Shown: positions 1 through 64,000 of the stretch, in pieces
Position numbering within the stretch: position 1 is the stretch's first letter
How the letters are laid out: each line of letters begins with the position of its first letter
Origin: Halomarina rubra
Lineage (GTDB): Archaea > Halobacteriota > Halobacteria > Halobacteriales > Haloarculaceae
Direction: 5' to 3'
Length of the DNA stretch: 64,000 bases
NCBI RefSeq assembly: GCF_023699475.1
Contig: NZ_JALXFV010000008.1
Location: 815,818-879,817 of the forward strand
Program-made: the position numbers and the translations under genes
Notes under the pieces: generated by a model
Told to the model about the DNA's origin: nothing
Database searches by the model: none
Seen by the model: only the letters and a program-made list of their open reading frames with translations

Positions 1-575
1 GCGACGCCGTCCGTCGCGGCGTCGACGCCCGCGGTGTAGAACCGGTAGCGCTCGGTGAGGAACGCGGCCCGGTCGGGGTCGGCCAGCGACCCGTCGGTCG
101 GGCCGTACTCCCCGTCGAACGCGAGCGGCGGGGCGTCGCGGTGGGTCCGACGCGAGCGAAACCGGACGCGGGGGCCGTCGCGCGGCCCGTCGTTCGACCC
201 CTCACCCCCTCCGTCGTCGCGCGCGCCGACGTCCCGAATCCGCATCGAGGCGGCGTAGTACGGGAGCCCGAACGCTCGGCGGGCGACGGCGACGCCGAGG
301 CGGTCCCCGGCGTCGAGGTTGAAGAAGTAGATGCCCGGCGTCCCCTCGTGGGTGACGTACGTCCGGAGGTTGAGTTCGCCGAACGAGACCCCGAGCGACG
401 CGGGGACCCCTCGCGGTCGGATGCCCTCCATGCGAAAGCCGACGACGCTCAGCCACGCTCGCCCGTCGTACGTATCGACGTCGAGCCTCGGCGGGAGACG
501 GTGCTCGACGACTGCTGGGTCGACCGGCCAGTGGGCGAACAGCGTGTCGCGCCACGTCATCCTGACGAGCGACAT
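1..575 (-). CDS. DUF2071 (YqjF-like) family protein, 3' end outside window
   Basis: The reading frame is open from an ATG at 573-575 through to base 1, so the C-terminus lies outside the window. At least 191 codons are present. The N-terminus (MSLVRMTWRDTLFAHWPVDP) and the following VEHRLPPRLDVDTYDGRAWL are the typical opening of the DUF2071/YqjF family, an acetoacetate-decarboxylase-like fold of unknown activity. Further on, FFNLDAGDRLGVAVARRAFG and LPYYAA match the family core. An internal ATG six codons in (558-560) is an alternative start. Family membership is clear; the substrate is unknown. Confidence 0.85.
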   Translation of the reverse strand, partial: MSLVRMTWRDTLFAHWPVDPAVVEHRLPPRLDVDTYDGRAWLSVVGFRMEGIRPRGVPASLGVSFGELNLRTYVTHEGTPGIYFFNLDAGDRLGVAVARRAFGLPYYAASMRIRDVGARDDGGGEGSNDGPRDGPRVRFRSRRTHRDAPPLAFDGEYGPTDGSLADPDRAAFLTERYRFYTAGVDAATDGV

Positions 576-649
576 ACCACACCTACGCTCGCCCACGGTT
601 TCGGCGTACCGCTCGCGGCGTTTTTCGAGACGGGACCCCTACGGTGCGT

Positions 650-862
650 ATGGAGGTTCCCGACGACGCCCCCGCCACGTGCCCGGTGTGTGAACGGGCG
701 TACGACTCGGTGTCGGTCCACGACTCGGGGCTGATGGTCAACCTGCTCGACAACACGCTGTACCGACGGGTCTGTTTCGACCCCGTCGAGGGTGCGTGCG
801 TCCAGTTCTACCACCACACTCACGACCAGGTCGCCGGCGGGACTGTCAGCGAGCGCGACTGA
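650..862 (+). CDS. Small conserved haloarchaeal protein with a CPVC motif
   Basis: A 70-residue acidic protein begins MEVPDDAPATCPVCERAYDS. The CPVC pair near residue 12 and a later cysteine (RRVCFD) suggest half of a metal site, but a complete zinc ribbon is not visible. The ATG at 650 is preferred because the family-like sequence starts there; an in-frame GTG at 644 would add two residues. It is divergent from the DUF2071 gene, with a short shared intergenic region. No function can be assigned from sequence. Confidence 0.7.
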   Translation: MEVPDDAPATCPVCERAYDSVSVHDSGLMVNLLDNTLYRRVCFDPVEGACVQFYHHTHDQVAGGTVSERD

Positions 863-923
863 CGGCACGGTTATTCACCTCCGGTCGAACTGTGCCACCA
901 CGGGGCACACCTGGTGACTCACC

Positions 924-1229
924 ATGACCGATCGAGACAGCGACGCGCGGCGACGAACCGAGGGGACGACCACGAAACGCCGCTGGGCGGAGAGCCTCCG
1001 ACCGGTGTTCGCGACCGGACAGGAACTGGCGCACCTCGGGGACGCGACGATGCGAACGGCGATGGCGCAGTACCCACCGGCTCGGAGTGGCCGGGAGGTG
1101 ACGGAGATCGCGCCGTACGGGGCACGCGCCCCCGAGGGCGAGCGAGCTGCAGAGGACGACACGGCGTCGGAAGAGGACGCCTTCGACGACTTCCTCGCGA
1201 CGTTCGAACCGGACCTGCCGACGCCCTGA
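924..1229 (+). CDS. Hypothetical acidic haloarchaeal protein
   Basis: A 101-residue protein with a basic N-terminal third (RRRTEGTTTKRRWAESLRPV) and a strongly acidic C-terminal half (AAEDDTASEEDAFDDFL). There are no membrane segments or cysteines. Codon use is haloarchaeal, with GC-rich third positions. It converges on the aldo/keto reductase gene with an 18-base gap. I do not recognise the family. The charge pattern would fit a small nucleic-acid- or protein-binding factor, but this is only a guess. Confidence 0.6.
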   Translation: MTDRDSDARRRTEGTTTKRRWAESLRPVFATGQELAHLGDATMRTAMAQYPPARSGREVTEIAPYGARAPEGERAAEDDTASEEDAFDDFLATFEPDLPTP

Positions 1230-1247
1230 GCGGCGTGGCGAGGGGGA

Positions 1248-2222
1248 CTACTCGTGACCGGCGACGCGGACCGGTTCGTAGGGCTCTTCGAGGAACTCCA
1301 CGTCCGAGTCCGAGAGGTCGATGTCGAGCGCTTCGACGGCCTCTTCGAGGTGTTCGACGCTCGTCGTCCCGACGATGGGGGCGTCGACCCACTCCTTCGA
1401 GAACAGCCACGCGAGGCCGATCTGGGCCATCGTCGCGTCCTCCTCGGCGGCGAGTTCCTGGACGCGCTCGTTGACCTCCTTGCCCCCGCCCTCGAAGTAC
1501 GGGTGCGACCGTGCGTAGGAGTCCGACTTGCCGCGGGTCGTCGCGTCGAACTCCTCGTGTGGGCGAGCGAGGTAGCCCCGCGCCAGCGGCGACCACGGGA
1601 CGACGCCGACGTTCTCCTGGGCGCAGAACGGGAGCATCTCGCGTTCTTCCTCGCGGTACAACAAGTTGTAGTGGTTCTGCATCGTCGCGAACCGTTCGAG
1701 GTTCTCGAGGTCGCTCGTGTGGAGTGCCTCGGCGAACTGGTAGGTGTGCATCGAACTCGCACCGACGTAGCGCGCCTTCCCCCGCCGGACCGCGTCGTCG
1801 AGCGCGCGCATGGTCTGCTCGATGGGTGTGTCGTAGTCCCAGCGGTGGGTCTGGTAGAGGTCGACACACTCCATCCCCAGCCTGTCGAGCGAGGCGTCGA
1901 GTTGTTGTTCGATGGCCTTCCGCGAGAGGCCCCCCGAGTTGGGGTCGTCGTCGTCCATCTGGAAGAACCCCTTCGTGGCGACGACCTGCTCCTCGCGGCG
2001 GCCCTCCAGCGCCTTCCCGAGGACGCGCTCGGACTCGCCGTTCGAGTACATGTTGGCGGTGTCGAAGAAGTTGATACCGAGGTCGATGGCCCGGTCGACG
2101 AGTTCGAGGCCCGCCTCCTCGTCGAGCACCCAGTCGCGCCAGTCGCTCGTACCGAAGCTCATACAGCCCAGACAGATGCGCGAGACGGTCGTGCCGGTGT
2201 CACCGAGCGTGGTGTACTCCAT
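1248..2222 (-). CDS. Aldo/keto reductase
   Basis: A 324-residue NADPH-dependent aldo/keto reductase, expected to reduce aldehydes or ketones in the cytoplasm. The catalytic tetrad of the family is visible: Asp54 and Tyr59 in FFDTANMYSNGESE, Lys84 in VVATKGF, and His126 in LYQTHRWD. The N-terminal strand (MEYTTLGDTGTTVSRICLGC) is typical of the YajO/Tas-type subfamily. The C-terminal VGTTSVEHLEEAVEALDI is the cofactor-binding segment. Length is normal. The physiological substrate cannot be inferred. Confidence 0.93.
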   Translation of the reverse strand: MEYTTLGDTGTTVSRICLGCMSFGTSDWRDWVLDEEAGLELVDRAIDLGINFFDTANMYSNGESERVLGKALEGRREEQVVATKGFFQMDDDDPNSGGLSRKAIEQQLDASLDRLGMECVDLYQTHRWDYDTPIEQTMRALDDAVRRGKARYVGASSMHTYQFAEALHTSDLENLERFATMQNHYNLLYREEEREMLPFCAQENVGVVPWSPLARGYLARPHEEFDATTRGKSDSYARSHPYFEGGGKEVNERVQELAAEEDATMAQIGLAWLFSKEWVDAPIVGTTSVEHLEEAVEALDIDLSDSDVEFLEEPYEPVRVAGHE

Positions 2223-2334
2223 GAGGGTGGCTCACAGGCCGTCGACATAACTCCCCGGACGGGGGAGACGCCACGGACCGCGGGGACGGGACCGTCGCCC
2301 TCGCCGTGAAGGGGGCCGCCGCCGTACACCGGGT

Positions 2335-2802
2335 ATGACACCCTCGCTGTCGCGGACTCCCGACGGGATGCGCGTCGAAGTCGACCGCGTGGTCGACGCG
2401 CCCGCCGACGTGCTGTGGGGCCTGCTCCGAGACACGACTCGTTGGCCCGACTGGGGGCCGAGCGTCCGCGCCGTCGACTGCGACGTCCGCTACGTCGAGA
2501 CCGGGACGACGGGACGGGTCCAACTCGACGCGCCGGGCGGGCCGTGGGCGCGCTTCCGTGTCACCACCTGCGAGGAGTACCGCTGGACGTGGTCGGTGAG
2601 TCCGCCGCTGACCGACGCGCTGCGGAACGTGCTCGACATCGGACCGACGCTTCCGGCGACGGGTCACCGCGTCGAGTCGCTCGACGGGGAGCGCTGTCGA
2701 GTGGTGTTCGAGATTCCGCCGCTCGCGGCGGGCTACGCGGTGGTGTGTCGGCGAGCGCTGGCGACGCTCGACGAGTTGGCACACGAGCGTATCGAGAAGT
2801 GA
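2335..2802 (+). CDS. SRPBCC (START/Bet v1-like) family protein
   Basis: A 155-residue protein whose N-terminal RVEVDRVVDAPADVLWGLLR and TTRWPDWGPSVRAV are the hallmark helix-grip opening of polyketide cyclase/dehydrase-like SRPBCC proteins, which bind hydrophobic ligands in a deep cavity. The closing helix (ALATLDELAHERIEK) is also typical. It is divergent from the aldo/keto reductase with about 110 bases between the starts. A second SRPBCC gene lies at 5723-6178. The ligand is unknown. Confidence 0.85.
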   Translation: MTPSLSRTPDGMRVEVDRVVDAPADVLWGLLRDTTRWPDWGPSVRAVDCDVRYVETGTTGRVQLDAPGGPWARFRVTTCEEYRWTWSVSPPLTDALRNVLDIGPTLPATGHRVESLDGERCRVVFEIPPLAAGYAVVCRRALATLDELAHERIEK

Positions 2803-2890
2803 CAGCACACTGCACGAGGCGAGCGCGTCCTGCAGGAGCGCGAGAAGGGTGGGCGCGGCGGTTCGTCGACGACGGGGTCCTCCGGTCGGG

Positions 2891-3127
2891 CTACCGGGAG
2901 ACGGAGATGGCGTCGCGTACTCGGCGCAGGTCCTCGCCGATGCCGGCCCCGTCGCACTCGTCGCTCGGGCACTCGTAGTGCCAGCCGTCGCGTGTCGCCC
3001 GTCGCTCCGCGAACCGGTCGCCACACTTCCCGCAGAACAACTGCGCGTCCGAGCAGGTGTCGCGGTGCAGTTCGAGTTCGAGTTTCGACGTGAACGTCCG
3101 CTTGCAGTTCCTGCAGGTGTGGGTCAT
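2891..3127 (-). CDS. Small two-zinc-finger protein
   Basis: A 78-residue protein with two metal-binding knuckles. The first is C2H2-like (Cys5, Cys8, His21, Cys25 in CRNCKRTF...LHRDTC). The second is a ribbon built from Cys32, Cys35 (CGKC), Cys53 and Cys58. Such short zinc-finger proteins are common in haloarchaea and are presumed to bind nucleic acid or protein. It is convergent with the preceding SRPBCC gene. No specific role is assignable. Confidence 0.8.
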   Translation of the reverse strand: MTHTCRNCKRTFTSKLELELHRDTCSDAQLFCGKCGDRFAERRATRDGWHYECPSDECDGAGIGEDLRRVRDAISVSR

Positions 3128-3244
3128 ACGCTTCCCTCATGCCTGCAAAACAATAATATTACCGTCAGTGGCCGTGTGAAGCCTTCACACAGCCAATCGC
3201 GTCACCGCGCGGTACCTCCTCGAACTCCGACGGGACGGGCCCGC

Positions 3245-3703
3245 TCAGAGCGCCGTCATCTCGACGGCGAACGGCCAGGCCCCACCCCCGAGCGCGAGGA
3301 ACGCGAGCGCGCCTCCGACGAGCGCGACGTTCTTCAGGAACTGCGTCATCTCGGTCTGCTGTTGCTCCTCGGGGGCGGCCCAGAAGTCGTGCATCGTCGG
3401 CGTCGAGACGAGCAGGAACACGGCGAGCGCTCCCGCCCCGAGCACCGGGAACGCGCCGGTGACGACGGAGAGCCCACCCAACAGGAGCATCCCACCGGAG
3501 AGCGGGACCATCACCTCGGCCGCCGGGACACCCTTCGCGTCCGCGTAGCCCGCCATCTGGTCACCGTTCAGGAAGTGGTTCAACCCCATGAACGCGAGGA
3601 CACCACCGAACAGGACGCGCGCGACCAGGAAGACGACCTCGGCGGTCGCCGAGTCGAACGTCGCCTGCAGGAGTACCGCTGTCGAACTGACTTCAGGTTG
3701 CAT
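3245..3703 (-). CDS. DoxX family membrane protein
   Basis: A protein of about 152 residues with four predicted transmembrane segments (starting near AEVVFLVARVLFGGVLAFMG and ending GALAFLALGGGAWPF). It carries the DoxX-family features of an early LRV/ARVLFGG helix and an NHFLNGDQM loop. DoxX proteins are small quinone-reactive or redox-associated membrane proteins. The ATG at 3701-3703 is chosen; an in-frame GTG just before it is also possible. Confidence 0.85.
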   Translation of the reverse strand: MQPEVSSTAVLLQATFDSATAEVVFLVARVLFGGVLAFMGLNHFLNGDQMAGYADAKGVPAAEVMVPLSGGMLLLGGLSVVTGAFPVLGAGALAVFLLVSTPTMHDFWAAPEEQQQTEMTQFLKNVALVGGALAFLALGGGAWPFAVEMTAL

Positions 3704-3825
3704 CACGTTACCAGGTACGCGCTGGAACCGACTTATAGTTCAGCGAACCCCGGTGTCAGCGGGTGACGGCAGTGTTACCGGGGAGAACGGGTTCGCGGAC
3801 GAAAGGGGGAGCAGGGAGACGGGAG

Positions 3826-4485
3826 TCAGCGATTGGACATCGGACCGACCAGCAGCGCCTCCTGGACGAGCACCTCCGTCCCCCGTCGGAGCCGTTCGGA
3901 GAGTGCCTGGTGGGAGATGCCCAGTTCGTCGGCCAGTTCGTCGAGGTCCGTCTCACGCGGCACCGAGTAGTAGCCCTGTTCGCAGGCGTTCGTCAGCGCC
4001 TCGTACTGCTCTTTGGTCAGGCCGAACCGGCCCGACGGTTCGCCCTCCATCTCGCGAACGTGCCGAATCTCGAAGGAGAGACCGTGGCTCTCACAGAACT
4101 CGTTGGTCTTCGAGAGCGCCTCGCGGTCGGGGTAGAGGATGCGGAACTCCCACTCGCTGGCGTCGGAGTAGGCGTTCATCACCGTCGCTTCGAGTGTCGT
4201 CACCATCTCCAGGACGAGGCGGACGTGGTCGACCCACACCATCCGGTAGAGCAGTTCCTCGCCGAAGTCCGCGAGCAGTGAGTACTCTCGGACGTCCGGG
4301 TCCTCGTCGAGTGCCGCCTCGAGGTCCTCCCGGGCGACGCTCCGTGCCCAGATGAGCGGCATCACGGCCTCCGTCCCGCTCTCGACGATGCGCTCGCACT
4401 CGAACTCCACCTCCGGAACGGTCGAAATCGTCTGCCGGAGCGCGAACTCGTCGGCAGGTATCGCCGCACGAATCACCGTTGCCAT
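3826..4485 (-). CDS. Bat-type HTH-10 transcriptional regulator
   Basis: A 219-residue protein with the layout of the bacterio-opsin-activator (Bat) family. The N-terminal alpha/beta domain begins MATVIRAAIPADEFALRQTI. The C-terminal HTH-10 domain holds LTKEQYEALTNACEQGYYSV, followed by PRETDLDELADELGISHQAL and SERLRRG. The C-terminal helices resemble a sigma-70 region 4-like HTH and would bind DNA. This is one of three HTH-10 regulators in the window (also 44149-44787 and 45008-45652). The effector and target genes are unknown. Confidence 0.9.
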   Translation of the reverse strand: MATVIRAAIPADEFALRQTISTVPEVEFECERIVESGTEAVMPLIWARSVAREDLEAALDEDPDVREYSLLADFGEELLYRMVWVDHVRLVLEMVTTLEATVMNAYSDASEWEFRILYPDREALSKTNEFCESHGLSFEIRHVREMEGEPSGRFGLTKEQYEALTNACEQGYYSVPRETDLDELADELGISHQALSERLRRGTEVLVQEALLVGPMSNR

Positions 4486-4581
4486 GTCGTTAGCAGTGAT
4501 GCCGGCGGGTGTGATAGTAAAGTTATTCCTCGGCGGCCGACGCCCCGGCAGGCCGGTGACCGAGACCGTCGTCGAGGGCGA

Positions 4582-5616
4582 TCAGTCGTACTGGTCGGGG
4601 TAGGCCGTCGCGAGCAGGTCGGAGTCGGCCAGCAGTCGCTCGCGGACGGGGGCGACGGCGTCGGCGATGTGGTCGGCCGTCGCGTTCTTGAGGTCCTGCG
4701 GGTGGAGGTCCTCGCTGACGAAGTCGGCTTCGAGCGACTCGTAGTCCTCGTAGACGAGGTCGCCACCGAACTTCTCGGGGCGTTCGACCTGGAACGCCTC
4801 GTCCTGCTCTTCGAGTAGCGGGAAGACGAGGTAGCGCGCGTACTCCAGCACGCCGTTGTCCTCGACCTCGCCCATCGGGCAGTACGCCTGCCCTAGTTTC
4901 TCGCGGACCGTCTCGCGGTCGTCGGTCAGGTTCACCTTCGAGGCGGCGTCGCTGGCGGACATCTTCCCGCCGGTCAGCCCCGACAGCAGCGGCGCGAACA
5001 CGCAGACGGGCTTGTCGTAGCCGTAGTCGGGCAGCATCTCGCGGGCGAGCATGTAGATGCCGCGCTGGTCGATGCCGCCGTAGGCGATGTCGGCGTCGAG
5101 CGCGGCGACGTCGAGACTCTGCATCAGCGTGTAGACCAGTCCCCCGAGTTTCGGGTTGTCGGACTGGCGGACGACCTCGCTGCCGGCGCGCGTCGCGCGA
5201 GAGATGGTCGTGTCGGCGAGCATCCGGTAGAGGTCGAGCGTGTAGGGCTGGTCGAGTTCGAACTCGCGACCCTGGACGAACTCGATGTTCTCGGGGTCCG
5301 CGCCGGCCACCTCGACCATCGCCTCGATGGCCTGCTGGTAGTAGTCGGTCCGGGCGTCGAGCAGGTCGAACGGGCTCTTCTCGTCGTCGAGGTGTGCGTG
5401 GAGGTCCGCGACGAGCACCGTCACCTCGACGCCCGCCCGGAGGAAGTCGGCGAGTTTCCGGATGGTCGTGAAGTGACCGATGTGCATCTCGCCGGTCGGC
5501 GCGTAGCCGATGTACGCGCTCGGCGAGTCGCGTTCGAGAACGTCGAGGAGTTCCTCGTCGGTGACGACCTCTTCGGTGTAGCGGGTCATCAGGTCCCGCC
5601 GCTCGGCCGTGTCCAT
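4582..5616 (-). CDS. tyrS: Tyrosyl-tRNA synthetase
   Basis: A 344-residue class I aminoacyl-tRNA synthetase that attaches tyrosine to tRNA-Tyr. The HIGH signature is present exactly (residues 45-48 in APTGEMHIGHF), and the KMSKS signature appears as KMSAS (GGKMSASDAASKV). The YIGYAPTGEMHIGH opening and the YGGIDQRG segment are typical of archaeal/eukaryal TyrRS. Length matches archaeal enzymes, which lack the bacterial S4-like tail. The gene probably has a leaderless transcript, because a CGCTTAAGCG element is centred about 27 bases before the ATG. Confidence 0.96.
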   Translation of the reverse strand: MDTAERRDLMTRYTEEVVTDEELLDVLERDSPSAYIGYAPTGEMHIGHFTTIRKLADFLRAGVEVTVLVADLHAHLDDEKSPFDLLDARTDYYQQAIEAMVEVAGADPENIEFVQGREFELDQPYTLDLYRMLADTTISRATRAGSEVVRQSDNPKLGGLVYTLMQSLDVAALDADIAYGGIDQRGIYMLAREMLPDYGYDKPVCVFAPLLSGLTGGKMSASDAASKVNLTDDRETVREKLGQAYCPMGEVEDNGVLEYARYLVFPLLEEQDEAFQVERPEKFGGDLVYEDYESLEADFVSEDLHPQDLKNATADHIADAVAPVRERLLADSDLLATAYPDQYD

Positions 5617-5637
5617 GCCTCCGCTTTCCGTGTCCCG

Positions 5638-5647
5638 CGCTTAAGCG
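5638..5647 (-). promoter_or_regulatory. TATA-like palindrome CGCTTAAGCG before tyrS
   Basis: A perfect 10-base palindrome with a TTAA core sits about 26-27 bases upstream of the tyrS ATG. That spacing places the transcription start at or next to the start codon (leaderless mRNA). The promoter role is inferred from sequence and spacing only. Confidence 0.5.
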
Positions 5648-5722
5648 ATTCGACATCCGTACTCGCTGGCGGGGCGAGGAGTGCTTTGTCTCGCGCCGTC
5701 GACCGGTCGGTGGGTCGGCCTG

Positions 5723-6178
5723 TCAGTGCGTCGACTCCGGCGAGGGGTCCGGCGTCCGCAGTCGGTCGAGACGTTCCGCGAGCGCCCAGTTCATCGACTC
5801 GTAGGCCGCGGTGTCCTCCTCGCCGGAGACGAACCGCACGAGCAGTCCCGAGAGCCGTTCGTGGTTGACGAGCAGCGTCCGGTCGTCCGCCAGCGGTTCG
5901 AGGTCGAACGTGTGTCGCCCCTCGAACAGCCACGACGGCCCCACCGTGCCCACCCACTGGAGCCGTCGCGGCGCGTCGACCGTCGTCACCGTCGGCCGAA
6001 ACGTCCGGGTCCGGTCGCGCTGGTCGACCGATATCGTCACCCGACTCCCCTCCTGCAGGTCACCGGCCGCCGTCGTGATGTGCGGGTTCCACTCCTCGTA
6101 GGCGTCGAGGTCAGCGAGCACCGACCAGACGGCCGACGGCGGCGCGTCGATGACCGTCTCTGATCGAATCGTCCTCAT
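5723..6178 (-). CDS. SRPBCC family protein
   Basis: A 151-residue helix-grip protein. RTIRSETVIDAPPSAVWSVL and ADLDAYEEWNPHI are the family's N-terminal signature (hydrophobic-ligand-binding SRPBCC/CoxG-like). The central TVTTVDAPRRLQWVGTVGPS and FEGRHTFDLEPL continue the beta sheet. The ATG at 6176-6178 is chosen over the adjacent TTG. It is transcribed in the same direction as tyrS. The ligand is unknown; it is unrelated in detail to the SRPBCC protein at 2335. Confidence 0.87.
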   Translation of the reverse strand: MRTIRSETVIDAPPSAVWSVLADLDAYEEWNPHITTAAGDLQEGSRVTISVDQRDRTRTFRPTVTTVDAPRRLQWVGTVGPSWLFEGRHTFDLEPLADDRTLLVNHERLSGLLVRFVSGEEDTAAYESMNWALAERLDRLRTPDPSPESTH

Positions 6179-6279
6179 CAATGTGTGTGAACTACCCCCA
6201 CGGCCAAGAAGCTGTGTTCAGGATGGCGTGAACCACCGGGGCCACAGACGACAAGCCCCCTCGTCCCGTAGCCCCCGAC

Positions 6280-6735
6280 ATGTACACGGGCAAGACGGAG
6301 AAGCCGTGTTGTCTCTGCGGCGACCGCGACACCGTGACCCGTCTCGACCTCCCACCACGAGCGGTGCGCTCGATGAAGAACTCGGGACCAATCGCGTGGC
6401 GCGACATCGTCGGAGAGGTGTCCATCCACTTCTGTGACTCCGACTGGGACCTCGTCACCGACCTCGTCCTCGACACCGGAATGTCGCCGCTCTCGCGGTG
6501 TAACGTCGCGCGCGCCTCCTTCGACATCCGCGAGGACTTCGAGGCGCTGTTGAACGACGTCCGGGACGAACCCGACCAGACGCCGACCGAACGCCGGATG
6601 CTCGAAGAGGCGACGGAGACCATCGACCGCGTCGAGTCCGAGGGTGTCGAGGCGGTCAACACCCGCGACGCCGTCGAGGCGTACGTCCGCCGCTGGGCGC
6701 TCGAAGACGCCGACCGGATGGCGGCCGACGACTGA
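6280..6735 (+). CDS. Conserved haloarchaeal protein with N-terminal CCLCG zinc-knuckle-like motif
   Basis: A 151-residue protein that opens MYTGKTEKPCCLCGDRD, a Cys-x2-Cys knuckle, with another cysteine in SIHFCDSDWD and one in SRCNVA. These could form one zinc site. The rest is helical and acidic, with AVEAYVRRWALEDADRM at the C-terminus. There are no membrane segments. It stands alone between two minus-strand genes. I recognise it only as a haloarchaeal protein of unknown function. Confidence 0.7.
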   Translation: MYTGKTEKPCCLCGDRDTVTRLDLPPRAVRSMKNSGPIAWRDIVGEVSIHFCDSDWDLVTDLVLDTGMSPLSRCNVARASFDIREDFEALLNDVRDEPDQTPTERRMLEEATETIDRVESEGVEAVNTRDAVEAYVRRWALEDADRMAADD

Positions 6736-6769
6736 GCGAGGTCGGCCCGTCCTCCGAACCGTCACGGGG

Positions 6770-7576
6770 TCAGTACGGTACCGTCGGGAGCGCGTGCCCA
6801 CCGTCGACGACGAAGTAGCTCCCCGTAACGTACGCCGCGGCGGGACTGGCGAGGAACAGCGTCAGCGGAACGCAGTCGGCGGCCTCGCCGAACCGGTCGG
6901 CGGGGATGGTCTCCAGCATCGACGCGGGCAACTCGCCCCCGGCCGCCTCAGCGACGCCCTCGGTCTCGACGATACCCGGTGCGACGGTGTTCGCCCGGAT
7001 GCCGTGGCCCGCCCACTCGTTGGCGACCGTCTGCATCAGGTTGTGGACGCCCGCCTTCCCGGCCCCGGAGTGGGCGTGGTACGGCGCGCCGCCGACGCTG
7101 TTGGTCGCGCCCATCGAGAGAATCGTGCCACCGTCGGTCTCCATCATGTGTTCGCCGACCGCGAGCGTGCAGTACGCCGTCCCGTCGAGGATGGTCCCGA
7201 CGACCGCCCGCCACCCGTTCGGCGAGAGCGACTCGGTGGGACTGAGGAAGTTCGCGCCCGCGTTGTTCACGAGCACGTCGATACCACCCAACTCGGAGAC
7301 GACCGTGTCGCGCATCGCCTCGACGGCGTCGTACTCGCGCACATCGACGGTGGTCGCACACGCCTGCACGCCCCGCTGCTCGATATCGTCGGCGACGGGA
7401 GCGAGGTGCTCCATCGACCGCGAGGCGACGGCCACGTCCGCACCGTGGTCGGCGAACGCCAGCGCGAGTTCTCGGCCGATACCGGTGCCACCGCCCGTAA
7501 TCAGCACGCGCTGGCCCTCGAACAGGTCATCGCGGAACACGTCGGTACTCGCGGGCGTCACGGGCCACTCGCTCAC
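6770..7576 (-). CDS. SDR oxidoreductase, 2,4-dienoyl-CoA-reductase-like
   Basis: A 268-residue short-chain dehydrogenase. The NADP-binding ITGGGTGIGREL motif lies near residue 27, and VLVNNAGANFLSP follows. The C-terminal SYFVVDGGHALP is standard. The catalytic YxxxK is altered: the region reads HSGAGKAGVHNLM, so the residue four before the lysine is Ser instead of Tyr. That pattern is known from dienoyl-CoA reductases (DECR), where the active-site Tyr sits elsewhere. It starts at GTG 7576. A role in unsaturated fatty acid oxidation is plausible but inferred. Confidence 0.87.
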   Translation of the reverse strand: MSEWPVTPASTDVFRDDLFEGQRVLITGGGTGIGRELALAFADHGADVAVASRSMEHLAPVADDIEQRGVQACATTVDVREYDAVEAMRDTVVSELGGIDVLVNNAGANFLSPTESLSPNGWRAVVGTILDGTAYCTLAVGEHMMETDGGTILSMGATNSVGGAPYHAHSGAGKAGVHNLMQTVANEWAGHGIRANTVAPGIVETEGVAEAAGGELPASMLETIPADRFGEAADCVPLTLFLASPAAAYVTGSYFVVDGGHALPTVPY

Positions 7577-7737
7577 CGAGAATCACCCGCGGTCTGTCGC
7601 GTCGGGCGCGTGCCCCCGTCGTCGTCGTGGTGCATGGTGACACGCCCGTGACGCTATCGCTTAACTGTGGGTGTCGAGACGGGTACCCACGTCGGGTCGT
7701 CGAGACGGATTCCCGCGACTGGTCGCCTGTCCCCCGG

Positions 7738-8466
7738 TCAGCCGATGCGCGTCCCGACTCGCTCTTCGCGGACGAACGCGTCGAGACCGTCGAGGTCGAA
7801 GATGGTCGCGGGGACGTCGAGCGCGAGCAGTTCCTCGACCTTCGCGGCCATCCCGCCGGTGACGTCGGTCGACTCGCTCTCGCCGAGTGCGCCCGCGACC
7901 TCGCCGAACGCCCTGATGCGCTCGACGACCTCGTCGTTCTCGTCGTAGACGCCGGGCACCGCAGAGCAGAGGCCGACGCGCTCGGCGTCGAGGCGTTCGG
8001 CGAGTTCGACGACCAACTCGTCACCCGAGAGGATGGTCGCGCCGCGGCCCTCGTGGCCGACGACGTCGCCGTGGAGCACCGGGACGAACCCTTCGCGGAG
8101 CAGCGTCCGGACCTGCCCGGTCGGGAAGACCAGGTCGGCGACGGTGTTGCGAAAGCCCGCCGAGAACGGGTGGACGGGGACGGCTGGGACGTCCTCGGCG
8201 TGGAGCGCGTCCAGCACTTCGCCGTTGAGTCGCGCCATCGCGTCGTGGATGGCGACGACGCCCTCGTACTCCTCGGTGCCCTGCGTCCGGGAGACGTCGT
8301 ACTCGCTGGCGAAGTGGTGGCCGAACGACCCGCCGCCGTGGACGACGATGAGGTCGTCGTCGACGGCCGCCAGCGCTCGGGCCGCCTGCGTCAGCGACGC
8401 CTCGTCGACCGTCTCGGGGGTGTCCTTGTCGGTGATGACGCTCCCGCCGAGTTTGACGATGATCAC
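7738..8466 (-). CDS. ipk: Isopentenyl phosphate kinase
   Basis: A 242-residue amino-acid-kinase-fold enzyme that phosphorylates isopentenyl phosphate to isopentenyl diphosphate. This is the last step of the archaeal mevalonate pathway that feeds membrane lipid synthesis. MIIVKLGGSVITDKDTPETV and DLIVVHGGGSFGHHFASEY carry the conserved Lys, Gly-rich loops and the active-site His. DVTGGMAAKVEEL near the C-terminus is also diagnostic. It starts at GTG 8464-8466, overlapping the mevalonate kinase stop by four bases (GTGA), so the two are co-transcribed and probably translationally coupled. Confidence 0.95.
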   Translation of the reverse strand: MIIVKLGGSVITDKDTPETVDEASLTQAARALAAVDDDLIVVHGGGSFGHHFASEYDVSRTQGTEEYEGVVAIHDAMARLNGEVLDALHAEDVPAVPVHPFSAGFRNTVADLVFPTGQVRTLLREGFVPVLHGDVVGHEGRGATILSGDELVVELAERLDAERVGLCSAVPGVYDENDEVVERIRAFGEVAGALGESESTDVTGGMAAKVEELLALDVPATIFDLDGLDAFVREERVGTRIG

Positions 8467-9449
8467 TCCGCACGCACCCCCTCGCGGTCGAGTTCGGCCC
8501 GGAACGCAGACTCACAGCCGGGCGTGTAGCTCAGCGCTGTCTCCGTCGCGGGCGTCTCGTCGAGCGCGACGATACAGCCGCCGCCGCCAGCGCCGGTCAG
8601 TTTCGCGCCGAGCGCGCCCGCCTCTCGGGCGGCCCACACCATCGCGTCCAGCGAGCGCGAGGAGACGCCGAGCGCCGACAGCAGGCCGTGGTCGAAGTTC
8701 ATCAGTTTGCCGACCGCCGAGACGTCGTCCTCCGCCAGCGCGTCCTCCCCCTCCCGGACCACGTCGCCGATGGCCTCGACGGTGTCGGCGGCGAACGCGT
8801 ACTCGTCGCGCAGCGCGCGAACGCCGGCGACGAGTTCGCCCGTGTCGCCCGCGCCGCCGTCGTAGCCGACGACGAGCGGTAGGTTCGGGACGTCCTCGAT
8901 GCGCGCACAGTCGTCGCCCTCGACGCGGACGGCCCCGCCCATCGCCGAGCAGAACGTGTCGGCGCGAGAGGCCTGGCCGTCCTGCACCTCGTGTTCGACC
9001 CGGTAGGCGCGGTCGGCGACCTCCTCGGGTGTGAGGTCACAGTCGAGTTCACGGGCGGCGGCGTCGATGGCCGCGACGACGACGGCCGCCGACGAGCCGA
9101 GCCCCGCTCCGAGCGGGATGTCGCTCTCGACGACCATGTCGAAGCCCGCGTCGGGGGCGTCGGCGACGTCGCGAGCCTGTTCGACAGCGCCGTCCACGTA
9201 ACCCATCGCCGCCTCGACGAGCGGCGTCGGGACGTTCACGTCCGGCGCGTCGCTCGCGCCGCTGCTGTACTCGACGGTGAACCCGTCGAGCGTGAGGTCG
9301 CGAGCTTCGACGCGGAGGCGGTCGTCGTCACGCGACTCGACGGTCACCCGTGCGCGCCGTTCGATGGCGCACGGGACCGCCGGTTCGCCGTAGACGACGG
9401 CGTGCTCGCCGAAGAGGTACACCTTCCCCGGCGCACTCGAAACGGTCAT
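8463..9449 (-). CDS. mvk: Mevalonate kinase
   Basis: A 328-residue GHMP-family kinase that converts mevalonate to 5-phosphomevalonate. All three family motifs are visible: APGKVYLFGEHAVVYG at residue 6, PLGAGLGSSAAVVVA in the middle, and KLTGAGGGGCIVAL near the C-terminus. It is the first gene of a two-gene operon with isopentenyl phosphate kinase. A TTTAA-type TATA element about 26 bases upstream of the ATG implies a leaderless transcript. Confidence 0.96.
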   Translation of the reverse strand: MTVSSAPGKVYLFGEHAVVYGEPAVPCAIERRARVTVESRDDDRLRVEARDLTLDGFTVEYSSGASDAPDVNVPTPLVEAAMGYVDGAVEQARDVADAPDAGFDMVVESDIPLGAGLGSSAAVVVAAIDAAARELDCDLTPEEVADRAYRVEHEVQDGQASRADTFCSAMGGAVRVEGDDCARIEDVPNLPLVVGYDGGAGDTGELVAGVRALRDEYAFAADTVEAIGDVVREGEDALAEDDVSAVGKLMNFDHGLLSALGVSSRSLDAMVWAAREAGALGAKLTGAGGGGCIVALDETPATETALSYTPGCESAFRAELDREGVRAE

Positions 9450-9466
9450 ACTCGGTACTGCCGGAG

Positions 9467-9483
9467 CGACCGTTTAAGCGTGT
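9467..9483 (-). promoter_or_regulatory. Promoter of the mvk-ipk operon
   Basis: On the minus strand the sequence reads ACGCTTAAACGGTC, with the TTAAA core about 26 bases before the mvk ATG. This is the spacing of a haloarchaeal leaderless promoter. The assignment is inferred from position and composition. Confidence 0.5.
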
Positions 9484-9704
9484 CCGAACGCGACCACGAA
9501 TCGGCTCCCACCCGACCCGGTCGCTCGCGACCGCTCGACGAGGGAGCGCTGGGTCCAGCAGTGATGTGACGCCCCGGCGGTCGTGGGAGGCTGAGCGGTC
9601 GCGGTGGTCGTAGTAATCGCCGGCGGCCGCAGCCAATCGTGACGCACGAGTGAACTGAACAGCGAATCGAAACGTCGATGGTGCTCGGTAACGTACGACT
9701 CGAT

Positions 9705-10295
9705 ATGCGACGACGGACGTATCTCGCGACCGGGGTGGCGGCGGTAGTCGGCGGTCTCGCCGGGTGTCTCGGCGGCGACGACGGTGACGGGGAGACGACG
9801 ACCGCACCGGCCGGCCCGTCGGGTAACGGGACGGACGCTGGAGGCGGCGGGACCGGAACCGGTGGGGCGACGGCCGGCGGTGACGCGACGGTCACCGTCG
9901 CCACCTCCGAGCAGTACGGCGAGTTCCTCGCCGACGCCGAGGGGATGGCGCTGTACCTGTTCACGAACGACGAGGGCGGAGAGAGCACCTGCTACGACGG
10001 GTGTGCGGAGACCTGGCCGCCGCTCACCGTCGAGGGCGAACCGAGCGCCGGCGAGGGAGTCGACGCCGACCTCGGGACGACCGAACGACGGGACGGGGCG
10101 ATGCAGGTCACCGCCGGCGGCGTCCCGCTGTACTACTACGCCCCCGACGAGTCGCCCGGCGACACCACCGGCCAGGGCGTCGGCGGCGTCTGGTTCCTCC
10201 TCGCACCCGACGGGGCGGCCATCGAAGGAGAGGGTGGCGGCGGCGGTGACGAGGGCACGACGAACGGGAGCGGTGGCGGGAGCGACCCTTACTGA
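9705..10295 (+). CDS. Tat-exported lipoprotein with COG4315-type secreted repeat domain
   Basis: A protein of about 196 residues. MRRRTYLATGVAAVVGGLAG is a twin-arginine signal ending in a lipobox (LAGC), as in exported haloarchaeal lipoproteins. A Gly/Thr-rich linker follows. The folded domain carries the COG4315 'secreted repeat' pattern: GMALYLFTNDEGGESTCYDG and CAETWPPLTVEG, then GGVPLYYYAPDESPGD with GVWFLLAPDG. The ATG at 9705 is chosen because the Tat signal starts there; an ATG at 9678 would add nine residues before the twin arginines. It lies between the uS2 and mevalonate kinase genes on the opposite strand. Function is unknown. Confidence 0.86.
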   Translation: MRRRTYLATGVAAVVGGLAGCLGGDDGDGETTTAPAGPSGNGTDAGGGGTGTGGATAGGDATVTVATSEQYGEFLADAEGMALYLFTNDEGGESTCYDGCAETWPPLTVEGEPSAGEGVDADLGTTERRDGAMQVTAGGVPLYYYAPDESPGDTTGQGVGGVWFLLAPDGAAIEGEGGGGGDEGTTNGSGGGSDPY

Positions 10296-10442
10296 CGCTA
10301 CAGACCGAATCGAGAGCGGACGAATGGCTCCGGACGACCCCGGAGCGCTGTCGCTCGACCGGCCGGTCTCCGGACGACACGCACGGGAGCGTCGCCGCTG
10401 TGGGGCGCGGTGAACGGAAGAACTGCTAATCGAAAACGCGTT

Positions 10443-11213
10443 TCAGATGTCGGTCTCGAAGTCCTCCAGCGCGTAGGAGGGTTCGGCACCGCGGTTGTCG
10501 AGCGTCTCGTTGGCCAGCAGCCAGTAGACGACCGACAGGGCCTTGCGACCCTTGTTGTTCGTCGGGACGACGAGGTCCACGTTCGACGTGGAGTTGTTCG
10601 AGTCACACATCGCGACGACGGGGATGCCGACCGTGATGGCCTCCTTGACCGCCTGGGCGTCGCCGATGGGGTCGGTGACGACCACGACGTCCGGTTCGAT
10701 GTAGCCGTCGTACTGCGGGTTCGTCAGCGTGCCGGGGATGAACCGGCCCGTGCGAGCGCGTGCGCCGACAGCGTCGGCGAACTTCTCGGCCGGGAACCGA
10801 CCGTACTGGCGCGAACTGGCCACGAGAATCTGCTCGGGGTTGTAGTTCGCGAGGAACCGCGCGGCCGTGCGGATGCGGTCGTCGGTCTGGGAGACGTCGA
10901 GCACGTACAGGCCGTCGGTCCGGACGCGGTGGATGAACCGCTCCATGTCCTTCGTCTTCTGCTGGGTCCCGATGTGGGCACCGGCAGCGAGGTAGTCCTC
11001 GACGGGGATGAGGAGGTCGACCTCGTCGTCGGGCATGACGTCTTCGTCGAGCACCGGTTCGACGTCCTCTTCGGTCTCCTCGGTCTCGGCGGCGGCCTCG
11101 GGGGCCGCGTCGGGGGCGTCTGCTTCGGCCGCTTCCTCGGCGGCGGGCGTTACTTCTTCGTCGGACTCGGCGGTCTCCTCGACCTCTTCGAGCCCTTCTT
11201 CGTTGTCGCTCAT
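10443..11213 (-). CDS. rps2: 30S ribosomal protein uS2
   Basis: A 256-residue protein with a very acidic N-terminal extension of about 70 residues, rich in Glu and Ala. The conserved uS2 core follows: [20 protein letters not shown], then [39 protein letters not shown] and [19 protein letters not shown]. It assembles on the small-subunit body. It is the last gene of the informational cluster, and its ATG overlaps the enolase stop by four bases. Acidic extensions on S2 are usual in haloarchaea. Confidence 0.97.
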
Positions 11214-12424
11214 GCGTTTTCCTCGATTCTGATCAGTTCGTTGAGTTTCGCGGTTCGCTCGCCGCCGACCGCGCCCGTCTTGATGAACGGGGCGGCGGTC
11301 GCCACGGCCAGGTGTGCAATCGTCGTGTCCTCGGTCTCCCCACTGCGGTGGGAGACGACGGCGTCGTACCCGTGTTCGCGCGCCAGTTCGATGGCGTCGA
11401 ACGCCTCCGAGAGCGTGCCGATCTGGTTGGGCTTGACGAGGATGCTGTTGGCCGCACCCTCCTCGATGCCCTCCTCCAGTCGCTCGACGTTCGTGACGAA
11501 CAGGTCGTCACCACAGACGAGGCAGTCTTCGCCTGGGTGCCCGCTGGCACCGACCTTCTCGGTCAGCGCGGCGAAGCCCTCGTAGTCGTTCTCGTCGAGG
11601 GGGTCCTCGACGTAGACGAGGTCGTACTGCTCGACGAGGTCGGCGATGTAGTCGACCTGCTCGTCGGGCGTGCGCTCGGTGTCCGAGTAGACGTACGTGC
11701 CGTCCTCGTACAGTTCGGTGGCGGCGACGTCGAGACCGAACCGAATCTCGAAGCCGACCTCCTCGGCGACCTGCGAGACGGCCTCGGCCATCACGTCGAA
11801 CGCTTCGGCGTCGTCGATCGAGGGTGCCCACGCGCCCTCGTCGCCCTTCGCGGCGGCCTCGCCGCGCTCGGCGAGGATGTCGCGCGCCGCGCCGTGGACG
11901 GCCGCGTTGGCGAACACGGCGTCGGCCACACTGGGCGCGCCGACGGGTGCGGCGAGGAACTCCTGGATGTCCGTCGCGTCGGCGGCGTGTTCGGCGCCGC
12001 CGATGACGTTCCCGAGCGGTGTCGGGAACTGGTTGCCACGGAACGCACCACCGAGGTGCTGGTACAGCGGTGCGCCGAGCATGTCGGCACCCGCCTTCGC
12101 CGCGGCCATCGAGATGGCGACGGCGCTGTTGGCACCGATCTCCGAGAAGTCGTCGGTGCCGTCGGCCTCGCGCAGCACGTAGTCGACCGAGCGCTGGTCG
12201 CCGGCGTACACCTGCCCCTCCAGCCGAGGGACGGCGAGTTCGCGGGCGTTCGCGATGGCCTCCTCGGCGGGCAACTCGATGGCCTCGTACTCGCCGGTGG
12301 ACGCGCCGGAGGGTGCGGCCCCGCGGCCGAACCCACCGCTCTCGGTGGAGACGTCGGCCTCGACCGTCGGGTTGCCCCGCGAGTCGAGGATACGGCGCAG
12401 TCGCACCTCGGTGATGAGCGTCAC
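11210..12424 (-). CDS. eno: Enolase
   Basis: A 404-residue glycolytic enzyme that converts 2-phosphoglycerate to phosphoenolpyruvate. [17 protein letters not shown] at the N-terminus, the metal ligands around [13 protein letters not shown] and [28 protein letters not shown] (catalytic Lys) and [19 protein letters not shown] are all canonical. The start is GTG 12422-12424, which overlaps the RpoK stop by four bases. A longer in-frame extension upstream lacks enolase sequence and is not translated in this frame. Enolase inside the ribosomal/RNA polymerase operon is a known archaeal arrangement. Confidence 0.97.
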
Positions 12425-12600
12425 TGTTGCCCCCTGATGACGGTGAACGGCAGTGCGCCCGCGTCGTACTCCTCGGCGGCGACCAGGATGGGTTCGGTCT
12501 GCTCGGAGTCGACGAGCACGGGTGCACCGTAGGACACCTGCAGCGCTCGCGCGCCGATGATGCGGGCCTTCTCGTAGCGGTTGTGGTCCTGTCGTGCCAT
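12421..12600 (-). CDS. rpoK: DNA-directed RNA polymerase subunit K
   Basis: A 59-residue subunit, the archaeal counterpart of omega/Rpb6. [20 protein letters not shown] and [20 protein letters not shown] cover the conserved C-terminal assembly region. The ATG at 12598-12600 shares one base with the RpoN stop (TGATG). A longer frame beginning at 12663 would be read inside rpoN and is rejected. Its place between rpoN and eno is the standard archaeal order. Confidence 0.95.
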
Positions 12601-12794
12601 CACTGGTAGGGTGCGACGATGTCGACGAGGTCCTTGTGCGAGACGAGCATGCGTCGGCAGCACGGCCGGTCGACGCCGAGTTCGTCGAGCACGTCGGCAG
12701 GGTTCTCGTCGCCCTCCTTCGTTCGCTGCTTGAACTCCTCCCAGTGTTCACCCACGACTTTGCCGCACGTGAAACACCGGACGGGGATCATCAT
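12600..12794 (-). CDS. rpoN: DNA-directed RNA polymerase subunit N
   Basis: A 64-residue zinc-binding subunit (Rpb10 homologue). The Zn site is formed by CFTCGK near the N-terminus and the adjacent pair in [36 protein letters not shown] is diagnostic. Two consecutive ATG codons (12794 and 12791) are possible starts. It lies 11 bases downstream of the uS9 stop. Confidence 0.96.
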
Positions 12795-12805
12795 GATTGA
12801 GTCAC

Positions 12806-13204
12806 CTAGCGGTAGGACTTCTGGTAACGCGCCCGTGCACCGGGGCCGCCCCACTTCTTGGACTCGGCCTGACGGACGTCGTTGACCAGCAGCGAGCGGT
12901 CGAACGTCATGTACGCGTCGCGCAGTTCGGCGTCGTTCGTGAACTCGACGAGTCCACGAGCGATTGCGGTGCGGGCCGCGTCGGCCTGCCCCATCACGCC
13001 GCCACCGGAGACGTCGACTTCGACGTCCACGGTGTCACGGAGCTCCTCCTCCGCGATGCGGAACGGTTCGAGCATCTTCAACCGCGCCATCTCCGGCTCG
13101 GTCAGCTCGACTGGCTGTGCGTTGATGCGCACCCGGCCCTGGCCCTCGCGGACCGTCGCCCGGGCGATTGCGGTCTTCTTCTTGCCACTCGTGTTGGTTA
13201 CCAT
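12806..13204 (-). CDS. rps9: 30S ribosomal protein uS9
   Basis: A 132-residue small-subunit protein whose C-terminal tail reaches the decoding site. [20 protein letters not shown] at the N-terminus, [20 protein letters not shown] in the middle, and the basic tail ending [13 protein letters not shown] are canonical. It overlaps the uL13 stop by seven bases. Confidence 0.97.
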
Positions 13205-13638
13205 GTGACGTTGGCCCCGATCTGGTCGCTGATCTCGCCCAGCGTGACGAATTTGATGTTCGACAGACGGTCGAGGGAGGTGCCGTCGAGGATGACGGCC
13301 TCCTGGTCCTCGTACGGGTTGCCCACGTACGTTCGGACGTTCTCGAACGCCTCGCGCCCGCGGGGGGTCTTGTACGGGACCATGCCGCGGATGGCGCGCT
13401 TGAAGAGGCGGTCGGGACGACGCGGGTAGTACGGACCCTGGTCGGAGCCGACCTCGACGCGCTTTCGGTAGACCGACAGCACGTCCTCCTCGTCGCCGGT
13501 GATGATGGCCTGCTCTGCGTTGACGACGGCGACACGCTCGCCGTCCATCACGCGCTGGGCGACCTCGCTGGAGACGCGACCGAGGATGCAGTCTCGGGCG
13601 TCGACGACGACGTCGGCGTCGAACTCGGCGACGCTCAT
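13198..13638 (-). CDS. rpl13: 50S ribosomal protein uL13
   Basis: A 146-residue large-subunit protein. [20 protein letters not shown] and [20 protein letters not shown] are the family signatures. It overlaps the eL18 stop by four bases and the uS9 start by seven, as expected for a tightly coupled operon. Confidence 0.97.
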
Positions 13639-13982
13639 CGGATCACCCGGACGTTGGAGCCCTCTGGGTTCTGTTCGATTGCCTGTTCGAGGTCGATGGC
13701 CTCACCGACCTGACTGATCTTCGTGCGGGCCGTCCCGGAGAAGTCGACGGCAGCGACGGTGACGTCCTTGCGGAGCGCACCACTGCCGAGGACCTTCCCG
13801 GGGACGATGACGGTCTCTTCTTCCTGAGCGTACCGTTCGATACGCCCGAGGTTGACCTCCGCGTGCGTTCGCCGTGGCGATTCGAGCCGGTCGGCGACGT
13901 CGCCCCACACCGCGGCACCGCTGCGTGCGGCGGCCTTACAGTCGGCGATGAGACTCTGGAGTCTCGGGTTCGTCTTACTCAT
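13635..13982 (-). CDS. rpl18e: 50S ribosomal protein eL18
   Basis: A 115-residue archaeal/eukaryal-specific ribosomal protein. [20 protein letters not shown] opens it, and [20 protein letters not shown] covers the conserved core. It is the first protein gene after tRNA-Leu, with 21 bases between its ATG and the tRNA 3' end, so the tRNA and mRNA are probably processed from one transcript. Confidence 0.96.
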
Positions 13983-14003
13983 TGTTCTGAATTGTGAGAG
14001 AAA

Positions 14004-14088
14004 TGCAGGGAGCAGGATTCGAACCTGCGGACCCCTGAAGGACGGCGCCCTGAACGCCGCGCCGTTGGCCAGACTTGGCTATCCCTGC
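14004..14088 (-). tRNA. tRNA-Leu (CAG anticodon)
   Basis: An 85-base class II tRNA without encoded CCA. The acceptor stem GCAGGGA/TCCCTGC has discriminator A. The anticodon stem CGGCG/CGCCG frames loop TTCAGGG, giving anticodon CAG. A long variable arm follows, then T-arm GCAGGTTCGAATCCTGC. No intron is present. It heads the eL18-uL13-uS9-rpoN-rpoK-eno-uS2 unit. Confidence 0.96.
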
Positions 14089-14110
14089 GCGTTTGTACTG
14101 TGTGTCGTTT

Positions 14111-14130
14111 CCCGTAAAACCCCTTTCGGT
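14111..14130 (-). promoter_or_regulatory. Promoter before tRNA-Leu and the eL18 operon
   Basis: On the minus strand the sequence ACCGAAAGGGGTTTTACGGG contains a BRE-like CGAAAGG and a TATA-like TTTTAC centred about 28 bases before the tRNA 5' end. This suggests that the downstream half of the cluster is transcribed from its own promoter, starting with the tRNA. Confidence 0.55.
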
Positions 14131-14186
14131 CCGTCGGCTCTGCGGGGCCTGCGTCATCACCACGGGGTTGGGGGTTCGGGACATCG

Positions 14187-14936
14187 TTACAACTGGACCG
14201 CTTCTTCGAGTTCGTCTGCGCGTGCGTACAGCGAGTCGACGGCTTCGAGCACCAGTTCGGGCGCGCTCATCGACCCGTCGGTCTCGACGTCGAAGACGAA
14301 CGCGCCGGGGACGTCCTCGACGCGCACCTCCTTACCGGGGTACCGGTTCCGGAGGTCGTTGCCGAACTCCTCGGTCGGAACGAGCTCGCCGTCCTCCTCG
14401 ATGACACCGCGGAGGATCTGTGGGTCGTCGTCCGCGAACTCGCCGAGGTCACCGACGACTTCGACGGTCTGGAGGTGACGGTAGCCGACCGCGACCCCGC
14501 CCTGGTGTTTGGCGTGGGTCTTGCCGTGGTCGAGCACCGCTTCGGCCTCCAGTTCGAGGCGCTGGCTCTCCTTGAGGTCGATGATGGGGACGTTCTCGTC
14601 CGCCGGGGCGACCATCCCGTCGGCCGAGACGAGGTCGCCGGAGTACGCCGTCGCCGGACCCTGCACGTCGAGCGCGAGGGTGACGGTCTCGCCCTCCTCG
14701 AACTCGCCGGGCGGGGTCGTCAGCGGGACGAGCCCCAGACGAAGCCCGATCATCTCGTCGAACATCACCGACGAGTTCTCGATGACGCGTAGCTCGTCGA
14801 TCGAGAGCGTCGGGACGTCCGCGATCATCGCTCGGCGGATGCCGTTGGCGAACGCGGGCGTGACGCCACGGACGACGAACCGGGCGTCCCGGTCGTCCTC
14901 GGAGCGGTCGATGAACTCCACGTCGAACTCACTCAT
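14187..14936 (-). CDS. rpoD: DNA-directed RNA polymerase subunit D
   Basis: A 249-residue archaeal homologue of bacterial alpha / eukaryal Rpb3, which dimerises with RpoL to nucleate polymerase assembly. [20 protein letters not shown] and [20 protein letters not shown] are the conserved assembly motifs. I see no obvious Fe-S cysteine cluster, as is usual in haloarchaeal RpoD. It starts 3 bases after the uS11 stop. Confidence 0.97.
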
Positions 14937-14939
14937 GGC

Positions 14940-15332
14940 TCAGAACCCGCTGTTCTTCGGCGGTCGGGTCCCGTCGTGGGGGATCGGCGTGACGTCCTCG
15001 ATGCGACCGATCTCGAGGCCCGCACGTGCGAGCGCTCGGATGGTCGCCTGCGCGCCGGGACCGGGGTTCTTCTGCAGGTTGCCCCCCGGACCGCGGACGC
15101 GGACGTGGACGCCTTCGATGCCCTGCGCCATGATGTCCTCGGCGACCGTCTCGGCCATCTGCATGGCCGCGTACGGCGACGCCTCGTCGCGGTTCTGCTT
15201 CACGACCGTCCCACCGGAGGACTTCGCGAGCGTCTCCGCGCCCGTCTCGTCCGTGATGGTGATGATGGTGTTGTTGAACGATGCGTGGACGTGTGCGATG
15301 GCCCAGCGGCCCTCGGGTTCCTGTTGGCTCAT
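14940..15332 (-). CDS. rps11: 30S ribosomal protein uS11
   Basis: A 130-residue platform protein of the small subunit. [40 protein letters not shown] and [19 protein letters not shown] are family signatures. It overlaps the uS4 stop by four bases. Confidence 0.97.
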
Positions 15333-15856
15333 TCTTGACCCTCCGCGCGGGCGGGGTGCAGGTCGTCCGCCAGCGGACTGTTCTCGTCGAACTCGATGGT
15401 GTCTTCCTCGCTGGTCGTGACGGTGTACGACGGAATCGTCACGCGCGAGTCGCTCACGACGACGTGGCCGTGGACGATGAACTGTCGTGCCTGGGTCGGC
15501 GTGCTCGCCAGCCCCTTGCGGTACGCGACCGTCTGGAGGCGGCGTTCGAGCACGTCCGTGACGTCGAGCGACAGGATGTCGTCAAGGGAGTCGTTCTCCC
15601 CGAGGATACCCTTGCGCTTCAGACTGGCGAGGAACTCCTCGCCGGCCTCGGCGGCGGCCTCGGCGTCACCCTGGGACTCGCCGAGCAGTCGGCGGGCCTC
15701 ACGGCGGTAGTCGCGCAGTTCGGACTGCGCCTTCCAGAGCTCCTCCTTGTTCGTCAGGCCGTAGCGGCCGGTGAGACCGGACTCCTCGGCGATACGCTCG
15801 CCCTGGTAGGGGTGGTTCGGGGTCTCGTAGAGCTTGGTGTTCTGTCCGAGCGTCAT
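15329..15856 (-). CDS. rps4: 30S ribosomal protein uS4
   Basis: A 175-residue primary rRNA-binding protein of the small subunit. [20 protein letters not shown] is the archaeal N-terminus, and the S4 RNA-binding fold is seen in [20 protein letters not shown]. The ATG at 15854-15856 shares a base with the uS13 stop (TGATG). A GTG just before it is possible but would overlap further. Confidence 0.97.
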
Positions 15857-16350
15857 CACTCAGCCTCCTGCTCTTCTTTGATGGCTTCGACGTTCACACC
15901 GATGGTCCCCTCGGAGCGACCGGTGGACTTCGTGCGCTGCCCACGGACTTTCTGGCCGCGTTTGTGACGGACGCCCTTGTAGGAGTCGACCATCTGCATC
16001 CGGTTGATGTCCTTCCGTCGGGACATTTCGAGCTCGTTGCCGACCTCGTGGGTGGTCTCGCCGGTGTAGTAGTCGCTCTGGTGGTTGGCGAGCCACGTCG
16101 GGATGCTGTCGGCGTACTGCTCGACGGCGTCGACGACGTTCTGGATGACGTCGTCCTCGAGGCGGCCGAACGTCGCCTTGCGGTCGACGTCTGCTTTCTC
16201 ACAGATGATGCGGGCGGTTCGTCGCCCGATACCGTTCATCTCGCTGAGCGAACGCTCGACGGTCTTGGTGCCGTCGAGGTCCGTCTGACCGATACGGACG
16301 AAGTAACGAATGTCGTCGTCTTCTTCGCCCTCGGGTTGTTCCTGGCTCAT
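15856..16350 (-). CDS. rps13: 30S ribosomal protein uS13
   Basis: A 164-residue head protein of the small subunit. YFVRIGQTDLDGTKTVERSL, NGIGRRTARIICEKADVDR and the basic tail VRHKRGQKVRGQRTKSTGRS are canonical. It is the first protein gene after tRNA-Ser, with a 16-base gap. A short acidic N-terminal extension (EQPEGEEDDD) is typical of haloarchaea. Confidence 0.97.
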   Translation of the reverse strand: MSQEQPEGEEDDDIRYFVRIGQTDLDGTKTVERSLSEMNGIGRRTARIICEKADVDRKATFGRLEDDVIQNVVDAVEQYADSIPTWLANHQSDYYTGETTHEVGNELEMSRRKDINRMQMVDSYKGVRHKRGQKVRGQRTKSTGRSEGTIGVNVEAIKEEQEAE

Positions 16351-16366
16351 GTGTTGTGGATTCGGA

Positions 16367-16451
16367 CGTCGTGGCGGGGATTCGAACCCCGGAGGCTTGA
16401 CGCCACTGAGTTAGCAACCCAGCGCCTTGGGCCGAGCTTGGCTACCACGAC
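16367..16451 (-). tRNA. tRNA-Ser (GCT anticodon)
   Basis: An 85-base class II tRNA. The acceptor stem GTCGTGG/CCACGAC has discriminator G. The anticodon stem CTGGG/CTCAG frames loop TTGCTAA, giving anticodon GCT (AGC/AGT codons). It has a long variable arm and T-arm CGGGGTTCGAATCCCCG. No intron or encoded CCA is present. It leads the uS13-uS4-uS11-rpoD unit. Confidence 0.96.
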
Positions 16452-16540
16452 TCGCGTTTCGTATCTTCGCGTCGGACACCGCGTCCGCACTCGGGAGCCG
16501 ACCTCCCTACACTGATTGCGTTCGTACGAACCCAGTGCCG

Positions 16541-16560
16541 ACACTTAAACACACCGAATC
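16541..16560 (-). promoter_or_regulatory. Promoter before tRNA-Ser and the uS13 operon
   Basis: On the minus strand the sequence GATTCGGTGTGTTTAAGTGT has a TATA-like TTTAAG at about 16543-16549. The predicted start is about 16520, roughly 70 bases before the tRNA 5' end, which would need 5' processing by RNase P. Inferred from sequence only. Confidence 0.45.
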
Positions 16561-16663
16561 GGGAGACCCATGAGAGAGTGCGACAGCCCCTCGCCTTCGG
16601 GGAGAACGGCCCGTCGGCTGGAGGAGCGATACGATACTCGAGGAGAACGACCGCCCCGACGGC

Positions 16664-17656
16664 TCAGTCGGCGTCGGCGGGCATCCCGAGGTACTTCTCG
16701 TTGACCACCCACTCGTCGTCGTCGTCGCGGACGAGGTACTCGCCGTAGTACGGCACCCTGTTGGCGACGACCTCGCGGAACGCCTCGCGAATCTCCGGTT
16801 TCGTCATCTCGCCCATCGGCCGCAGGTCGTCGTTGCGGTTGAGACAGCCCTTCAGGTACCCTTGGTGTGTGACGCGCACGCGGTGGCAGTTCGCACAGAA
16901 CGACTCGTTGCCCACCGGGTCGACGATCTCGACCATCCCCCCCTCGGAGGAGTCCGTCTCGCCGACCCAGTACCGTCGTCGGCCGTGCATCTCGCGGCGC
17001 TCGACCCGGTCGGCCTGCTCTTCGAGCCAGTCGTGGACCCGCTGGATGTCGATGGCCCACTCCGGTCGACCCGCCAGTTCGGGCATGTACTCGATGAGCT
17101 GCAACTGGAGGCCGTCGTTCTCGGCGACGTAGTCGACCATCTCGGGGACGTAGCCCGCGGTCTTCTCGAAGACGACCATGTTGAGTTTGACAGGGGTCAA
17201 CCCCGCCTCGACGGCCGCTTTCACGCCCGCGACGACGTCGTCGTACGCGCCGCTCTTGGTCAACTCGCGGAACGCCTTCGGGTCGAGAGCGTCCTGCGAG
17301 ACGTTCACCCGGTCGAGGCCCGCCTCGACCAGCGCCTCCGCACGTCCAGGGAGGTACGTGCCGTTGGTGGTCAGGGACGTCTCCATCGAGTCGGGCGTGC
17401 GCTCGATGATCTCTTCGAGGTCCTGGCGGAGCATCGGTTCGCCGCCCGTGAACTTCGCCTTCTCGACGCCGAACTCCTCGGCGACCTCCAGGAACCGAAC
17501 GACGTCGTCGGCGGTCATCTCGTCGTCCTGTGCCTCCATCGGCCCACGCGTGTCCCCCAGCCCCTCGTTGTGGCAGTAGACGCAGTCGAAGTTACACCGG
17601 TCGGTGAGAGAGAGACGGACGCCCGTGACCTCGCGGCCGAACTCGTCCGAGAGCAT
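16664..17656 (-). CDS. moaA: GTP 3',8-cyclase MoaA (molybdenum cofactor biosynthesis)
   Basis: A 330-residue radical SAM enzyme that catalyses the first step of molybdopterin synthesis from GTP. The SAM-binding 4Fe-4S motif is CNFDCVYC (Cys-x3-Cys-x2-Cys) near residue 22. [17 protein letters not shown] is the GGEP motif. The second, GTP-binding cluster uses cysteines in [13 protein letters not shown] and [19 protein letters not shown]. Length is normal. The gene is alone; no other moa genes are in the window. Confidence 0.96.
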
Positions 17657-17844
17657 ACCCGTCCGTTCCCGTCAGGCGGCTTAAACCCGCGCCCGGTTCG
17701 ACGGCCGACGTAACTACAAGCGGTTACCCACGACGACGGCGAAAACCGCCCGACGTTGTCTCATCGCAGATATATCGCCGCCGACTCCGCACGTAGCCAC
17801 GGACGTTCACAACCCTTATCGGCCGAACGCGACGTATCACGGCT

Positions 17845-18897
17845 ATGAACGAAGCGGACGTTCGCGACCGCCTGCGCTCGGTCGAGGACCCGGACCTCGG
17901 CGACGACATCGTCTCGCTCGGCTTCGTCAACGACGTCACCGTCGACGACGACACCATCTACGTCTCGCTCGCACTCGGCGCGCCGTACTCCCCCACCGAG
18001 ACGACTATCGCCGACGCCGTCCGCGAGGCGCTCGCCGACGCCGACCGCGACCTCTCGCTGTCGGCCGACGTCGAGACCGCAGACGACCTCGACGCCACGG
18101 AACAGGTCCTCCCTGAGGTCACCAACATCGTCGCCGTCGCCTCCGGGAAGGGTGGCGTCGGCAAGTCGACCGTCTCGGTCAACCTCGCTGCCGGTCTCGC
18201 CGACATGGGCGCACGCGTCGGTCTGTTCGACGCCGACATCTACGGCCCGAACGTCCCCCGGATGGTCGACGCCGACCAGCACCCCGAGGCGACGCCCGAG
18301 GACACCATCGTCCCCCCCGAGAAGTACGGAGTGAAGCTGATGAGCATGGCCTTCCTCGTCGGCGAGGACGACCCCGTCATCTGGCGTGGCCCGATGGTCC
18401 ACCAGATTCTCACACAGCTCTGGGAGGACGTCGAGTGGGGCCACCTCGACTACCTCGTCGTCGACCTCCCGCCCGGCACCGGCGACACGCAACTCACGCT
18501 CCTCCAGTCGCTCCCGCTCGCCGGGTCGGTCATCGTCACGACTCCTCAGGAGGTCGCGCTCGACGACGCCCGTAAAGCCCTCAGAATGTTCGGCAAGCAC
18601 GACACCGCCGTCCTCGGCATCGTCGAGAACATGTCCTCGTTTCGCTGTCCCGACTGCGGGTCGGACCACGCCATCTTCGGCGAGGGCGGCGGCCGACGCT
18701 TCGCCGACGAGGTCGACATGCCGTTCCTCGGCGACCTCCCCCTCGACCCCCGCGTGCGCGAAGGTGGTGACTCCGGCCGCCCCATCGTCCTCGACCAGGA
18801 GAGCGCGACCGGCGACGCCTTCCGCGAGATGGTCGCCAACGTCGCCAACAACACCGGCATCCTCCGCCGTCGTCAACACCAGCAGGCGACTCGATGA
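17845..18897 (+). CDS. mrp: Mrp/NBP35-type P-loop ATPase, Fe-S cluster carrier
   Basis: A 350-residue cytoplasmic ATPase that assembles and delivers Fe-S clusters. An N-terminal MIP18/DUF59 domain (residues 1-85, VEDPDLGDDIVSLGFVND) precedes the deviant Walker A VASGKGGVGKSTVSVNLAAG, then LFDADIYGPNVPRMV. The C-terminal cluster-binding CxxC is FRCPDCGSDH, with SVIVTTPQEVALDDARKAL between. The downstream small gene overlaps by four bases. The ATG at 17845 is the natural start for the DUF59 domain. Confidence 0.95.
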   Translation: MNEADVRDRLRSVEDPDLGDDIVSLGFVNDVTVDDDTIYVSLALGAPYSPTETTIADAVREALADADRDLSLSADVETADDLDATEQVLPEVTNIVAVASGKGGVGKSTVSVNLAAGLADMGARVGLFDADIYGPNVPRMVDADQHPEATPEDTIVPPEKYGVKLMSMAFLVGEDDPVIWRGPMVHQILTQLWEDVEWGHLDYLVVDLPPGTGDTQLTLLQSLPLAGSVIVTTPQEVALDDARKALRMFGKHDTAVLGIVENMSSFRCPDCGSDHAIFGEGGGRRFADEVDMPFLGDLPLDPRVREGGDSGRPIVLDQESATGDAFREMVANVANNTGILRRRQHQQATR

Positions 18898-19106
18898 GCG
18901 TCGAGAAGGACCACGAGCGCGCAGAACTGGTGCGTGAAATCGCCGAGGAGGTCCGTTCGGAGAGCTCCGAGAGTAAACAGCTCTCGGCGATTCTCTACCG
19001 CGTCAGCGACCTCTACGACCCCGACGAGGACACCTCCCCCGAGGAGATCTATCTGAACGTCAAGTACATCATGCAGATCAAAGAGCAGGGCGGCATCGAC
19101 CGGTAG
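18894..19106 (+). CDS. Conserved haloarchaeal small acidic protein downstream of mrp
   Basis: A 70-residue all-helical, charged protein (MSVEKDHERAELVREIAEEV ... IYLNVKYIMQIKEQGGIDR). Its ATGA overlaps the mrp stop, so it is co-translated with the Fe-S carrier and may assist it. It has no cysteines or membrane segments. It is convergent with the next gene, the two stop codons being adjacent. Function is unknown. Confidence 0.8.
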   Translation: MSVEKDHERAELVREIAEEVRSESSESKQLSAILYRVSDLYDPDEDTSPEEIYLNVKYIMQIKEQGGIDR

Positions 19107-20114
19107 TCAGCGTGCCCGACGGACGAGGAACGCCAAGCCGAGTAGTGCGGCGAAGGCTACGCCCGGGACGACGACCGGTACTCCCCCGACCTCGTTCCCG
19201 TCGCTCGCCCGTTCGAAGAACCCCGGTCGGTCGACGCTGCTGTTCTCGTACCGATAGGCGTCTTCGCTCCACGGCCCTTCGATAGCCGTGTACGACTCGT
19301 TCCACGTGCTCGTAGTCCCGTTGACTCGACCCTCGAACCCGACCTGATCGATGCCTCCGCTACTGTCGTTCAGGTCGTACGCGTACAGACGGGCCTCGCC
19401 GACGACGACCGAGTCGGGGTCGTCGAGGAGTTCGACGGTTACGTTTGTAGACTCGCCAGGGTCAGCAGTTGGTAGATACAGACTCCCATCGGTCCCTGAG
19501 GTATGTACCATCAACTTCGTTGGGTAGCGTTGGTCTGATGGATTTGTCACAGTGATATTCACGACTACTGATTTCTCACCGTCGATACTGCCGCTTGAAA
19601 CGCTCGTGTCTGCAATATAGGGTGTTGGCACGGTGGTTGAGTTTGTGGCATCGATTTCACGAGTGAACGTGAAACTTCGTGCAGCGCCATAGGTGGACAC
19701 TCTAATTTCGTGCGATGTCTCAAGCGCGTTGAGCGCCGACTGGATTTTTATTGTCGTGTTCGAGGTTTCGCCGGAACCTAATTGATGATTTGTATTACGG
19801 ATAGTTGCACCATCTACGGTCACAGATACCCCTGAATATTGCCGACTGCTTGTCGGGTTTGTGGCTTCAATTGTGAGATTATGGCCGTCGTTATTGAAAT
19901 ATAGTTTGTACTGAATTCCGAATTCAGAGACCATCTCTTTCTCTGTAGATAATTCGAGTGAACCCTTCGTATCCTCAACACCGATTGCTACGGAACTGGT
20001 GATGAGTCCAGTGGCAACTAGCAATACTATGGTAAATCTCCCAATCAGCCGCATAATCTTCCTGCTCACCTCCGTATTTAAATTACTTTCTTTTAGAAAC
20101 GAAGATAGACTCAT
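19107..20114 (-). CDS. Membrane-anchored surface protein with N- and C-terminal hydrophobic segments
   Basis: A 335-residue protein with an N-terminal signal/anchor helix (about residues 22-46, RFTIVLLVATGLITSSVAIG) and a C-terminal transmembrane helix (about 309-331) followed by RRAR, so most of the chain is probably extracellular. The ectodomain is Ser/Thr/Asn-rich and beta-type, with many potential N-glycosylation sites (NLT, NTT, NST, NVT, NGT, NSS). The ATG overlaps the upstream frame's stop by four bases, tying it to the split PKD protein. The N-terminal half is markedly AT-rich (19861-19920 has 23 G/C in 60). I do not recognise a named family. Confidence 0.75.
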   Translation of the reverse strand: MSLSSFLKESNLNTEVSRKIMRLIGRFTIVLLVATGLITSSVAIGVEDTKGSLELSTEKEMVSEFGIQYKLYFNNDGHNLTIEATNPTSSRQYSGVSVTVDGATIRNTNHQLGSGETSNTTIKIQSALNALETSHEIRVSTYGAARSFTFTREIDATNSTTVPTPYIADTSVSSGSIDGEKSVVVNITVTNPSDQRYPTKLMVHTSGTDGSLYLPTADPGESTNVTVELLDDPDSVVVGEARLYAYDLNDSSGGIDQVGFEGRVNGTTSTWNESYTAIEGPWSEDAYRYENSSVDRPGFFERASDGNEVGGVPVVVPGVAFAALLGLAFLVRRAR

Positions 20115-21919
20115 TGGCTTCCCTCCGTTTCACGCGTTCGTTCCTCGATTTCGTCCTCGCCTACGACACCCCGACCCACGAACTCGGTCGTGAACTCGTC
20201 GACCACTTTTCCGGTCTTGAATCCCGCGTTGCTCGTGCGGTATCGGATGACGTCACCGCTGACGGTCGCACGCGTCTCGACCACCATGCTCTCTGCGGTG
20301 TACGCTGGTCTGACGACGTGGTCGGTCACCTGACGTTCCATCGTCCAGTGGCGGGTCGTTCGCTCCGACCCGATTCGGACGTCGGCGCTTGCCGATGCCA
20401 GCCGTCTCGCACTCTCTTCGTCGGAGACTGTGGTGTAGTGCTGCCACTCGTATCGAGCGGGTTGAACGACAGTCGTGTGCTCGGCGACGTACGTCTTGTC
20501 GACATCGACGTCCCAACTCACGTACTCGTGGCGGTACTCCGTCGTGTACTCCGCCGGATCGGTGAGTGTGCGTCGAACGTCCCCGGTCGCCGAGTGACTG
20601 TTCGACACTCTCGACTGCGCCCAGTAGGTGTGGGTCTTCTTCCGCGTTACGAGACGGGTGTAGGTCTTCTCGTAGCAACCAATGCCAGGTAGGCACTGGC
20701 GGGTCGTCGTCTTCTCCGGTTCGAGTTCGGTCGTCGTATACTCGTACTCGCGTTCGACGCTGTACTCTGCAGCGTCCGTCTTCACTCTCCGACTCTCGCC
20801 GGTGAACGCGTACCCACGCGTTCGCTTCCACGAGACGGTCGTCTCTTGCGTTCGGGTACGAGTCGTCCGCACGCCGGCCTGCCGCCACTCAGGATGGACC
20901 CGCAGAAACGTTCGACGGTACGACGACGAACCGAACGTCCGGGTGTCCGTCTGTACGATTTCGTTCTGTGTTTTGACGCGCTGCTGGAGCACGTAACCGG
21001 TCGTCTCACTCCTCGTCCCCGCAACGTGGTACCCCGAGTTACGTAACTGAATCATCTCGGCACGAGTGTCTACATCGACGGTATCGACGCTCCGTTCTCT
21101 GATCAGGTACCGAACGTCCGAAACTCGGAAGCCGGAGCGTTCAGTCCGCTGTGCTTCGGTGAGTTCGATTGTCGGCAGTGAAGTTGCCTCGCGAGCCATC
21201 TGAGGCCGTGCCTCGTTGTACAGCACGATTCGCGAGTCGTTGTTCGCGAGCGCACTGGCGGGGAGTTTGACCGTGCCTCTGAACAAGAACTCGTTCTCCT
21301 CGTCGGTTGAGACGCTTTTCCATTCGGCTACACGTCCTGGTGCTCCTCGTAACTCTGCTCCAACACTGAGGGATGCAGTGTTTCGCTGGAAGACGACTCG
21401 CTGTGTTTCGATTTGGATAGATACGGTGTCATCTGGCCCGAATGGCTCTTTTCCTTCGATGGTAGTACTCGATACCTCTGGGACGAACGCATCTCTTAGG
21501 TCCCAGTTGTGCTTGACTTCGTTTCCGTATCCATCTCGCAGTACTAGCCGCCCAGACTCCCACGCATCGAGACGTGCAACCTCTCCAGATTTCGTAGTCG
21601 GTTCTGCTTGCAGTTCCCAGCCGAATCGAAGGCGGCTGTCGTCAGGGTCGAACGAATCGCTCGCGTTGACGATAATCGGCTCCGTGAAATCGATGGGCCG
21701 CTGAGGAACACCTTCTGGGCCATTAATTTCCGCCCCGTCGTTCCGCATCGTAAGTCGAAGTTCGGGTTCACTTGGGGTTACCCTGAATTTAGACGTGGAA
21801 TTCACTGAGATTGAGCCATAGTTTAGATTATCGAATTTCCAGGTATAACCGATAATGTGGGGATTGTGATTGTTTGGAGTTTCACCCCCCCCAGTAGGTG
21901 TGAATTGTTGCGATGCCAT
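20111..21919 (-). CDS. Frame-shifted C-terminal portion of a PKD surface protein, with internal repeats
   Basis: About 602 codons follow the first ATG of this frame, but that ATG lies inside the upstream PKD frame and is probably not a real start. Removing one G from the eight-G run at 21885-21892 joins the two frames. A second PKD-like domain is seen about residues 80-140 (VNASDSFDPDDSRLRFGWEL). A Thr/Arg/Tyr-rich region then holds two related units about 70 residues apart: TGESRRVKTDAAEYSVEREY and TGDVRRTLTDPAEYTTEYRH, each preceded by a Trp. Two cysteines flank CLPGIGC. There is no transmembrane segment; the next gene supplies one. Whether this is a broken gene, a phase-variable gene or a sequencing artefact cannot be decided here. 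Confidence 0.6.
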   Translation of the reverse strand: MASQQFTPTGGGETPNNHNPHIIGYTWKFDNLNYGSISVNSTSKFRVTPSEPELRLTMRNDGAEINGPEGVPQRPIDFTEPIIVNASDSFDPDDSRLRFGWELQAEPTTKSGEVARLDAWESGRLVLRDGYGNEVKHNWDLRDAFVPEVSSTTIEGKEPFGPDDTVSIQIETQRVVFQRNTASLSVGAELRGAPGRVAEWKSVSTDEENEFLFRGTVKLPASALANNDSRIVLYNEARPQMAREATSLPTIELTEAQRTERSGFRVSDVRYLIRERSVDTVDVDTRAEMIQLRNSGYHVAGTRSETTGYVLQQRVKTQNEIVQTDTRTFGSSSYRRTFLRVHPEWRQAGVRTTRTRTQETTVSWKRTRGYAFTGESRRVKTDAAEYSVEREYEYTTTELEPEKTTTRQCLPGIGCYEKTYTRLVTRKKTHTYWAQSRVSNSHSATGDVRRTLTDPAEYTTEYRHEYVSWDVDVDKTYVAEHTTVVQPARYEWQHYTTVSDEESARRLASASADVRIGSERTTRHWTMERQVTDHVVRPAYTAESMVVETRATVSGDVIRYRTSNAGFKTGKVVDEFTTEFVGRGVVGEDEIEERTRETEGSQ

Positions 21920-23177
21920 CACTAGAAGATAGAGCGGACTCTGAAATCAATCTGGTCTTGCCCGGTTTCTGTGCAAAGTGATTTACTCGAATGTCATCTA
22001 CCGAGTTACCGTTCAGTTCGATCTTCATCACATGGTGAGCAGTGTATCGGCCCGGGTCGATTCGTGAATGGTACGAGTCGACGGGTCCGTTGACGAACTC
22101 CGCGGAGATCGTCTCCGGAGGGGCAACGGGGGTGACCGTTCGCCTCACCGTCGTCTCCTGTCCTCGGTTGTCAGTCGCGGTGACGACGAGTTCGTACTCG
22201 CGACCGGGTTCGATGTCGTCCCAGTCGAACGTCACCTCGTCGCTCGACCCCTCGGTGGCGACGCGTTCGGTTCCGAGTCCCTCGACCGTGACGGACACCG
22301 AGTCGAGATTGCCGTACTCGTCGGTCGCTGACGCGGTCCCGCCGATGCGTTGGCGGCGTTCGAGGTTCGCGAGCGTCACGTCCGGCTTCGGGTCGGCGAC
22401 GACGCCCGTCGCACCGTCCTCGAACGTGGCTATCTCGGTCCGACCGTCGGAGTACGTCACCGCTGCGCGGAGCGTGTGATTTCCAGGGGCGAAGGTCAAG
22501 TCGGTCGTCGTCCCGGACGACCGGGCGGTTCCGTCGACGCGCCACTCGACTCGGTCGACGCTGCCAGCGGTGTCGACCGTGTAGCTCGCTTCGAGCGGCC
22601 GGTCGCCGGTGACCAGCCGAGGGCCACGGATCGTCGGCGAACGAGTGACCGTTGGCGTCGCCGTCCCGGTCGTTGGCGTCGCCGTCGGTGTGGTCGTGGT
22701 CGACGGTGGCGCGGGCGGTGCGGGAGACGAAGGATCGGACGTCGTCGCGGTCGGTGGAGCAGACGCCGTCGAGGTCGGTACGGGCGTCGGTGTCGATGGC
22801 GTCGACGTCGAACGCGGGCCGACGCCGACGTCGACGTACAACGAGTCCGACGCGGTCTCGCCCGCGTCGTCCGTCACAGTCAGCGTGACGACGTATCGCC
22901 CCGGTTCGCGTGCCAGGAACGACGTCCTCGGGTCCGTCGGATCTCTCGGTGTGACGACGTCGCCAGCAGGGGTCTCGATGCGCCACTCGTAGCCGACGAC
23001 GGTGCCGTCGGGGTCACGTGACCCCGTCCCGTCAAGGAAGACGGTCGTGTCGCGTTCGACCGTCTGATCGAGTCCAGCGTCGGCGAGCGGTGCGCCCGTT
23101 CGATCGACGTCGGCCAGTACGACTCCCGGAGCGGCCGTCGCGAGGAGGACGGCGACTAGCAGTGCCAACTGTCTCAT
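21882..23177 (-). CDS. PKD-domain secreted protein, N-terminal portion ending at a frameshift
   Basis: A 431-residue frame with a Sec signal peptide (MRQLALLVAVLLATAAPGVV, cleavage likely after LAD). A PKD domain spans about residues 31-117 (TVFLDGTGSRDPDGTVVGYE ... YVVTLTVTDDAG). A Ser/Thr/Pro linker (121-183), likely glycosylated, follows, then two Ig-like segments (184-350). The frame ends abruptly at TYWGG-stop, immediately after TGG GGG GGG. With seven G instead of eight the frame continues into the downstream 600 residues. The 3' end is AT-rich relative to the start. It probably encodes a cell-surface or S-layer-associated protein. Confidence 0.7.
   Translation of the reverse strand: MRQLALLVAVLLATAAPGVVLADVDRTGAPLADAGLDQTVERDTTVFLDGTGSRDPDGTVVGYEWRIETPAGDVVTPRDPTDPRTSFLAREPGRYVVTLTVTDDAGETASDSLYVDVGVGPRSTSTPSTPTPVPTSTASAPPTATTSDPSSPAPPAPPSTTTTPTATPTTGTATPTVTRSPTIRGPRLVTGDRPLEASYTVDTAGSVDRVEWRVDGTARSSGTTTDLTFAPGNHTLRAAVTYSDGRTEIATFEDGATGVVADPKPDVTLANLERRQRIGGTASATDEYGNLDSVSVTVEGLGTERVATEGSSDEVTFDWDDIEPGREYELVVTATDNRGQETTVRRTVTPVAPPETISAEFVNGPVDSYHSRIDPGRYTAHHVMKIELNGNSVDDIRVNHFAQKPGKTRLISESALSSSDGIATIHTYWGG
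21885..21892 (-). repeat. Homopolymeric G8 tract at the frame junction
   Basis: Eight consecutive G (C on the plus strand) sit exactly where the upstream PKD frame stops and the downstream frame continues. Loss of one G fuses the two frames into one protein of about 1,020 residues. Confidence 0.9.
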
Positions 23178-23300
23178 TCGTGCTGGACGACACGTAATCC
23201 GACCTCCAGAGATAAAGTTTCGGAATTAGAGACAGTAGTATTTATCAGACAGTACGGGACGAAAGGGGTGGTCGGTCGACATCGCTCGTCGAACCCAACT

Positions 23301-23310
23301 TCTTTTAACA
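23301..23310 (+). promoter_or_regulatory. TATA-like element for the RNase J transcript
   Basis: TCTTTTAACA is the only AT-rich stretch in this GC-rich gap. It would place a transcription start near 23330, giving a leader of about 180 bases for the RNase J mRNA. Inferred from composition. Confidence 0.4.
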
Positions 23311-23342
23311 GAGTAGCCTGTAGGCCCCAGTAACCGAGTAGA

Positions 23343-23452
23343 CGGTCGCTCACGGGAAGCGTGCGAGCGACCGGCGGGGTCCGGTGTGAACCCGCCGGCT
23401 GTCGGCGGGTTCACACGAGAGGACCGCGCAGGAACTCAGTCTCCAGCGGTCC
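23343..23452 (+). promoter_or_regulatory. Highly structured leader of RNase J with competing hairpins
   Basis: Three perfect inverted repeats are visible. Hairpin 1 is CGGTCGCTC (23343-23351) with GAGCGACCG (23365-23373). Hairpin 2 has 14-base arms, GTGTGAACCCGCCG (23384-23397) and its exact complement at 23403-23416, around loop GCTGT. Hairpin 3 is GGACCGC (23421-23427) with GCGGTCC (23446-23452). GGACC (23421-23425) can instead pair with GGTCC (23378-23382) to lengthen hairpin 2, so hairpin 3 and the long hairpin 2 exclude each other. A further small hairpin, GACTC/GAGTC (23491-23504), lies just before the ATG. No gene is seen in the rest of the 23178-23510 gap. Confidence 0.6.
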
Positions 23453-23510
23453 GTCCTCGCCGGTCGGTCGCGGCAACGCGCCCGTCGGGCGACTCCTCGG
23501 AGTCAACACT

Positions 23511-24863
23511 ATGGAAGTCGAAATCGCAACGATTGGCGGATACGAAGAGGTCGGCCGACAGATGACGGCCGTCCGTGCCGGGGACGACGTGGTCGTCTTC
23601 GACATGGGTCTCAACCTCTCGCAGGTACTGATTCACGACAACGTCGAGACCGAGCGCATGCACAGCCTCGACCTCATCGACATGGGCGCGATTCCGGACG
23701 ACCGCGTCATGTCCGACCTCGAGGGCGACGTGCAGGCCATCGTCCCGACCCACGGTCACCTCGACCACATCGGGGCCATCTCGAAGTTGGCCCACCGCTA
23801 CGACGCACCCATCGTCGCCACGCCGTTCACCATCGAACTGGTCAAACAGCAGATCCAGAGCGAGGAGAAGTTCGGCGTCCAGAACGACCTGAAGAAGATG
23901 AGCGCCGGCGAGACGATGTCCATCGGCGACTCGGGCAACGTCGAACTGGAGTTCGTCCACGTGACTCACTCCATCATCGACGCCATCAACCCCGTCCTCC
24001 ACACACCGGAGGGTGCGGTCGTCTACGGTCTCGACAAGCGCATGGACCACTCGCCGGTCATCGAGGACCCCATCGACATGAAGCGGTTCCGCGAGATCGG
24101 TCGCGAGGGAGAGGGCGTCCTCGCGTACATCGAGGACTGTACGAACGCGGGTCGGAAGGGCCGGACGCCCTCCGAGAGCGTGGCACGTCGCCACCTCAAG
24201 GACGTCATGACCTCCGTCGAGGACTACGACGGCGGTATCGTCGCCACGACGTTCTCCAGTCACATCTCGCGTGTGACGTCGCTCGTCGAGTTCGCCAACG
24301 ACATCGGCCGCCAGCCGGTCCTGTTGGGTCGCTCGATGGAGAAGTACTCGGGCACCGCAGAGCGCCTCGGCTTCGTCGACTTCCCGGACGACCTCGGGAT
24401 GTACGGCCACCGTAAGAGCGTCGACCGGACGTTCAAGCGCATCATGAACGAGGGCAAGGAGAAGTTCCTGCCCATCGTGACGGGCCACCAGGGCGAGCCA
24501 CGCGCGATGCTCACCCGGATGGGTCGCGGCGAGACCCCCTACCAGCTCGACGACGGCGACAAGGTCATCTTCTCGGCGCGGGTCATCCCCGAGCCGACCA
24601 ACGAGGGCCAGCGCTACCAGTCCGAGAAGCTGCTGAAGATGCAGGGCGCACGCATCTTCGACGACATCCACGTCTCGGGCCACCTCCGCGAGGAGGGCCA
24701 CTACGAGATGCTGCAGGCGCTCCAGCCGAAGCACGTCATCCCGGCCCACCAGAGTATGGAAGGGTTCGCGCCGTACACGAAGCTCGCGGCCTCGCAGGGG
24801 TACACCCTCGGCCGTGACCTCCACGTGACGCGCAACGGGAACATGATCCAGCTGACCGAATGA
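23511..24863 (+). CDS. rnj: Archaeal RNase J (beta-CASP metallo-beta-lactamase ribonuclease)
   Basis: A 450-residue 5'-3' exoribonuclease of mRNA turnover and RNA processing. The zinc-binding motif [11 protein letters not shown] lies near residue 80. [20 protein letters not shown] and [10 protein letters not shown] are the MBL core, [18 protein letters not shown] and [17 protein letters not shown] the beta-CASP part, and [17 protein letters not shown] with [12 protein letters not shown] the C-terminal MBL return. The ATG at 23511 starts the conserved sequence; the 50-residue GTG extension upstream is read through the leader hairpins and is rejected. Its stop overlaps the idsA start (ATGA). 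Confidence 0.95.
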
Positions 24864-25888
24864 GCGCCGGGCGCGACCGCGTCGAGCGAGCCGTCGAACG
24901 ACGCCGCGAACTGGTCAACGAGGGCATCGCGGAGATGCTCCCCGTCCAGCGACCGGAACGGCTCTACGAGGCCTCGCGATACCTGCTGGACGCGGGCGGC
25001 AAGCGCCTCCGACCGGCCGTGTTGTTGCTCGCCGCCGAGGCCATCGAGGGCGTCGAACCGTTCGAGGGGGACTACCGCTCGTTCGGCACCGACGACGTCG
25101 ACGTGATGGCCGCCGCCGTGAGCATCGAGGTCATTCAGTCGTTCACGCTCATCCACGACGACATCATGGACGACGACGACGTCCGTCGTGGCGTCCCGGC
25201 CGTCCACCGCGAGTACGACCTGGAGACCGCCATCCTCGCCGGCGACACGCTGTACTCGAAGGCGTTCGAGTACATGCTCGACGCGGACGCCCCCGCGGAC
25301 CGGACGGTCCGTGCGCTCGACGAACTGGCACAGACCTGCACTCGAATCTGTGAGGGGCAGGCGCTCGACGTCGAGTTCGAGGAACGACCGACGGTCGCCC
25401 CGGAGGAGTACCTCGACATGGTCGAGTTCAAGACGGCCGTGTTGTACGCGGCCGCCGCGGCGATTCCGGCCATCCTCCTCGGAGCGGACGAGGAGGTCGT
25501 CGAGGCGCTTCGTGGCTACGGCCTCGACGTGGGCCGTGCGTTCCAGATTCAGGACGACCTGCTCGACCTGACGACGCCCAGCGAGACCCTCGGCAAACAG
25601 CGAGGGTCGGACCTCATCGAAGGGAAACGGACCATCGTCTCGCTGCACGCCCGCGAACAGGGCGTCGACGTGGACACGCTCGTCCCGCACGAGCGCGAGT
25701 CCGTCACCGAGGCCGACATCGACGACGCCGTCGCCGAACTCTCCGCCGCGGGCAGCATCGAGTACGCCCGCGAGATGGCACACGAGTACGTCGAACGCGG
25801 GAAGAACCGGCTCACCGTCCTCCCCGAGGGCGAGGCCAGAGAGACGCTCGTCGACATCGCGGACTACCTCGTCGAACGCGAGTACTGA
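24860..25888 (+). CDS. idsA: Geranylgeranyl/farnesyl diphosphate synthase
   Basis: A 342-residue trans-prenyltransferase that makes the C15/C20 precursors of archaeal membrane lipids and carotenoids. The first aspartate-rich motif is [17 protein letters not shown], and the second is [12 protein letters not shown]. The substrate-binding [12 protein letters not shown] is near residue 46. It is translationally coupled to RNase J by a four-base overlap, a pairing seen in other haloarchaea. It completes the isoprenoid set with mvk and ipk at 7.7-9.4 kb. Confidence 0.96.
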
Positions 25889-25972
25889 ACCTCGTCGGCC
25901 GCCGACAGGACCGGGGGGCACCCGGCATCGGCGGCGTCAACTGTTTTCATCCTCCCCCGAGTCGGACCCAGT

Positions 25973-26185
25973 ATGACCGACCGAGTCGAGTGGGAGTACG
26001 AGACGCTCCGTGCTCCCCGCGGGCCGACGAAGCACGAGACGAGCGACCCGAAGGCCGAGTTGAACGAACTCGGAGCCGAGGGGTGGGAACTGGTCGGGAC
26101 GGCGACGTACTCCGGGGGCGGGACGAAGTACTACCTGCTCAAGCGACCGGTCGGGGACGCGGCCGACGGTGTCACGGATGAGTGA
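25973..26185 (+). CDS. DUF4177-like small protein
   Basis: A 70-residue protein with the pattern WEYETLRAP ... ELNELGAEGWELVGTATYSG ... TKYYLLKRPV. The central LNELGAEGWELV is characteristic of DUF4177, a small beta-rich domain of unknown role. Its 3' end overlaps the next gene, a membrane protein, by eight bases, so the two are probably co-expressed. Confidence 0.82.
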   Translation: MTDRVEWEYETLRAPRGPTKHETSDPKAELNELGAEGWELVGTATYSGGGTKYYLLKRPVGDAADGVTDE

Positions 26186-27209
26186 CCTCTCGGTCGAGAA
26201 GCAGGCGGACGTCTCGACGGAGAACACGATGCGCGCTCGGGCCGGCGAGAGTCGCCTGAAGCTGTGGGTGCTGCTCGGTGCGAACCGACTGCTCGTCACC
26301 GGCGTACTGTGTGCCATCATCTTCGTCGGGTTCATCCTGCTCGGCGTCTCGTTCGACCCGCCGTTCTACGTCCGAGTGGTCGAGGGCGACGTCCTCGGGA
26401 CGATGTTCTCGACGATGACCAGCGCGCTCATCACCGGCGTCACGCTGGTCGTCTCCATCAACCAGCTCGTCATCTCACAGGAGAACGGGCCGCTCGGCGA
26501 CCAGCACAGTCGAATGAGCAACACGCTCGACTTCCGGCAGTACACGAGCGAGCTCATCGGAACCACGGCCCCCGCCGACCCTTCGGCGTTCCTCGCTGCC
26601 ATCGTCGAGGCGTCAGAGGACCGCGCTACGGACCTCGAGGAGGCCGTCGAACAGTTGGGCAACGACCAGTTCACCGAGGAAGTCTCGGAGTTCGTCGACA
26701 GCCTCACCGGGAACGCAGAGACTGTCAAGGACAAGCTAGACGGCGCGACGTTCGGGACGTTCGACGTCCTGTTCGCCGCGCTCGACTACAACTACTCCTA
26801 CAAGGTGTTCCAGGTCGACCGACTCCGCGAACTGTACGGCGACGACATCGACCAGGAGACGAACGACCTGTTCGACGAACTCCACACCTCGCTCGTGATG
26901 TTCGGGCCCGCCCGCGAGCACATCAAGACGTTGTACTTCCAGTGGGCGCTGACGAGCCTCTCACAGCTCATCGTCTACGCCGCGATTCCGGCCCTGCTGG
27001 TCTCGGGTGCGATGCTCGCGTTCGTCGACGCCGCGACGTTCACCGGGACCACCCTCGGCATCAGCGACATCCTCTGGGTGACCTCAGGTGCGTTCACCGT
27101 CTCGCTGGTGCCCTTCTTCCTGTTCGTCTCCTACGTGATGCGCATCGCGACGGTGGCGAAACGGACGCTGGCCATCGGGCCGCTCATTCTCCGGGACTCC
27201 CAGCGCTGA
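26178..27209 (+). CDS. Haloarchaeal multi-pass membrane protein
   Basis: A protein of about 343 residues with two N-terminal transmembrane helices (LLVTGVLCAIIFVGFILLGV and the following SALITGVTLVVSINQLVI) and two C-terminal ones (LIVYAAIPALLVSGAMLAFV and TSGAFTVSLVPFFLFVSYVM). They enclose an acidic helical loop of about 150 residues. The ATG at 26178 is chosen; a GTG at 26169 is possible. Translation is probably coupled to the DUF4177-like gene. The family is of unknown function and no transport motif is visible. Confidence 0.8.
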   Translation: MSDLSVEKQADVSTENTMRARAGESRLKLWVLLGANRLLVTGVLCAIIFVGFILLGVSFDPPFYVRVVEGDVLGTMFSTMTSALITGVTLVVSINQLVISQENGPLGDQHSRMSNTLDFRQYTSELIGTTAPADPSAFLAAIVEASEDRATDLEEAVEQLGNDQFTEEVSEFVDSLTGNAETVKDKLDGATFGTFDVLFAALDYNYSYKVFQVDRLRELYGDDIDQETNDLFDELHTSLVMFGPAREHIKTLYFQWALTSLSQLIVYAAIPALLVSGAMLAFVDAATFTGTTLGISDILWVTSGAFTVSLVPFFLFVSYVMRIATVAKRTLAIGPLILRDSQR

Positions 27210-27248
27210 CGTCGCCGACCGTCGCGTCCGTCGCGCTCGTCGCGCTTC

Positions 27249-28409
27249 TCAGCGCTCTCCGACCGGCGTCCACGTCCGTCCCGTCTCGCCGACGTACCGC
27301 GACCGGGGACGGACGATGCGGTTGTCCGCGTACTGTTCGAGACAGTGGGCCGTCCACCCGCCGACCCGCGAGACGCCGAACGTCGCGGAGAACAACTCGC
27401 GTGGGACGCCGACTCCGCGCAGGAGGACGGCGGTGTAGAACTCGACGTTCGTCTCCAGCGACCGCCCCGGTTTCCGTTCGTCGAGCACCGAGACGGCCGC
27501 CGACTCGACGTCCCGTGCGAGGTCGAAGAACGCGGACTCCTCGCCGGCGTAGAACTCCTCGGCCGCCTCGGAGAGCACGGCCGCCCGCGGGTCCCGGACG
27601 CGGTAGACGCGGTGGCCGAACCCCATCAGGCGTTCGCCGGCGTCGAGGCGGTCGGTCAGCCACGTCTGGGGGTCGCCGTGGTCGGCGATCTCCTCCAGCA
27701 TGTCGAGGACGGGGCCCGGCGCACCGCCGTGGAGCGGCCCCTTCAGCGCACCGACCGCGCCCGTCACCGCCGACAGCACGTCCGACTCCGTCGAAGCGAC
27801 GACCCGCGCCGTGTACGTCGAGGCGTTGAACCCGTGGTCGATGACGCTACAGAGGTACGTCTCCAGTCCACGGACCTGTTCGTCGGTCGGCTCCTCGCCG
27901 GTGAGCATCCAGAGGTAGTTCGCGGCGTGGGTCAGGTCGTCGCGCGGTGCGACCGGCTCCTCGCCGTTGGCGACCCGCCAGTAGGCGGCGACGGCCGTCG
28001 GCAGTTGGGCGACCGCGACCATCGCGTCGCGTTCGTGGGTGGTCACCTCCCCGTCGGTGTCCTCCTCTGCCGGTCGCGCGAGGCTCGCACACGCCGCACC
28101 GATGCGCTCGGCGTCCATCGCGTCGTCGCGACGCTCGGCCGCCTCACGAATCGCGGCGAGCGCGCCGTCGGACAGGTCGCGGTGCGCGGCGAGGTCCGAC
28201 CGGAACGTGGACAGCTCCTCTTCCGTCGGTAACCGGTCGTTCCATAGTAGGTACAGCGCCTCCTCGTAGGTAGCGTTCGGCGCGAGTTCCTCCAGCGGGA
28301 AGCCACCGATGACCAACTCGCCGGCCTCGCCGTCGATGGTCGACAGTCGCGTCTCCCCGGCGAGGACGTGTTCGAGTCCCGGGTCGAAACTGAGGTCTGA
28401 GTCCTCCAT
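27249..28409 (-). CDS. Citrate synthase
   Basis: A protein of about 386 residues that condenses acetyl-CoA (or a related acyl-CoA) with oxaloacetate. The catalytic motifs GPLHGGAPGPVLDMLEEIAD, MGFGHRVYRVRDPRAAVL (second His), and ELFSATFGVSRVGGWTAH with RIVRPRSRYVG (substrate-binding Arg) are present. VIDHGFNASTYTARVVAST is also family-specific. The ATG at 28407-28409 is preferred over a TTG three codons earlier. A 2-methylcitrate synthase role cannot be excluded. An inverted repeat lies about 56 bases upstream. Confidence 0.93.
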   Translation of the reverse strand: MEDSDLSFDPGLEHVLAGETRLSTIDGEAGELVIGGFPLEELAPNATYEEALYLLWNDRLPTEEELSTFRSDLAAHRDLSDGALAAIREAAERRDDAMDAERIGAACASLARPAEEDTDGEVTTHERDAMVAVAQLPTAVAAYWRVANGEEPVAPRDDLTHAANYLWMLTGEEPTDEQVRGLETYLCSVIDHGFNASTYTARVVASTESDVLSAVTGAVGALKGPLHGGAPGPVLDMLEEIADHGDPQTWLTDRLDAGERLMGFGHRVYRVRDPRAAVLSEAAEEFYAGEESAFFDLARDVESAAVSVLDERKPGRSLETNVEFYTAVLLRGVGVPRELFSATFGVSRVGGWTAHCLEQYADNRIVRPRSRYVGETGRTWTPVGER

Positions 28410-28464
28410 GACTGGCAAAAGTTGCCTGAGCGACGACTTAGCGACGCGGCTTCCGGGCGTGCTG

Positions 28465-28479
28465 GCCGGAAGTTCCGGC
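28465..28479. promoter_or_regulatory. 15-base palindrome GCCGGAAGTTCCGGC upstream of citrate synthase
   Basis: A perfect palindrome with 7-base arms around a central G. A third half-site copy (CTTCCGG, 28450-28456) lies 9 bases away on the gene-proximal side. Its position near the expected citrate synthase promoter (a TAAGT element near 28436-28443) suits an operator. The cognate regulator is unknown. Confidence 0.4.
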
Positions 28480-28585
28480 GATTCGTGAGCGCTGGTCGAC
28501 CGTCACGGACTCCGGACAGTCGTCGGTAGAACGCGCCCGACGAGGTACGAACAGTGGTAACGTCTCTCGTCGTCGAGCGACGCCT

Positions 28586-30031
28586 TCAGTTCCCGTTGTC
28601 ACCGGTCTCGACGCCCATCGCGTCGAACAGCTTCCGGCGAACGGCCTCCTCGGTGAGCTGGAGGAGGGTGTCGCGGTTGTCCTCGCTCGTCTCGATGCCG
28701 GTGAAGATTCCCAGCGGAATCTCGACGGTGGCGTCGGTGGAGTGCCCGCGCGCTTCGCCGATCTCGCCGAACGCGTCTTCGAGGACCGCCCCGATGTTCA
28801 TCCGGATGTCCTTCGAGCGGGCGGCGAGGTAGATGGTGTCCTCGGTGATGGCGAAGACGGCCGTCGTGGTGATGCCTTCGAGGTTGAGGAGGTGCTGGGC
28901 GGCCTGGGCGAGCGCGTCGCGGTCGCGGACGAACCCGGCGTTCGAGACGAGGTGACTGCCCTTGACCTCGCGCTTGCGGATGGCCTCGGCGAGCACGTCG
29001 AGCGTCTCGGCGCTCATCGACGGCGACTCGACCTGTTCGAGCGTGTCGTGGTTAACGAACGGGTAGAGGTACGCCGCAGCGGTGAGGTCCGCCGGCGTCG
29101 TGTCGCGTTTGAAGTCGAGCGTCTCCGCACGGATGCCGTACAGCAGCGCCGTCGCCACCTGCTCGGAGAGCGAGACGTCGAACTCCTGGATGTACTTCGT
29201 GAGGATGGTCGACGTCGCGGCGATGCTCGGGCGAACGTCCGAGAACTCCGCCTCGTACTCCACGTCCGGTTCGGCGTGGTCGATGTAGATGCCGACCGAG
29301 CGGTTCTGGAGGGGGTCGGCGGCCTGCGAGTGGTCGACCAGCGCGAGCGTGTCGTAGTCGTCGAGGTCGACCTCCGACCGGGAGTGGAGTTCGATGCCGA
29401 GCAGGTTGACGAACGCGCGGTTCTCCTGGAGGCCGATTTCGCCCTCGTAGACGATGTCGGCGGTGACGTCGTACGCCGCGGCGATGGCCTGCAGTGCGAC
29501 CGCACTCGCGATGGAGTCGGGGTCCGGACTCGGCGAGGTGAGGATGGCCAGTCGCTCGTCGGTGGCGTCGAGCACCTCCGCGAGCTGGCTCGCCTTGAAC
29601 TCCAACTCGCCGGTCTCCAGCGCACGGAGCGCGGAGTCGGCGATGACCGCAGATGGGTTGATGACTACGTCGGCCCCGCTGTCGGAGAGGTCGTCGGCCG
29701 AGACCGGGTCGGAGGCCCGCGCGACGATGAACTGCTCGCCGCCACGGTCGCGGATGTTCTCGACGGCGGCCTCGTTGGCCTCCTCGTCCGACGAGAGGAT
29801 GAGGATGACGTCGCGGTCGGAGACGGTGTCGGCGACACCCGCCTCGCGGATGTCCGCGGCGCGAGCGTCCATGTCCTGGTCACGCAGCGCTTCGACCCGC
29901 CCCTCGTCCATGTCGAGGATGAGAACGTCCTTCCCCTCCGCCTCGAGTTCCTCCGCGACGGCGTGCCCGACGCTGCCACACCCCAAGATAGCGTAGGTGG
30001 ACATCGACGCCATCGTGATGGCGGTACTCAT
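28586..30031 (-). CDS. TrkA-N / DHH-family phosphoesterase fusion protein
   Basis: A 481-residue protein. Residues 10-130 form a Rossmann TrkA-N (RCK-like) domain (YAILGCGSVGHAVAEELEAE, then VLILDMDEGRVEALRDQDMD). Residues about 155-330 form a DHH phosphoesterase domain, with the Asp motifs SPSPDPDSIASAVALQ and LALVDHSQAADP and a later YIDHAEPDVEYEAEF. A C-terminal DHHA1-like part follows, ending at IGEARGHSTDATVEIPLGI. The fusion suggests nucleotide-controlled phosphodiesterase activity, possibly c-di-AMP- or nanoRNase-like, but this is inferred. Several ATG codons lie at the N-terminus (30031 used; the domain proper starts at residue 10). Confidence 0.88.
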   Translation of the reverse strand: MSTAITMASMSTYAILGCGSVGHAVAEELEAEGKDVLILDMDEGRVEALRDQDMDARAADIREAGVADTVSDRDVILILSSDEEANEAAVENIRDRGGEQFIVARASDPVSADDLSDSGADVVINPSAVIADSALRALETGELEFKASQLAEVLDATDERLAILTSPSPDPDSIASAVALQAIAAAYDVTADIVYEGEIGLQENRAFVNLLGIELHSRSEVDLDDYDTLALVDHSQAADPLQNRSVGIYIDHAEPDVEYEAEFSDVRPSIAATSTILTKYIQEFDVSLSEQVATALLYGIRAETLDFKRDTTPADLTAAAYLYPFVNHDTLEQVESPSMSAETLDVLAEAIRKREVKGSHLVSNAGFVRDRDALAQAAQHLLNLEGITTTAVFAITEDTIYLAARSKDIRMNIGAVLEDAFGEIGEARGHSTDATVEIPLGIFTGIETSEDNRDTLLQLTEEAVRRKLFDAMGVETGDNGN

Positions 30032-30284
30032 GATATCCTACCTCTGACGGCGGACTACTTGAAACCCCCCACTCAGGAACGAGTCAGCGACGGCTAGTAA
30101 AGCACGAAAGCGGCGTGTAGGGGCGCTCTCGCCCCGTCTGCGCTCCGGGAGCAGTTTCCCACCGCCGGGACCCCACGGTCGACGAACGACGGCCCACGGC
30201 GCTCGTCTTCCTCGCTCCCGTGTCCTCGGATTTTGGCGGTCCCCGCATAGTGTTTGTGGCCGGTTCACACCTCCCTGACGCCCG

Positions 30285-30303
30285 CCGAAAGGAAACCTAT
30301 ATG
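30285..30303 (+). promoter_or_regulatory. Promoter of tRNA-Lys
   Basis: BRE-like CGAAAGGAAA is followed directly by TATA-like CCTATATG, centred about 30 bases before the tRNA 5' end. The fit to archaeal promoters is good. The rest of the 30032-30284 gap shows nothing recognisable. Confidence 0.65.
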
Positions 30304-30329
30304 AATCGACCGACCGCACTCGATGACAG

Positions 30330-30403
30330 GGGCTGATAGCTCAGCCAGGCAGAGCATCTGGCTCTTAACCAGACGGCCGAGGGTTCAAATCCCTCTCAGC
30401 CCG
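30330..30403 (+). tRNA. tRNA-Lys (CTT anticodon)
   Basis: A 74-base tRNA with acceptor stem GGGCTGA/TCAGCCC and discriminator G. The anticodon stem TCTGG/CCAGA frames loop CTCTTAA, giving anticodon CTT. The T-arm is GAGGGTTCAAATCCCTC. No intron or encoded CCA is present. Its 3' end is duplicated 130 bases downstream. Confidence 0.97.
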
Positions 30404-30408
30404 TTCTC
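30382..30408 (+). repeat. Direct repeat copy 1 (tRNA-Lys 3' end), att-like
   Basis: A 27-base sequence covering the T-arm 3' half, the acceptor end and five bases beyond the tRNA-Lys gene. It is repeated exactly at 30512-30538. Such repeats are left by integrases that use tRNA 3' ends as attachment sites. Confidence 0.8.
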
Positions 30409-30511
30409 GTGGCGCGAACTGCACGCCGAGCGAAGCGAGTGCGTGGCGTGAGCGGCCGAAAACGTGTACCTGAAGGGTTTGAACCAGGGAGCGAGCATCG
30501 CGAGCGAATGA

Positions 30512-30538
30512 GGTTCAAATCCCTCTCAGCCCGTTCTC
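30512..30538 (+). repeat. Direct repeat copy 2, att-like remnant
   Basis: Exact 27-base copy of the tRNA-Lys 3' end with no tRNA body before it. Only 103 bases separate the copies and no integrase gene remains, so this looks like the scar of a deleted integrative element. The sequence between the copies contains short GAGCGAAGCGAG-type repeats and no gene. Confidence 0.75.
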
Positions 30539-30620
30539 ACCCCGAGCGCTCACACGAGGCGTGAGCCAGCCGTCGACTCTCCTCGACGAACACGACACAC
30601 TCCGGAGCGAATGTGCCCGA

Positions 30621-31376
30621 CTACTGTGCCAGCAGTCCGCCGTCGATGACTATCGGCTGACCCATCACGTACGAGGAGTCGTCCGAACAGAGCCAGACGA
30701 CGGTGCTCGCGATGTCTTCGGGGGTCCCGAGGCGACCGGCCGGGATGCTCGCCGTGATCTGCTCCATCTCCTCGGTGTTGTCCTCGCTCGCCTGCTGGAC
30801 CATCGGCGTGTCGATGACCCCCGGACAGACGGCGTTGAAGCGGATACCGTCGTCGGCGTAGTCGACCGTCGCTCGTCGCGTCAGGCCGATGACGCCGTGT
30901 TTGCTGGCGGCGTAGTGTGCGCTCCCGTTCGCGCTCACGCCCGCGACCGACGAGGTGTTGACGATGGCCCCGCCACCCTGTTCTATCATCTCCGGTATCT
31001 CGGCTTTCAAACACCGCCAGACGCCCTTCAGGTTGATGTCTATCATCCGGTCCCACTCGCTCTCGTCGTACTCCGCCAGACGAGTCCCCTCGTCGGCGAT
31101 GCCGGCGTTGTTGTGTGCGAAGTCCAGTCCGCCGTACTCGTCGAGCGCCGTCTGGACCATCGCGTCCACGTCGTCGCCGTCGGTGACGTCGGTTCTGACG
31201 AACGTCGCCTCGCCACCCTCGTCACGAATCGTTCCGACCGTCTCGTCGCCACCCTCCTCGTCGACGTCCGCGACGACGACGCTCGCACCTTCCTCGGCGA
31301 ACCGTATCGCCGTCTGTCGTCCGATGCCCGACCCTGCGCCGGTCACGACCGCCACCCCGTCTTGGATTCCGTTCAT
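30621..31376 (-). CDS. SDR family oxidoreductase
   Basis: A 251-residue classical short-chain dehydrogenase. The cofactor motif is VVTGAGSGIGRQTAIRFAEE, NNAGIADEG is the structural NNAG, and the catalytic triad is complete: Ser in IVNTSSVAG, Tyr and Lys in AHYAASKHGVIGLTRR. VADVDEEGG after strand 2 (Asp) favours NAD(H). The C-terminal YVMGQPIVIDGGLLAQ is standard. Unlike the SDR at 6770, the active site is canonical. The substrate is unknown; the glucose/3-oxoacyl-ACP reductase type is the usual annotation. Confidence 0.93.
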   Translation of the reverse strand: MNGIQDGVAVVTGAGSGIGRQTAIRFAEEGASVVVADVDEEGGDETVGTIRDEGGEATFVRTDVTDGDDVDAMVQTALDEYGGLDFAHNNAGIADEGTRLAEYDESEWDRMIDINLKGVWRCLKAEIPEMIEQGGGAIVNTSSVAGVSANGSAHYAASKHGVIGLTRRATVDYADDGIRFNAVCPGVIDTPMVQQASEDNTEEMEQITASIPAGRLGTPEDIASTVVWLCSDDSSYVMGQPIVIDGGLLAQ

Positions 31377-31511
31377 GAGTATCGTCCACCCACACGACCG
31401 TGTGGTGTACTACCAGTCGACAGGTCCGGGCAGGATAACTGTCTGGATAGTCGCGCCACACGGACAGTCACGCGGCCACGATGGAGTGCGGGCGGCGGGC
31501 CCTCGGAGCCG

Positions 31512-31925
31512 TCAGAAGACGGCACTGCAACTCGGACACTCGCTCACCTCGGGTCCGACTCGAGCGGTACAGTTGCCACAGTACCACCGTGAACCGGTCT
31601 CGTGTCGCTCGCCGACGGGGTGGTCGTCGTCGGGGCCGAGGTCGGTGTCACACTCCGCACACCGGTCTCGGGGGTCGTCGTACGCTGTCGAACAGGTCGG
31701 ACAGACCCGGACCGTCTCTGGAGGGTCGGCGTCGGGCGTATCGTCCTCGGTCTCGTCGTCCGTGACCATGACGACCAGCAGGTACGCCGCGGTTCCGAAC
31801 GGTCCGGTGAGCAGGACGACGACGGCCCAGAACCCACCGTGGTCGCCTCGTCTGCTCGCGTCGATTGCGACGGCGAACGCGAACAGCCCCCAGACGAACG
31901 CGGCGAGGAGCAACGTGCCGAGCAT
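31512..31925 (-). CDS. Membrane protein with C-terminal double zinc ribbon
   Basis: A protein of about 137 residues with two transmembrane helices (MLGTLLLAAFVWGLFAFAVA and FWAVVVLLTGPFGTAAYLLV). An acidic linker and two cytoplasmic zinc ribbons follow (CPTCSTAY with CAECDTDLG, then CGNCTARVG with CPSCSAVF). The ATG at 31923-31925 is used because it begins the hydrophobic segment; a GTG seven codons earlier is possible. This membrane-plus-ribbon design is common in haloarchaea; its function is unknown. Confidence 0.78.
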   Translation of the reverse strand: MLGTLLLAAFVWGLFAFAVAIDASRRGDHGGFWAVVVLLTGPFGTAAYLLVVMVTDDETEDDTPDADPPETVRVCPTCSTAYDDPRDRCAECDTDLGPDDDHPVGERHETGSRWYCGNCTARVGPEVSECPSCSAVF

Positions 31926-31991
31926 GGACCGTCTTCTGGACGACACGGCAAGAGTGTAGGGTCGGGGCGCAGGGAGTCGGCGGCCGTCCGG

Positions 31992-32195
31992 TCAGTCGGT
32001 TCGCGTCGACTTCGCCCGGTGCGCGACGGCCGCCCCGCCGAGGACGGCGAGCACCGTCGCGGGTCCCATTACGAGGGGGTCGGTCGGGTCCGGCGCGAAC
32101 AGCGTGAACAGGACGAACAGCGCCGTCGCGACCAGGAGCGACTCGACGAGGGTCCGGAACTCGGCGGAGAGCGCGGCGAGTGTGAGGGAGGGCAC
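31992..32195 (-). CDS. Small two-helix membrane protein
   Basis: A 67-residue protein starting at GTG 32193-32195. It has two hydrophobic helices (LVESLLVATALFVLFTLFAP and VMGPATVLAVLGGAAVAHRA) and a short basic tail. It lies between the zinc-ribbon membrane protein and the antiporter, all on the minus strand, but spacing is loose. I do not recognise a family. Confidence 0.6.
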   Translation of the reverse strand: MPSLTLAALSAEFRTLVESLLVATALFVLFTLFAPDPTDPLVMGPATVLAVLGGAAVAHRAKSTRTD

Positions 32196-32248
32196 GGGTC
32201 ACGGTTCGACCACGCAGGCAAAACCGTTCGGGTCGCTGCCGTGTCGGG

Positions 32249-33265
32249 TCAGAGTCCGGGGACGAGGGCTGTGTAGCCGAGTGTCTCGGCGACCATCCAG
32301 CCGATGAACCCGACGTAGACGACGAGCAACACGCCCGACTCGCGTGGGGTGAGTTCGAGTTCGGTCCGGAGGAGGCCGAAGACGACGACGGTGGCGAGCG
32401 TCAGGAACCCCATCGTCGGGACGACGACGGAGAAGTCGACGGTTGCGTAGCCGACGAGGAGGACGCCGACGGGGACGACGACCAGCAGGTCGAAGATGTT
32501 GCTCCCGAAGACGTTGGCGAGACTCGTGACGCCGTCGCCGCGCTGTGCGGCCCGGACGCTGACCAGCGTGTCGGGGAGACTGGTCGCGGCGGCGATGACC
32601 GTGATTCCCCACAGCGCCTCGTTCGTGTCGAAGATGGCGCTGAGGTCCAGTGCCGCTTCGACCAGTCGCTCGACGGCGACGGCGATGACGACGAGACTGA
32701 CGAGCAAGAACAGCCACTCCTTGCCCACCGAGAGGTCCTCCGGCGGGGATTCGGGGTCGTAGTCGCTCGTGTCCTGATACTGGGTGAAGACGTACACGCC
32801 GTACAGGAGCAGTGGGATGACCGCGAGTTCGCGGGTGACATCGCCGAACAACTGCCCGTCGCCCCCCGTCGGGTAGTAGATGACCGCGAGCGCGAAGGTG
32901 ATGATGAGCGCGCTGACGCTCACCATGTAGAACTGCGCTTCCTTGTAGACGATGTCGCGGTTCGCCCCCACGCCTTCGCCGTACAGGCCGCTCACTGCGG
33001 GGATGACGAGGACGTTGAAGATGGCTGACCCGACGATGGCGCTCACGCCGAGGTTGAATTCTCCTTGAACCGCTGCGATGACGACGCTCGCCAGTTCGGG
33101 GAACGACGACCCGATGGCGACGACGATAGCGCCGTGGACGACCGGCGGCAGACCGTAGTACAGCGAGAGGTTCTCTGCAGCCCGTTCGAGGAGAGAGCTA
33201 CCGCCCCAGACGAACGCCGTCGAGACGACGACGGTAAGGGCTATGACGAGGAGTTCGACGAGCAT
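32249..33265 (-). CDS. Sodium/calcium exchanger family antiporter
   Basis: A 338-residue CaCA-family cation antiporter with about ten transmembrane segments. The two inverted alpha repeats carry the ion-binding motifs: VAIGSSFPELASVVIAAVQG with AIVGSAIFNVLVIPA in the first half, and AAATSLPDTLVSVRAAQRGD with NVFGSNIFDLLVV in the second. The acidic residues expected for Ca2+/Na+ coordination are Glu in repeat 1 and Asp in repeat 2. The N-terminus (MLVELLVIALTVVVSTAFVW) is membrane-embedded. Direction and ion specificity are not resolvable. Confidence 0.93.
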   Translation of the reverse strand: MLVELLVIALTVVVSTAFVWGGSSLLERAAENLSLYYGLPPVVHGAIVVAIGSSFPELASVVIAAVQGEFNLGVSAIVGSAIFNVLVIPAVSGLYGEGVGANRDIVYKEAQFYMVSVSALIITFALAVIYYPTGGDGQLFGDVTRELAVIPLLLYGVYVFTQYQDTSDYDPESPPEDLSVGKEWLFLLVSLVVIAVAVERLVEAALDLSAIFDTNEALWGITVIAAATSLPDTLVSVRAAQRGDGVTSLANVFGSNIFDLLVVVPVGVLLVGYATVDFSVVVPTMGFLTLATVVVFGLLRTELELTPRESGVLLVVYVGFIGWMVAETLGYTALVPGL

Positions 33266-33337
33266 CTGGTCGGCGCAAGGGCGGCGACCGCCTTAATCGG
33301 TCTGAACCGAGACCTGTCGGCCGCCCAGACTGTCGAA

Positions 33338-34822
33338 CTACTCGCCGGGTTTGTAGTTCGGCGCTTCGTCGGTGATGACGACGTCGTGGGCGTGGGACTC
33401 CTTCTGCCCGGCCGCGGAGACGCGGACGAACTCCGCGCGCTCTTTGAACGCCGGCAGTGACTCCGCGCCGACGTAGCCCATTCCCGACTGCATCCCGCCG
33501 ACGAGCTGGTGGAGTTCGGAGGCGAGCGGCCCCTTGTACGGCGTCGCCGCTTCGACACCCTCGGGGACGAACTCCTCGTCCTCGTCGGCGTCCTTGAGGT
33601 AGCGGTCGCCGCCGCTCTCGCTCATCGCGCCGACCGAACCCATACCGCGGTACTGCTTGTAGCGCTTGCCGTTCATGGTGATGACACGGCCTGGGGCTTC
33701 GTCGGTTCCCGCGAAGTACGACCCGAGCATGACGGCGTCCGCACCCGCGGCGATGGCCTTGATGGCGTCGCCGGAGTAGCGGATGCCACCGTCGGCGATG
33801 ACGGGCACGTCGTGGTCGCTCGCGACGTCCGCCACACCTGCAACGGCAGTTATCTGGGGCATCCCGGACCCGCTGACGACCCGAGTGGTACAGATGGAAC
33901 CGGGACCGATACCGACTTTCAGGCCGTCGGCGAACTCGACGAGTTCGCGGGCGGCCTCCGGCGTCCCGATGTTCCCGACGACGACGTCGGCCTCGACGCG
34001 CTCCTTGATGTCACGGGCGGACTCGATGACGTTCCGGTTGTGCGCGTGCGCGCAGTCGATGAACAGTACGTCCGCACCGGCGTCGTCGGCGGCGGTCGCG
34101 CGGTCCATCTCGAAGGGGCCGACGGCGACGCCCGCTCGCAGGCGGCCGTCCTCGTCGCGGGCGGCCTCGTCGTACTCGCGGCGATGGAGGATGCCCTGCA
34201 TCGTGACGAGACCGGTGAGTTTGCCGTCGTCGTCGACGATGGGGACGCGCTCGATCTTGTGTTCGTACATCAGTTCGAGCGCTTCGCGGGCGGCGACGTC
34301 CTCGCTGGCGGTGATGACCTTCTCGGTCATCGCGTCGCGGACCTCGTCGGCCTCGCCGACCTCCAGGTACGGTCGGATGTCCGTCCCCGAGATGATGCCG
34401 AGGACGGTGCCGTCGTCGGCGACGACGGGTGCACCGGAGACCCCTTCGCGCGCCATCATCGAGTCGACGTCGCGGACGGTCTGGTCGGGGGCGGCGGTGA
34501 CGACCTCGCGGATGATGAGTTCGTCGGCGCGTTTGACCTTGGTGACGGCCGCGGCGGTCTCCTCGACGGTCATGTTGCGGTGAAGGACGCCCAGGCCACC
34601 GTTGCGGGCCATCGCGATGGCGAGGTCGGCCTCGGTGACGGTGTCCATCGCCGCCGAGAGGACGGGAATCGAGAGCGAGACGTTCTTCGAGACGCGCGTC
34701 CCCGTGTCGGCCTCGTCGGGTTCGACGTGGCTCTCCATCGGTCGTAACAGCACGTCGTCGAACGTGAGCGCCTCTGGGACTCGAAGCTTCTCCGAGAACG
34801 TACCGGGTGGAGTCTCCGCCAT
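33338..34822 (-). CDS. guaB: IMP dehydrogenase
   Basis: A 494-residue enzyme that converts IMP to XMP, the committed step of GMP synthesis. [20 protein letters not shown] and [20 protein letters not shown] open the barrel. Two CBS domains are inserted about residues 105-225 ([20 protein letters not shown] and [20 protein letters not shown]). The catalytic loop is [20 protein letters not shown] (Cys). [20 protein letters not shown] is the IMP-binding segment. The ATG at 34820-34822 is the family start; the longer upstream frame is not homologous. Confidence 0.97.
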
Positions 34823-35052
34823 GTAAACGGTGGTTGGCCGTGGCGCAAAAACGTTGCGAGACCGGTCACGGTCGTGTAATATTTGCCACATCAAGCCGGT
34901 GCGTTCGGAAGTAAAACTGGACACTCGTCTACTACATGAGGGTGTCCCTTGCGTGGGAAACGATGTCAGACGGCGCTGTAGTTGAGAACGTTTCGCCCTA
35001 TGCGGGCACGTCTCACACAACGTTTATTGACTCATGTACAATTGTTACGGGT
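34823..35052. other. Intergenic region upstream of guaB, no gene seen
   Basis: The stretch is AT-richer than its surroundings and contains candidate promoter elements for both directions: TGTAATATTT near 34875 for guaB, and TTTATT at 35023-35028 for the plus-strand genes. No RNA gene is recognised. Confidence 0.4.
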
Positions 35053-35256
35053 ATGGACTCCGCACGTCCCGTCGGAGGTCGTCCCGGCACGCAACTTCTC
35101 GCCACCGGAGAGACCAAACCGTCGACAGGGATTATGCGGACATTCGTCACGTGGCGAAATCGGTTTGCCGTAGCGGACGACGCGACGGCCCGTCTTCGTC
35201 CTCGGTATCGTGACGGTGGACTCCACTCGGCCAGTGGTGAGGCCTACAGCGCCTGA
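35053..35256 (+). CDS. Candidate small ORF preceding the DUF5794-like gene
   Basis: A 67-codon frame (MDSARPVGGRPGTQLLATGE ... LHSASGEAYSA) begins 27 bases after a TTTATT element, which is leaderless spacing. It ends directly against the next ATG (TGA-ATG). The protein is basic, unlike most haloarchaeal proteins, and third-position GC preference is weak, so it may instead be a non-coding leader. I do not recognise it. Confidence 0.3.
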   Translation: MDSARPVGGRPGTQLLATGETKPSTGIMRTFVTWRNRFAVADDATARLRPRYRDGGLHSASGEAYSA

Positions 35257-36234
35257 ATGAGCACTTCCAGACACCCAATCGCGCTCCGACTCGAGCGACA
35301 GGTCGGCCGCGGCACGCGACTGCTCGCGACCGTGATGGGCCTCCCGCTCGTCGACGGCATCTTCGCAGCGCTCGTCCTCGCGGGGGCGTTGACCACGCAA
35401 GCGGGCGGTATCAACCCCGTCGGCGTCTTCGAGGTCGGACTGCTCGTCTTCGGCGGCAGTGCGACGCTCGCTGTCATCCTCGCCGAGATGGAGGGGACGA
35501 CCCGACAACGTATCGCCAGCGTGTTGCTCGTCGGTGCGCTCGTCGTCCCGCTGGCCGCCCTCGAAGCGGCCGTCGCGCCGACCATCGAGGCGGCCATCGA
35601 CATCGACATCTTCAATCGGTTCGCCGCGCTCGTCATCCTCGCCATCGCGGCGAAGACCGCGAGTTCGACCGTCGGCGAGTGGCTGCCACGCCCCGGAGCC
35701 ATCATCGGCCTGGGACTCATCGCCAGCGTGAACCCGGGGGACGTGACGTTCGTCGTCAACCCCGACACGACCCAGATACTCGCGGCGGCGGCCGCCGCCG
35801 GTGTCGGGGTCGCGTTCGCGCTGCTGGTCGCCGTCGCCGGTCCCGCGCTGCGCGGTCTGGTCGACATCGACCGTTTCCGCTTCGGCAGCGCCGTCGCGCT
35901 GGGTGTGCTCCCGCTCACGCTGCTCCAGATCATCGACACCGACGTGCCGCTCGCGCTGGCGGTCCTCGGCGTCACCTGCCTGCTGTCGCTCGACCCCGAC
36001 TCCTCGGAGTTCGAGGTGGGGCTGAACACGGAGGGGAACGCGACGGTCACCGCCGACGGCACCGGCGTCGAACCACGCGAACCCCATCCCGACCCCGACG
36101 AGGACGTCGTCGAGCGCGCTCGGTCCTCCTCGTCGGACCCGGAAGCACGCGGCGCGAACGCCGGAGCGATCACCGACGGTGGCTCCGAAGACGGGGGCGG
36201 CGACTCCGACCCCGGTCGGGAACCGTGGCTGTAG
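35257..36234 (+). CDS. Haloarchaeal multi-pass membrane protein (DUF5794-like)
   Basis: A 325-residue protein with about seven or eight hydrophobic helices in the first 250 residues (starting LLATVMGLPLVDGIFAALVL). A hydrophilic acidic C-terminal tail of about 80 residues ends DPGREPWL. It is followed 38 bases later by a zinc-ribbon gene; this neighbour pair recurs in haloarchaea as DUF5794/DUF5795, recalled from memory and not checked here. There are no transporter signatures. Function is unknown. Confidence 0.83.
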   Translation: MSTSRHPIALRLERQVGRGTRLLATVMGLPLVDGIFAALVLAGALTTQAGGINPVGVFEVGLLVFGGSATLAVILAEMEGTTRQRIASVLLVGALVVPLAALEAAVAPTIEAAIDIDIFNRFAALVILAIAAKTASSTVGEWLPRPGAIIGLGLIASVNPGDVTFVVNPDTTQILAAAAAAGVGVAFALLVAVAGPALRGLVDIDRFRFGSAVALGVLPLTLLQIIDTDVPLALAVLGVTCLLSLDPDSSEFEVGLNTEGNATVTADGTGVEPREPHPDPDEDVVERARSSSSDPEARGANAGAITDGGSEDGGGDSDPGREPWL

Positions 36235-36240
36235 ACTGCA

Positions 36241-36252
36241 GGGCTTAAGCCC
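36241..36252 (+). promoter_or_regulatory. Palindromic TATA element GGGCTTAAGCCC
   Basis: A perfect 12-base palindrome centred about 26 bases before the ATG of the zinc-ribbon gene, matching leaderless promoter spacing. The CTTAAG core is the same as in the tyrS promoter. Confidence 0.5.
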
Positions 36253-36272
36253 CTGACCCGCGGCGTTGTTCT

Positions 36273-36497
36273 ATGGAAAACCGTGTCGTCCAAGGCCGGA
36301 TGGTCACGCCCAAATCGCTCGCAGAACTCATCGAAGGCGACGCCGTCATGGACGCCGAAGCTATCGCGGACGCAGACCGGGACTGTCCCGACTGCGGCGG
36401 CGACGTCGTCGAGGTCGGCTACATGCCCTCCGTGACGGAGTTCGTCACCGGACAGAAGTGTCAGGAGTGTGACTGGGCGACGACCGACCGGGAGTAG
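36273..36497 (+). CDS. Small zinc-ribbon protein (DUF5795-like)
   Basis: A 74-residue protein with MENRVVQGRMVTPKSLAELI at the N-terminus. One treble-clef-like zinc ribbon (RDCPDCGGDVVEVGYM ... GQKCQECDWATTDRE) has Cys-x2-Cys pairs near residues 38 and 63. It is probably paired functionally with the upstream membrane protein. Function is unknown. Confidence 0.82.
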   Translation: MENRVVQGRMVTPKSLAELIEGDAVMDAEAIADADRDCPDCGGDVVEVGYMPSVTEFVTGQKCQECDWATTDRE

Positions 36498-36498
36498 G

Positions 36499-36524
36499 GA
36501 GATTCGAGCGCGAGCGAGAATCTC
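36499..36524 (+). terminator. Possible hairpin after the zinc-ribbon gene
   Basis: The inverted repeat GAGATTC ... GAATCTC (7-base arms, 12-base loop) starts two bases after the stop codon. No T-run follows, so a terminator role is only suggestive. The rest of the gap up to the tRNA-Trp promoter holds nothing I recognise. Confidence 0.3.
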
Positions 36525-36655
36525 AGACCGAACGACGAACGAAGTGAGCCGTCAGCAACGCGGCCCGGAGCAGCGCGAAAACGGCGGTCTCGCTGGGACC
36601 GGATGACGAAGCCACGAGTGGGGAGCGCGAGCGCCGAACGCGCCTCGTTGAGTGA

Positions 36656-36671
36656 ATCGAAACCGCTTTAG
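36656..36671 (+). promoter_or_regulatory. Promoter of tRNA-Trp
   Basis: BRE-like ATCGAAACCG and TATA-like CTTTAG are centred about 28 bases before the tRNA 5' end. Confidence 0.55.
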
Positions 36672-36696
36672 GGCTCTTCGCCCTCGTCGGAAACGC

Positions 36697-36875
36697 GGGG
36701 ACGTGGCCAAGCCAGGCATGGCGACTGACTCCAGAGGCCACGCGCCCGGGACGAAACTCCAGACTGATATACCGAGCGGCCGACTGATCATCGGTTCGCG
36801 ACGACGACCCTCTGGAGTTCCGAGGCGCACACCGGAGATATCAGTCGATCGGGGGTTCAAATCCCTCCGTCCCCA
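36697..36875 (+). tRNA. tRNA-Trp (CCA anticodon) with a 105-base intron
   Basis: Exon 1 is 36697-36734 and exon 2 is 36840-36875. Acceptor stem GGGGACG/CGTCCCC has discriminator A. The spliced anticodon stem ACTGA/TCAGT frames loop CTCCAGA, giving anticodon CCA at 36731-36733. The intron follows position 37, the usual archaeal site. Exon-intron junctions form a bulge-helix-bulge: CTCC pairs with GGAG, with three-base bulges AG|A and AT|A at the two cuts, as the splicing endonuclease requires. Confidence 0.96.
36735..36839 (+). ncRNA. tRNA-Trp intron acting as a C/D box 2'-O-methylation guide
   Basis: Box-like motifs occur in the right order: C (GGGACGA, 36748-36754), D' (CCGA, 36772-36775), C' (GCGACGA, 36798-36804) and D (CCGA, 36820-36823). 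Guide 1 (36762-36771, GACTGATATA) pairs with the intron-exon 2 junction so that its fifth base before D' faces U39. Guide 2 (36811-36819, TCTGGAGTT) pairs with the anticodon loop so that its fifth base before D faces C34. These are the two 2'-O-methyl positions known for haloarchaeal tRNA-Trp. All four boxes have C where the consensus has U. Confidence 0.85.
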
Positions 36876-37242
36876 TCTCTCGCTTCGACACTCGAACCGA
36901 ACAGTGACGCCTTCCGACTACCTCGCTCGACGGAATCCTCACGATGGCTGGACGGAACGATGCCCGAAACAGTCGAAACCGTACCGAGCGACGGACGGTC
37001 GGCTCGACTCGAACGTCGTCGGCCGCGCTCGCGGCCGTCACCGCCGGTACGGGTCCACGATTCGCTGAGTGTCCGTCGGCTCGGACACTCCGCTCGTCGG
37101 TCGAAAACGGGACCTCACTGGAACCGTTGCCGAAGATTGCATCGAGAGTCTCTCTCGATAGGACATATCTTCGGACGAATGTCACGTAACTGGCCGAAAT
37201 ATCTGCGTACTAACTAACCCCCTCAGCCACAGTTCCACAGGG
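36876..37242. other. Intergenic region after tRNA-Trp, no gene seen
   Basis: No convincing frame is present; the overlapping minus-strand frame reads through the tRNA. A GAAATATC element near 37196-37203 could be the TATA box of the HprK-like gene, with a leader of about 15 bases. Confidence 0.4.
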
Positions 37243-38430
37243 GTGACGTACGAACGCCTCGATAGCCCGACAGGAAGGGACGGACTGGGACGGCGACTGG
37301 CGGGCGCCCGGAGCTACTACGACCTCTACGGGCGACTCCTGCTCGAAGTTCGCGGGGAGGGGGGACGTGCGGTCGAGCAGTTCCGCTCGATGTACCGGCG
37401 GTTCGAGGTCCCCGCGCCCGCCCGCAGGCCCGACGTCGTCGTCGAGCGGACGACCGACGACCGCGTCGCCGAGCGGGCCTTCGGCGGCCCGAACGACCAC
37501 TACGGCTGGACCGGCGAGTCGTTCGTCGTCCGGCGAGGGTCGGAGTACATGGCGGTACGACCGGGGTGGGACCACATCGCGGTCACGCCGAACTTCGAGC
37601 CGTTCGACGCGACCTACCCCGTCGAGTTCCGACTTCGCCAGCGACTCGTCGAGGAGGGTCGCGCGCTCGTCCACGCCTCCGGCGTCGAGCGCGACGGGGT
37701 GGCGACGGTGTTCCCGGCGTGGCGCAGCGCTGGCAAGACGAACACGCTCCTCTCGTTGCTCGGCGACGGCTGTGGCTTCCTCGCGGACGACCGACTGTGG
37801 CTGGGTGCCGACGGGACGGCGTGGGGGTACCCGCTGGCGGTCAACGTCCACCCGCGGAACGTCCAGTCGTTCCCGGGGGTCGAGGTGGAGCACGAGGACG
37901 TCGAGAGCCGGGTGCGCGAGTGGGCAGACCAGCACATCCAGGACCGATTCGGTTCGGGGGAGTCGGTCGCCGAGAAGGCGCTGAGCTTCCTGAGCGAGCG
38001 GTTCGTCGCGTCGTCCGGACGGAACTTCCTCGACATCGAGACGGCGTTCCCCGAGGTCGAATACGTCGAGGAAGCGCCGGTCGCGAACGTCGTGCTCCTG
38101 TGTGCGTCCCCGACCGCAGAGCGAGTGACCGTCGAGCCGGTCCCCGCTCGGGAGGTGGCCGCGGCTATCACCGCTATCGACCACTACGAGTGGAACCAGC
38201 GACTCGCGGAGTACTTCCGGGCGTACGACGCGCTGGTCGGTGACGCTGCCGTCGAGGAGTTGGCTCACGTCGTCGAACGCGAAGAACAGATCGTCGGCGA
38301 CGTGTTGCAGCACGTCGACACCTACCGAGCGGCGATACCACAGCACCTCGACTGGGCGGCGAGCGGACTCGACCGGGCGGTGGCCGACGCCGTGCGGACG
38401 ATCCAGGACCGACAGCGAACCGCGCTCTGA
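37243..38430 (+). CDS. HprK-like P-loop nucleotide-binding protein
   Basis: A 395-residue protein starting at GTG. The segment LVHASGVERDGVATVFPAWR followed by SAGKTNTLLSLL (P-loop, residues about 157-170) and then GCGFLADDRLWLGADGTAWG has the order and spacing of the HPr kinase/phosphorylase-like ATP-binding core (HASG, GxxxAGKT, DD). The N-terminal 130 residues are of unknown fold, and the C-terminal 100 are helical. Haloarchaeal relatives are annotated as HPr kinase/PEPCK-type proteins without known substrate. Many similar proteins sit in peptide- or sugar-modifying clusters, but no such partner is adjacent here. Confidence 0.78.
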   Translation: MTYERLDSPTGRDGLGRRLAGARSYYDLYGRLLLEVRGEGGRAVEQFRSMYRRFEVPAPARRPDVVVERTTDDRVAERAFGGPNDHYGWTGESFVVRRGSEYMAVRPGWDHIAVTPNFEPFDATYPVEFRLRQRLVEEGRALVHASGVERDGVATVFPAWRSAGKTNTLLSLLGDGCGFLADDRLWLGADGTAWGYPLAVNVHPRNVQSFPGVEVEHEDVESRVREWADQHIQDRFGSGESVAEKALSFLSERFVASSGRNFLDIETAFPEVEYVEEAPVANVVLLCASPTAERVTVEPVPAREVAAAITAIDHYEWNQRLAEYFRAYDALVGDAAVEELAHVVEREEQIVGDVLQHVDTYRAAIPQHLDWAASGLDRAVADAVRTIQDRQRTAL

Positions 38431-38520
38431 GGGTGGGACTACCTGGTGAGCCACGGTTCGACCGGCGAGACTATCCAGATAGACAGTACCCTTTTTATGT
38501 GATACACCAGTGGTCAAGTA

Positions 38521-38781
38521 ATGACATCACCCCGCCCATCGGTCGCCGTCGTCGAGGCCGTCGCGAACGCAGAAGGCTGTGACCCGCTCGACCTGCCGCC
38601 GCTGTACGACGTCGTCGACCCGGACTCGGTCGACCGACTCTGTCCGCTCAACGGCGGCGGCGAGATCACGATTCGGTACCACGGCTACGCCGTCACTGTC
38701 CGCGACGCCGAGCGAATCACCGTCGAGCGCCTCGACGCACCCGAGGCGGGAACACAGGTCGCGGCGGGCGTGGGGCAGTAA
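38521..38781 (+). CDS. HalOD1 output-domain protein
   Basis: An 86-residue stand-alone HalOD1 domain: SVAVVEAVANAEGCDPLDLP and PLYDVVDPDSVDRL are its signature, and ITIRYHGYAVTV its strand pair. HalOD1 is a haloarchaeal domain usually found as the output of signal-transduction proteins. A TTTTTATG element about 28 bases upstream suits a leaderless promoter. A second HalOD1 protein is at 62195-62545. The role is inferred from domain identity only. Confidence 0.88.
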   Translation: MTSPRPSVAVVEAVANAEGCDPLDLPPLYDVVDPDSVDRLCPLNGGGEITIRYHGYAVTVRDAERITVERLDAPEAGTQVAAGVGQ

Positions 38782-38782
38782 G

Positions 38783-38798
38783 GCCCGTGTGAACGGGC
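38783..38798 (+). terminator. Hairpin with GTGA tetraloop after the HalOD1 gene
   Basis: GCCCGT - GTGA - ACGGGC forms a six-base perfect stem capped by a GNRA tetraloop two bases after the stop codon and about 50 bases before dinB. It could be a terminator or a processing/stability element. No T-run follows. Confidence 0.35.
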
Positions 38799-38850
38799 AC
38801 CGTGAGCCCGGACGGGACAGCTTCAAACCGCTGGAGTCGAACCGGTAGAC

Positions 38851-40191
38851 ATGCGTGAGGAGGGTCACTCCGGGTCGCCCGCGGCCGACCGGGTGGTCCT
38901 CCACGTCGACATGGACTGTTTCTACGCCGCCTGCGAGCGACGGCGCGACCCGACGCTCGTCGGGGAACCCGTCGTCGTCGGGATGGGTTACGAGGACGGC
39001 GCGACCCACGGTGCGGTCGCGACCGCGAGCTACGAGGCACGCGCGTTCGGCGTCGAGAGCGCGCAGCCCATCTCGCAGGCGCTCGAAGCGCTGCCACGAA
39101 TCGCCGACGAGACGGACGACGGCACTACCGACGACGAGCCACGGGGCTACTACCGAACGGTCGACCTGGAGTACTACCAGTCGGTGAGCGAGGAGGTGAA
39201 GGCCATCCTCCACGAGGTGAGCGAGACCGTCCGGGAGGTGAGCATCGACGAGGCGTACCTCGACGTCACCGGCCGGGTGGGGTGGCACAGCGTCGACGTG
39301 TTCGCGCGGAACCTGAAGGCGCGTATCGACGAGGAGGTCGGCGTACCGGCGAGCATCGGCGTCGCCCCGAACATGTCCACCGCGAAGATAGCCAGCGACC
39401 ACGACAAGCCCGACGGGTTGGTCGTCGTCGAACCCGACGCGGTCCGGGGGTTCCTCGCGCCATTGCCCGTCGACGACATCCACGGTATCGGACCGGTCAC
39501 CGCCCGCGAACTGCGGTCGATGGGCGTCGAGACGGCCGCGGACCTCGCGACGGCGGACCGCGCGAGCCTCGTCGACCGGTTCGGGACGCGCGGTCGGGAG
39601 TTCCACGAGCGTGCGCGCGGCGTCGACCGCCGCGTCGTCGAACCGGTCGGTCGGCCGAAGAGCCTCTCCAGCGAGTCGGCGTTCACGGAGCAGACGGCCG
39701 ACTCCGACCGAATCGCCGACAGCCTCCGGACGCTCGCTAGCGAGGTCGCCGACCGTGCGGCGGCACGCGACGCGCTGTACAAGACCATCGGCATCAAGGT
39801 CGTCCGCCCGCCGTTCGACGTGAACACGCGCGAGCGCTCGCTGTCGGGGCCGGTCGCGGACGCCGACCTCGTGCGGTCGGTCGTCGCCGACCTCGCCGAG
39901 GAGTTCGCCGGCGAGACGGTCCGGAAACTCGGCGTCCGGGTGTCGAACCTCTCGTTCGACGAGGCCACCCAGTCGGGACTCGACCGGTGGGAGGGTGCGA
40001 CCCCGTCCGGAACCGCCACCGACCACGCCACGACCACCGACACCGCCGCGGACGGGACCGACGAGTCGTCCGCGAACGGGAGTTCCGAGACGACGCACGA
40101 ACACCCACCCTGGTCGGCAGACGCATCCAGTGACGGGGAGACCGACGCGTCGCCGTTGCGTGGACAGACGACGGTGTTCGACTTCGTTTGA
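38851..40191 (+). CDS. dinB: DNA polymerase IV (Y-family)
   Basis: A 446-residue translesion polymerase. The catalytic carboxylates are in VVLHVDMDCFYAACE (Asp20, Asp22) and VREVSIDEAYLDVTG (Asp-Glu). GVAPNMSTAKIASDHDKPDG and DDIHGIGPVTARELRSMGVE (helix-hairpin-helix) are standard. A long Thr/Ser/Asp-rich linker precedes the C-terminal GQTTVFDFV, a PCNA-interacting (PIP) box. The length is typical for haloarchaea, whose linker is expanded. Confidence 0.96.
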   Translation: MREEGHSGSPAADRVVLHVDMDCFYAACERRRDPTLVGEPVVVGMGYEDGATHGAVATASYEARAFGVESAQPISQALEALPRIADETDDGTTDDEPRGYYRTVDLEYYQSVSEEVKAILHEVSETVREVSIDEAYLDVTGRVGWHSVDVFARNLKARIDEEVGVPASIGVAPNMSTAKIASDHDKPDGLVVVEPDAVRGFLAPLPVDDIHGIGPVTARELRSMGVETAADLATADRASLVDRFGTRGREFHERARGVDRRVVEPVGRPKSLSSESAFTEQTADSDRIADSLRTLASEVADRAAARDALYKTIGIKVVRPPFDVNTRERSLSGPVADADLVRSVVADLAEEFAGETVRKLGVRVSNLSFDEATQSGLDRWEGATPSGTATDHATTTDTAADGTDESSANGSSETTHEHPPWSADASSDGETDASPLRGQTTVFDFV

Positions 40192-40246
40192 GAATCGATA
40201 CCGCAGTACAGCAACCGTTTAGTGGACCCGTCAAAAATGCCAGTCT

Positions 40247-40669
40247 ATGGTCAACAGACGAAAGTTCCTCTACTTCGTGATGTTTATCGTCGGCGTCACG
40301 ATGTTGCTGAGCGGCGTCCTCGGGTGGTTCATCTTCGCGGACAAGGACTACTCCATCATCTACGAGTACTCCAGCGAAGACGCACCGGCCGGTGTCTCCG
40401 ACGGTCGACTCGACGTCGACCGGTACGACAGCCTCGACGAGCAGCAGCGAGCGGACTTCGAGCGTGCAGTCGACGGCGAGGTGATCAAGTACGACGACAG
40501 TTCGATGGTGTGGGCCGAGGCCATCGACAGGAACGGCACGTACTACGTGTTCAGTACCGGCGGCAAGTTGGACTGGTTCGACCCGGCGACGTCCGGGTCG
40601 GCCGTCCTGGGTCTCGTCGGTCTCGTCACGGTCGTCCAGGCCGCCCGTCTGGAACACCGCCTGTACTGA
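40247..40669 (+). CDS. Hypothetical membrane protein
   Basis: A 140-residue protein with an N-terminal transmembrane helix (FLYFVMFIVGVTMLLSGVLG, about residues 7-30), an acidic ectodomain of about 80 residues, and a second hydrophobic helix near the C-terminus (SAVLGLVGLVTVVQAARL). The start ATG follows a run of A/T (TCAAAAATG) and is well placed. I do not recognise the family; relatives are likely confined to haloarchaea. Confidence 0.72.
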   Translation: MVNRRKFLYFVMFIVGVTMLLSGVLGWFIFADKDYSIIYEYSSEDAPAGVSDGRLDVDRYDSLDEQQRADFERAVDGEVIKYDDSSMVWAEAIDRNGTYYVFSTGGKLDWFDPATSGSAVLGLVGLVTVVQAARLEHRLY

Positions 40670-40761
40670 CGACTCGACGACTCGGTCGTCCCACCCCTCA
40701 GACCGAGTGACCCCGCCCATCTCTTCGCCGTCCTGCTCGCCGTTCTCTTCGCCACACCACC

Positions 40762-41808
40762 TCACCGAGCGGCGTCGACGGACCGCTCCAGTTCGGAGAG
40801 CACCGTCGGGTCGAACGGGGCCGCAGTGAGTGCGGTCGTCAGTTCGTACACCTCCTCGCGCGAGACCTTCACCGTCGCTCCCGCGAGGACGGCGTCGAGG
40901 TCGGCTTCGAGTTCGCGGAGGGTCGCCAACGCGAGCAGGTACGGTAGCCCGAACGGCGCGAGCGAGAGCTGTGCGGTCCGGGCACACCGGTCGAGGTACT
41001 CGTGGGCGTCGGCGCGGAAGCTCCGCGCGTGGCCGATGACCCGGCGGAGCGCCCCCCGAGCGTCGTCACGGTGTTCGATCGCCAACAGCGCGTCGTGAGG
41101 GACGTCCTCGGCCAGCCACTCGCGGGGGACGTAGATGTTGTCCTCCTCGTGGTAGTCGGCGTGGACGTCCTTGGCGACGTTGACGAGTTGGAGGAGGCGA
41201 CCGAACCCGTCGGCGCGGTCGCGGAGGTACCCCACGGTCTCCGCGTCGGCGTCGAGCGCGATGAGGTTCGTGATGAGGTGGCCGACGGTCCCGGCGACGA
41301 CGTCACAGTACCGGTCTAACTCCTCACGAGTGTCGAGGCGAAGCCCGGTATCCTCGTTGCCACGGTCGACGAACCCCGCCATCCCGACGACGAGGTCGTG
41401 GATGGGCGGCCACATCGCCTCGCGGACGGGAGCCTCGAACGCCTCGAAGGCGTCGAACACGCGGTCGGCGGCGGTGACGACCGCCCAGTCGTCGGCGCGG
41501 TCTCCCTCGGGCACCCACGGCGAGACCGCCGTCAGGAACGCGTCGACGGTCGTCGGGTCCCCGGGGTCGAGGGCAGCGTCGTAGAGCAACAGGAGGTCGG
41601 CTCTCTCTGCAGCGGGGATGTGGCCCGCGTCCTCGACGGTGTCCGGGATACGACAGAGGAGATAGCCGGCACAGATGTAGTCGTCCATCGGCGAGTCGAG
41701 CAGTCGAATCGTGACCGCGAACGACCGCGAGACCGACGGAACGACCTCGTGACACCACGAGAGCGGGGTGGCGTCCGGCCGCGCAGATTCGGCGTGAGTG
41801 TCGGGCAT
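40762..41808 (-). CDS. Squalene/phytoene synthase family protein, probable squalene synthase
   Basis: A 348-residue head-to-head prenyl transferase. The two Mg2+-binding Asp motifs are RIPDTVEDAGHI and VNVAKDVHADYHEEDNIYVP. SVSRSFAVTIRLLDSPMDDY is the N-terminal helix with the FLAP-like region. VPREWLAEDV fits squalene synthases better than phytoene synthases, so condensation of two farnesyl diphosphates is the likely reaction, feeding the squalenes of haloarchaeal membranes. A phytoene synthase role is less likely but not excluded. Confidence 0.88.
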   Translation of the reverse strand: MPDTHAESARPDATPLSWCHEVVPSVSRSFAVTIRLLDSPMDDYICAGYLLCRIPDTVEDAGHIPAAERADLLLLYDAALDPGDPTTVDAFLTAVSPWVPEGDRADDWAVVTAADRVFDAFEAFEAPVREAMWPPIHDLVVGMAGFVDRGNEDTGLRLDTREELDRYCDVVAGTVGHLITNLIALDADAETVGYLRDRADGFGRLLQLVNVAKDVHADYHEEDNIYVPREWLAEDVPHDALLAIEHRDDARGALRRVIGHARSFRADAHEYLDRCARTAQLSLAPFGLPYLLALATLRELEADLDAVLAGATVKVSREEVYELTTALTAAPFDPTVLSELERSVDAAR

Positions 41809-41949
41809 CTACGCGATAACTACGGGTCGCGGCGGTATAACCTGCCGGGAGCGTCCCACGGTTTCGTCCGTTGCGCACGTCATCGACCCCTCGATGCTGA
41901 ACCCGGGTCGACCCTCCCGGTTAAGCCGGCGGGGCGGCAATCGCTCGCA

Positions 41950-42222
41950 ATGAACCACCTCGTCCCCACCGACCGAGGCTACCGACTGGCCCGTCACGCC
42001 CACATCGTCGTCTACACCGCTCGCGACGACGGCGACCTGCTCACCGTCTACGACTGTGGGGCCGCACAGAAACCGCCGAGCGCGCAGTTCATCGGTCACC
42101 TCGTCAACGTCGAGGCACCGGGGCGCACCGAACGGACGCCGACGGGCTACGTCGTCCGACTCGTGGAGGGCGGTCGACTGGTCGAACAGGCCGACGGGGA
42201 GTGGGTCATCCGGCCCGCCTGA
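41950..42222 (+). CDS. Conserved haloarchaeal small protein
   Basis: A 90-residue beta-rich protein beginning MNHLVPTDRGYRLARHAHIV and containing DCGAAQKPPSAQFIGHLV. It has no membrane segment or zinc site. The ATG at 41950 is chosen; the longer frame upstream runs antisense through the squalene synthase gene. It stands alone between two minus-strand genes. Function is unknown. Confidence 0.68.
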   Translation: MNHLVPTDRGYRLARHAHIVVYTARDDGDLLTVYDCGAAQKPPSAQFIGHLVNVEAPGRTERTPTGYVVRLVEGGRLVEQADGEWVIRPA

Positions 42223-42337
42223 CTCCGAACGCGTCGATTTACAGCGGCGACGGTCCCCTCCGCGTCACCGAGCGAACGTGGTGGTGGGCCACCCACGCCG
42301 CCCGCGTCCGTCCCGTCGACGTCTGGCCCGACCGCGT

Positions 42338-44002
42338 TCACGCCGTCCGGTCGCGTAGCTCGGTCCGGCGAATCTTCCCGGTGACGGTCTTGGGCAACTC
42401 GTCGACGAACTCGACCTCGCGGGGGTACTCGTGGGCGGCCAGTTCGTTCCGGACGTGCTGTTGGATGTCCTCGACGAGGTCGTCGGAGGGGTCGTAGTCC
42501 GCCGAGAGCACGACGAACGCCTTGACGATGTTGCCGCGTTCGCGGTCGGACTTCGGGACGACGGCGGCCTCGGCGACCGCGGGGTGCTCGCCCAGCGAGG
42601 ACTCGACCTCGAACGGACCGATGCGGTAGCCCGCGCTGATGATGACGTCGTCGGCCCGGCCCTCGAACCAGAAGTAGCCGTCTTCGTCGCGGTGGCCGAG
42701 GTCCCCCGAGAGGTACCACTCGCCGTCGGGGCCGTCGACGAAGCAGTTCGCGGTCTTCTCGGGCTGTTCCCAGTACGACGCGAAGAAACACGGGAAGTCC
42801 CCCCGCTCGGCGATGACACCCGTCTCGCCGGCCGGGAGCACCTCCCCGGAGTCCGGGTCGACGATGGCCGCCTCGACGCCCGGCAGTGGCTTGCCCATCG
42901 ACCCGGGTCGAAGCTCCATCTCGGGGTAGTTGTTGATGACCATGTTCCCCGTCTCCGTCTGACCGTAGGTGTCGAGGATGGTGACGCCGAGGGCGTCGCG
43001 GCCCCACTCGACGACGCCCGCCGAGAGCGGTTCACCGATGGACAGCGCGTGGCGGATGTCGTGGTCGACGCCCTCCAGCACGGCCTCGTTCTCCCGGAGC
43101 ATCCGGTAGGCGGTCGGCACCGAGAACAGCACGGTGATGGGGTACTCGTCGAGCAGGTCCGCCCACGCCTCGGGGTCGAACTCGCCGTCGGTCGTGAACA
43201 TCGAGACGCCCCAGTACCACGCGCCGAGCGTGTTGATGGGGCCGGTGAGCCACCCGAGGTCGCCCGTCGACCAGTAGAGGTCGTCGGGTCCCAGGTCGAC
43301 CGAGAGCTTCTGGGTCGCGGCGACGCCCGCCACCCAGCGGTGGCGGTGGAGCACCCCCTTCGCCTTCCCCGTCGTCCCCGAGGTGTAGTACAGCAGGGCG
43401 TCGTCCTCGCCGCCGGTCTCGACGACGTCGAACTCGTGGCTCGCCTCGGCGGTCGCGGCGTGGAAGTCGAGGTGGTCGTCTTCCCGTCCGCCCGTCTCGC
43501 CGTCCCGGTCGACGACGACCACCGTCTCGACGCTGGGCACCTCGGCCAGCGCCTCCTCGACGGTGTCGAGGTTCGAGGGGGTCGTGAACACGAGTCTCGC
43601 GTCACAGTCGGCGAGACGGTAGGCGATGCCGTCGGGGCCGAACCGCTCGTTGACGCTCCCCCACACCGCGCCCGTCTTCAGCGTGCCGATCATCGCGGCG
43701 TAGTGCTCGGGGACGCGGGGCATGTACGAGAACACGCGGTCGCCACGCTCGACGTGGTCGGCGACGACGTTCGCGACACGGTTCGAGCGGTCGCGCAACT
43801 GCTCGAACGTCATCGTCTCGCGGTCGCCGGCCGCGCCGGCCCACTCCAGGGCCGGACGGTCGGGGTGGGCCTCGGCGTGGCGGTCACACACCTCGTGGCC
43901 GATGTTGAGCCGTGTCGGGGCGTCCCAGTCCGCCTCGGCGTAGATATCGTCCCAGCTGAACTCGTCTCGGTCCGCGACGGGGTCGAATCGCTCCCAGTCC
44001 AT
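42338..44002 (-). CDS. Acyl-CoA (acetyl-CoA) synthetase, AMP-forming
   Basis: A 554-residue adenylate-forming ligase that activates an acetate- or acyl-type carboxylate with ATP and CoA. The AMP-binding signature is LLYYTSGTTGKAKGVLHRHR. TYGQTETGNMVINNYPEM, YLSGDLGHRDEDGYFWFEGR and ADDVIISAGYRIGPFEVESS are the later motifs, and the C-terminal catalytic Lys is in LPKTVTGKIRRTELR. The ATG at 44000-44002 is the family start. Sequence type suggests an acetyl/propionyl or medium-chain substrate, unresolved. Confidence 0.94.
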   Translation of the reverse strand: MDWERFDPVADRDEFSWDDIYAEADWDAPTRLNIGHEVCDRHAEAHPDRPALEWAGAAGDRETMTFEQLRDRSNRVANVVADHVERGDRVFSYMPRVPEHYAAMIGTLKTGAVWGSVNERFGPDGIAYRLADCDARLVFTTPSNLDTVEEALAEVPSVETVVVVDRDGETGGREDDHLDFHAATAEASHEFDVVETGGEDDALLYYTSGTTGKAKGVLHRHRWVAGVAATQKLSVDLGPDDLYWSTGDLGWLTGPINTLGAWYWGVSMFTTDGEFDPEAWADLLDEYPITVLFSVPTAYRMLRENEAVLEGVDHDIRHALSIGEPLSAGVVEWGRDALGVTILDTYGQTETGNMVINNYPEMELRPGSMGKPLPGVEAAIVDPDSGEVLPAGETGVIAERGDFPCFFASYWEQPEKTANCFVDGPDGEWYLSGDLGHRDEDGYFWFEGRADDVIISAGYRIGPFEVESSLGEHPAVAEAAVVPKSDRERGNIVKAFVVLSADYDPSDDLVEDIQQHVRNELAAHEYPREVEFVDELPKTVTGKIRRTELRDRTA

Positions 44003-44148
44003 AGTTATCGAGTGACACAAAGAGACTTAGCTGTTCACCGGACTGTCGGAGAACGAAAGTCTCCCGTCTCCCGACTGGTCGGGCGGTGGCCGACGTCCGG
44101 CCCCGAGGGTGGCGGTCACCACGCCCGGCACTCTCGCCCTCCGCCCGG

Positions 44149-44787
44149 TCACGTGTCGACCATCGTCTCGTGGACGAGCGAGGCGATGCCGCGACGGAGT
44201 CGCTGGGAGTAGGCGTTGTCGCTGATGTCGAACATGGTCGCTAGCTCGCCGAGCGTGACCGCTCGTGGGACCTCGAAGTAACCGTGCTCGTAGGCGGCGA
44301 CGATGGCCTCCTGTTGTTCGGCGCTCATCCGGGAGCCGTTGCTCGGGAACGACGGGTTGTACAGCCGTCGGAGGACGAGCTGGATATCCGCCTCCTCACA
44401 GCCTCGCTGGAACTCCATCAGGTCGTTCTGGCTGGGGACCAGCAGGCGGAAGTCCCACCCTTGGGCGATGGACTCGCCTTCGAGCAGACGGACGTTCGAA
44501 TCGAGGAGGATGCCGACGAAACCGTCGGCGTCGGAGTCCCAGCGGACCTCGAACAGTTTGCGGCGACCGTCCTCGGTGAGAAATCGGACTTCGCGGGTCG
44601 TCGGCGACGATTCGAGCGTCTCGACGATTCGGGTCTCGTCGCCGTTCGACACCCAGAACAGGGGGATGACGGAGTCGTGGAGCGGTATCATCTTCTCCAA
44701 CTCCACGTGGACGCCCGGAATCTCGTCCAGGAGGCGGCCGAGTTCGAACGCACGGGACGGGACTGTGATATCGACGATGTGTATCAT
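44149..44787 (-). CDS. HTH-10 (Bat-like) transcriptional regulator
   Basis: A 212-residue regulator with the same plan as the gene at 45008: an N-terminal alpha/beta sensor (MIHIVDITVPSRAFELGRLL), a middle region (LESSPTTREVRFLTEDGRRK), and a C-terminal HTH-10 domain (MSAEQQEAIVAAYEHGYFEV, then LGELATMFDISDNAYSQRLR). It is divergently paired with that paralogue across a 220-base gap carrying two palindromes. Target genes are unknown; the adjacent acyl-CoA synthetase is a candidate. Confidence 0.9.
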   Translation of the reverse strand: MIHIVDITVPSRAFELGRLLDEIPGVHVELEKMIPLHDSVIPLFWVSNGDETRIVETLESSPTTREVRFLTEDGRRKLFEVRWDSDADGFVGILLDSNVRLLEGESIAQGWDFRLLVPSQNDLMEFQRGCEEADIQLVLRRLYNPSFPSNGSRMSAEQQEAIVAAYEHGYFEVPRAVTLGELATMFDISDNAYSQRLRRGIASLVHETMVDT

Positions 44788-44808
44788 TCTCGAAGACGCT
44801 GCACGACC

Positions 44809-44829
44809 CGGGTCACGGCCCGTGACCCG
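44809..44829. promoter_or_regulatory. 21-base dyad between divergent HTH-10 regulators
   Basis: CGGGTCACGG - C - CCGTGACCCG is a perfect inverted repeat with 10-base arms and one central base, 22 bases upstream of the minus-strand regulator's ATG. The size and symmetry suit an operator for a dimeric regulator. Confidence 0.5.
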
Positions 44830-44922
44830 CGCGGTGAGTAGCGGTCACTCGCCAGTAGGAGGGCCTCGAAGAAGTGCCCACCCTTTCTATTGGAAGGTCG
44901 ACGGTCCGTCGCGTTCGGCGTC

Positions 44923-44935
44923 GAGAATAATTCTC
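44923..44935. promoter_or_regulatory. AT-rich palindrome GAGAATAATTCTC
   Basis: A perfect 13-base palindrome whose AATAATT core could serve as the TATA box of the plus-strand regulator (ATG at 45008, implied leader about 50 bases). A palindromic TATA region could bind a repressor. Confidence 0.4.
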
Positions 44936-45007
44936 ACGTACACGTTCGAAATCGAAGGAAGCACCTATCATCACCGGGAAAAAAGAGTGACTGACGAAGG
45001 TGACGCC

Positions 45008-45652
45008 ATGGCAACAGTCGTAGACCTGACGCTTCCCAACGGGGCGTTTCCGCTCGGGGAGTTGCTCGCCGACGAGGACGCGCGCATCGAACTCGAGCGT
45101 GTCGTTCCGGTCGGGGAGACGCTGTTGCCGTTCGTCTGGGTGTCCAACGGGTCCGTCGAGCACATCGAACGCGTCCTCGACGAGCAGTCCGCCGTCGACG
45201 TGTTCGACCACCTCACGACCGTCGACGAACGCCACCTCTACCAACTCTCCTGGGGCGGCGACTTCGAGGGGTTCGCGGGAGCGCTGGTCGACAGCGCGGG
45301 CGTCATCGTCAGCGGTGTCGGCGTCCACGGTCGCTGGGAGTTCCGCATCCGGTTCCCCGACCACGACCACCTGAAACGGTTCAGCGACCGCTGTCGGGAC
45401 GAGGGTATCCGCTTCGACGTCAAGGGCGTCTACAACCCCCACGTGCCGGCGCTCAAGGACCGACTCACCACCAAACAGTGGGAAACCGTCTCGGTCGCCT
45501 ATCGGAAGGGGTACTTCGAGGTGCCACGCCGGGCGACGCTGAGCGACCTCGCCGACCACTTCGGCGTCACCGAACAGGCCGTCTCACAGCGTCTCCGGCG
45601 GGCGCTCAACACGCTGCTCGGCGGAATCCAGTTCGACGGCACGACCGACTGA
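45008..45652 (+). CDS. HTH-10 (Bat-like) transcriptional regulator
   Basis: A 214-residue regulator paralogous to 44149-44787. It has N-terminal MATVVDLTLPNGAFPLGELL, middle GVHGRWEFRIRFPDHDHLKR, and the HTH-10 domain LTTKQWETVSVAYRKGYFEV followed by LSDLADHFGVTEQAVSQRLR. The ATG at 45008 is preferred; the longer frame runs back through the intergenic palindromes. Both pair members share FWVSNG/FVWVSNG in the first third. The sensed signal is unknown. Confidence 0.9.
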   Translation: MATVVDLTLPNGAFPLGELLADEDARIELERVVPVGETLLPFVWVSNGSVEHIERVLDEQSAVDVFDHLTTVDERHLYQLSWGGDFEGFAGALVDSAGVIVSGVGVHGRWEFRIRFPDHDHLKRFSDRCRDEGIRFDVKGVYNPHVPALKDRLTTKQWETVSVAYRKGYFEVPRRATLSDLADHFGVTEQAVSQRLRRALNTLLGGIQFDGTTD

Positions 45653-45964
45653 GTCGCTCGACCGAAAAAGGGGACGTACCGGTCCCGTTGCTTCGAGGGA
45701 GACTGCGTGTGTCAGAGGCATAGAACCCCCTCTGAGCACGACTGCTGCGCCGACGACGGACCTCCCCCACATCCCGAGGTCTGTACGAGAGTGCTGGACG
45801 TCGTACTCCACCCACTGAAGGGACGTTCGAGGGCATAACCTGGCGGCTTCACATCTCCAGCGAGTTATCTCGCTGTCGGTCGAGGCGGTCTCCGGGCCCC
45901 GAGCGACGGGTCGTCTGCCGAGCGTCTGACGGAGCGTTATGGCAGTTCGCACGTACGCGCGAAC
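45653..45964. other. Gap between the regulator and the HerA-like gene, no gene seen
   Basis: The 312 bases hold no convincing reading frame (short frames are Arg-rich and lack haloarchaeal codon bias) and no tRNA. A CGTTATGG stretch near 45935 is the only AT-enriched spot before the next gene and could mark its promoter. Confidence 0.4.
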
Positions 45965-47974
45965 ATGGGAGAGACCGAGACCATCACGGTGGCGGAGGTG
46001 AGCGACGGCGTCGGCAGCGTCGGTAGCGTCGGATTCGACGTGTCGCTGCCGTCCGTCGAGGTGCTGACCGGTCGCGGGTTCGTCACCGGCAAGTCCGGGT
46101 CCGGGAAGTCGAACACCGCGAGTGTCGTCATCGAGAAACTGCTCGACCGAGGGTTCCCGGTGCTCATCGTCGACATCGACGGCGAGTACTACGGACTGAA
46201 AGAGAAGTACGAGATACTGCACGTGGGCGACGACGAGGAGTGCGACATCCAGGTGAGCGCCGAGCACGCCGAGAAGATCGCGGACCTCGCGCTCGCACAG
46301 AACGTCCCCATCATCCTCGACGTCTCCTCGTTCCTCGACGAACGCGAGGCCGAGAACCTGCTGACGGAGGTGGCGAAACAGCTGTTCGCCAAGGAGAAGA
46401 AGCTGAAGAAGCCGTTCTTGCTCGTCGTCGAGGAGGTCCACGAGTGGATTCCCGAGGGCGGCGGGATGGGCGAGTGCGGTCGGATGCTCATCAAGGTCGG
46501 CAAGCGCGGCCGGAAACACGGACTGGGCATCATGGGCATCAGCCAGCGCCCCGCCGACGTGAAGAAGGACTTCATCACCCAGTGTGACTGGCTCTGCTGG
46601 CACCGCCTGACGTGGCGCAACGACACGAAGGTCGTCAAGCGCGTACTCGGCAGCGAGTACGCCGACGCCGTCGAGGGACTCGGCGACGGCGAGGCGTTCT
46701 TGGTCACCGACTGGGAGGAGGAGGTCCGTCGCGTGCAGTTCCAGCGCAAGACGACGTTCGACGCGGGCGCGACCCCGGGACTGGACGACTTCGAACGCCC
46801 CGACCTCAAGAGCGTCAACGAGGACCTCGTCGGGGAACTCCAGTCCATCACCGAGGAACAGGGCGCTCGCGAGGACCGCATCGCGGAACTCGAAGCCGAA
46901 CTCCGCCAGAAGGAGTCGCGTATCGAGATCCTCGAACGCGACCTGGAGGACGCTCGTGACCTCTCGCAGATGGCCGACCAGTTCGCCGCCGCGCTGTTCG
47001 ACCACCCCGGTCGCTCGCGGATGCAACTCCAGCGTGACGCCGAAGCGACGGAACAGACGACGCTGGAGGAGTCGAGCGACGACGAGGCAGCGGCGGAGAA
47101 GTCACCCACCGACGAACCGGTCGCGAACGAACCGTCCGACGACGAGGCCGAGACGCCGACCGCGCCGTGGCCGATGCCCGCGGTCGACGACCCGTCGATG
47201 ACCGGCGGTGACGAGACGCCGACCACCGTGAGCGGGCCACGGGCCGCGGCCGACCCCGACACGGAGACCGAGGCGGACTCCACCGCCGAGGACGCGGTCA
47301 CCCCCGAGACCGGGGAGGCGGCCGACGCCACTCCCGCCGACTCCGGCGACCACGCGACCGGCGAACGCGTCGACGCCGCGATGGCGAGCCTCACCCGGAC
47401 GGGCGCGACGGACACCGACGCGTCGGCCGAAGCGAGCGACGACTGGGCGGACGCGGGGATGACGCTCCCGCCGTCCGTCGATGCCGAGGCGACGGCCGCA
47501 GCACAAGCGCCGTGGCCGGACGCAGACGGGTCCGATAGTGCCGACGGTGCCGACGCGCACCCCGCGAGCGACGGCCACCCCGAGACCACCTCGGACCGAT
47601 CGGCGGAGCGACCCGCTGGCGCGGCGTCGCCGTCACACGAGGCCACGACCACGAGCGAGCATCCGGCGGTCGACCGCGTCCGTGCGGTGCTCGCAGCGCT
47701 CGACGACCGAACGCGGGCGATGCTCACGGTCTACCGCGACCGCGGCCCGTGCTCGCCGGTCGAGGCGTACACCGCCGCGGGCGGGTCGGGCGACCGGACC
47801 GTCGCCTACAGCAAGAACAGCGAACTCAGAGAAGCGGGGCTCATCTCCCACGCCGGTCGCGGTCGGTACGCCTACGCGCTGCCGACGTTCGTCGCCGCCG
47901 CGCGCGAGGAGGACGCCGACGCACCCGGGACGGCCACCGTCGTCGAGCGAATCGAGGACGGACTGCTCCACTGA
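45965..47974 (+). CDS. HerA/FtsK-like DUF87 ATPase with long acidic linker and C-terminal winged helix
   Basis: A 669-residue protein. Residues 1-280 form a HerA-type P-loop ATPase: Walker A at TGKSGSGKSN (41-50), DGEYYGLKEKYEI, Walker B FLLVVEEVHEW (151-161), GISQRPADVKKDFITQCDWL. A coiled coil spans about 284-335. Residues about 355-565 are a low-complexity Asp/Glu/Thr/Ala linker. The last 100 residues fold as a winged helix (VRAVLAALDDRTRAMLTVYR, then SKNSELREAGLISHAGRGRY). DNA binding and translocation or remodelling are likely. It is not beside nurA/mre11, so it is not the canonical repair HerA. Confidence 0.85.
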   Translation: MGETETITVAEVSDGVGSVGSVGFDVSLPSVEVLTGRGFVTGKSGSGKSNTASVVIEKLLDRGFPVLIVDIDGEYYGLKEKYEILHVGDDEECDIQVSAEHAEKIADLALAQNVPIILDVSSFLDEREAENLLTEVAKQLFAKEKKLKKPFLLVVEEVHEWIPEGGGMGECGRMLIKVGKRGRKHGLGIMGISQRPADVKKDFITQCDWLCWHRLTWRNDTKVVKRVLGSEYADAVEGLGDGEAFLVTDWEEEVRRVQFQRKTTFDAGATPGLDDFERPDLKSVNEDLVGELQSITEEQGAREDRIAELEAELRQKESRIEILERDLEDARDLSQMADQFAAALFDHPGRSRMQLQRDAEATEQTTLEESSDDEAAAEKSPTDEPVANEPSDDEAETPTAPWPMPAVDDPSMTGGDETPTTVSGPRAAADPDTETEADSTAEDAVTPETGEAADATPADSGDHATGERVDAAMASLTRTGATDTDASAEASDDWADAGMTLPPSVDAEATAAAQAPWPDADGSDSADGADAHPASDGHPETTSDRSAERPAGAASPSHEATTTSEHPAVDRVRAVLAALDDRTRAMLTVYRDRGPCSPVEAYTAAGGSGDRTVAYSKNSELREAGLISHAGRGRYAYALPTFVAAAREEDADAPGTATVVERIEDGLLH

Positions 47975-48096
47975 CGCCGCTGGGGCGGGGGAGTCCGAGA
48001 CCGAACCGACTGGCGGTCCGTCGTCGTGTCGACACTCGCCACTACGCAGGGTCTGGGTCCCAGAACTCCGCCGTGTCTCCGGTCGTCGTGACCGTG

Positions 48097-48273
48097 TCAG
48101 TTCGACTCGGAGAGAACGGAGACGTCGTCGCTGCTACACTCGGTACAACGTGCGATCGCCGGCGAGACGGTCGTCTGCCACGTCGCACCACAGTCGTCGC
48201 ACTCGTACTCGTACCTGGTCCGTTCTTCACCTCCCGTTCCGAGCGCGTCTTCCACATCGTCAAGTAGTCCCAT
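48097..48273 (-). CDS. Small zinc-ribbon protein
   Basis: A 58-residue protein MGLLDDVEDALGTGGEERTR with one ribbon (YECDDCGATWQTTVSPAIAR, CTECSSDD): Cys-x2-Cys pairs near residues 25 and 43. The ATG at 48271-48273 is used. The much longer frame through this gene is the shadow of the acetamidase on the same strand in another frame. Such mini-ribbons are abundant in haloarchaea; function is unknown. Confidence 0.75.
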   Translation of the reverse strand: MGLLDDVEDALGTGGEERTRYEYECDDCGATWQTTVSPAIARCTECSSDDVSVLSESN

Positions 48274-48440
48274 GTTAGTCTCTACTTCTGGCGTTGTGGT
48301 TATCAGAAATAAATCTTTCTCTGATTCGGAGATGTTTACGCCGCCGACCGACGCACCGGCCGCGACCGACTGTCGACTCCGAGGAAGTCGGAGCGATTCG
48401 CCCGTAATCGGAAAGTAGTGGCTCTGTGGGGCGGTCGTGC

Positions 48441-49748
48441 TCAGAGGTCGTACTGCGTTCTGACCAGGTCGTCGAGGCCACGGTCGGCCAGCACGTCCAT
48501 CGGCGCGAGCAGTGTCAACTGCACGACACCGGGGAGTCGGGCGATCTCGACGCCACCGGTGAACGTGCATCGACCACGGACCTCGCCCTCGGTCATGTCG
48601 AGCAGTTTGCCGGCCCGGTCGAACGCGTTCTGGGTCGCGTCGTTGACGGTCGCACCGCTGCCGACGACCTGGATGGGACCCATCTCCTCGTGGAGGTCGA
48701 CCCCGTGGGCGTCGGCGAGTGCGCGTCCGGTCTCCAGTTCGGCCTCGGAGTACGGTCTGGCGATAGGGGGGAGGTCCTCGGTGTTGGGCAACAGGAGCGG
48801 ACCGTCGATGTCGAGACCCTCGATGACCTCGACGCGGAGCGTCGTCTTCCCGCTCACGTCGGTCGTGTGCAGGGAGAGTTCGCCGTCGCCCTGGTTGGCG
48901 TGGAGGTCGCCGACGTAGAGGCCGCCGCCGTCGACCTTCACCGGACAGATCAGGACCGCGCCCTCCCGCACGTCGTTGGAGTCCATGTGACCGTCCGTGC
49001 GCTCTGCGAGGTCGGCTTCGGTCTCGACGCCCCACTCGTGGTCCGCGCCGACGAGGAACTGCCCGAAGTCCCCCGCGTTGTGCGAGTCGGGGAGTTCGAC
49101 GGGCGGCGTCGTCCCGACGTTTCCGACGAACGGTCGGAGGTGGCCGAGCGTCCCGGGCATCTCGCTCGGTTTGTAGAGCAGGATGGGGTGTTGGCGGGAG
49201 TTCTCGGGGATGGCCATGTTCTCGCGAGCGTCCTGTGCGAGGTCGTCGGCCGCCGCGTCGTCGAGCGTCAGGCCGACGGTTCGGTCGTCGTCGAAGACGA
49301 CGGTGTAGCCGTACTCGAAGCCGAACGACGAGGCGTTCGCACCGCACTCCGCACAGCGGATGGCGTCCTCGCCCGTCCCTTCGACGACGCTGTCGGGCCA
49401 ACTCGCGCCGCACTCCGGACAGCGGTGGTCGACGAACGGGTCGCTCCCGAACGCCCCCTCGCGTTCGGCCATGCTCCCCGTCGAGGTGGCGACGCTCGTC
49501 ACCTCCACCGACTCGATGTGGACGGCGATGGCGTCGCCGACTGCCGCGCCTTCGACGGCGATGGGACGGGTCACCTCGTGGCCGCCGCGGAACGAGGGCG
49601 TGATCATCGGCCCCCAGCACGCCGGCGGGGTGTGGGTGTGGACCGTCCCGCCGTCGGCGACGGTGCCCGCCCACTCCTGGTCGGGGCCGACGAGGCCGAG
49701 GGTGTACTGGTCGACGGTGAGTTCGTCGTGTATCTCTCGTTGTGCCAT
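48441..49748 (-). CDS. Acetamidase/formamidase with an inserted zinc ribbon
   Basis: A 435-residue hydrolase that releases ammonia from short amides such as acetamide or formamide. Family motifs are GPMITPSFRGGHEVTRPI, QFLVGADHEWGVETEADLAE, GLYVGDLHANQGDGELSLHT, and GGVEIARLPGVVQLTL. Residues about 105-137 hold an extra four-cysteine ribbon (Cys110 and Cys113 in RCPECGASW, Cys132 and Cys135 in RCAECGANA), not part of the core fold as I know it. The start is the ATG at 49746-49748. Confidence 0.92.
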   Translation of the reverse strand: MAQREIHDELTVDQYTLGLVGPDQEWAGTVADGGTVHTHTPPACWGPMITPSFRGGHEVTRPIAVEGAAVGDAIAVHIESVEVTSVATSTGSMAEREGAFGSDPFVDHRCPECGASWPDSVVEGTGEDAIRCAECGANASSFGFEYGYTVVFDDDRTVGLTLDDAAADDLAQDARENMAIPENSRQHPILLYKPSEMPGTLGHLRPFVGNVGTTPPVELPDSHNAGDFGQFLVGADHEWGVETEADLAERTDGHMDSNDVREGAVLICPVKVDGGGLYVGDLHANQGDGELSLHTTDVSGKTTLRVEVIEGLDIDGPLLLPNTEDLPPIARPYSEAELETGRALADAHGVDLHEEMGPIQVVGSGATVNDATQNAFDRAGKLLDMTEGEVRGRCTFTGGVEIARLPGVVQLTLLAPMDVLADRGLDDLVRTQYDL

Positions 49749-49832
49749 GACAGCTAAGGACAAGGACGCGCCGGCGATAACTCTGTGCAGACCCGTCCGT
49801 CGCCGAGAACGAACCCGTCGACGACGGGCCGT

Positions 49833-50477
49833 TCAGACTTCGGAGACGAGGTCTCTGAGGACGGATTCGGGGTCGTCGGCCTTCGCGACGCCGCTGGCGA
49901 GCAGGACGCCCTCGGTGCCGAGGTCGGCGGCCGCCTCGACGTCCGCGCCCGTCGAGATGCCCGCGCCACAGAGGACGGGGACCGGCGGGTTGACCTCGTC
50001 GGCGGCGGCGACGGCCTCGCGGACGACGTCGGGGTCCGCACGACTGACGGGCGTGCCCGAGCCGATGAGTTCGGGGGGTTCGACGGCGACCATGTCGGGG
50101 CCGAGCGTCGCCGCGGCGGCTATCTGACGGGGGTTGTTCGCACAGACGACGGTCTCCAGACCGGTGTCCTCGGCCGCTCGCAGGCCGGCGTCGACGTCGG
50201 CGAGGCGAAGTCGCTTCTCGGAGTGGTTCAGCAGGGTGCCGGTCGCACCCGCGTCGGCGACGGCGGCGGCGAGCGTACTCCCGGTGTGACTGCCGTGGCC
50301 GGCCCCCGAGACGTGCTGCGCCCAGGTCTCGACGCCGGTCGCCGCGACCGACTCGAGGTGGGCGGCCTGCGGTGCGACGGCGATGCGCGCGCCGGTGTCG
50401 TCGGCGACGGTGGCGGCGGCCCGTGCGACGCGCTCTGCGTCACAGGGATACGCCTTCAGGTTGACGAGGACGAACAT
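49833..50477 (-). CDS. tpiA: Triosephosphate isomerase
   Basis: A 214-residue archaeal-length enzyme that interconverts dihydroxyacetone phosphate and glyceraldehyde 3-phosphate. The catalytic residues are Lys8 ([13 protein letters not shown]), His and Glu in [16 protein letters not shown] and [20 protein letters not shown], and the phosphate-binding [20 protein letters not shown]. The ATG at 50475-50477 is the standard start; a GTG three codons earlier is less likely. Confidence 0.96.
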
Positions 50478-50589
50478 ACCCGACACGCAGTCGCGGGCGG
50501 CAAATAGCTACTCGTTCCGGCGTGAGCGCGCGGGTCGTGTCGCCCCCGGGGCGGCCCGGGGGGAGGTGTCACCGACCGTCGGTGGCCGG

Positions 50590-51120
50590 TCAGTCCTTGC
50601 GCTTGACGACGTCGCCGAGGGTGTACGACCCGGTCGCGGAGCCACCCTCCCACTCGTCGTCGCTCGACCCCACCCCTTCGGTGAGGGAGATGTCGAGTTT
50701 CTTCTCGAGTTTCTTCCGGACGCTGTCGCTCGGGAGGACGTCGCCCCGTTCGAGCTTCCGGATGAGGCTCACCTTCTCGTTGAGTTGACCGGCGAGGTCC
50801 TCCTGGGTGAGGCCCTCGCCCTCTCGTGCGTTACGGATTCGGTCGTCGTAGTCCTGTGCGACCTCGTCCATCTGGTCGAACATATCCCGGCGACGGCGGG
50901 TCGACGACCCACCGGACCCGGACGTGCTCGACGAGGACGAGGAGGAGGACTTGCCGGACGAAGAGCTGGTCGAGTACTTCGAGGTCGAACTCGACGACGA
51001 CTGCGTCTTCACCTCGGTGCCGAACTGTGCACAGGAATCACACACCTGTATCTCGGCGCCCTCGATCTTCACGGTCTTCGGCGACGAGGTCTCCGCTCCG
51101 CACATCTCACACTGCGCCAT
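50590..51120 (-). CDS. Multiprotein bridging factor MBF1 family transcription factor
   Basis: A 176-residue protein. An N-terminal zinc ribbon (AQCEMCGAETSSPKT with QVCDSCAQFG) is joined by a Ser-rich, low-complexity linker (about residues 40-75) to a cro/C1-type HTH (RIRNAREGEGLTQEDLAGQL, NEKVSLIRKLERGDVLPSDS). It ends GSYTLGDVVKRKD. Archaeal MBF1 bridges TBP to regulators or binds ribosomes; the gene is near-universal in archaea. The Ser linker is longer than I would expect for non-halophiles. Confidence 0.95.
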   Translation of the reverse strand: MAQCEMCGAETSSPKTVKIEGAEIQVCDSCAQFGTEVKTQSSSSSTSKYSTSSSSGKSSSSSSSSTSGSGGSSTRRRRDMFDQMDEVAQDYDDRIRNAREGEGLTQEDLAGQLNEKVSLIRKLERGDVLPSDSVRKKLEKKLDISLTEGVGSSDDEWEGGSATGSYTLGDVVKRKD

Positions 51121-51184
51121 ACGTGCCTAGTTGCCACGACGACGGATAAATCGTCCGACGCGTCGGCCGAACTGCCGCGACCGA

Positions 51185-51808
51185 CTACAGTCGGTCCGCG
51201 TCCCCGAACGCCCGCATCGCGTAGTAGAACCGCTGGAGCGCGGTGAAGTGCCCGACCACTGCGAAGAACACCAGCGTCCACCCGACGACGGTCAGTCCGA
51301 CGAGGGTGTCGGTGTAGAGCCACGCCACCACGCCGAGGACGCCGACGATGACGAGTCGGTCCGCACGACCCACAAGCCCGCCGTAGACGCGGTCCAGACC
51401 GACGGCCTGTGCCTGCGTCCCGAGGTAGGAGGTCATCACGACGCCGGTCACCGCCGCGAGACCGAGCGCCCACTGTTCGACGCCCGCCGCGAGGCCGACG
51501 AGGATGAAGATGTCCGCGTAGCGGTCGAGCACGTGGTCGAGCAGGTCGCCCGCGGGCGAGGCGACGTTCAGCCGACGCGCCAGCGCGCCGTCGAGGATGT
51601 CGAGCCAGCCGTTGCAGAAGACGAGTATCGACCCGACGAGGTAGAGCACCGGGGCCGACTGACCGAACGCGAAGGCGAGACCGGCCGCCGCCGCGAGCGC
51701 GATGGCACCGACGCTCACCGCGTTGGGCGTCAGTCCGAGGCGCTCGGAGACGTCGACGAACGGCGCGAGGAACCGGTTGGCGACCGGTCGGAACTGGTCG
51801 AGCGTCAT
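51185..51808 (-). CDS. CDP-alcohol phosphatidyltransferase family protein
   Basis: A 207-residue integral membrane enzyme that transfers a CDP-activated lipid to an alcohol head group. The catalytic motif is complete: DGALARRLNVASPAGDLLDH continuing VLD, i.e. DG-x2-AR-x8-G-x3-D-x3-D. There are six predicted helices (AIALAAAAGLAFAFGQ and others). In archaea this branch makes archaetidyl-inositol phosphate or related lipids; which one is not resolvable. It is the last gene of the hisC-kinase-transferase operon (four-base overlap). Confidence 0.9.
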   Translation of the reverse strand: MTLDQFRPVANRFLAPFVDVSERLGLTPNAVSVGAIALAAAAGLAFAFGQSAPVLYLVGSILVFCNGWLDILDGALARRLNVASPAGDLLDHVLDRYADIFILVGLAAGVEQWALGLAAVTGVVMTSYLGTQAQAVGLDRVYGGLVGRADRLVIVGVLGVVAWLYTDTLVGLTVVGWTLVFFAVVGHFTALQRFYYAMRAFGDADRL

Positions 51809-52371
51809 AGGTACCCCGTGAAGTCCACGTCGCCGGCGCTCGGCTCGCGCTCGTCGGCGAGGACGGCGCGCAGTTCCTCGGCGACCGCCTCGGGCGTGCG
51901 GTCGGTGGTGTCTATCTCGTACACCGATTCGAGCCCGTGGCGCTGGACGGCTTCGCCGAGAATCACGTCGAGAGCTTCTGCTTCCGCGTTCTCGCGAGCG
52001 TAGCGAGTGAGAGCTTGCGGCGACTTCGTCGACGCATCGTTCTCTCGTGCTTTCTCCTCGGTCTCGCCGCGCTCTCGGAGCCGAGATTCGAGCGACTCGG
52101 GGTGACAGCGCAACACGACTACGCGGTCGGCGTCGAAGTGGTGTGCGAGGTGCGACTCGACGACGACCGTCTCGTCGTCCGCGCTCGCGTTCGCCGCCAG
52201 CCACTCCTCCAACGCCTCGAAGTCGGCGTAGAGGCTCGCCCGGTCGGGGTCCTCGCCGTCGTGGAGTCCCTCCTCGCGGATGACGTCGTTGAGGTGGACG
52301 ACGGCGTAATCGAGCGTCTCGGTCGCGGTGGTCTTCCCGGTGCCGGGCGTCCCCGTGACGGCGACCCTCAC
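51805..52371 (-). CDS. Fap7/hCINAP-type adenylate kinase-like NTPase
   Basis: A 188-residue P-loop enzyme. The Walker A VAVTGTPGTGKTTATETL is at residue 3, VVESHLAHHFDADRVVVLRC is the Walker B region, and LRERGETEEKARENDASTKS is the lid. Fap7 proteins act in the final maturation of the small ribosomal subunit and have adenylate kinase activity; this family role is established elsewhere, not shown here. It starts at GTG, overlapping the hisC stop (GTGA), and its own stop overlaps the next start (ATGA). Confidence 0.9.
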   Translation of the reverse strand: MRVAVTGTPGTGKTTATETLDYAVVHLNDVIREEGLHDGEDPDRASLYADFEALEEWLAANASADDETVVVESHLAHHFDADRVVVLRCHPESLESRLRERGETEEKARENDASTKSPQALTRYARENAEAEALDVILGEAVQRHGLESVYEIDTTDRTPEAVAEELRAVLADEREPSAGDVDFTGYL

Positions 52372-53486
52372 GCCTCGGGCACCTCCGCGAGGACGCGGTT
52401 GACGACCTCGACGGCCCGTTCGGTCTCCTCGCGAGTGCCGGTCGTGATTCGGATGCAGTCGGGGAGGCCGAAGCTCGAACAGTCCCGGACGATGACGCCC
52501 CGACGCTGTGTCGCGTCAGCGACGGCGCTCCCTGCGTTCTCCTCACCCTCGCCGCTCGGGGCGGCCCCGCTCACGTCCACGAGGACGAAGTTCCCGCCGC
52601 TCTCGAACGTCGGCGCGTCGAGGTGCTCGTGGAGGTAGTCGCGTGCCCAGCGGGCGGTCTCGACCGTCTCGGTGACGAACTCGTCGTCCGAGAGCGCCGC
52701 CAGCCCAGCGCGGCACGCCAGTTCGTTGACCGAGAACGGTGTGTTGACACGGGCGTACACGTCGGCCCACGACTCGGGGGTCATCATGTACCCGAGCCGG
52801 AGCCCCGCCAGTCCGTACGCCTTCGAGAACGTGCGGAGGATGGCGACATCCTCTCGCTCGCCCAGCAGCGTCCGTTTGCTCTCGGATTCGGAGAACTCGG
52901 CGTACGCCTCGTCGACGACGACGAGCGTCTCGTCGTCCGTCTCCTCGGCCAATCGTTCGACCTCGCTCGTCGGCATCTCGCTGCCGACGGGGCTGTGCGG
53001 GCTGATGACGAAGACGACGCGCTCGCCGTCGTAGGCGTCGAGGACGACGTCGGCGGTCTGGGCGAACTCGTCGGCCTTCGACAGCGAGTACGTCGCGACG
53101 TCGCCGTGGTGGTAGCGCGCGCTCATCGCGTAGTAGGCGAACCCCGGTCGCGGGACGAGGACGTCGTCGCCGGGGTCGAGCATCGCGCGGTGGAGGTAGT
53201 CGAGCGCACCGTCGCCGCCGGGAGCCAGCCACACCTGTTCGGACGCGAGGTCCCAGCTCTCCGCGATGGCCTCGACGAGGTCGACCTGCGAGGACTTGGG
53301 GTAGCGGTTGACGCCGGCGGCGTGGTCGCGGATGGCGTCGACGGCCGCCGGCGAGGCCCCGAGCGCGTTCTCGTTCGACGAGAGGACGACGAACGACTCG
53401 GGGTCGCGACCGAGTTCGCGGGCCACCTCCTCGATGCCCCGCCCGGCCTGGTACACCGAGTACGACGAGCGGTCCCGTGGTTCCAT
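52368..53486 (-). CDS. hisC: Histidinol-phosphate aminotransferase
   Basis: A 372-residue PLP-dependent transaminase that converts imidazole-acetol phosphate to histidinol phosphate in histidine synthesis. VARELGRDPESFVVLSSNEN opens the substrate site. WLAPGGDGALDYLHRAM, VVVDEAYAEFSESES and the PLP-lysine segment RTFSKAYGLAGLRLGYMM are diagnostic. The C-terminal DCIRITTGTREETERAVEVV contains the carboxylate-binding Arg. The ATG at 53484-53486 is the family start. It is the first gene of a three-gene operon. Confidence 0.95.
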   Translation of the reverse strand: MEPRDRSSYSVYQAGRGIEEVARELGRDPESFVVLSSNENALGASPAAVDAIRDHAAGVNRYPKSSQVDLVEAIAESWDLASEQVWLAPGGDGALDYLHRAMLDPGDDVLVPRPGFAYYAMSARYHHGDVATYSLSKADEFAQTADVVLDAYDGERVVFVISPHSPVGSEMPTSEVERLAEETDDETLVVVDEAYAEFSESESKRTLLGEREDVAILRTFSKAYGLAGLRLGYMMTPESWADVYARVNTPFSVNELACRAGLAALSDDEFVTETVETARWARDYLHEHLDAPTFESGGNFVLVDVSGAAPSGEGEENAGSAVADATQRRGVIVRDCSSFGLPDCIRITTGTREETERAVEVVNRVLAEVPEA

Positions 53487-53640
53487 ACGCGAAACGTGCG
53501 GACGGCGCGGCTTAAGCGTGCTCACACGCCGCCGTGCGGTCCCGTGGCGCGCCGACCGTCTCGGAGCCACGGGGACGGCCCCGCGACCGAATCGGTCGTC
53601 ATCCGAACCGTTCTTTGTGATTCCGGACGGTCTCTCGACC

Positions 53641-54099
53641 ATGTCAGTCGCCGACGCCGTCGCCTACACGACCCACCTCCTGTTCGCCGGCCTCTGGACC
53701 GGCACCGTCCTGTTCGTCACCGTCGGCATCCTCCCGCTCGGCCTCCGGGGAGACATCCGTCCGGCCCCGTTCGAGTTCGCCGTCTCGCGACTGTCGACGG
53801 TGACCAGAGTCAGTGCGCTCGCGCTGTTCGTCACGGGCGGCCACATGGCCGGGAACGCCTACACCGTCGAGTCGCTCACCGGTAGCCCGCGGGGCCACCT
53901 CGTGCTCACGATGGTCGCGCTCTGGTTCCTCCTCGCTGCGCTCGTCGAGGTCGGGAGCGCCCGGATGCGCCGCGGCCTGAACGCCGAGAAGGTCCGGACG
54001 CCCGCCCGCGACGGCAAGCCGTTCCTCTACGCCGCGAGCGTCGTCGCCCTCTTGTTGCTCGTCGACGCCGGCCTGCTCGCCGGCGGCGTCGTCTTCTGA
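53641..54099 (+). CDS. CopD-like four-helix membrane protein
   Basis: A 152-residue integral membrane protein with four helices (AYTTHLLFAGLWTGTVLFVT; STVTRVSALALFVTGGHMAG; LVLTMVALWFLLAALVEVGS; PFLYAASVVALLLLVDAGLL). The early His in HLLFAGLWTG and a mid-membrane GGHMAGN recall the CopD/DUF2269-type families, which can bind haem or copper. The assignment is tentative. It is divergent from hisC. Confidence 0.75.
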   Translation: MSVADAVAYTTHLLFAGLWTGTVLFVTVGILPLGLRGDIRPAPFEFAVSRLSTVTRVSALALFVTGGHMAGNAYTVESLTGSPRGHLVLTMVALWFLLAALVEVGSARMRRGLNAEKVRTPARDGKPFLYAASVVALLLLVDAGLLAGGVVF

Positions 54100-54156
54100 G
54101 CGGTCTTTCCCCCCGACACGGGAGAGCGTTATCCCGTCGGCGACGAATCTCACGGT

Positions 54157-54396
54157 ATGGCCCTGCTCGAAGCGCTCGTCATCTTCGTCGTCGGCTACGT
54201 CAGCGGCACGATAACCCGCTGGTTCGCCGGTGTCGCGGCGATACTGGCACTCCTGCTCGCCATCCTCGGGCTGGCGGCTCCGGGGTGGTTCCTCGACATC
54301 CTCGACCCCCTCTTCCGCGTCTACGCGGGCAACGAACTCCTGTTCCTCTCGGGGTTCCTGTTCGCCATCGCCCACCGCGAGCGCGGGAGCGACTGA
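54157..54396 (+). CDS. Small membrane protein
   Basis: A 79-residue protein of two or three hydrophobic helices (LEALVIFVVGYVSGTITRWF; AAILALLLAILGLAAPGWFL; ELLFLSGFLFAIAHRERGSD). It follows the CopD-like gene on the same strand with a 57-base gap and may be co-transcribed. The family is unknown. Confidence 0.65.
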   Translation: MALLEALVIFVVGYVSGTITRWFAGVAAILALLLAILGLAAPGWFLDILDPLFRVYAGNELLFLSGFLFAIAHRERGSD

Positions 54397-54426
54397 GTAG
54401 GAACGAAGAGTCGACGCTCGGTGTCC

Positions 54427-55914
54427 TCAGTCCGCGGGTGTCGCGTGCTCCTCCTCGACGACGTTCTCGGTCCACGTCCCGCGGAGGAACCACACCGCCG
54501 CGACGACGACGCTGGCGACGTTCGAGAACGCGATACCCCACCAGACGCCTGTCGGACCCATCCCCGCTAGCTGACTGAAGTAGTACGCCGCGGGGATGCG
54601 GAACACCCACAGCGAGGCGATGCCGAAGCCCATCGCGAGCGTCGTCGACCCGCTGCCTCGGAACCCGCCCTGGAGGATCTGGAACGCCCCGAGGAACGCG
54701 AACGTCGGCCCGACGACGACGAGGTAGTCGACGCCGATTGCGGTGACGTCGGCCGCACCCTCACCGGAGATGAACACGCCGACGATGCTGTCGGCGAACG
54801 TCATCGCGACGACACTCACCCCGACGAGGACGACGGCGATGATGAGCACGCCCGCGCGGACGGCCCGCTTCGCGCGGTCGGCCTGGTCGCTGCCGAGGTT
54901 CTGGCCGACGACGGTCTCGGTCCCGCGGGCGAACCCGAGCGCCGGGAGGAACACGAGCGACGTGATGCGGTTGGCGATGGTGAACCCGCCCACGACGGCG
55001 TCTTTCCCCATGGCCGCGTCCGCGCCGACGACCGCGACGAGCGCGGTGAGGACGGTGATACCCAGTGCGCGCGTCGACTGCTCGACGCTGGCGGGCGCAC
55101 CGATGCGGACGATACGCTCGACGGTCTCGCGGCGCAAGATGAGGTCGTCGAGCGAGAGGTGGATGCCGACCGCTCCCGAGAACAGCCAAGCGAACCCGAG
55201 GGTCGCTCCGAGCGCCCGCGAGATGACCGTCGCGGCGGCCGCGCCCTGCACGCCCATCCCGGTGAACCCGGTGAGGTCGAGCAGCGTCGCTTCGAGGCCG
55301 CGGAGACCGAGTGCGCCGAACAGCACGTTGTCCTGGAACCCGAGGATGAGCAGCGGGTCGAGGACGACGTTGATGGCGACGCCGAACGCCATCAGGTACA
55401 GCGGCGTCTTCGTGTCGCCCCAGCCACGCAGGAGCGCCTGGAAGATGAAGAAGCCGAACATGAACACGACACCGAGGAAGATGGTGCGCGTGTAGTCGAC
55501 GGCGAGGCGGTGGACCTCACTGCCCGGTGTGGCGCCGACGAGTCCGAGCAGTTGCGGGACCAGCAGGTAGCCGACCGCCGAGAAGGCGACGGCGAGGACG
55601 GAGACGAACGCGATGGTCTGGCCCGCGACGTGGTCGATGCGGGCGTCGTTGCCCGCGCCCTTGTGCTGGGCGACGAGCACCGTCCCCGCGACGGTGAATC
55701 CGCCGGCGAAGCTGATGGTGAGGAAGACCAGCGGCCACGCGAGACCGAGGGCGGTGACGGCGTCCTCGCCGAGACGGCCCACCCAGAAGGTGTCCGCGAG
55801 GTTGTAGCCCACCTGGAGGAGCATCGAGAGGATGATGGGTCCCGACAGGACCAGCATCGGCTTGACGAGGTCGCCGTCGGTGACGTTGACCGAGCGGTCC
55901 TCGGCCTCGCTCAT
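54427..55914 (-). CDS. MATE family multidrug efflux transporter
   Basis: A 495-residue 12-helix exporter that would pump organic cations or drugs with Na+ or H+. Motifs of the two half-bundles are visible: VLSGPIILSMLLQVGYNLAD with TFWVGRLGEDAVTALGLAWP, and VGGFTIANRITSLVFLPALG with FARGTETVVGQNLGSDQADR. Its ATG overlaps the TetR stop by four bases, so it is controlled with the regulator. The drug specificity is unknown. Confidence 0.94.
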   Translation of the reverse strand: MSEAEDRSVNVTDGDLVKPMLVLSGPIILSMLLQVGYNLADTFWVGRLGEDAVTALGLAWPLVFLTISFAGGFTVAGTVLVAQHKGAGNDARIDHVAGQTIAFVSVLAVAFSAVGYLLVPQLLGLVGATPGSEVHRLAVDYTRTIFLGVVFMFGFFIFQALLRGWGDTKTPLYLMAFGVAINVVLDPLLILGFQDNVLFGALGLRGLEATLLDLTGFTGMGVQGAAAATVISRALGATLGFAWLFSGAVGIHLSLDDLILRRETVERIVRIGAPASVEQSTRALGITVLTALVAVVGADAAMGKDAVVGGFTIANRITSLVFLPALGFARGTETVVGQNLGSDQADRAKRAVRAGVLIIAVVLVGVSVVAMTFADSIVGVFISGEGAADVTAIGVDYLVVVGPTFAFLGAFQILQGGFRGSGSTTLAMGFGIASLWVFRIPAAYYFSQLAGMGPTGVWWGIAFSNVASVVVAAVWFLRGTWTENVVEEEHATPAD

Positions 55915-56501
55915 TCCTCGCCTCTCAGGGAGGCGAGGAGCCGGTCCGCACCCTCTCGCGTCGTCGGCATCACGTCGTCGTCGGTCGTCGCGTAGCGCAG
56001 CATCGCGCCGTCGATGGTCGAGAGCAACACGTCCGCGAGCGCGTCGGTGTCGACCTCGCGGAGCCGGCCCGCCTCGACGTCCTGCTCGATGAGACCGACG
56101 AGCGTCTCGCGGTACAGTCGGTCGTACTGCGTGAACTGCTCGCGGTAGGCGGGGTCGGAGGCCGCCTCCGCGCGCATCTGGACGAACGCCGCGCGGAACC
56201 CCGCGCGTTCGTCGTCGACGTCGCGCGGAATCATCGCGCTGACGAACTCCTCGGTCGTCTCGACGTCGTCGCCTTCGAGGAACTCGGCGTTGCGGTCGAT
56301 GAGCCACGAGAGGAACTCGATCAGCAGGTCGTCTTTCGTCTCGTAGTGGTAGTAGAGGAGGGATTTCGACTTCTCGAACTCGTCCGCGATGTTCTGGATG
56401 GTGAGGTCCGCGGTCCCGTTGTCGCGCAGTGCGCGATAGGTGGCCTTCATGATGGCCTCGCGGGTGTCCTCACAGCCGTCGTTGGAGGTGTCCGCACTCA
56501 T
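55911..56501 (-). CDS. TetR/AcrR family transcriptional regulator of the MATE operon
   Basis: A 196-residue repressor. The N-terminal HTH is TREAIMKATYRALRDNGTAD with LTIQNIADEFEKSKSLLYYH and YETKDDLLIEFLSWLIDRN. The rest is the all-helical ligand-binding and dimer domain. It is the first gene of a two-gene operon with the MATE pump, and an 18-base palindrome lies four bases before its start codon, so autoregulation with ligand-relieved repression of the pump is likely. Confidence 0.93.
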   Translation of the reverse strand: MSADTSNDGCEDTREAIMKATYRALRDNGTADLTIQNIADEFEKSKSLLYYHYETKDDLLIEFLSWLIDRNAEFLEGDDVETTEEFVSAMIPRDVDDERAGFRAAFVQMRAEAASDPAYREQFTQYDRLYRETLVGLIEQDVEAGRLREVDTDALADVLLSTIDGAMLRYATTDDDVMPTTREGADRLLASLRGEE

Positions 56502-56504
56502 TAG

Positions 56505-56522
56505 TGACTGAATATTCAGTCA
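56505..56522. promoter_or_regulatory. 18-base palindromic operator TGACTGAATATTCAGTCA
   Basis: A perfect inverted repeat immediately upstream of the TetR ATG. The AATATT centre and TGACTGA half-sites fit the size and symmetry of TetR-family operators. Binding would block transcription of the tetR-MATE operon. Confidence 0.75.
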
Positions 56523-56582
56523 GGTCCGAAAAGCGTTACGAGACGCTCGACACCACGGCAGGGGCTGACGTGGGACGCCGCC

Positions 56583-58223
56583 TCAACGCGAGAGTGCGTC
56601 GTGGAGCGTGTCGGCGGCCCGGAGCGCGAGCGCCGCGATGGTGAGCGTCGGGTTCATCGCGCCGCTCGTCGGGAACACCGACGAGGAGACGACGCTGAGG
56701 TTGGGGTGGTCGTGCGCGCGCAGTTCGGCGTCGACGACGCTCGTCGCGGGGTCGGTTCCCATCCGGGTCGTCCCCATGTGGTGGAACGCGGGGCCGGTGT
56801 TCTCGGGGCCGACCTGCCAGCGGACCTCCGCGCCCATCTCCGCGAGGATGTGCTCCTGAATCTGGTTGGCGCGTGCGAGCGTCCGCCGGGTCCGGTCGTC
56901 GATGTTCCAGACGACGCGGGGGACGGGGTTGCCGTGGTCGTCGGTCCGGTCGGGGTCGAGCGCGATGCGGTTCTCGGCGCGCGGGAGTTGCCCGACGAGC
57001 GCCCCGACCTCGACGAACCGGCCGTAGGACTCGCGAACCTCGGCCAGCAGGTCGTCGCCCCACTGCTCGCCGTCGAGGGCGACGTCGGTGGGCGCAGGGC
57101 CGGCGTAGTTTACGAACTCCAGTTTGAGCGGGCCGCAGTCGGCGTCGCTCGCGGGGACCGAGGCGGCAGTTCCCGTCGCGCCAGCGGTCGGGTCGTCGTA
57201 GAACTGGTGGCACTCGCTGGTGTTGAACCCGACGTGCTTCTGACGGGTCGGTTCGTCGAGGACGCCGCCCGTCCCGGCGTACAGGTGGTCCATGAAGTAC
57301 CTGCCGACCGCACCCGAGGCGTTCGCGAGACCGTCGGGATTCGCCTCGTCGGCCGACAGGAGGAGCAACCGGGGCGTCTCGACGCCGCCCGCCGCGAGGA
57401 CGAACTGGTCGGCCTCGACGGTCCGCTCTCCGCCGCCTCCCTCGGGACCGTCGTCGGCGTACACCGCGCGCACGAGGCGCTCACCACGCTCGTCGGTGTC
57501 CAGTCGCTGGACGGGCGCGTTCGCGACGACGGTCGCGCCCTCGTCCTCGGCGGCGGCGACGTGGCGCTCGGCGGTGTACTTCGCCCGCGATGGGCAGACG
57601 GGTTTGCACGTCCCGTACCCGACGCAGGTCGGTGCGTCGTCGTACGCCTCCGAGTTGCGGGCGTTGCTCGCCGAGTGCATGTCGACGCCGAGGCGTTCGC
57701 AGGCCGGCGCGAACAGCGAGTCCGAGTACGACGGTGGGAACGCCGCCATCGGGTACGGTTCTTCGCGTGGGGCGGCGTAGGGGTCGTCCGCGGCCCCCGC
57801 CACGCCGAGTTCGCGTTCGGCGGCCGCGTAGTACGGTCGGAGGTCCTCGTACCCGATGGGCCAGTCGACGCCCACGCCGTCGCGACTGTGGCGCTCGAAG
57901 TCCGACTCGTGGAGGCGCATCACCATCCCGTGCCAGTGGAGGGAACTCCCGCCGACTCCCTTCACGCGGGCGTGGTTCAGCGGGTAGTCGCGACCCTCGC
58001 TCGTGTACGCGTCGCGCTCGCCGCCCATCTCCCAGACGCCACGCCAGTCGCCCGAGCGTACGAACGCCTCCATCCGTTCGAGACGGTCCTCGTCCGGACC
58101 GTCGAACCGGGGGCCAGCGTCGAGGACGAGGACGTCGTGCCCTCGTTTCGCGAGGCGGTCGGCGACCAACGCTCCGGCGGGGCCCGCACCGACGACACAG
58201 ACGTCGGTCTCGTGGTCGCTCAC
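56583..58223 (-). CDS. GMC family FAD-dependent oxidoreductase
   Basis: A 546-residue flavoenzyme of the glucose-methanol-choline/gluconate dehydrogenase type. The FAD-binding VCVVGAGPAGALVADRLAKR and GVGGSSLHWHGMVMRL lie near the N-terminus. A four-Cys segment (PTCVGYGTCKPVCPSRAKYT) resembles that of gluconate/sorbitol dehydrogenase large subunits. The C-terminal active-site motif is FHHMGTTRMGTDPATSVVD with SGAMNPTLTIAALALRAAD. It starts at GTG 58221-58223, overlapping the subunit-3 stop (GTGA). An alcohol or sugar substrate is likely; the exact one is unknown. Confidence 0.92.
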   Translation of the reverse strand: MSDHETDVCVVGAGPAGALVADRLAKRGHDVLVLDAGPRFDGPDEDRLERMEAFVRSGDWRGVWEMGGERDAYTSEGRDYPLNHARVKGVGGSSLHWHGMVMRLHESDFERHSRDGVGVDWPIGYEDLRPYYAAAERELGVAGAADDPYAAPREEPYPMAAFPPSYSDSLFAPACERLGVDMHSASNARNSEAYDDAPTCVGYGTCKPVCPSRAKYTAERHVAAAEDEGATVVANAPVQRLDTDERGERLVRAVYADDGPEGGGGERTVEADQFVLAAGGVETPRLLLLSADEANPDGLANASGAVGRYFMDHLYAGTGGVLDEPTRQKHVGFNTSECHQFYDDPTAGATGTAASVPASDADCGPLKLEFVNYAGPAPTDVALDGEQWGDDLLAEVRESYGRFVEVGALVGQLPRAENRIALDPDRTDDHGNPVPRVVWNIDDRTRRTLARANQIQEHILAEMGAEVRWQVGPENTGPAFHHMGTTRMGTDPATSVVDAELRAHDHPNLSVVSSSVFPTSGAMNPTLTIAALALRAADTLHDALSR

Positions 58224-58819
58224 GGCGACTCGCCCCCGTCCCCGGAGTCGTCTCCACGTTCGCTCCCGGTTCGGGCCGCCTCGGGTCCGCGCCGGTAGCT
58301 CTCGACACCGCCGGGGTAACCGACGGGGTTCTCGATGCCCGCCAGCCGACCTCCCGTCGGCGAGGCGTAGAAGGCGTACAGCAGTTCTTCGACGACGTAG
58401 TAGCGAATCCGCTCGCCGCGCCGCCCCTCGGGGTCGGCGTCGGCCGTGTCCGCCCCGAGCTCCCGGAGCACCGACTCGCGGGTGTCGCGGTCGAGGTCGG
58501 CGTAGGGAGCGCCGTACCACGCCCGCGCCGCCGCGTCGAGGTCCGAGACGGCGCGTCGGAGTCCCTCGCGGTACGTCTCGCGCCCCCGAACCCGGCCGAG
58601 GGAGTACGTCTCGACGAACTCCTCGACGCCTTCGACGCCGCTCGGATACAGCACCTCGGCGGCAGCGGCGAGCGACCTCAGCAGTGCGTCCGCGCCGGTC
58701 TCGTCGTCACCGTCGGCGGGGGAGCCGTCGTCGAACGCGAGGACGCCCGCCCCGACGCCCGCACCCGCCAGCCCGGTCGCTCCGAGCGCGACCAGGGCGT
58801 CCCGACGGGTGAGTCTCAT
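58220..58819 (-). CDS. Gluconate 2-dehydrogenase subunit 3 family protein, Tat-exported
   Basis: A 199-residue partner subunit. The N-terminus MRLTRRDALVALGATGLAGA is a twin-arginine signal (TRRDALVAL), so the folded complex, including the FAD subunit that lacks its own signal, is probably exported as a pair. The core (AAAEVLYPSGVEGVEEFVET, YYVVEELLYAFYASPTGGRL) matches the Gluconate_2-dh3 family. The usual third, cytochrome c subunit is absent, as expected in haloarchaea. Confidence 0.9.
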   Translation of the reverse strand: MRLTRRDALVALGATGLAGAGVGAGVLAFDDGSPADGDDETGADALLRSLAAAAEVLYPSGVEGVEEFVETYSLGRVRGRETYREGLRRAVSDLDAAARAWYGAPYADLDRDTRESVLRELGADTADADPEGRRGERIRYYVVEELLYAFYASPTGGRLAGIENPVGYPGGVESYRRGPEAARTGSERGDDSGDGGESP

Positions 58820-58888
58820 CGGCGGAGGATTAGGCGAACCTAAACTTATGCGTTGGCATCCGGGACCACCGACGACGGGCGCGACCGG

Positions 58889-59308
58889 TCACCCGACGCT
58901 GGCCCGTCGCTCGGTGCGCAGCGCCCAGACGACCAGCACCGCGGCGCTCCCGAGCACGGGACCCAACACCACGCTCGGGGGGAGTTCGTACCCGAGGTTC
59001 CACGCGAGCACGTACCCGTGGACGTACGCGAGGATGCCGAGCGTCCAGAGCTTGGTGACTCTGAAGACGCGTGGACTGGCGGGTGGGTCCGCACGCGCCG
59101 CGGTGTTCATGATTCCCAGCACTCCGACCATCAGGGCGGGAACGAGGACCACGGCGACGGGTTTCGGAACGAGGTTGTCCGGTTCTCCGCCCGTGTCGAA
59201 GTGAATCGCCATCTCGGCGGGGAGGTCGCCCCAGAGCGCGATGCCGAGGCCCACGGTGAGTGCGGCCAACACCACGCCGAGGTGGTCGACGGTTCGAAGG
59301 GGGGCCAT
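58889..59308 (-). CDS. DUF1648-type membrane protein
   Basis: A 139-residue protein with four helices (VVLAALTVGLGIALWGDLPA; VAVVLVPALMVGVLGIMNTA; LGILAYVHGYVLAWNLGYEL; GPVLGSAAVLVVWALRTERR). The DUF1648 pattern LWGDLPAEMAIHFDTGGEPD is clear. The start is the ATG at 59306-59308. Relatives are often annotated as SdpI-like immunity/membrane proteins; only the DUF1648 half is present here. Function is unknown. Confidence 0.82.
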   Translation of the reverse strand: MAPLRTVDHLGVVLAALTVGLGIALWGDLPAEMAIHFDTGGEPDNLVPKPVAVVLVPALMVGVLGIMNTAARADPPASPRVFRVTKLWTLGILAYVHGYVLAWNLGYELPPSVVLGPVLGSAAVLVVWALRTERRASVG

Positions 59309-59387
59309 AGCGGTCGTTCGCGGCCCAGCCTCTTCAATCGTTTCAGCGTGCAAACGGTTTTGCCCTGGCACCGCCTCCCAACCGCAC

Positions 59388-60296
59388 ATGCCCGTCACTG
59401 CCGTTCCGGACCTGCCCGTCGAGACCGTCGACCTCCCGACCGGCGAGACCATCGCGTACCGTCACCGCCCGGGGGAGGTTCCCCTGGTCCTCCTCCACGG
59501 CAACATGACCTCCTCGAAGCACTGGGACCTCGTGCTCGACGCCGTCGACGAACGGTTCGACTGCTACGCGATGGACATGCGGGGGTTCGGCGGGTCGACC
59601 TACGAGACGCCCGCCGACTCGCTGGCGGACTTCGCCGCCGACGTGGGACCGTTCGCCGACGCCGTCGGTCTCGACTCGTTCCACCTCTGGGGCTGGTCGA
59701 CCGGCGGTGGCGTCGCGATGGCGTTCGCCGCACGTCACCCCGACCGCGTCGACCGACTCGTGTTGATGGACTCGGTGAGCACGCGCGGCTACCCGCTGTT
59801 CCGGACCGACGAGACCGGCCAGCCGACCGACGAACCGTTGACGACTCGCGAGGAGATCGCCGCCACGCCGGCGCTCGCACCCGTCTTCCAGGCCCACGAG
59901 ACTGAGAACCGCGAGACGTTCAAGGCCGTGTGGAATCAGCTCATCTACACCGACGAACGACCCGACGACGACCTCTACGACGCGTACGTCGACGACATGC
60001 TCACCCAGCGCAACCTCGTCGACGTCTACCACGCACTCGCTCACTTCAACGTCAGCGACGAGTCGAACGCCTACGGCGAGGGGTCGGGCCTCGCGAGCGA
60101 GATCACCCATCCGACGCTGGTCGTCCACGGCGACCGCGACCTCGTCATCCCCCGCGAGATGGCCGACGAGACGCTCGCCGACCTGCCGAACGCGGAGTTC
60201 GTCGAACTCGAAGACTGCGGGCACTCCCCGCCCGTCGACGCGCTCGACGACCTGCTGGCGGCGGTCGAACCGTTCTTGCTCGGCGAGGAGAACTAG
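59388..60296 (+). CDS. Alpha/beta hydrolase
   Basis: A 302-residue serine hydrolase. The oxyanion HG motif is LVLLHGNMTSSKHWDLVLDA, the nucleophile elbow is HLWGWSTGGGVAMAFAAR (GxSxG), the acid is in VVHGDRDLVIPREMAD, and the His is in ELEDCGHSPPVDALDD. It resembles epoxide hydrolase / haloperoxidase-like esterases. The ATG at 59388 starts the conserved part. The substrate is unknown; it is convergent with the FAH-family gene. Confidence 0.92.
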   Translation: MPVTAVPDLPVETVDLPTGETIAYRHRPGEVPLVLLHGNMTSSKHWDLVLDAVDERFDCYAMDMRGFGGSTYETPADSLADFAADVGPFADAVGLDSFHLWGWSTGGGVAMAFAARHPDRVDRLVLMDSVSTRGYPLFRTDETGQPTDEPLTTREEIAATPALAPVFQAHETENRETFKAVWNQLIYTDERPDDDLYDAYVDDMLTQRNLVDVYHALAHFNVSDESNAYGEGSGLASEITHPTLVVHGDRDLVIPREMADETLADLPNAEFVELEDCGHSPPVDALDDLLAAVEPFLLGEEN

Positions 60297-60317
60297 CGGC
60301 CCGCCACGGTTCGTCGG

Positions 60318-61055
60318 CTACGGGACGCGAACGTCGTTCCGGAGCGTCCCGACGCCTTCGACCTCGACCTCCACGCTGTCGCCGTCGTCGAGCGGCCCGA
60401 CCCCCGCCGGGGTGCCAGTCGAGACGACGTCGCCCGGTTCGAGCGTCATGTAAGTGGTTATCTCCGCGAGGAGGTCCGGCACCGAGAACATGAACTGGTC
60501 GCGCGACCCGTCCTGTCGCAGTTCGCCGTTCACCCGCGCTCGGACGAACGCGTCGGCGGGGACCTCCTCGGGGGTGGCGAGCACCGGCCCCATCGGCGCG
60601 GACTGGTCGAACGCCTTCCCGCGGACCCAGTTCTGCTCGCGGTCCTGGTCGTCGCGGTTCGAGACGTCGTTCAGACAGGTGAACCCCTCGACGTACTCCA
60701 TCGCGTCGGCCGCCGCGACGTCCTTCGCGCGTTCGCCGATGACGACGGCGAGTTCGGCCTCGTGGTCGATGCGCTTCTTCCCGCTCGGGAGCGTCAGGGT
60801 GTCGCCGTGAGCGGCGACCGTGTTCGGCGGCTTGAGGAACAACAGCGGGCGGTTTGGAACGTCGTTGCCCATCTCGTCGGCGTGGTCGGCGTAGTTGCGC
60901 CCCACACAGACGATCTTCGAGGGGTCCGACGGCGCGAGGAAATCCACCGCATCGGCGTCGAACGTCTCGCCGTCGGCGACGAGTTCGGCGTCGTCGTCGC
61001 TCAGTTCGCCGCGGTGGACGGTCCCGTCGGCCGCGCGAAAGCGTGCCAGTCGCAT
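60318..61055 (-). CDS. Fumarylacetoacetate hydrolase family protein
   Basis: A 245-residue FAH-fold enzyme. [38 protein letters not shown] (metal-binding Glu), [20 protein letters not shown] and [18 protein letters not shown] are family motifs. Members hydrate, isomerise or decarboxylate 2-keto acids in aromatic catabolism (for example 5-carboxymethyl-2-hydroxymuconate isomerase or acylpyruvase); which applies is unresolved. Confidence 0.92.
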
Positions 61056-61154
61056 GGTCTCGCGTTCGAGGGCGAGGAGTTAACGCTGTGCTTCCGCGTT
61101 CGACCTGCCCCCAGGCGTATCGTTAAGCCGTCGGCGCGAGTGGCACCTCCCGTT

Positions 61155-61871
61155 ATGGAACTGACCTGGCACGGCCACTCGACGTGGTCGGTTACCGTCG
61201 GCGACACGGACCTCCTCATCGACCCGTTCTTCGACAACCCCAAGACGGAGATGGGTCCCGACGACTTCGACCCGGACTACCTGTTGCTCACCCACGCTCA
61301 CCAGGACCACATCGCTCACGCGGGCGAGTTCCCCGACGCGACAGTGGTCGCCGTCCCCGAACTCTGTGGGTTCCTCGAAGACGAGATGGGTCTGGAGAAC
61401 CACGTCGGCGGGATGGGGATGAACATCGGTGGCACCGTCGAGTGTGGCGACGCGTTCGTCACGATGCACCGCGCCGACCACACCAACGGCGCGAACACCG
61501 GTTACGAGTACGACGTCGGGATGCCCGCGGGGTTCGTGATCTCGGACGAGAAGCCCGGTCCGGACTCCGACGCCACGTCGTTCTACCACGCCGGCGACAC
61601 CGGCCTGATGACCGAGATGAAGGAGGTCGTCGCGCCGTACCTCCAACCGGACGCCGCTGCGCTGCCGGTCGGCGACCACTTCACGATGGGACCGTGGCAG
61701 GCGGCCATCGCGACGGAGTGGCTGGACGTCGACCACGTGTTCCCGATGCACTACGACACGTTCCCGCCCATCGAAATCGACACCGACGAGTTCGTCGAGC
61801 AGGTCGACGCGACCGGCACCCACGCCGAGGTCCACGTCCTCGACGGCGACGAGTCGTTCACGCTGGAGTGA
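61155..61871 (+). CDS. Metal-dependent hydrolase, UPF0173-type MBL fold
   Basis: A 238-residue metallo-beta-lactamase-fold protein. [20 protein letters not shown] and the zinc motif [17 protein letters not shown] (HxHxDH) are followed by [13 protein letters not shown] and [13 protein letters not shown]. This single-domain layout is the UPF0173 family, of unknown substrate. It is divergent from the FAH gene with 100 bases between starts. A strong hairpin follows 46 bases downstream. Confidence 0.93.
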
Positions 61872-61916
61872 CCGAGGCGAGACGCTCGGCCGGAGACGGT
61901 CCGGTCGGCGGCACTC

Positions 61917-61940
61917 GGCGTCACTCGACGCAGTGACGCC
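61917..61940 (+). terminator. Perfect 9-base hairpin after the MBL gene
   Basis: GGCGTCACT - CGACGC - AGTGACGCC forms a perfect nine-pair stem 46 bases past the stop codon. There is no T-run, so it may be an RNA 3'-end processing or stability element. Confidence 0.4.
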
Positions 61941-62047
61941 AGTCTCCGAGCGCGTCTGACCGCGTGAGACGGTGTGAGACAGTTCGAGACGTGGCGATAG
62001 CCGGCCCGTACGGTGTGTCATCGAATATTTTGGTAACTCGACCCCCA

Positions 62048-62080
62048 GTATATTTATACGGTATCGAACCTATAATTTAT
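62048..62080 (+). promoter_or_regulatory. AT-rich promoter region of the HalOD1 gene
   Basis: Two TATA-like elements, GTATATTTATAC (62048-62059) and TATAATTTAT (62071-62080), are the strongest AT patches nearby. They predict starts near 62080-62105 and a leader of about 90-115 bases before the ATG at 62195. No other feature is seen in the 61941-62194 gap. Confidence 0.5.
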
Positions 62081-62194
62081 TCGAAGGACGAGGAACCCAG
62101 GGAACTTCGGTTCGTCGACGACGGGCGGTACGGTTCCGTCCCGGCGACACGAGCGGGCAAGCGGGTTCACGCGTTCCACGCAACCACGCACACC

Positions 62195-62545
62195 ATGACA
62201 CACCAGAGTCCCATCTACCCCTCCGAGAACCTACGGCAGAACGACGATTCGGACGTACAGGTCTCCTTCGACCCGACGACCGAGTCCACCTGCGAACGGG
62301 TCGTGCTGACCGTCGCCGACCACCTCGACAGCGACCCGATGCGGCTTCCACTGCTCTACGACGTCGTCGACCCGGACGCACTCGACGCCCTGTTCGACGA
62401 CGCCTGCTCTGAGGGAGGGTTCGACACGAACTGTTCCGTGTCGTTCACGTACGCGAACCACCTCGTCAACGTCTATTCGGCCGGATACCTCACGCTCACG
62501 GCGACCGACGAACCCAGCGGCCCCGTCGAGACGGTCGCGGCCTGA
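62195..62545 (+). CDS. HalOD1 output-domain protein
   Basis: A 116-residue protein with an N-terminal Gln/Asn/Asp-rich stretch and one HalOD1 domain (ERVVLTVADHLDSDPMRLPL, LYDVVDPDALDALFDDAC, then FTYANHLVNVYSAGYLTLTA). It shares the PLLYDVVDPD core with the protein at 38521 (PLYDVVDPDS). The ATG at 62195 is the first in frame after the TATA elements; upstream GTG extension would precede the promoter. A signalling output role is inferred from the domain. Confidence 0.86.
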   Translation: MTHQSPIYPSENLRQNDDSDVQVSFDPTTESTCERVVLTVADHLDSDPMRLPLLYDVVDPDALDALFDDACSEGGFDTNCSVSFTYANHLVNVYSAGYLTLTATDEPSGPVETVAA

Positions 62546-62643
62546 GCCGGTCGAGCCACCCCGAACCGAAGCCGCCGGAGCCTCGACCGCCGACGCACGA
62601 ACGACCTATCTTTTTGGTACGGCCGCGTCAGGAGTCGAACGCA

Positions 62644-63042
62644 ATGGCAGACGTCGAAGCAACCACAACGTCCGAAGAGGGGTACACGAGTGTCAGCCGC
62701 GTCGGCGACTACGAACTGACCGTCGACGCCACTGGAGAGGACGGCCCGTCGCCGAACCAGGTGCTCGCGGCGAACTACGCCTCCTGTTTCATCCCCGCGT
62801 TCCGCGTCGGCGGGAACAAGGAGGGCCACGACGACCTCGGGAAGATCACGGTCGAGGTCGAGGCCGACCTGAACGGCGACGACGACCTGGACGCGGTTCG
62901 CTTCGTCATGCACGTCGAGGCCGACCTCTCCGACGAGGAGTTCGACGCCATCGTCGAGCGCGCCGAGGACATCTGTCACGTCCACGACTCGCTCAAGGAG
63001 TCGCTCCACGCCGAGATTACGGTCCACGGCGGCCAGTTCTAA
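62644..63042 (+). CDS. OsmC family protein
   Basis: A 132-residue OsmC/Ohr-fold protein. GPSPNQVLAANYASCFIPAF contains the first peroxidatic Cys, and the second is in ERAEDICHVHDSLKESLH. The family reduces organic peroxides or stress-derived hydroperoxides in the cytoplasm. Both active cysteines are present. The ATG at 62644 is preferred over a GTG ten codons earlier. Confidence 0.93.
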   Translation: MADVEATTTSEEGYTSVSRVGDYELTVDATGEDGPSPNQVLAANYASCFIPAFRVGGNKEGHDDLGKITVEVEADLNGDDDLDAVRFVMHVEADLSDEEFDAIVERAEDICHVHDSLKESLHAEITVHGGQF

Positions 63043-63132
63043 CCGGGCCGCTCCACCACGTCTTTTCGGGACGCCACCGACCACAGCAGCGGCGCTCGTC
63101 GGATTACCGAGCGCCGTCGCGACCGCTCGCTG

Positions 63133-63282
63133 TTACTCCCGTGCGACCGCGATGTTCTTCGTCGCGCCACCGCACACCGGACACGCCCCGACGTGCTCCT
63201 CGGAGACGAGACGGTGGTGACACTCCAGGCACTCGAACACCGACTCCTCGGGGCGGTACGGGTCGACGAGACCGTGACTCAT
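63133..63282 (-). CDS. Rubrerythrin-like zinc-ribbon mini-protein
   Basis: A 49-residue protein, MSHGLVDPYRPEESVFECLE then CHHRLVSEEHVGACPVCGGA, with Cys-x2-Cys pairs near residues 18 and 35 forming a rubredoxin/rubrerythrin-like ribbon. The ATG at 63280-63282 is chosen; a 15-residue upstream extension is less likely. This small protein is recurrent in haloarchaea; function is unknown. Confidence 0.8.
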   Translation of the reverse strand: MSHGLVDPYRPEESVFECLECHHRLVSEEHVGACPVCGGATKNIAVARE

Positions 63283-63358
63283 ACCCCGATTCGGGAGGTA
63301 CGACACAAGTGTGTTGTGTGGTAACACATCAATGCCGTAAGAGGAGGTACTAGGCCGA

Positions 63359-63913
63359 CTAAGGTGCTCGTCGGGCCGAGCAGACGAACGTCTCCTGGCG
63401 CTCGCTGGTCGTCTCGACGGAGAAGCCTGCGGCCTCGAACGCGGCGATACAGTCGTCGAGAGCGAACCGTTCGTCGAGGGGCGGACCGTCCCGACCTTCG
63501 CCCTCGGCCGTCCAGTCGACGATAGCGACGCGAGCGTCGGGGGCCAGGACGCGACCCAGCTCCGCGAGCGCGTCCTCGCTGTGGAACTCGTGGTACGTCA
63601 TCGTCGAGAACGCGCCGTCGAGGTGGCCGTCGGGGAACGGCAGGTCGTCGACCGCTGCCTCGACGCACTCGACGGTCTCGGGGAGGCCCTTCTCGCGGTA
63701 GAACTCGTGCATCTCGCGCTGGACGTCGACGGCGTAGCACGTCTCGACGTAGGGGGCGACGTCGTCGGTGTAGAACCCCGTCCCGCTGCCGAGGTCCGCG
63801 ACGGTGCCCCCGAGGTCGAACAGCGCCCGTAGCTCCTCGGCCGAGCAGTAGCGGTACCGCGAGGCGTCTTCGAGGGCCGGCGCGCGGTCGGCGTCGTACG
63901 TGTGAAAGCCCAT
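63359..63913 (-). CDS. SAM-dependent class I methyltransferase
   Basis: A 184-residue methyltransferase. Motif I is TVADLGSGTGFYTDDVAPYV, motif II includes CYAVDVQREMHEFYREKGLP, and motif IV is PFPDGHLDGAFSTMTYHEFH. It is the UbiE/methyltransf_11 type. The ATG at 63911-63913 starts the conserved MGFHTYDADRAPALEDASRY. The acceptor is unknown. Nothing further is seen up to base 64000. Confidence 0.9.
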   Translation of the reverse strand: MGFHTYDADRAPALEDASRYRYCSAEELRALFDLGGTVADLGSGTGFYTDDVAPYVETCYAVDVQREMHEFYREKGLPETVECVEAAVDDLPFPDGHLDGAFSTMTYHEFHSEDALAELGRVLAPDARVAIVDWTAEGEGRDGPPLDERFALDDCIAAFEAAGFSVETTSERQETFVCSARRAP

Positions 63914-64000
63914 GGAAGCGGGACGACCGCCCACCACATAGTGATAGCCCGTCGCGACTGCCGGCGTCGGATTGATACGCGTCCGTGTACTTTCGACAGC

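Follow-up and report, generated by a model that had tools for sequence, protein, structure and literature searches.

In the 64,000-nucleotide window analysed here, a stretch of contig C15 in the 4.07 Mb, 16-contig assembly of a Halomarina species, a gene for a PKD-domain surface protein is split into two frames by a single surplus base in a run of eight G (21885-21892, minus strand), in an order where every other strongly matching copy that we found is read in one frame. Our preferred explanation, to which we give roughly an even chance, is a recent, strain-private +1 slippage that inactivated this one gene.

The upstream half (21882..23177, minus strand) is an open reading frame of 431 amino acids comprising an N-terminal signal peptide (by inspection of the translation), a PKD domain, a Ser/Thr/Pro linker and Ig-like segments. 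The PKD domain occupies residues 34-117 (22827..23078, minus strand), with Pfam matches to K319L-like_PKD (E 9.4e-16) and PKD_4 (E 4.3e-12) spanning residues 29-117. A preliminary description made from the sequence had this frame ending at TGG GGG GGG TGA, and that is borne out: the 3' end reads CAC ACC TAC TGG GGG GGG TGA (...HTYWGG*). The downstream half (20111..21883, minus strand) lies in the +1 frame relative to the upstream half and is open for 590 codons from 21883 to 20114, closing with TGA at 20113-20111. No Pfam family matched its 590 residues above cut-off, and structure prediction of the C-terminal region gave a mean pLDDT of 36.6 and no usable fold. When the tract is read as G7, the two halves become a single protein of 1,021 residues, where about 1,020 had been anticipated. 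Alignment to one orthologue runs in frame -3 up to the G tract and in frame -1 from the tract onward, is colinear across it and leaves a surplus of exactly one base, so the description of a PKD gene split by one extra G at this position stands. The run by itself is unremarkable: it is the sole G/C run of eight within the window, and dinucleotide shuffles of the window contain 3.06 such runs on average. What counts is that it falls precisely where the frame breaks.

Comparison with close relatives, which the preliminary description had suggested, places the interruption in context. The orthologue is one uninterrupted ORF of 1,008-1,063 codons in all seven other Halomarina genomes. When 392 genomes of the order were searched with a profile built on the C-terminal region, 65 gave strong matches (E <= 5e-30): four congeners, 60 genomes outside the genus and the window copy. 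The 60 carry single frames of 993-1,204 codons; the longest open frame of the window copy is 611 codons, and it is the sole split copy among the strong matches. Its match to the family profile, C-terminal region included, is nonetheless unequivocal (E 1.0e-271). The window gene thus has the signal peptide and PKD domain that mark the N-terminus of this Halobacteriales family of ~1,000-1,200 amino acids, and its C-terminal region of ~600 residues is present and conserved but lies in another frame than the PKD half. The split is private to the window assembly.

The gene is also part of a conserved arrangement. Immediately downstream lies a partner gene (19107..20114, minus strand) encoding 335 amino acids with a signal peptide and a C-terminal membrane anchor (by inspection), whose first codon overlaps the split gene's stop (ATGA) both in the window and in H. 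oriensis. Orthologue and partner are kept as a two-gene unit in all Halomarina (the window and L003-L009), and the partner matched no Pfam family above cut-off. The locus draws attention to a secreted protein of haloarchaea that is widely conserved and uncharacterised and has a conserved neighbour. If the break is an ordinary lesion, its main bearing is on annotation, where the gene belongs as one frameshifted PKD protein instead of two proteins.

The origin of the tract can be traced in the motif that surrounds it. The junction falls inside H-[ST]-[YF]-W-[AS]-G, a conserved motif that can be read in every congener and, with small variations, in six of the seven more distant copies inspected. 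The codon following TGG is GCT, GCG, GCA or GTA in congeners and GCN, AGC or TCA in other genera, and a glycine codon comes next in nearly all copies. Frame-corrected, the window junction reads HTYW-G-G-E. No G run occurs at the homologous position in the seven congeners or in the six more distant copies where the motif could be read, so a G7 tract is private to the window lineage.

Under the slippage reading, the locus would encode a single haloarchaeal PKD protein, secreted and ~1,021 residues long, in which an Ala-to-Gly substitution in the HTYW-A-G motif (TGG GCN GGT to TGG GGG GGT) would have created a private G7. In the sequenced strain, replication slippage would then recently have put in one more G (G7 to G8). 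Translation would stop at the TGA directly after the tract, yielding a 431-residue secreted fragment that retains the PKD domain and lacks the conserved C-terminal 590 residues. For the partner gene, joined through the ATGA junction, translation would probably be uncoupled too, and may drop when ribosomes halt at the tract. Such an indel would be a loss of function, possibly arising in culture and not necessarily fixed, rather than an evolved switch; as an event it is of an ordinary kind. Some considerations count against this reading: haloarchaea acquire indels rarely, at 4.75e-11 per site per generation, and with a bias to deletions (PMC9997560), and the genome carries both MutS and NucS genes. 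Every congener keeps the gene, which further lowers the expectation of its loss.

If the lesion is real, it must be young, since the downstream half shows no decay. We found no second stop or frameshift in it. At columns invariant in the other copies, the window copy departs at a rate of 0.14 (4/28) in the first 150 columns of the downstream half and of 0.11 (10/95) in the remainder, close to the 0.00-0.13 of intact copies and without clear excess. Divergence is concentrated at third codon positions, as it is between intact pairs. In a protein tree of the downstream half, the two closest unbroken copies stand 0.57 and 0.61 from the node that they share with the window copy, whose own branch measures 0.69; in the upstream half its terminal branch equals that of its sister (0.42 and 0.41). 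The gene has the intact orthologues and private disruption of a recent pseudogene, with no sign of the further decay that follows a break. This is what would be seen if the break were very recent, or if there were no real lesion.

A separate feature of the region is that over the ~150 residues past the tract (window 21430-21880) identity to the two nearest congeners is as low as 35-38%, where those two match each other at 60%; upstream, all three share 57-59%. Such a pattern could come from a recombinant patch or from faster change in this part of the gene. Recombination was considered as a cause of the frame break and rejected: the GC dip past the tract is common to all orthologues, and recombination leaves the break unexplained.

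The main rival reading, also compatible with an undecayed gene, is a consensus or assembly error, in which the chromosome carries G7 and an intact gene for 1,021 residues, and the eighth G is a poly-G artefact of the draft assembly. We consider this quite possible, if short of probable. The intactness of the gene in every relative argues for it, as does a published rule of thumb that BLASTp-validated singleton frameshifts should mostly be sequencing errors (PMC3711429). To set against this, an audit of 864 kb of the window genome aligned with 1.6 Mb of one congener gave 226 gene matches at >=45% identity, representing 225 distinct reference genes. Among these 225 other reference genes (202 kb of coding sequence) there was no further true frameshift, so genome-wide homopolymer error as a general feature was rejected. 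The continuous alignments of that 202 kb contain 311 G/C runs of 5-7, all in frame (271 G/C5, 35 G/C6 and 5 G/C7). Apparent frameshifts resolved on inspection into antisense shadow ORFs, 5' extensions and, in one case, two adjacent ABC-transporter ATPase genes matched to a fused reference. An apparent split at a G7 (C15:478457) proved to be where a phosphoglycerate kinase gene ends normally and an acetyltransferase gene comes next (names from translations).

Longer tracts give a more mixed picture of the assembly. There are 123 G/C7 runs genome-wide and 12 sites of eight or more G/C, and the window gene holds a single-base break at one of these. Two other coding runs, both C8, are in frame, one (L018) in a double TatC protein and the other (L013) in a membrane protein, which weighs against the error reading. 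The former tract lies within a long protein resembling two fused TatC translocase units. Three of the 12 sites lie within about 60 bases of N gaps (L011, L019 and L022, at C1:127495, C10:532406 and C12:293483). With N gaps numbering 8 per 800 kb, this overlap is far above random placement and marks tracts of this length as the weakest spots of the assembly, which favours a local error. The assembly is thus generally clean, but its long G/C tracts coincide with gaps above expectation. Neither the window nor the vicinity of the split site contains an assembly gap, and this tells against the error reading. The remaining sites are non-genic or at the margins of genes. No G tract in the genome is longer than a G10 (L014, C9:326430-326439), which seems to sit in the gap separating two convergent genes and is thus neither at a promoter nor in a coding frame. 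We also considered selection against G8, and set it aside: run counts over 800 kb (1,184 G/C5, 197 G/C6 and 26 G/C7) fall roughly geometrically, with neither special avoidance nor enrichment.

Of the four causes originally listed for the break (phase variation, frameshifting during transcription or translation, a recent pseudogene and a sequencing error), the list itself was right, but phase variation and programmed frameshifting find no support: none of the relatives examined carries the tract, and every other copy checked is unbroken. A recent private indel and a consensus error remain, as the tract is unshared, the other copies are in one frame and the other long tracts break no genes that we found. 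That either a G7/G8 surface-protein switch or leaky +1 slippage at GGG_UGA, giving some full-length protein, is at work here is unlikely, and each deserves consideration in turn.

Phase variation, with switching between G7 (on) and G8 (off) at high population frequency, is improbable. In its favour, the protein is of the secreted or surface type, the 8-G tract sits exactly at the break and a one-base change mends the frame. Several observations oppose it. Firstly, the tract is absent from all other copies examined and, as far as the alignments indicate, neither conserved nor recurrent at the site in relatives; two congeners do have a G7 in another part of the gene, where it reads in frame as plain Gly-Gly codons. 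Secondly, no set of contingency loci is visible, because each of the remaining long G/C tracts is non-coding, in frame or beside a gap: across the 12 sites no other gene-breaking coding tract was found, the three at N gaps being unjudgeable. Thirdly, a survey of homopolymers found long A/T tracts toward the 5' end of genes and G/C tracts without such placement (PMC2831843), and the tract here lies 42% into the gene. The presence of the mismatch-repair genes also speaks against frequent switching. Were tract length nevertheless to vary within clones, the locus would bear on poly-G contingency switching in archaea.

Recoding, either by a +1 ribosome slip on GGG_UGA or by polymerase slippage on the G tract to give some full-length protein, is more doubtful again, and we regard it as very improbable. 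By inspection and from general knowledge, GGG before UGA would let the P-site tRNA-Gly re-pair on GGU, and GGGGGGUGA could pair with the anti-Shine-Dalgarno end of 16S rRNA, so that the site resembles that of prfB in outline. Such a slip is chemically plausible. Programmed frameshifting is known from archaea, a haloarchaeal myovirus is reported to have a +1 event (PMC8211752), and the downstream half is undecayed. A conserved shift site is, however, a defining feature of programmed frameshift cases (PMC3711429, Table 1), and here the site is unconserved across homologues, with every other copy in one frame; nothing observed at the locus requires recoding. Should either the switch or the recoding prove true, it would, on a brief literature search, be without precedent among haloarchaea, whether as a homopolymer-based switch or as +1 recoding of a host gene.

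That the downstream frame is a separate gene is scarcely credible: the only candidate starts nearby (GTG/ATG at 21922/21919, within 21917..21922, minus strand) do open a 603-amino-acid ORF, but they fall within coding sequence of the upstream half and, by inspection, have neither a Shine-Dalgarno-like sequence before them nor a signal peptide after them, for which reason it was fair to say that this frame has no credible start of its own, and all homologues are fused.

Returning to slippage or error in a single gene, the window locus can be placed against four known systems. It shares the length range and C-terminal region of haloarchaeal PKD-domain secreted proteins (~1,000-1,200 amino acids), which are uninterrupted in the 60 genomes outside the genus, in contrast to the interrupted window copy. 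As in homopolymer contingency loci (poly-G in Neisseria and Campylobacter, and poly-A in Listeria inlA; PMC2831843), tract length sets the frame of a surface gene, but the window tract is unconserved, a single locus and of borderline length. Like the +1 frameshift of RF2 (prfB), the site combines a slippery codon before UGA with a Shine-Dalgarno-like sequence (by inspection), but it is unconserved, there is no spacing between the Shine-Dalgarno-like run and the site, and its product is putative. It also resembles the singleton frameshifted genes of GeneTack (PMC3711429), which, like the window gene, show one frame transition and intact homologues, with no other family member carrying the break, and which its authors attribute to indel mutation or sequencing error; the window gene differs from these in that its break is tied to a named homopolymer and that the flanking assembly has been audited for frameshifts.

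Follow-up and report, generated by a model that had tools for sequence, protein, structure and literature searches.

A candidate bistable 5' leader of the RNase J gene in haloarchaea

Introduction

In bacteria, RNase E, RNase III and PNPase are described as limiting their own synthesis, and the mechanism described for the autoregulation of E. coli rne is the direct binding of the enzyme to a stem-loop (PMC3997798). Autoregulation of RNase E was also suggested in Synechocystis (PMC7283877), and RNase Y of B. subtilis is reported to control the lifetime of its own rny mRNA (PMC10303841). In archaea, L7Ae is reported to limit its own synthesis via a k-turn in the 5' UTR (PMC5539422).

We analysed a stretch of 64,000 nucleotides of Halomarina rubra, here called the window, in which the rnj gene is located at 23511-24863 on the + strand. 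The gene encodes a beta-CASP ribonuclease of the RNase J family with 450 amino acid residues (NCBIfam TIGR00649, 421.8 bits at a cut-off of 400). Its closest named relative, in Halomarina oriensis, is 98% identical, and a prenyl diphosphate synthase gene follows on the 3' side with an overlap of 4 bases. RNase J is the chief RNA-degrading enzyme in haloarchaea. In Haloferax volcanii, aRNase J is described as essential and an exosome is absent; a strain of this species with rnj under tryptophan control is also reported (PMC10470531). The rnj gene in the window is preceded by a leader of about 23330-23510, which a first-pass annotation of the same DNA had proposed as a possible autoregulatory switch. 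In the literature that was searched, which included HVO_2724 and had most subscription papers outside its reach, no leader of an archaeal rnj gene and no such autoregulation of RNase J were found.

The element resembles that of E. coli rne in being the structured 5' UTR of a major RNase's own gene, but the enzyme family and the domain of life are different and the rnj leader has no sequence family match. A bistable fold that closes the 5' end is not part of the description of the rne element in the available portion of that report (PMC3997798). Judged by its sequence, the rnj leader would work like a bistable leader that shares with the rne type the structured 5' UTR of its own gene. The rny system is similar to what we propose in that an RNase regulates itself, but it is described as depending on cleavages, and the first ~100 nt of the reading frame are one of the regions concerned (PMC10303841). 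The L7Ae leader is likewise archaeal, autogenous and close to the start codon, whereas it contains a k-turn and the accessible part of its account describes no long-range alternative pairing (PMC5539422). The halobacterial S15 leader, also a structured leader of a haloarchaeal gene that was found by comparative genomics, is set apart by its description since it precedes rpsO and not rnj (PMC7247131).

Results and Discussion

Complementary strands in the rnj leader

The strand 23300-23520 was predicted to fold with -119.1 kcal/mol, compared to a mean of -90.8 kcal/mol for 200 dinucleotide shuffles, none of which was as low (z -5.8). The hairpins of 9, 14 (perfect) and 7 bases that the first-pass annotation had placed before rnj are all present with perfect arms (23343-23351 with 23365-23373, 9 bp; 23384-23397 with 23403-23416, 14 bp; 23421-23427 with 23446-23452, 7 bp). 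A longer inverted repeat of 17 nt and 88% between 23363-23379 and 23455-23471 had been missed, as had two further pairings, 23345-23351/23487-23493 and 23334-23338/23496-23500. Together, the three helices make up the predicted final fold.

The strands that recur in 42 leaders of this type, here termed class I, follow each other in the order A, A', C and D and are enclosed by the helix P1. Strand A (23343-23352) is complementary to A' (23365-23373), with which it would form the early hairpin, and to D (23487-23493), its partner in the final fold. A' is complementary to A and, as an extended arm (23363-23379), to C (23455-23471), its partner in the final fold. The 5' strand of P1 (CCGAG, 23334-23338) pairs with its 3' strand (CTCGG, 23496-23500) and closes the leader, with 10 nt between the end of the helix and the ATG. 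The 3' strand overlaps a GGAG at 23499-23502, a putative Shine-Dalgarno-like motif.

The 14-bp hairpin is a variable arm (23384-23416), the length of which varies widely between species. Beneath it, GGTCC (23378-23382) pairs with GGACC (23421-23425) in 8 of 8 leaders of the Halomarina group, and two of the pairs are changed on both sides. It had been suggested that GGACC switches between this upstream partner and GCGGTCC downstream (23446-23452). The upstream pairing holds, but the downstream one of GGACCGC was 83.9% paired versus 83.6% in shuffles and had no covariation, so its conservation is no better than chance. The idea of competing folds as such was borne out by exclusive pairings with compensatory changes, as detailed below, but the arms involved are A, A', C and D and not those originally named. 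The last small hairpin that had been noted before the start codon corresponds to a palindrome at 23491-23504, which is mutually exclusive with D and P1. By eye, a matching palindrome is present in most of the 8 Halomarina-group rows and absent from most others.

Strand A covaries with two exclusive partners

A total of 52 distinct class I leaders were collected, with L027 excluded by name, and 42 non-redundant ones were kept and aligned (A2). The 52 were chosen solely by a pattern on the 5' side, CCGA[GA] and then GG[CT]CG[CT], so that the invariance of the P1 5' strand and of A is partly by construction; A', C, D and the P1 3' strand are outside the pattern. In the A2 alignment one pair register fails in the Halosimplex-type rows, in which a bulge shifts A:D.

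In the 42 leaders, A:A' was paired in 94.4% of the cells and A:D in 86.0%, with 4 pairs of A:D changed on both sides. For A':C the two parts of the helix were paired in 85.4% and 82.5%, the main helix accounting for the 85%. P1 was paired in 100% of the cells and 42 of 42 rows without variation; it therefore shows no covariation, and the pairing of the 5' end is unproved by this measure. Column pair 17:44 of A:A' is UA in 22 and CG in 20 rows, and column pair 20:41 is CG in 37 and UA in 5 rows, both with no exception.

The covariation score of A:A' was reached by none of 500 shuffles, and the same was true for the closed fold with A:D and A':C (0.153 versus 0.103 when shuffled). By three measures, namely the cells paired, those with double changes and the covariation score, none of the 500 shuffles reached either structure, and no slid version did. 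Three pairs of A:A' had a double change (as high in 69 of 500 shuffles) with 5 further types (500 of 500), whereas the closed fold had 7 such pairs (27 of 500) and 20 types (87 of 500). On the counts of pairs or pair types, which are the measures least inflated by kinship, the excess over shuffles was modest or absent, which gives more weight to the events on the rnj gene tree.

On this tree, columns 17 and 20 each changed 4 times, and every one of these changes was matched in A' on the same branch; A:A' had about 9 compensatory events altogether. A:D also had about 9 compensatory events, and in about 17 cases a change on one side preserved the pair; for A':C the counts were about 5 and about 17, respectively. 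Both helices of the closed fold also showed many makings and breakings of pairs, mostly at the outer ones. Covariation of the arms in relatives had been proposed as a check, and compensatory changes were indeed frequent in A:A' and A:D. They tie strand A by evolution to two mutually exclusive partners, so that two exclusive helices each carry compensatory changes, as in a bistable switch. In line with this, pairing within a species exceeded that across species for A:A' and A:D (reached in 0 of 5000 permutations each, with a misplaced stretch in one row, L070). At the level of sequence comparison, covariation of a single strand with two partners that exclude each other argues strongly for an RNA switch.

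The repeats might instead act as DNA, as an operator or a recombination site, or the leader might be coding, but we regard either as very improbable. G-U pairs did not exceed A-C in A:A' (2 versus 4), as expected of DNA, but they did in A:D (22 versus 12) and in A':C (21 versus 14), and in 34 of 42 leaders the RNA strand gave a more stable fold than the complementary one. In the window, the reading frame of rnj stays open upstream of the ATG as far as the GTG at 23361, but lengths of the leaders are evenly spread modulo 3 and 28 of 42 have an in-frame stop, which ruled out a coding extension of RNase J.

The predicted folding follows an order

The folds were computed with energies for standard conditions, not for molar salt. 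In the free ensembles, A was paired with the last 60 nt with a probability of 0.47-1.0 in 52 of 52 leaders and P1 was formed with 0.61-1.0, also in 52 of 52, whereas A:A' reached at most 0.04. Minimum-energy folds of the growing RNA gave a different picture for the shorter lengths. In the window, A:A' was present at most lengths between about 44 and 132 nt. From about 136 nt on, A' was lost to C, a partner that is deduced from the final fold, and at 164-172 nt D captured A and P1 closed. Leaving aside the last 60 nt, A:A' was found at a majority of the lengths in 40 of 42 species; at full length it was found in 0 of 42.

Refolding alone is unremarkable, since 59% of 840 shuffled leaders also lost their early pairs at full length; what is special is the closing of the 5' end. 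Nucleotides 4-10 were paired with the last 28 nt in 42 of 42 real leaders versus 24.5% of the shuffles, and early-pair loss together with 5'-end closing was observed in 41 of 42 versus 18.2%.

A further 30 class I loci were examined, 20 fetched for this test and 10 from the 30 loci returned with R1, the model of the 5' domain (see below). Among them, 26 leaders were outside the 52, including six genomes of families other than that of the window. P1 and the pairing of A with the 3' end each exceeded 0.5 in 26 of 26, the early hairpin was found in 25 of 26 and A:A' was above 0.1 in 1 of 26. Because these leaders were found with a model that contains A:A', only P1 and the pairing of A to the 3' end are independent here. 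CTCGG was at one fixed distance from the ATG in most of the further class I leaders.

We then forced the A:A' pairing. In 20 of 42 species the Shine-Dalgarno region was freed by over 0.1 and in 2 it was closed; the P1 5' strand opened in 26 of 42, and the surroundings of the ATG were on average slightly less open (0.59 versus 0.66). A translational step is therefore weakly supported. The forced open state was less stable by a mean of 7.4 kcal/mol (0.1 to 17.0), so a partner or the kinetics would be needed for the open state to matter.

Since the opening around the Shine-Dalgarno region and the ATG is weak, we kept the possibility that the leader is a folding guide and not a switch, although we doubt it. 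A:A' would then be a transient that keeps A from mispairing until D emerges, and the closed leader would be the sole functional form, acting constitutively either to protect the 5' end or as a damper. Full-length ensembles that nearly lack A:A' and growing transcripts that pass through it are consistent with such a guide. No measurement contradicts the guide, and the exceptionless covariation of A:A' at two positions shows its importance but not regulation.

The transcript is predicted to start at P1

Of the 42 non-redundant class I leaders, 37 have a TATA-like match before CCGAG, at a distance of 30 nt in 32 and of 31 nt in 5; the remaining 5 of the 42 had no match to the TATA pattern used. 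In the window, the TATA box of the rnj promoter is TTTTAA at 23303-23308 (+). This constant spacing predicts a transcription start zone at about 23330-23333, directly at P1, with the putative 5' end of rnj at GTAACCGAG. The start is very likely within ~4 nt of P1, as judged from the spacing. A start downstream of 23460 had been named as incompatible with a leader switch, and the TATA spacing points elsewhere.

It had also been considered that the region encodes a separate small RNA before rnj. The stable fold would fit, and ncRNAs derived from 5' UTRs are reported in Pyrococcus (PMC3124441). We consider this improbable and found no positive evidence for it: the closing helix extends to 10 nt before the ATG, T runs in the leader of the window never exceed two, and every match in 66 checked genomes precedes rnj. 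The lack of longer T runs also makes intrinsic attenuation unlikely in the window.

Class I leaders precede rnj

Of 293 genomes of the order, 99 had a match to the R1 model at E <= 1e-3. The placement was checked in 66 of the 99, namely the 64 with a match at E < 1e-5 plus two of the same family with weaker matches, and in 66 of 66 the match was 112-268 nt upstream of the rnj start on the same strand. All 66 checked matches thus precede rnj and not several genes of one pathway, as a metabolite riboswitch would. When, to look beyond the order, 148 genomes of the phylum were searched with R1 at E <= 1e-5, only 2 matches were obtained, in the window's genome and in one of its family. Matches to Rfam 15 at the gathering threshold were absent from 18 rnj loci of both leader classes, and in the window at 20000-27000 two miRNA matches far below gathering were seen, both outside the leader.

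Single-gene placement is commoner for autogenous leaders than for metabolite riboswitches. A riboswitch or a protein-binding leader whose signal is not RNase J but a metabolite, salt, L7Ae or another protein would find a suitable bistable platform with conserved strands here, and autoregulation of archaeal L7Ae via a 5' UTR k-turn is on record (PMC5539422). With one gene only downstream in 66 of 66 checked cases, we think such a sensor rather unlikely.

The 66 checked genomes contain 11 second copies of rnj, and R1 was absent before all of them (e.g. G019:C1:1653639-1654973 and G115:C1:609310-610653). The paralogues are therefore probably regulated differently.

Weak partial matches to R1 occurred in G239 (C60:162069-162191 and 182658-182783) and in other genomes of genus g24. 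They are paired copies with equal scores and look like a repeat family rather than leaders.

A second class of leader

The RNase J scan gave 80 named loci; 30 loci, many of them from the same species, came from a search of 59 relatives. The 80 comprise 37 of class I, 36 of class II, 6 that are provisionally class II on a weaker criterion, and 1 (L112) of neither class. The class II leader was found in Haloferax, Haloplanus, Haladaptatus, Halorussus and Halobacterium at about 100-200 nt upstream of rnj (e.g. L093:1384-1421; further examples are L035-L045, L048, L051, L074, L087, L103 and others). It consists of CCCGCGGGTAAGTG, a variable hairpin, GCGGGG, a core hairpin with the loop TGTAAGAC, and, at the start codon, a final hairpin GAGCA..TGCTC. 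Both classes precede the same gene at the same position and have their own TATA box, but the sequence and the core hairpin of class II are different and no swap of the A/A'/C/D kind was recognised in it.

The class II alignment (A4) took in 21 of 31 representatives. Because MAFFT slid the GCGGG arm, no whole-leader model was made and R2 represents the core hairpin only. The core set (A5) contains 28 distinct cores that were picked by pattern, with class II-like loci lacking the pattern left out; the conservation of the core is therefore partly by construction, whereas the outer pairs, which covary, are free of this. R2 matched in 142 of 293 genomes, at one place each, and the match started 98-214 nt upstream of rnj in 30 of 30 loci returned. 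Only G291 has both R1 (below 1e-5) and R2, and its R2 match (1.6e-4) is far from rnj.

The class labels require 2 changes on the RNase J tree, compared to a mean of 26.2 when shuffled. Class I lies in the Halomarina-Haloarcula part of the tree, inside of which there are two class II rows of Haloarchaeobius. These two (L074 and L076) have a class II leader and an RNase J among those of the class I carriers, as from a reversal, a transfer or a tree error. The rnj of Halorientalis marina (L112), which has neither leader, lies on a divergent RNase J branch.

A model for the closed and open leader

From the covariation and the predicted folds, a cis-acting, bistable 5' leader of the rnj mRNA with closed/open control is the best explanation, and we favour it with a confidence somewhat better than even. 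The folded leader probably lets the cell control the amount of RNase J, and a control by RNase J itself is plausible. As the RNA emerges, strand A is predicted to pair first with A'. Later, C is predicted to capture A' and D to capture A, and P1 to tie the 5' end to bases 10 nt before the start codon. The closed form may shield the 5' end from 5'-to-3' decay and cover the ribosome entry region, which would make it stable and poorly translated. In the open form with A:A', about 10 nt at the 5' end would be single-stranded and the start region would be freer, which would allow both translation and attack. Less certainly, RNase J might bind or attack this open form; the product would then destroy the translatable form, which amounts to a negative feedback.

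A more far-reaching proposal is offered tentatively and may well prove wrong. Two unrelated leader classes would control the essential RNase J. The class I leader would fold in a programmed order and tie its 5' end to the start-codon region, and would so provide itself with a cap against a nuclease that depends on the 5' end. The encoded enzyme would have access only to the untied, translatable form, which would set the RNase J level without another factor. A conserved two-state leader would provide a concrete handle on the control of the main RNase in archaea that have no exosome. Since cultured strains exist among the haloarchaea with class I (Haloarcula) and class II (Haloferax), the idea is directly testable.

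Neighbouring reading frames

On the opposite strand of the window, the divergent gene at 21882-23177 (-) has a secreted-looking product that is rich in S, T and P and weakly similar to a large metallopeptidase family. It is overlapped by a reading frame of 603 amino acid residues at 20111-21922 (-), for which NCBIfam gave no match.
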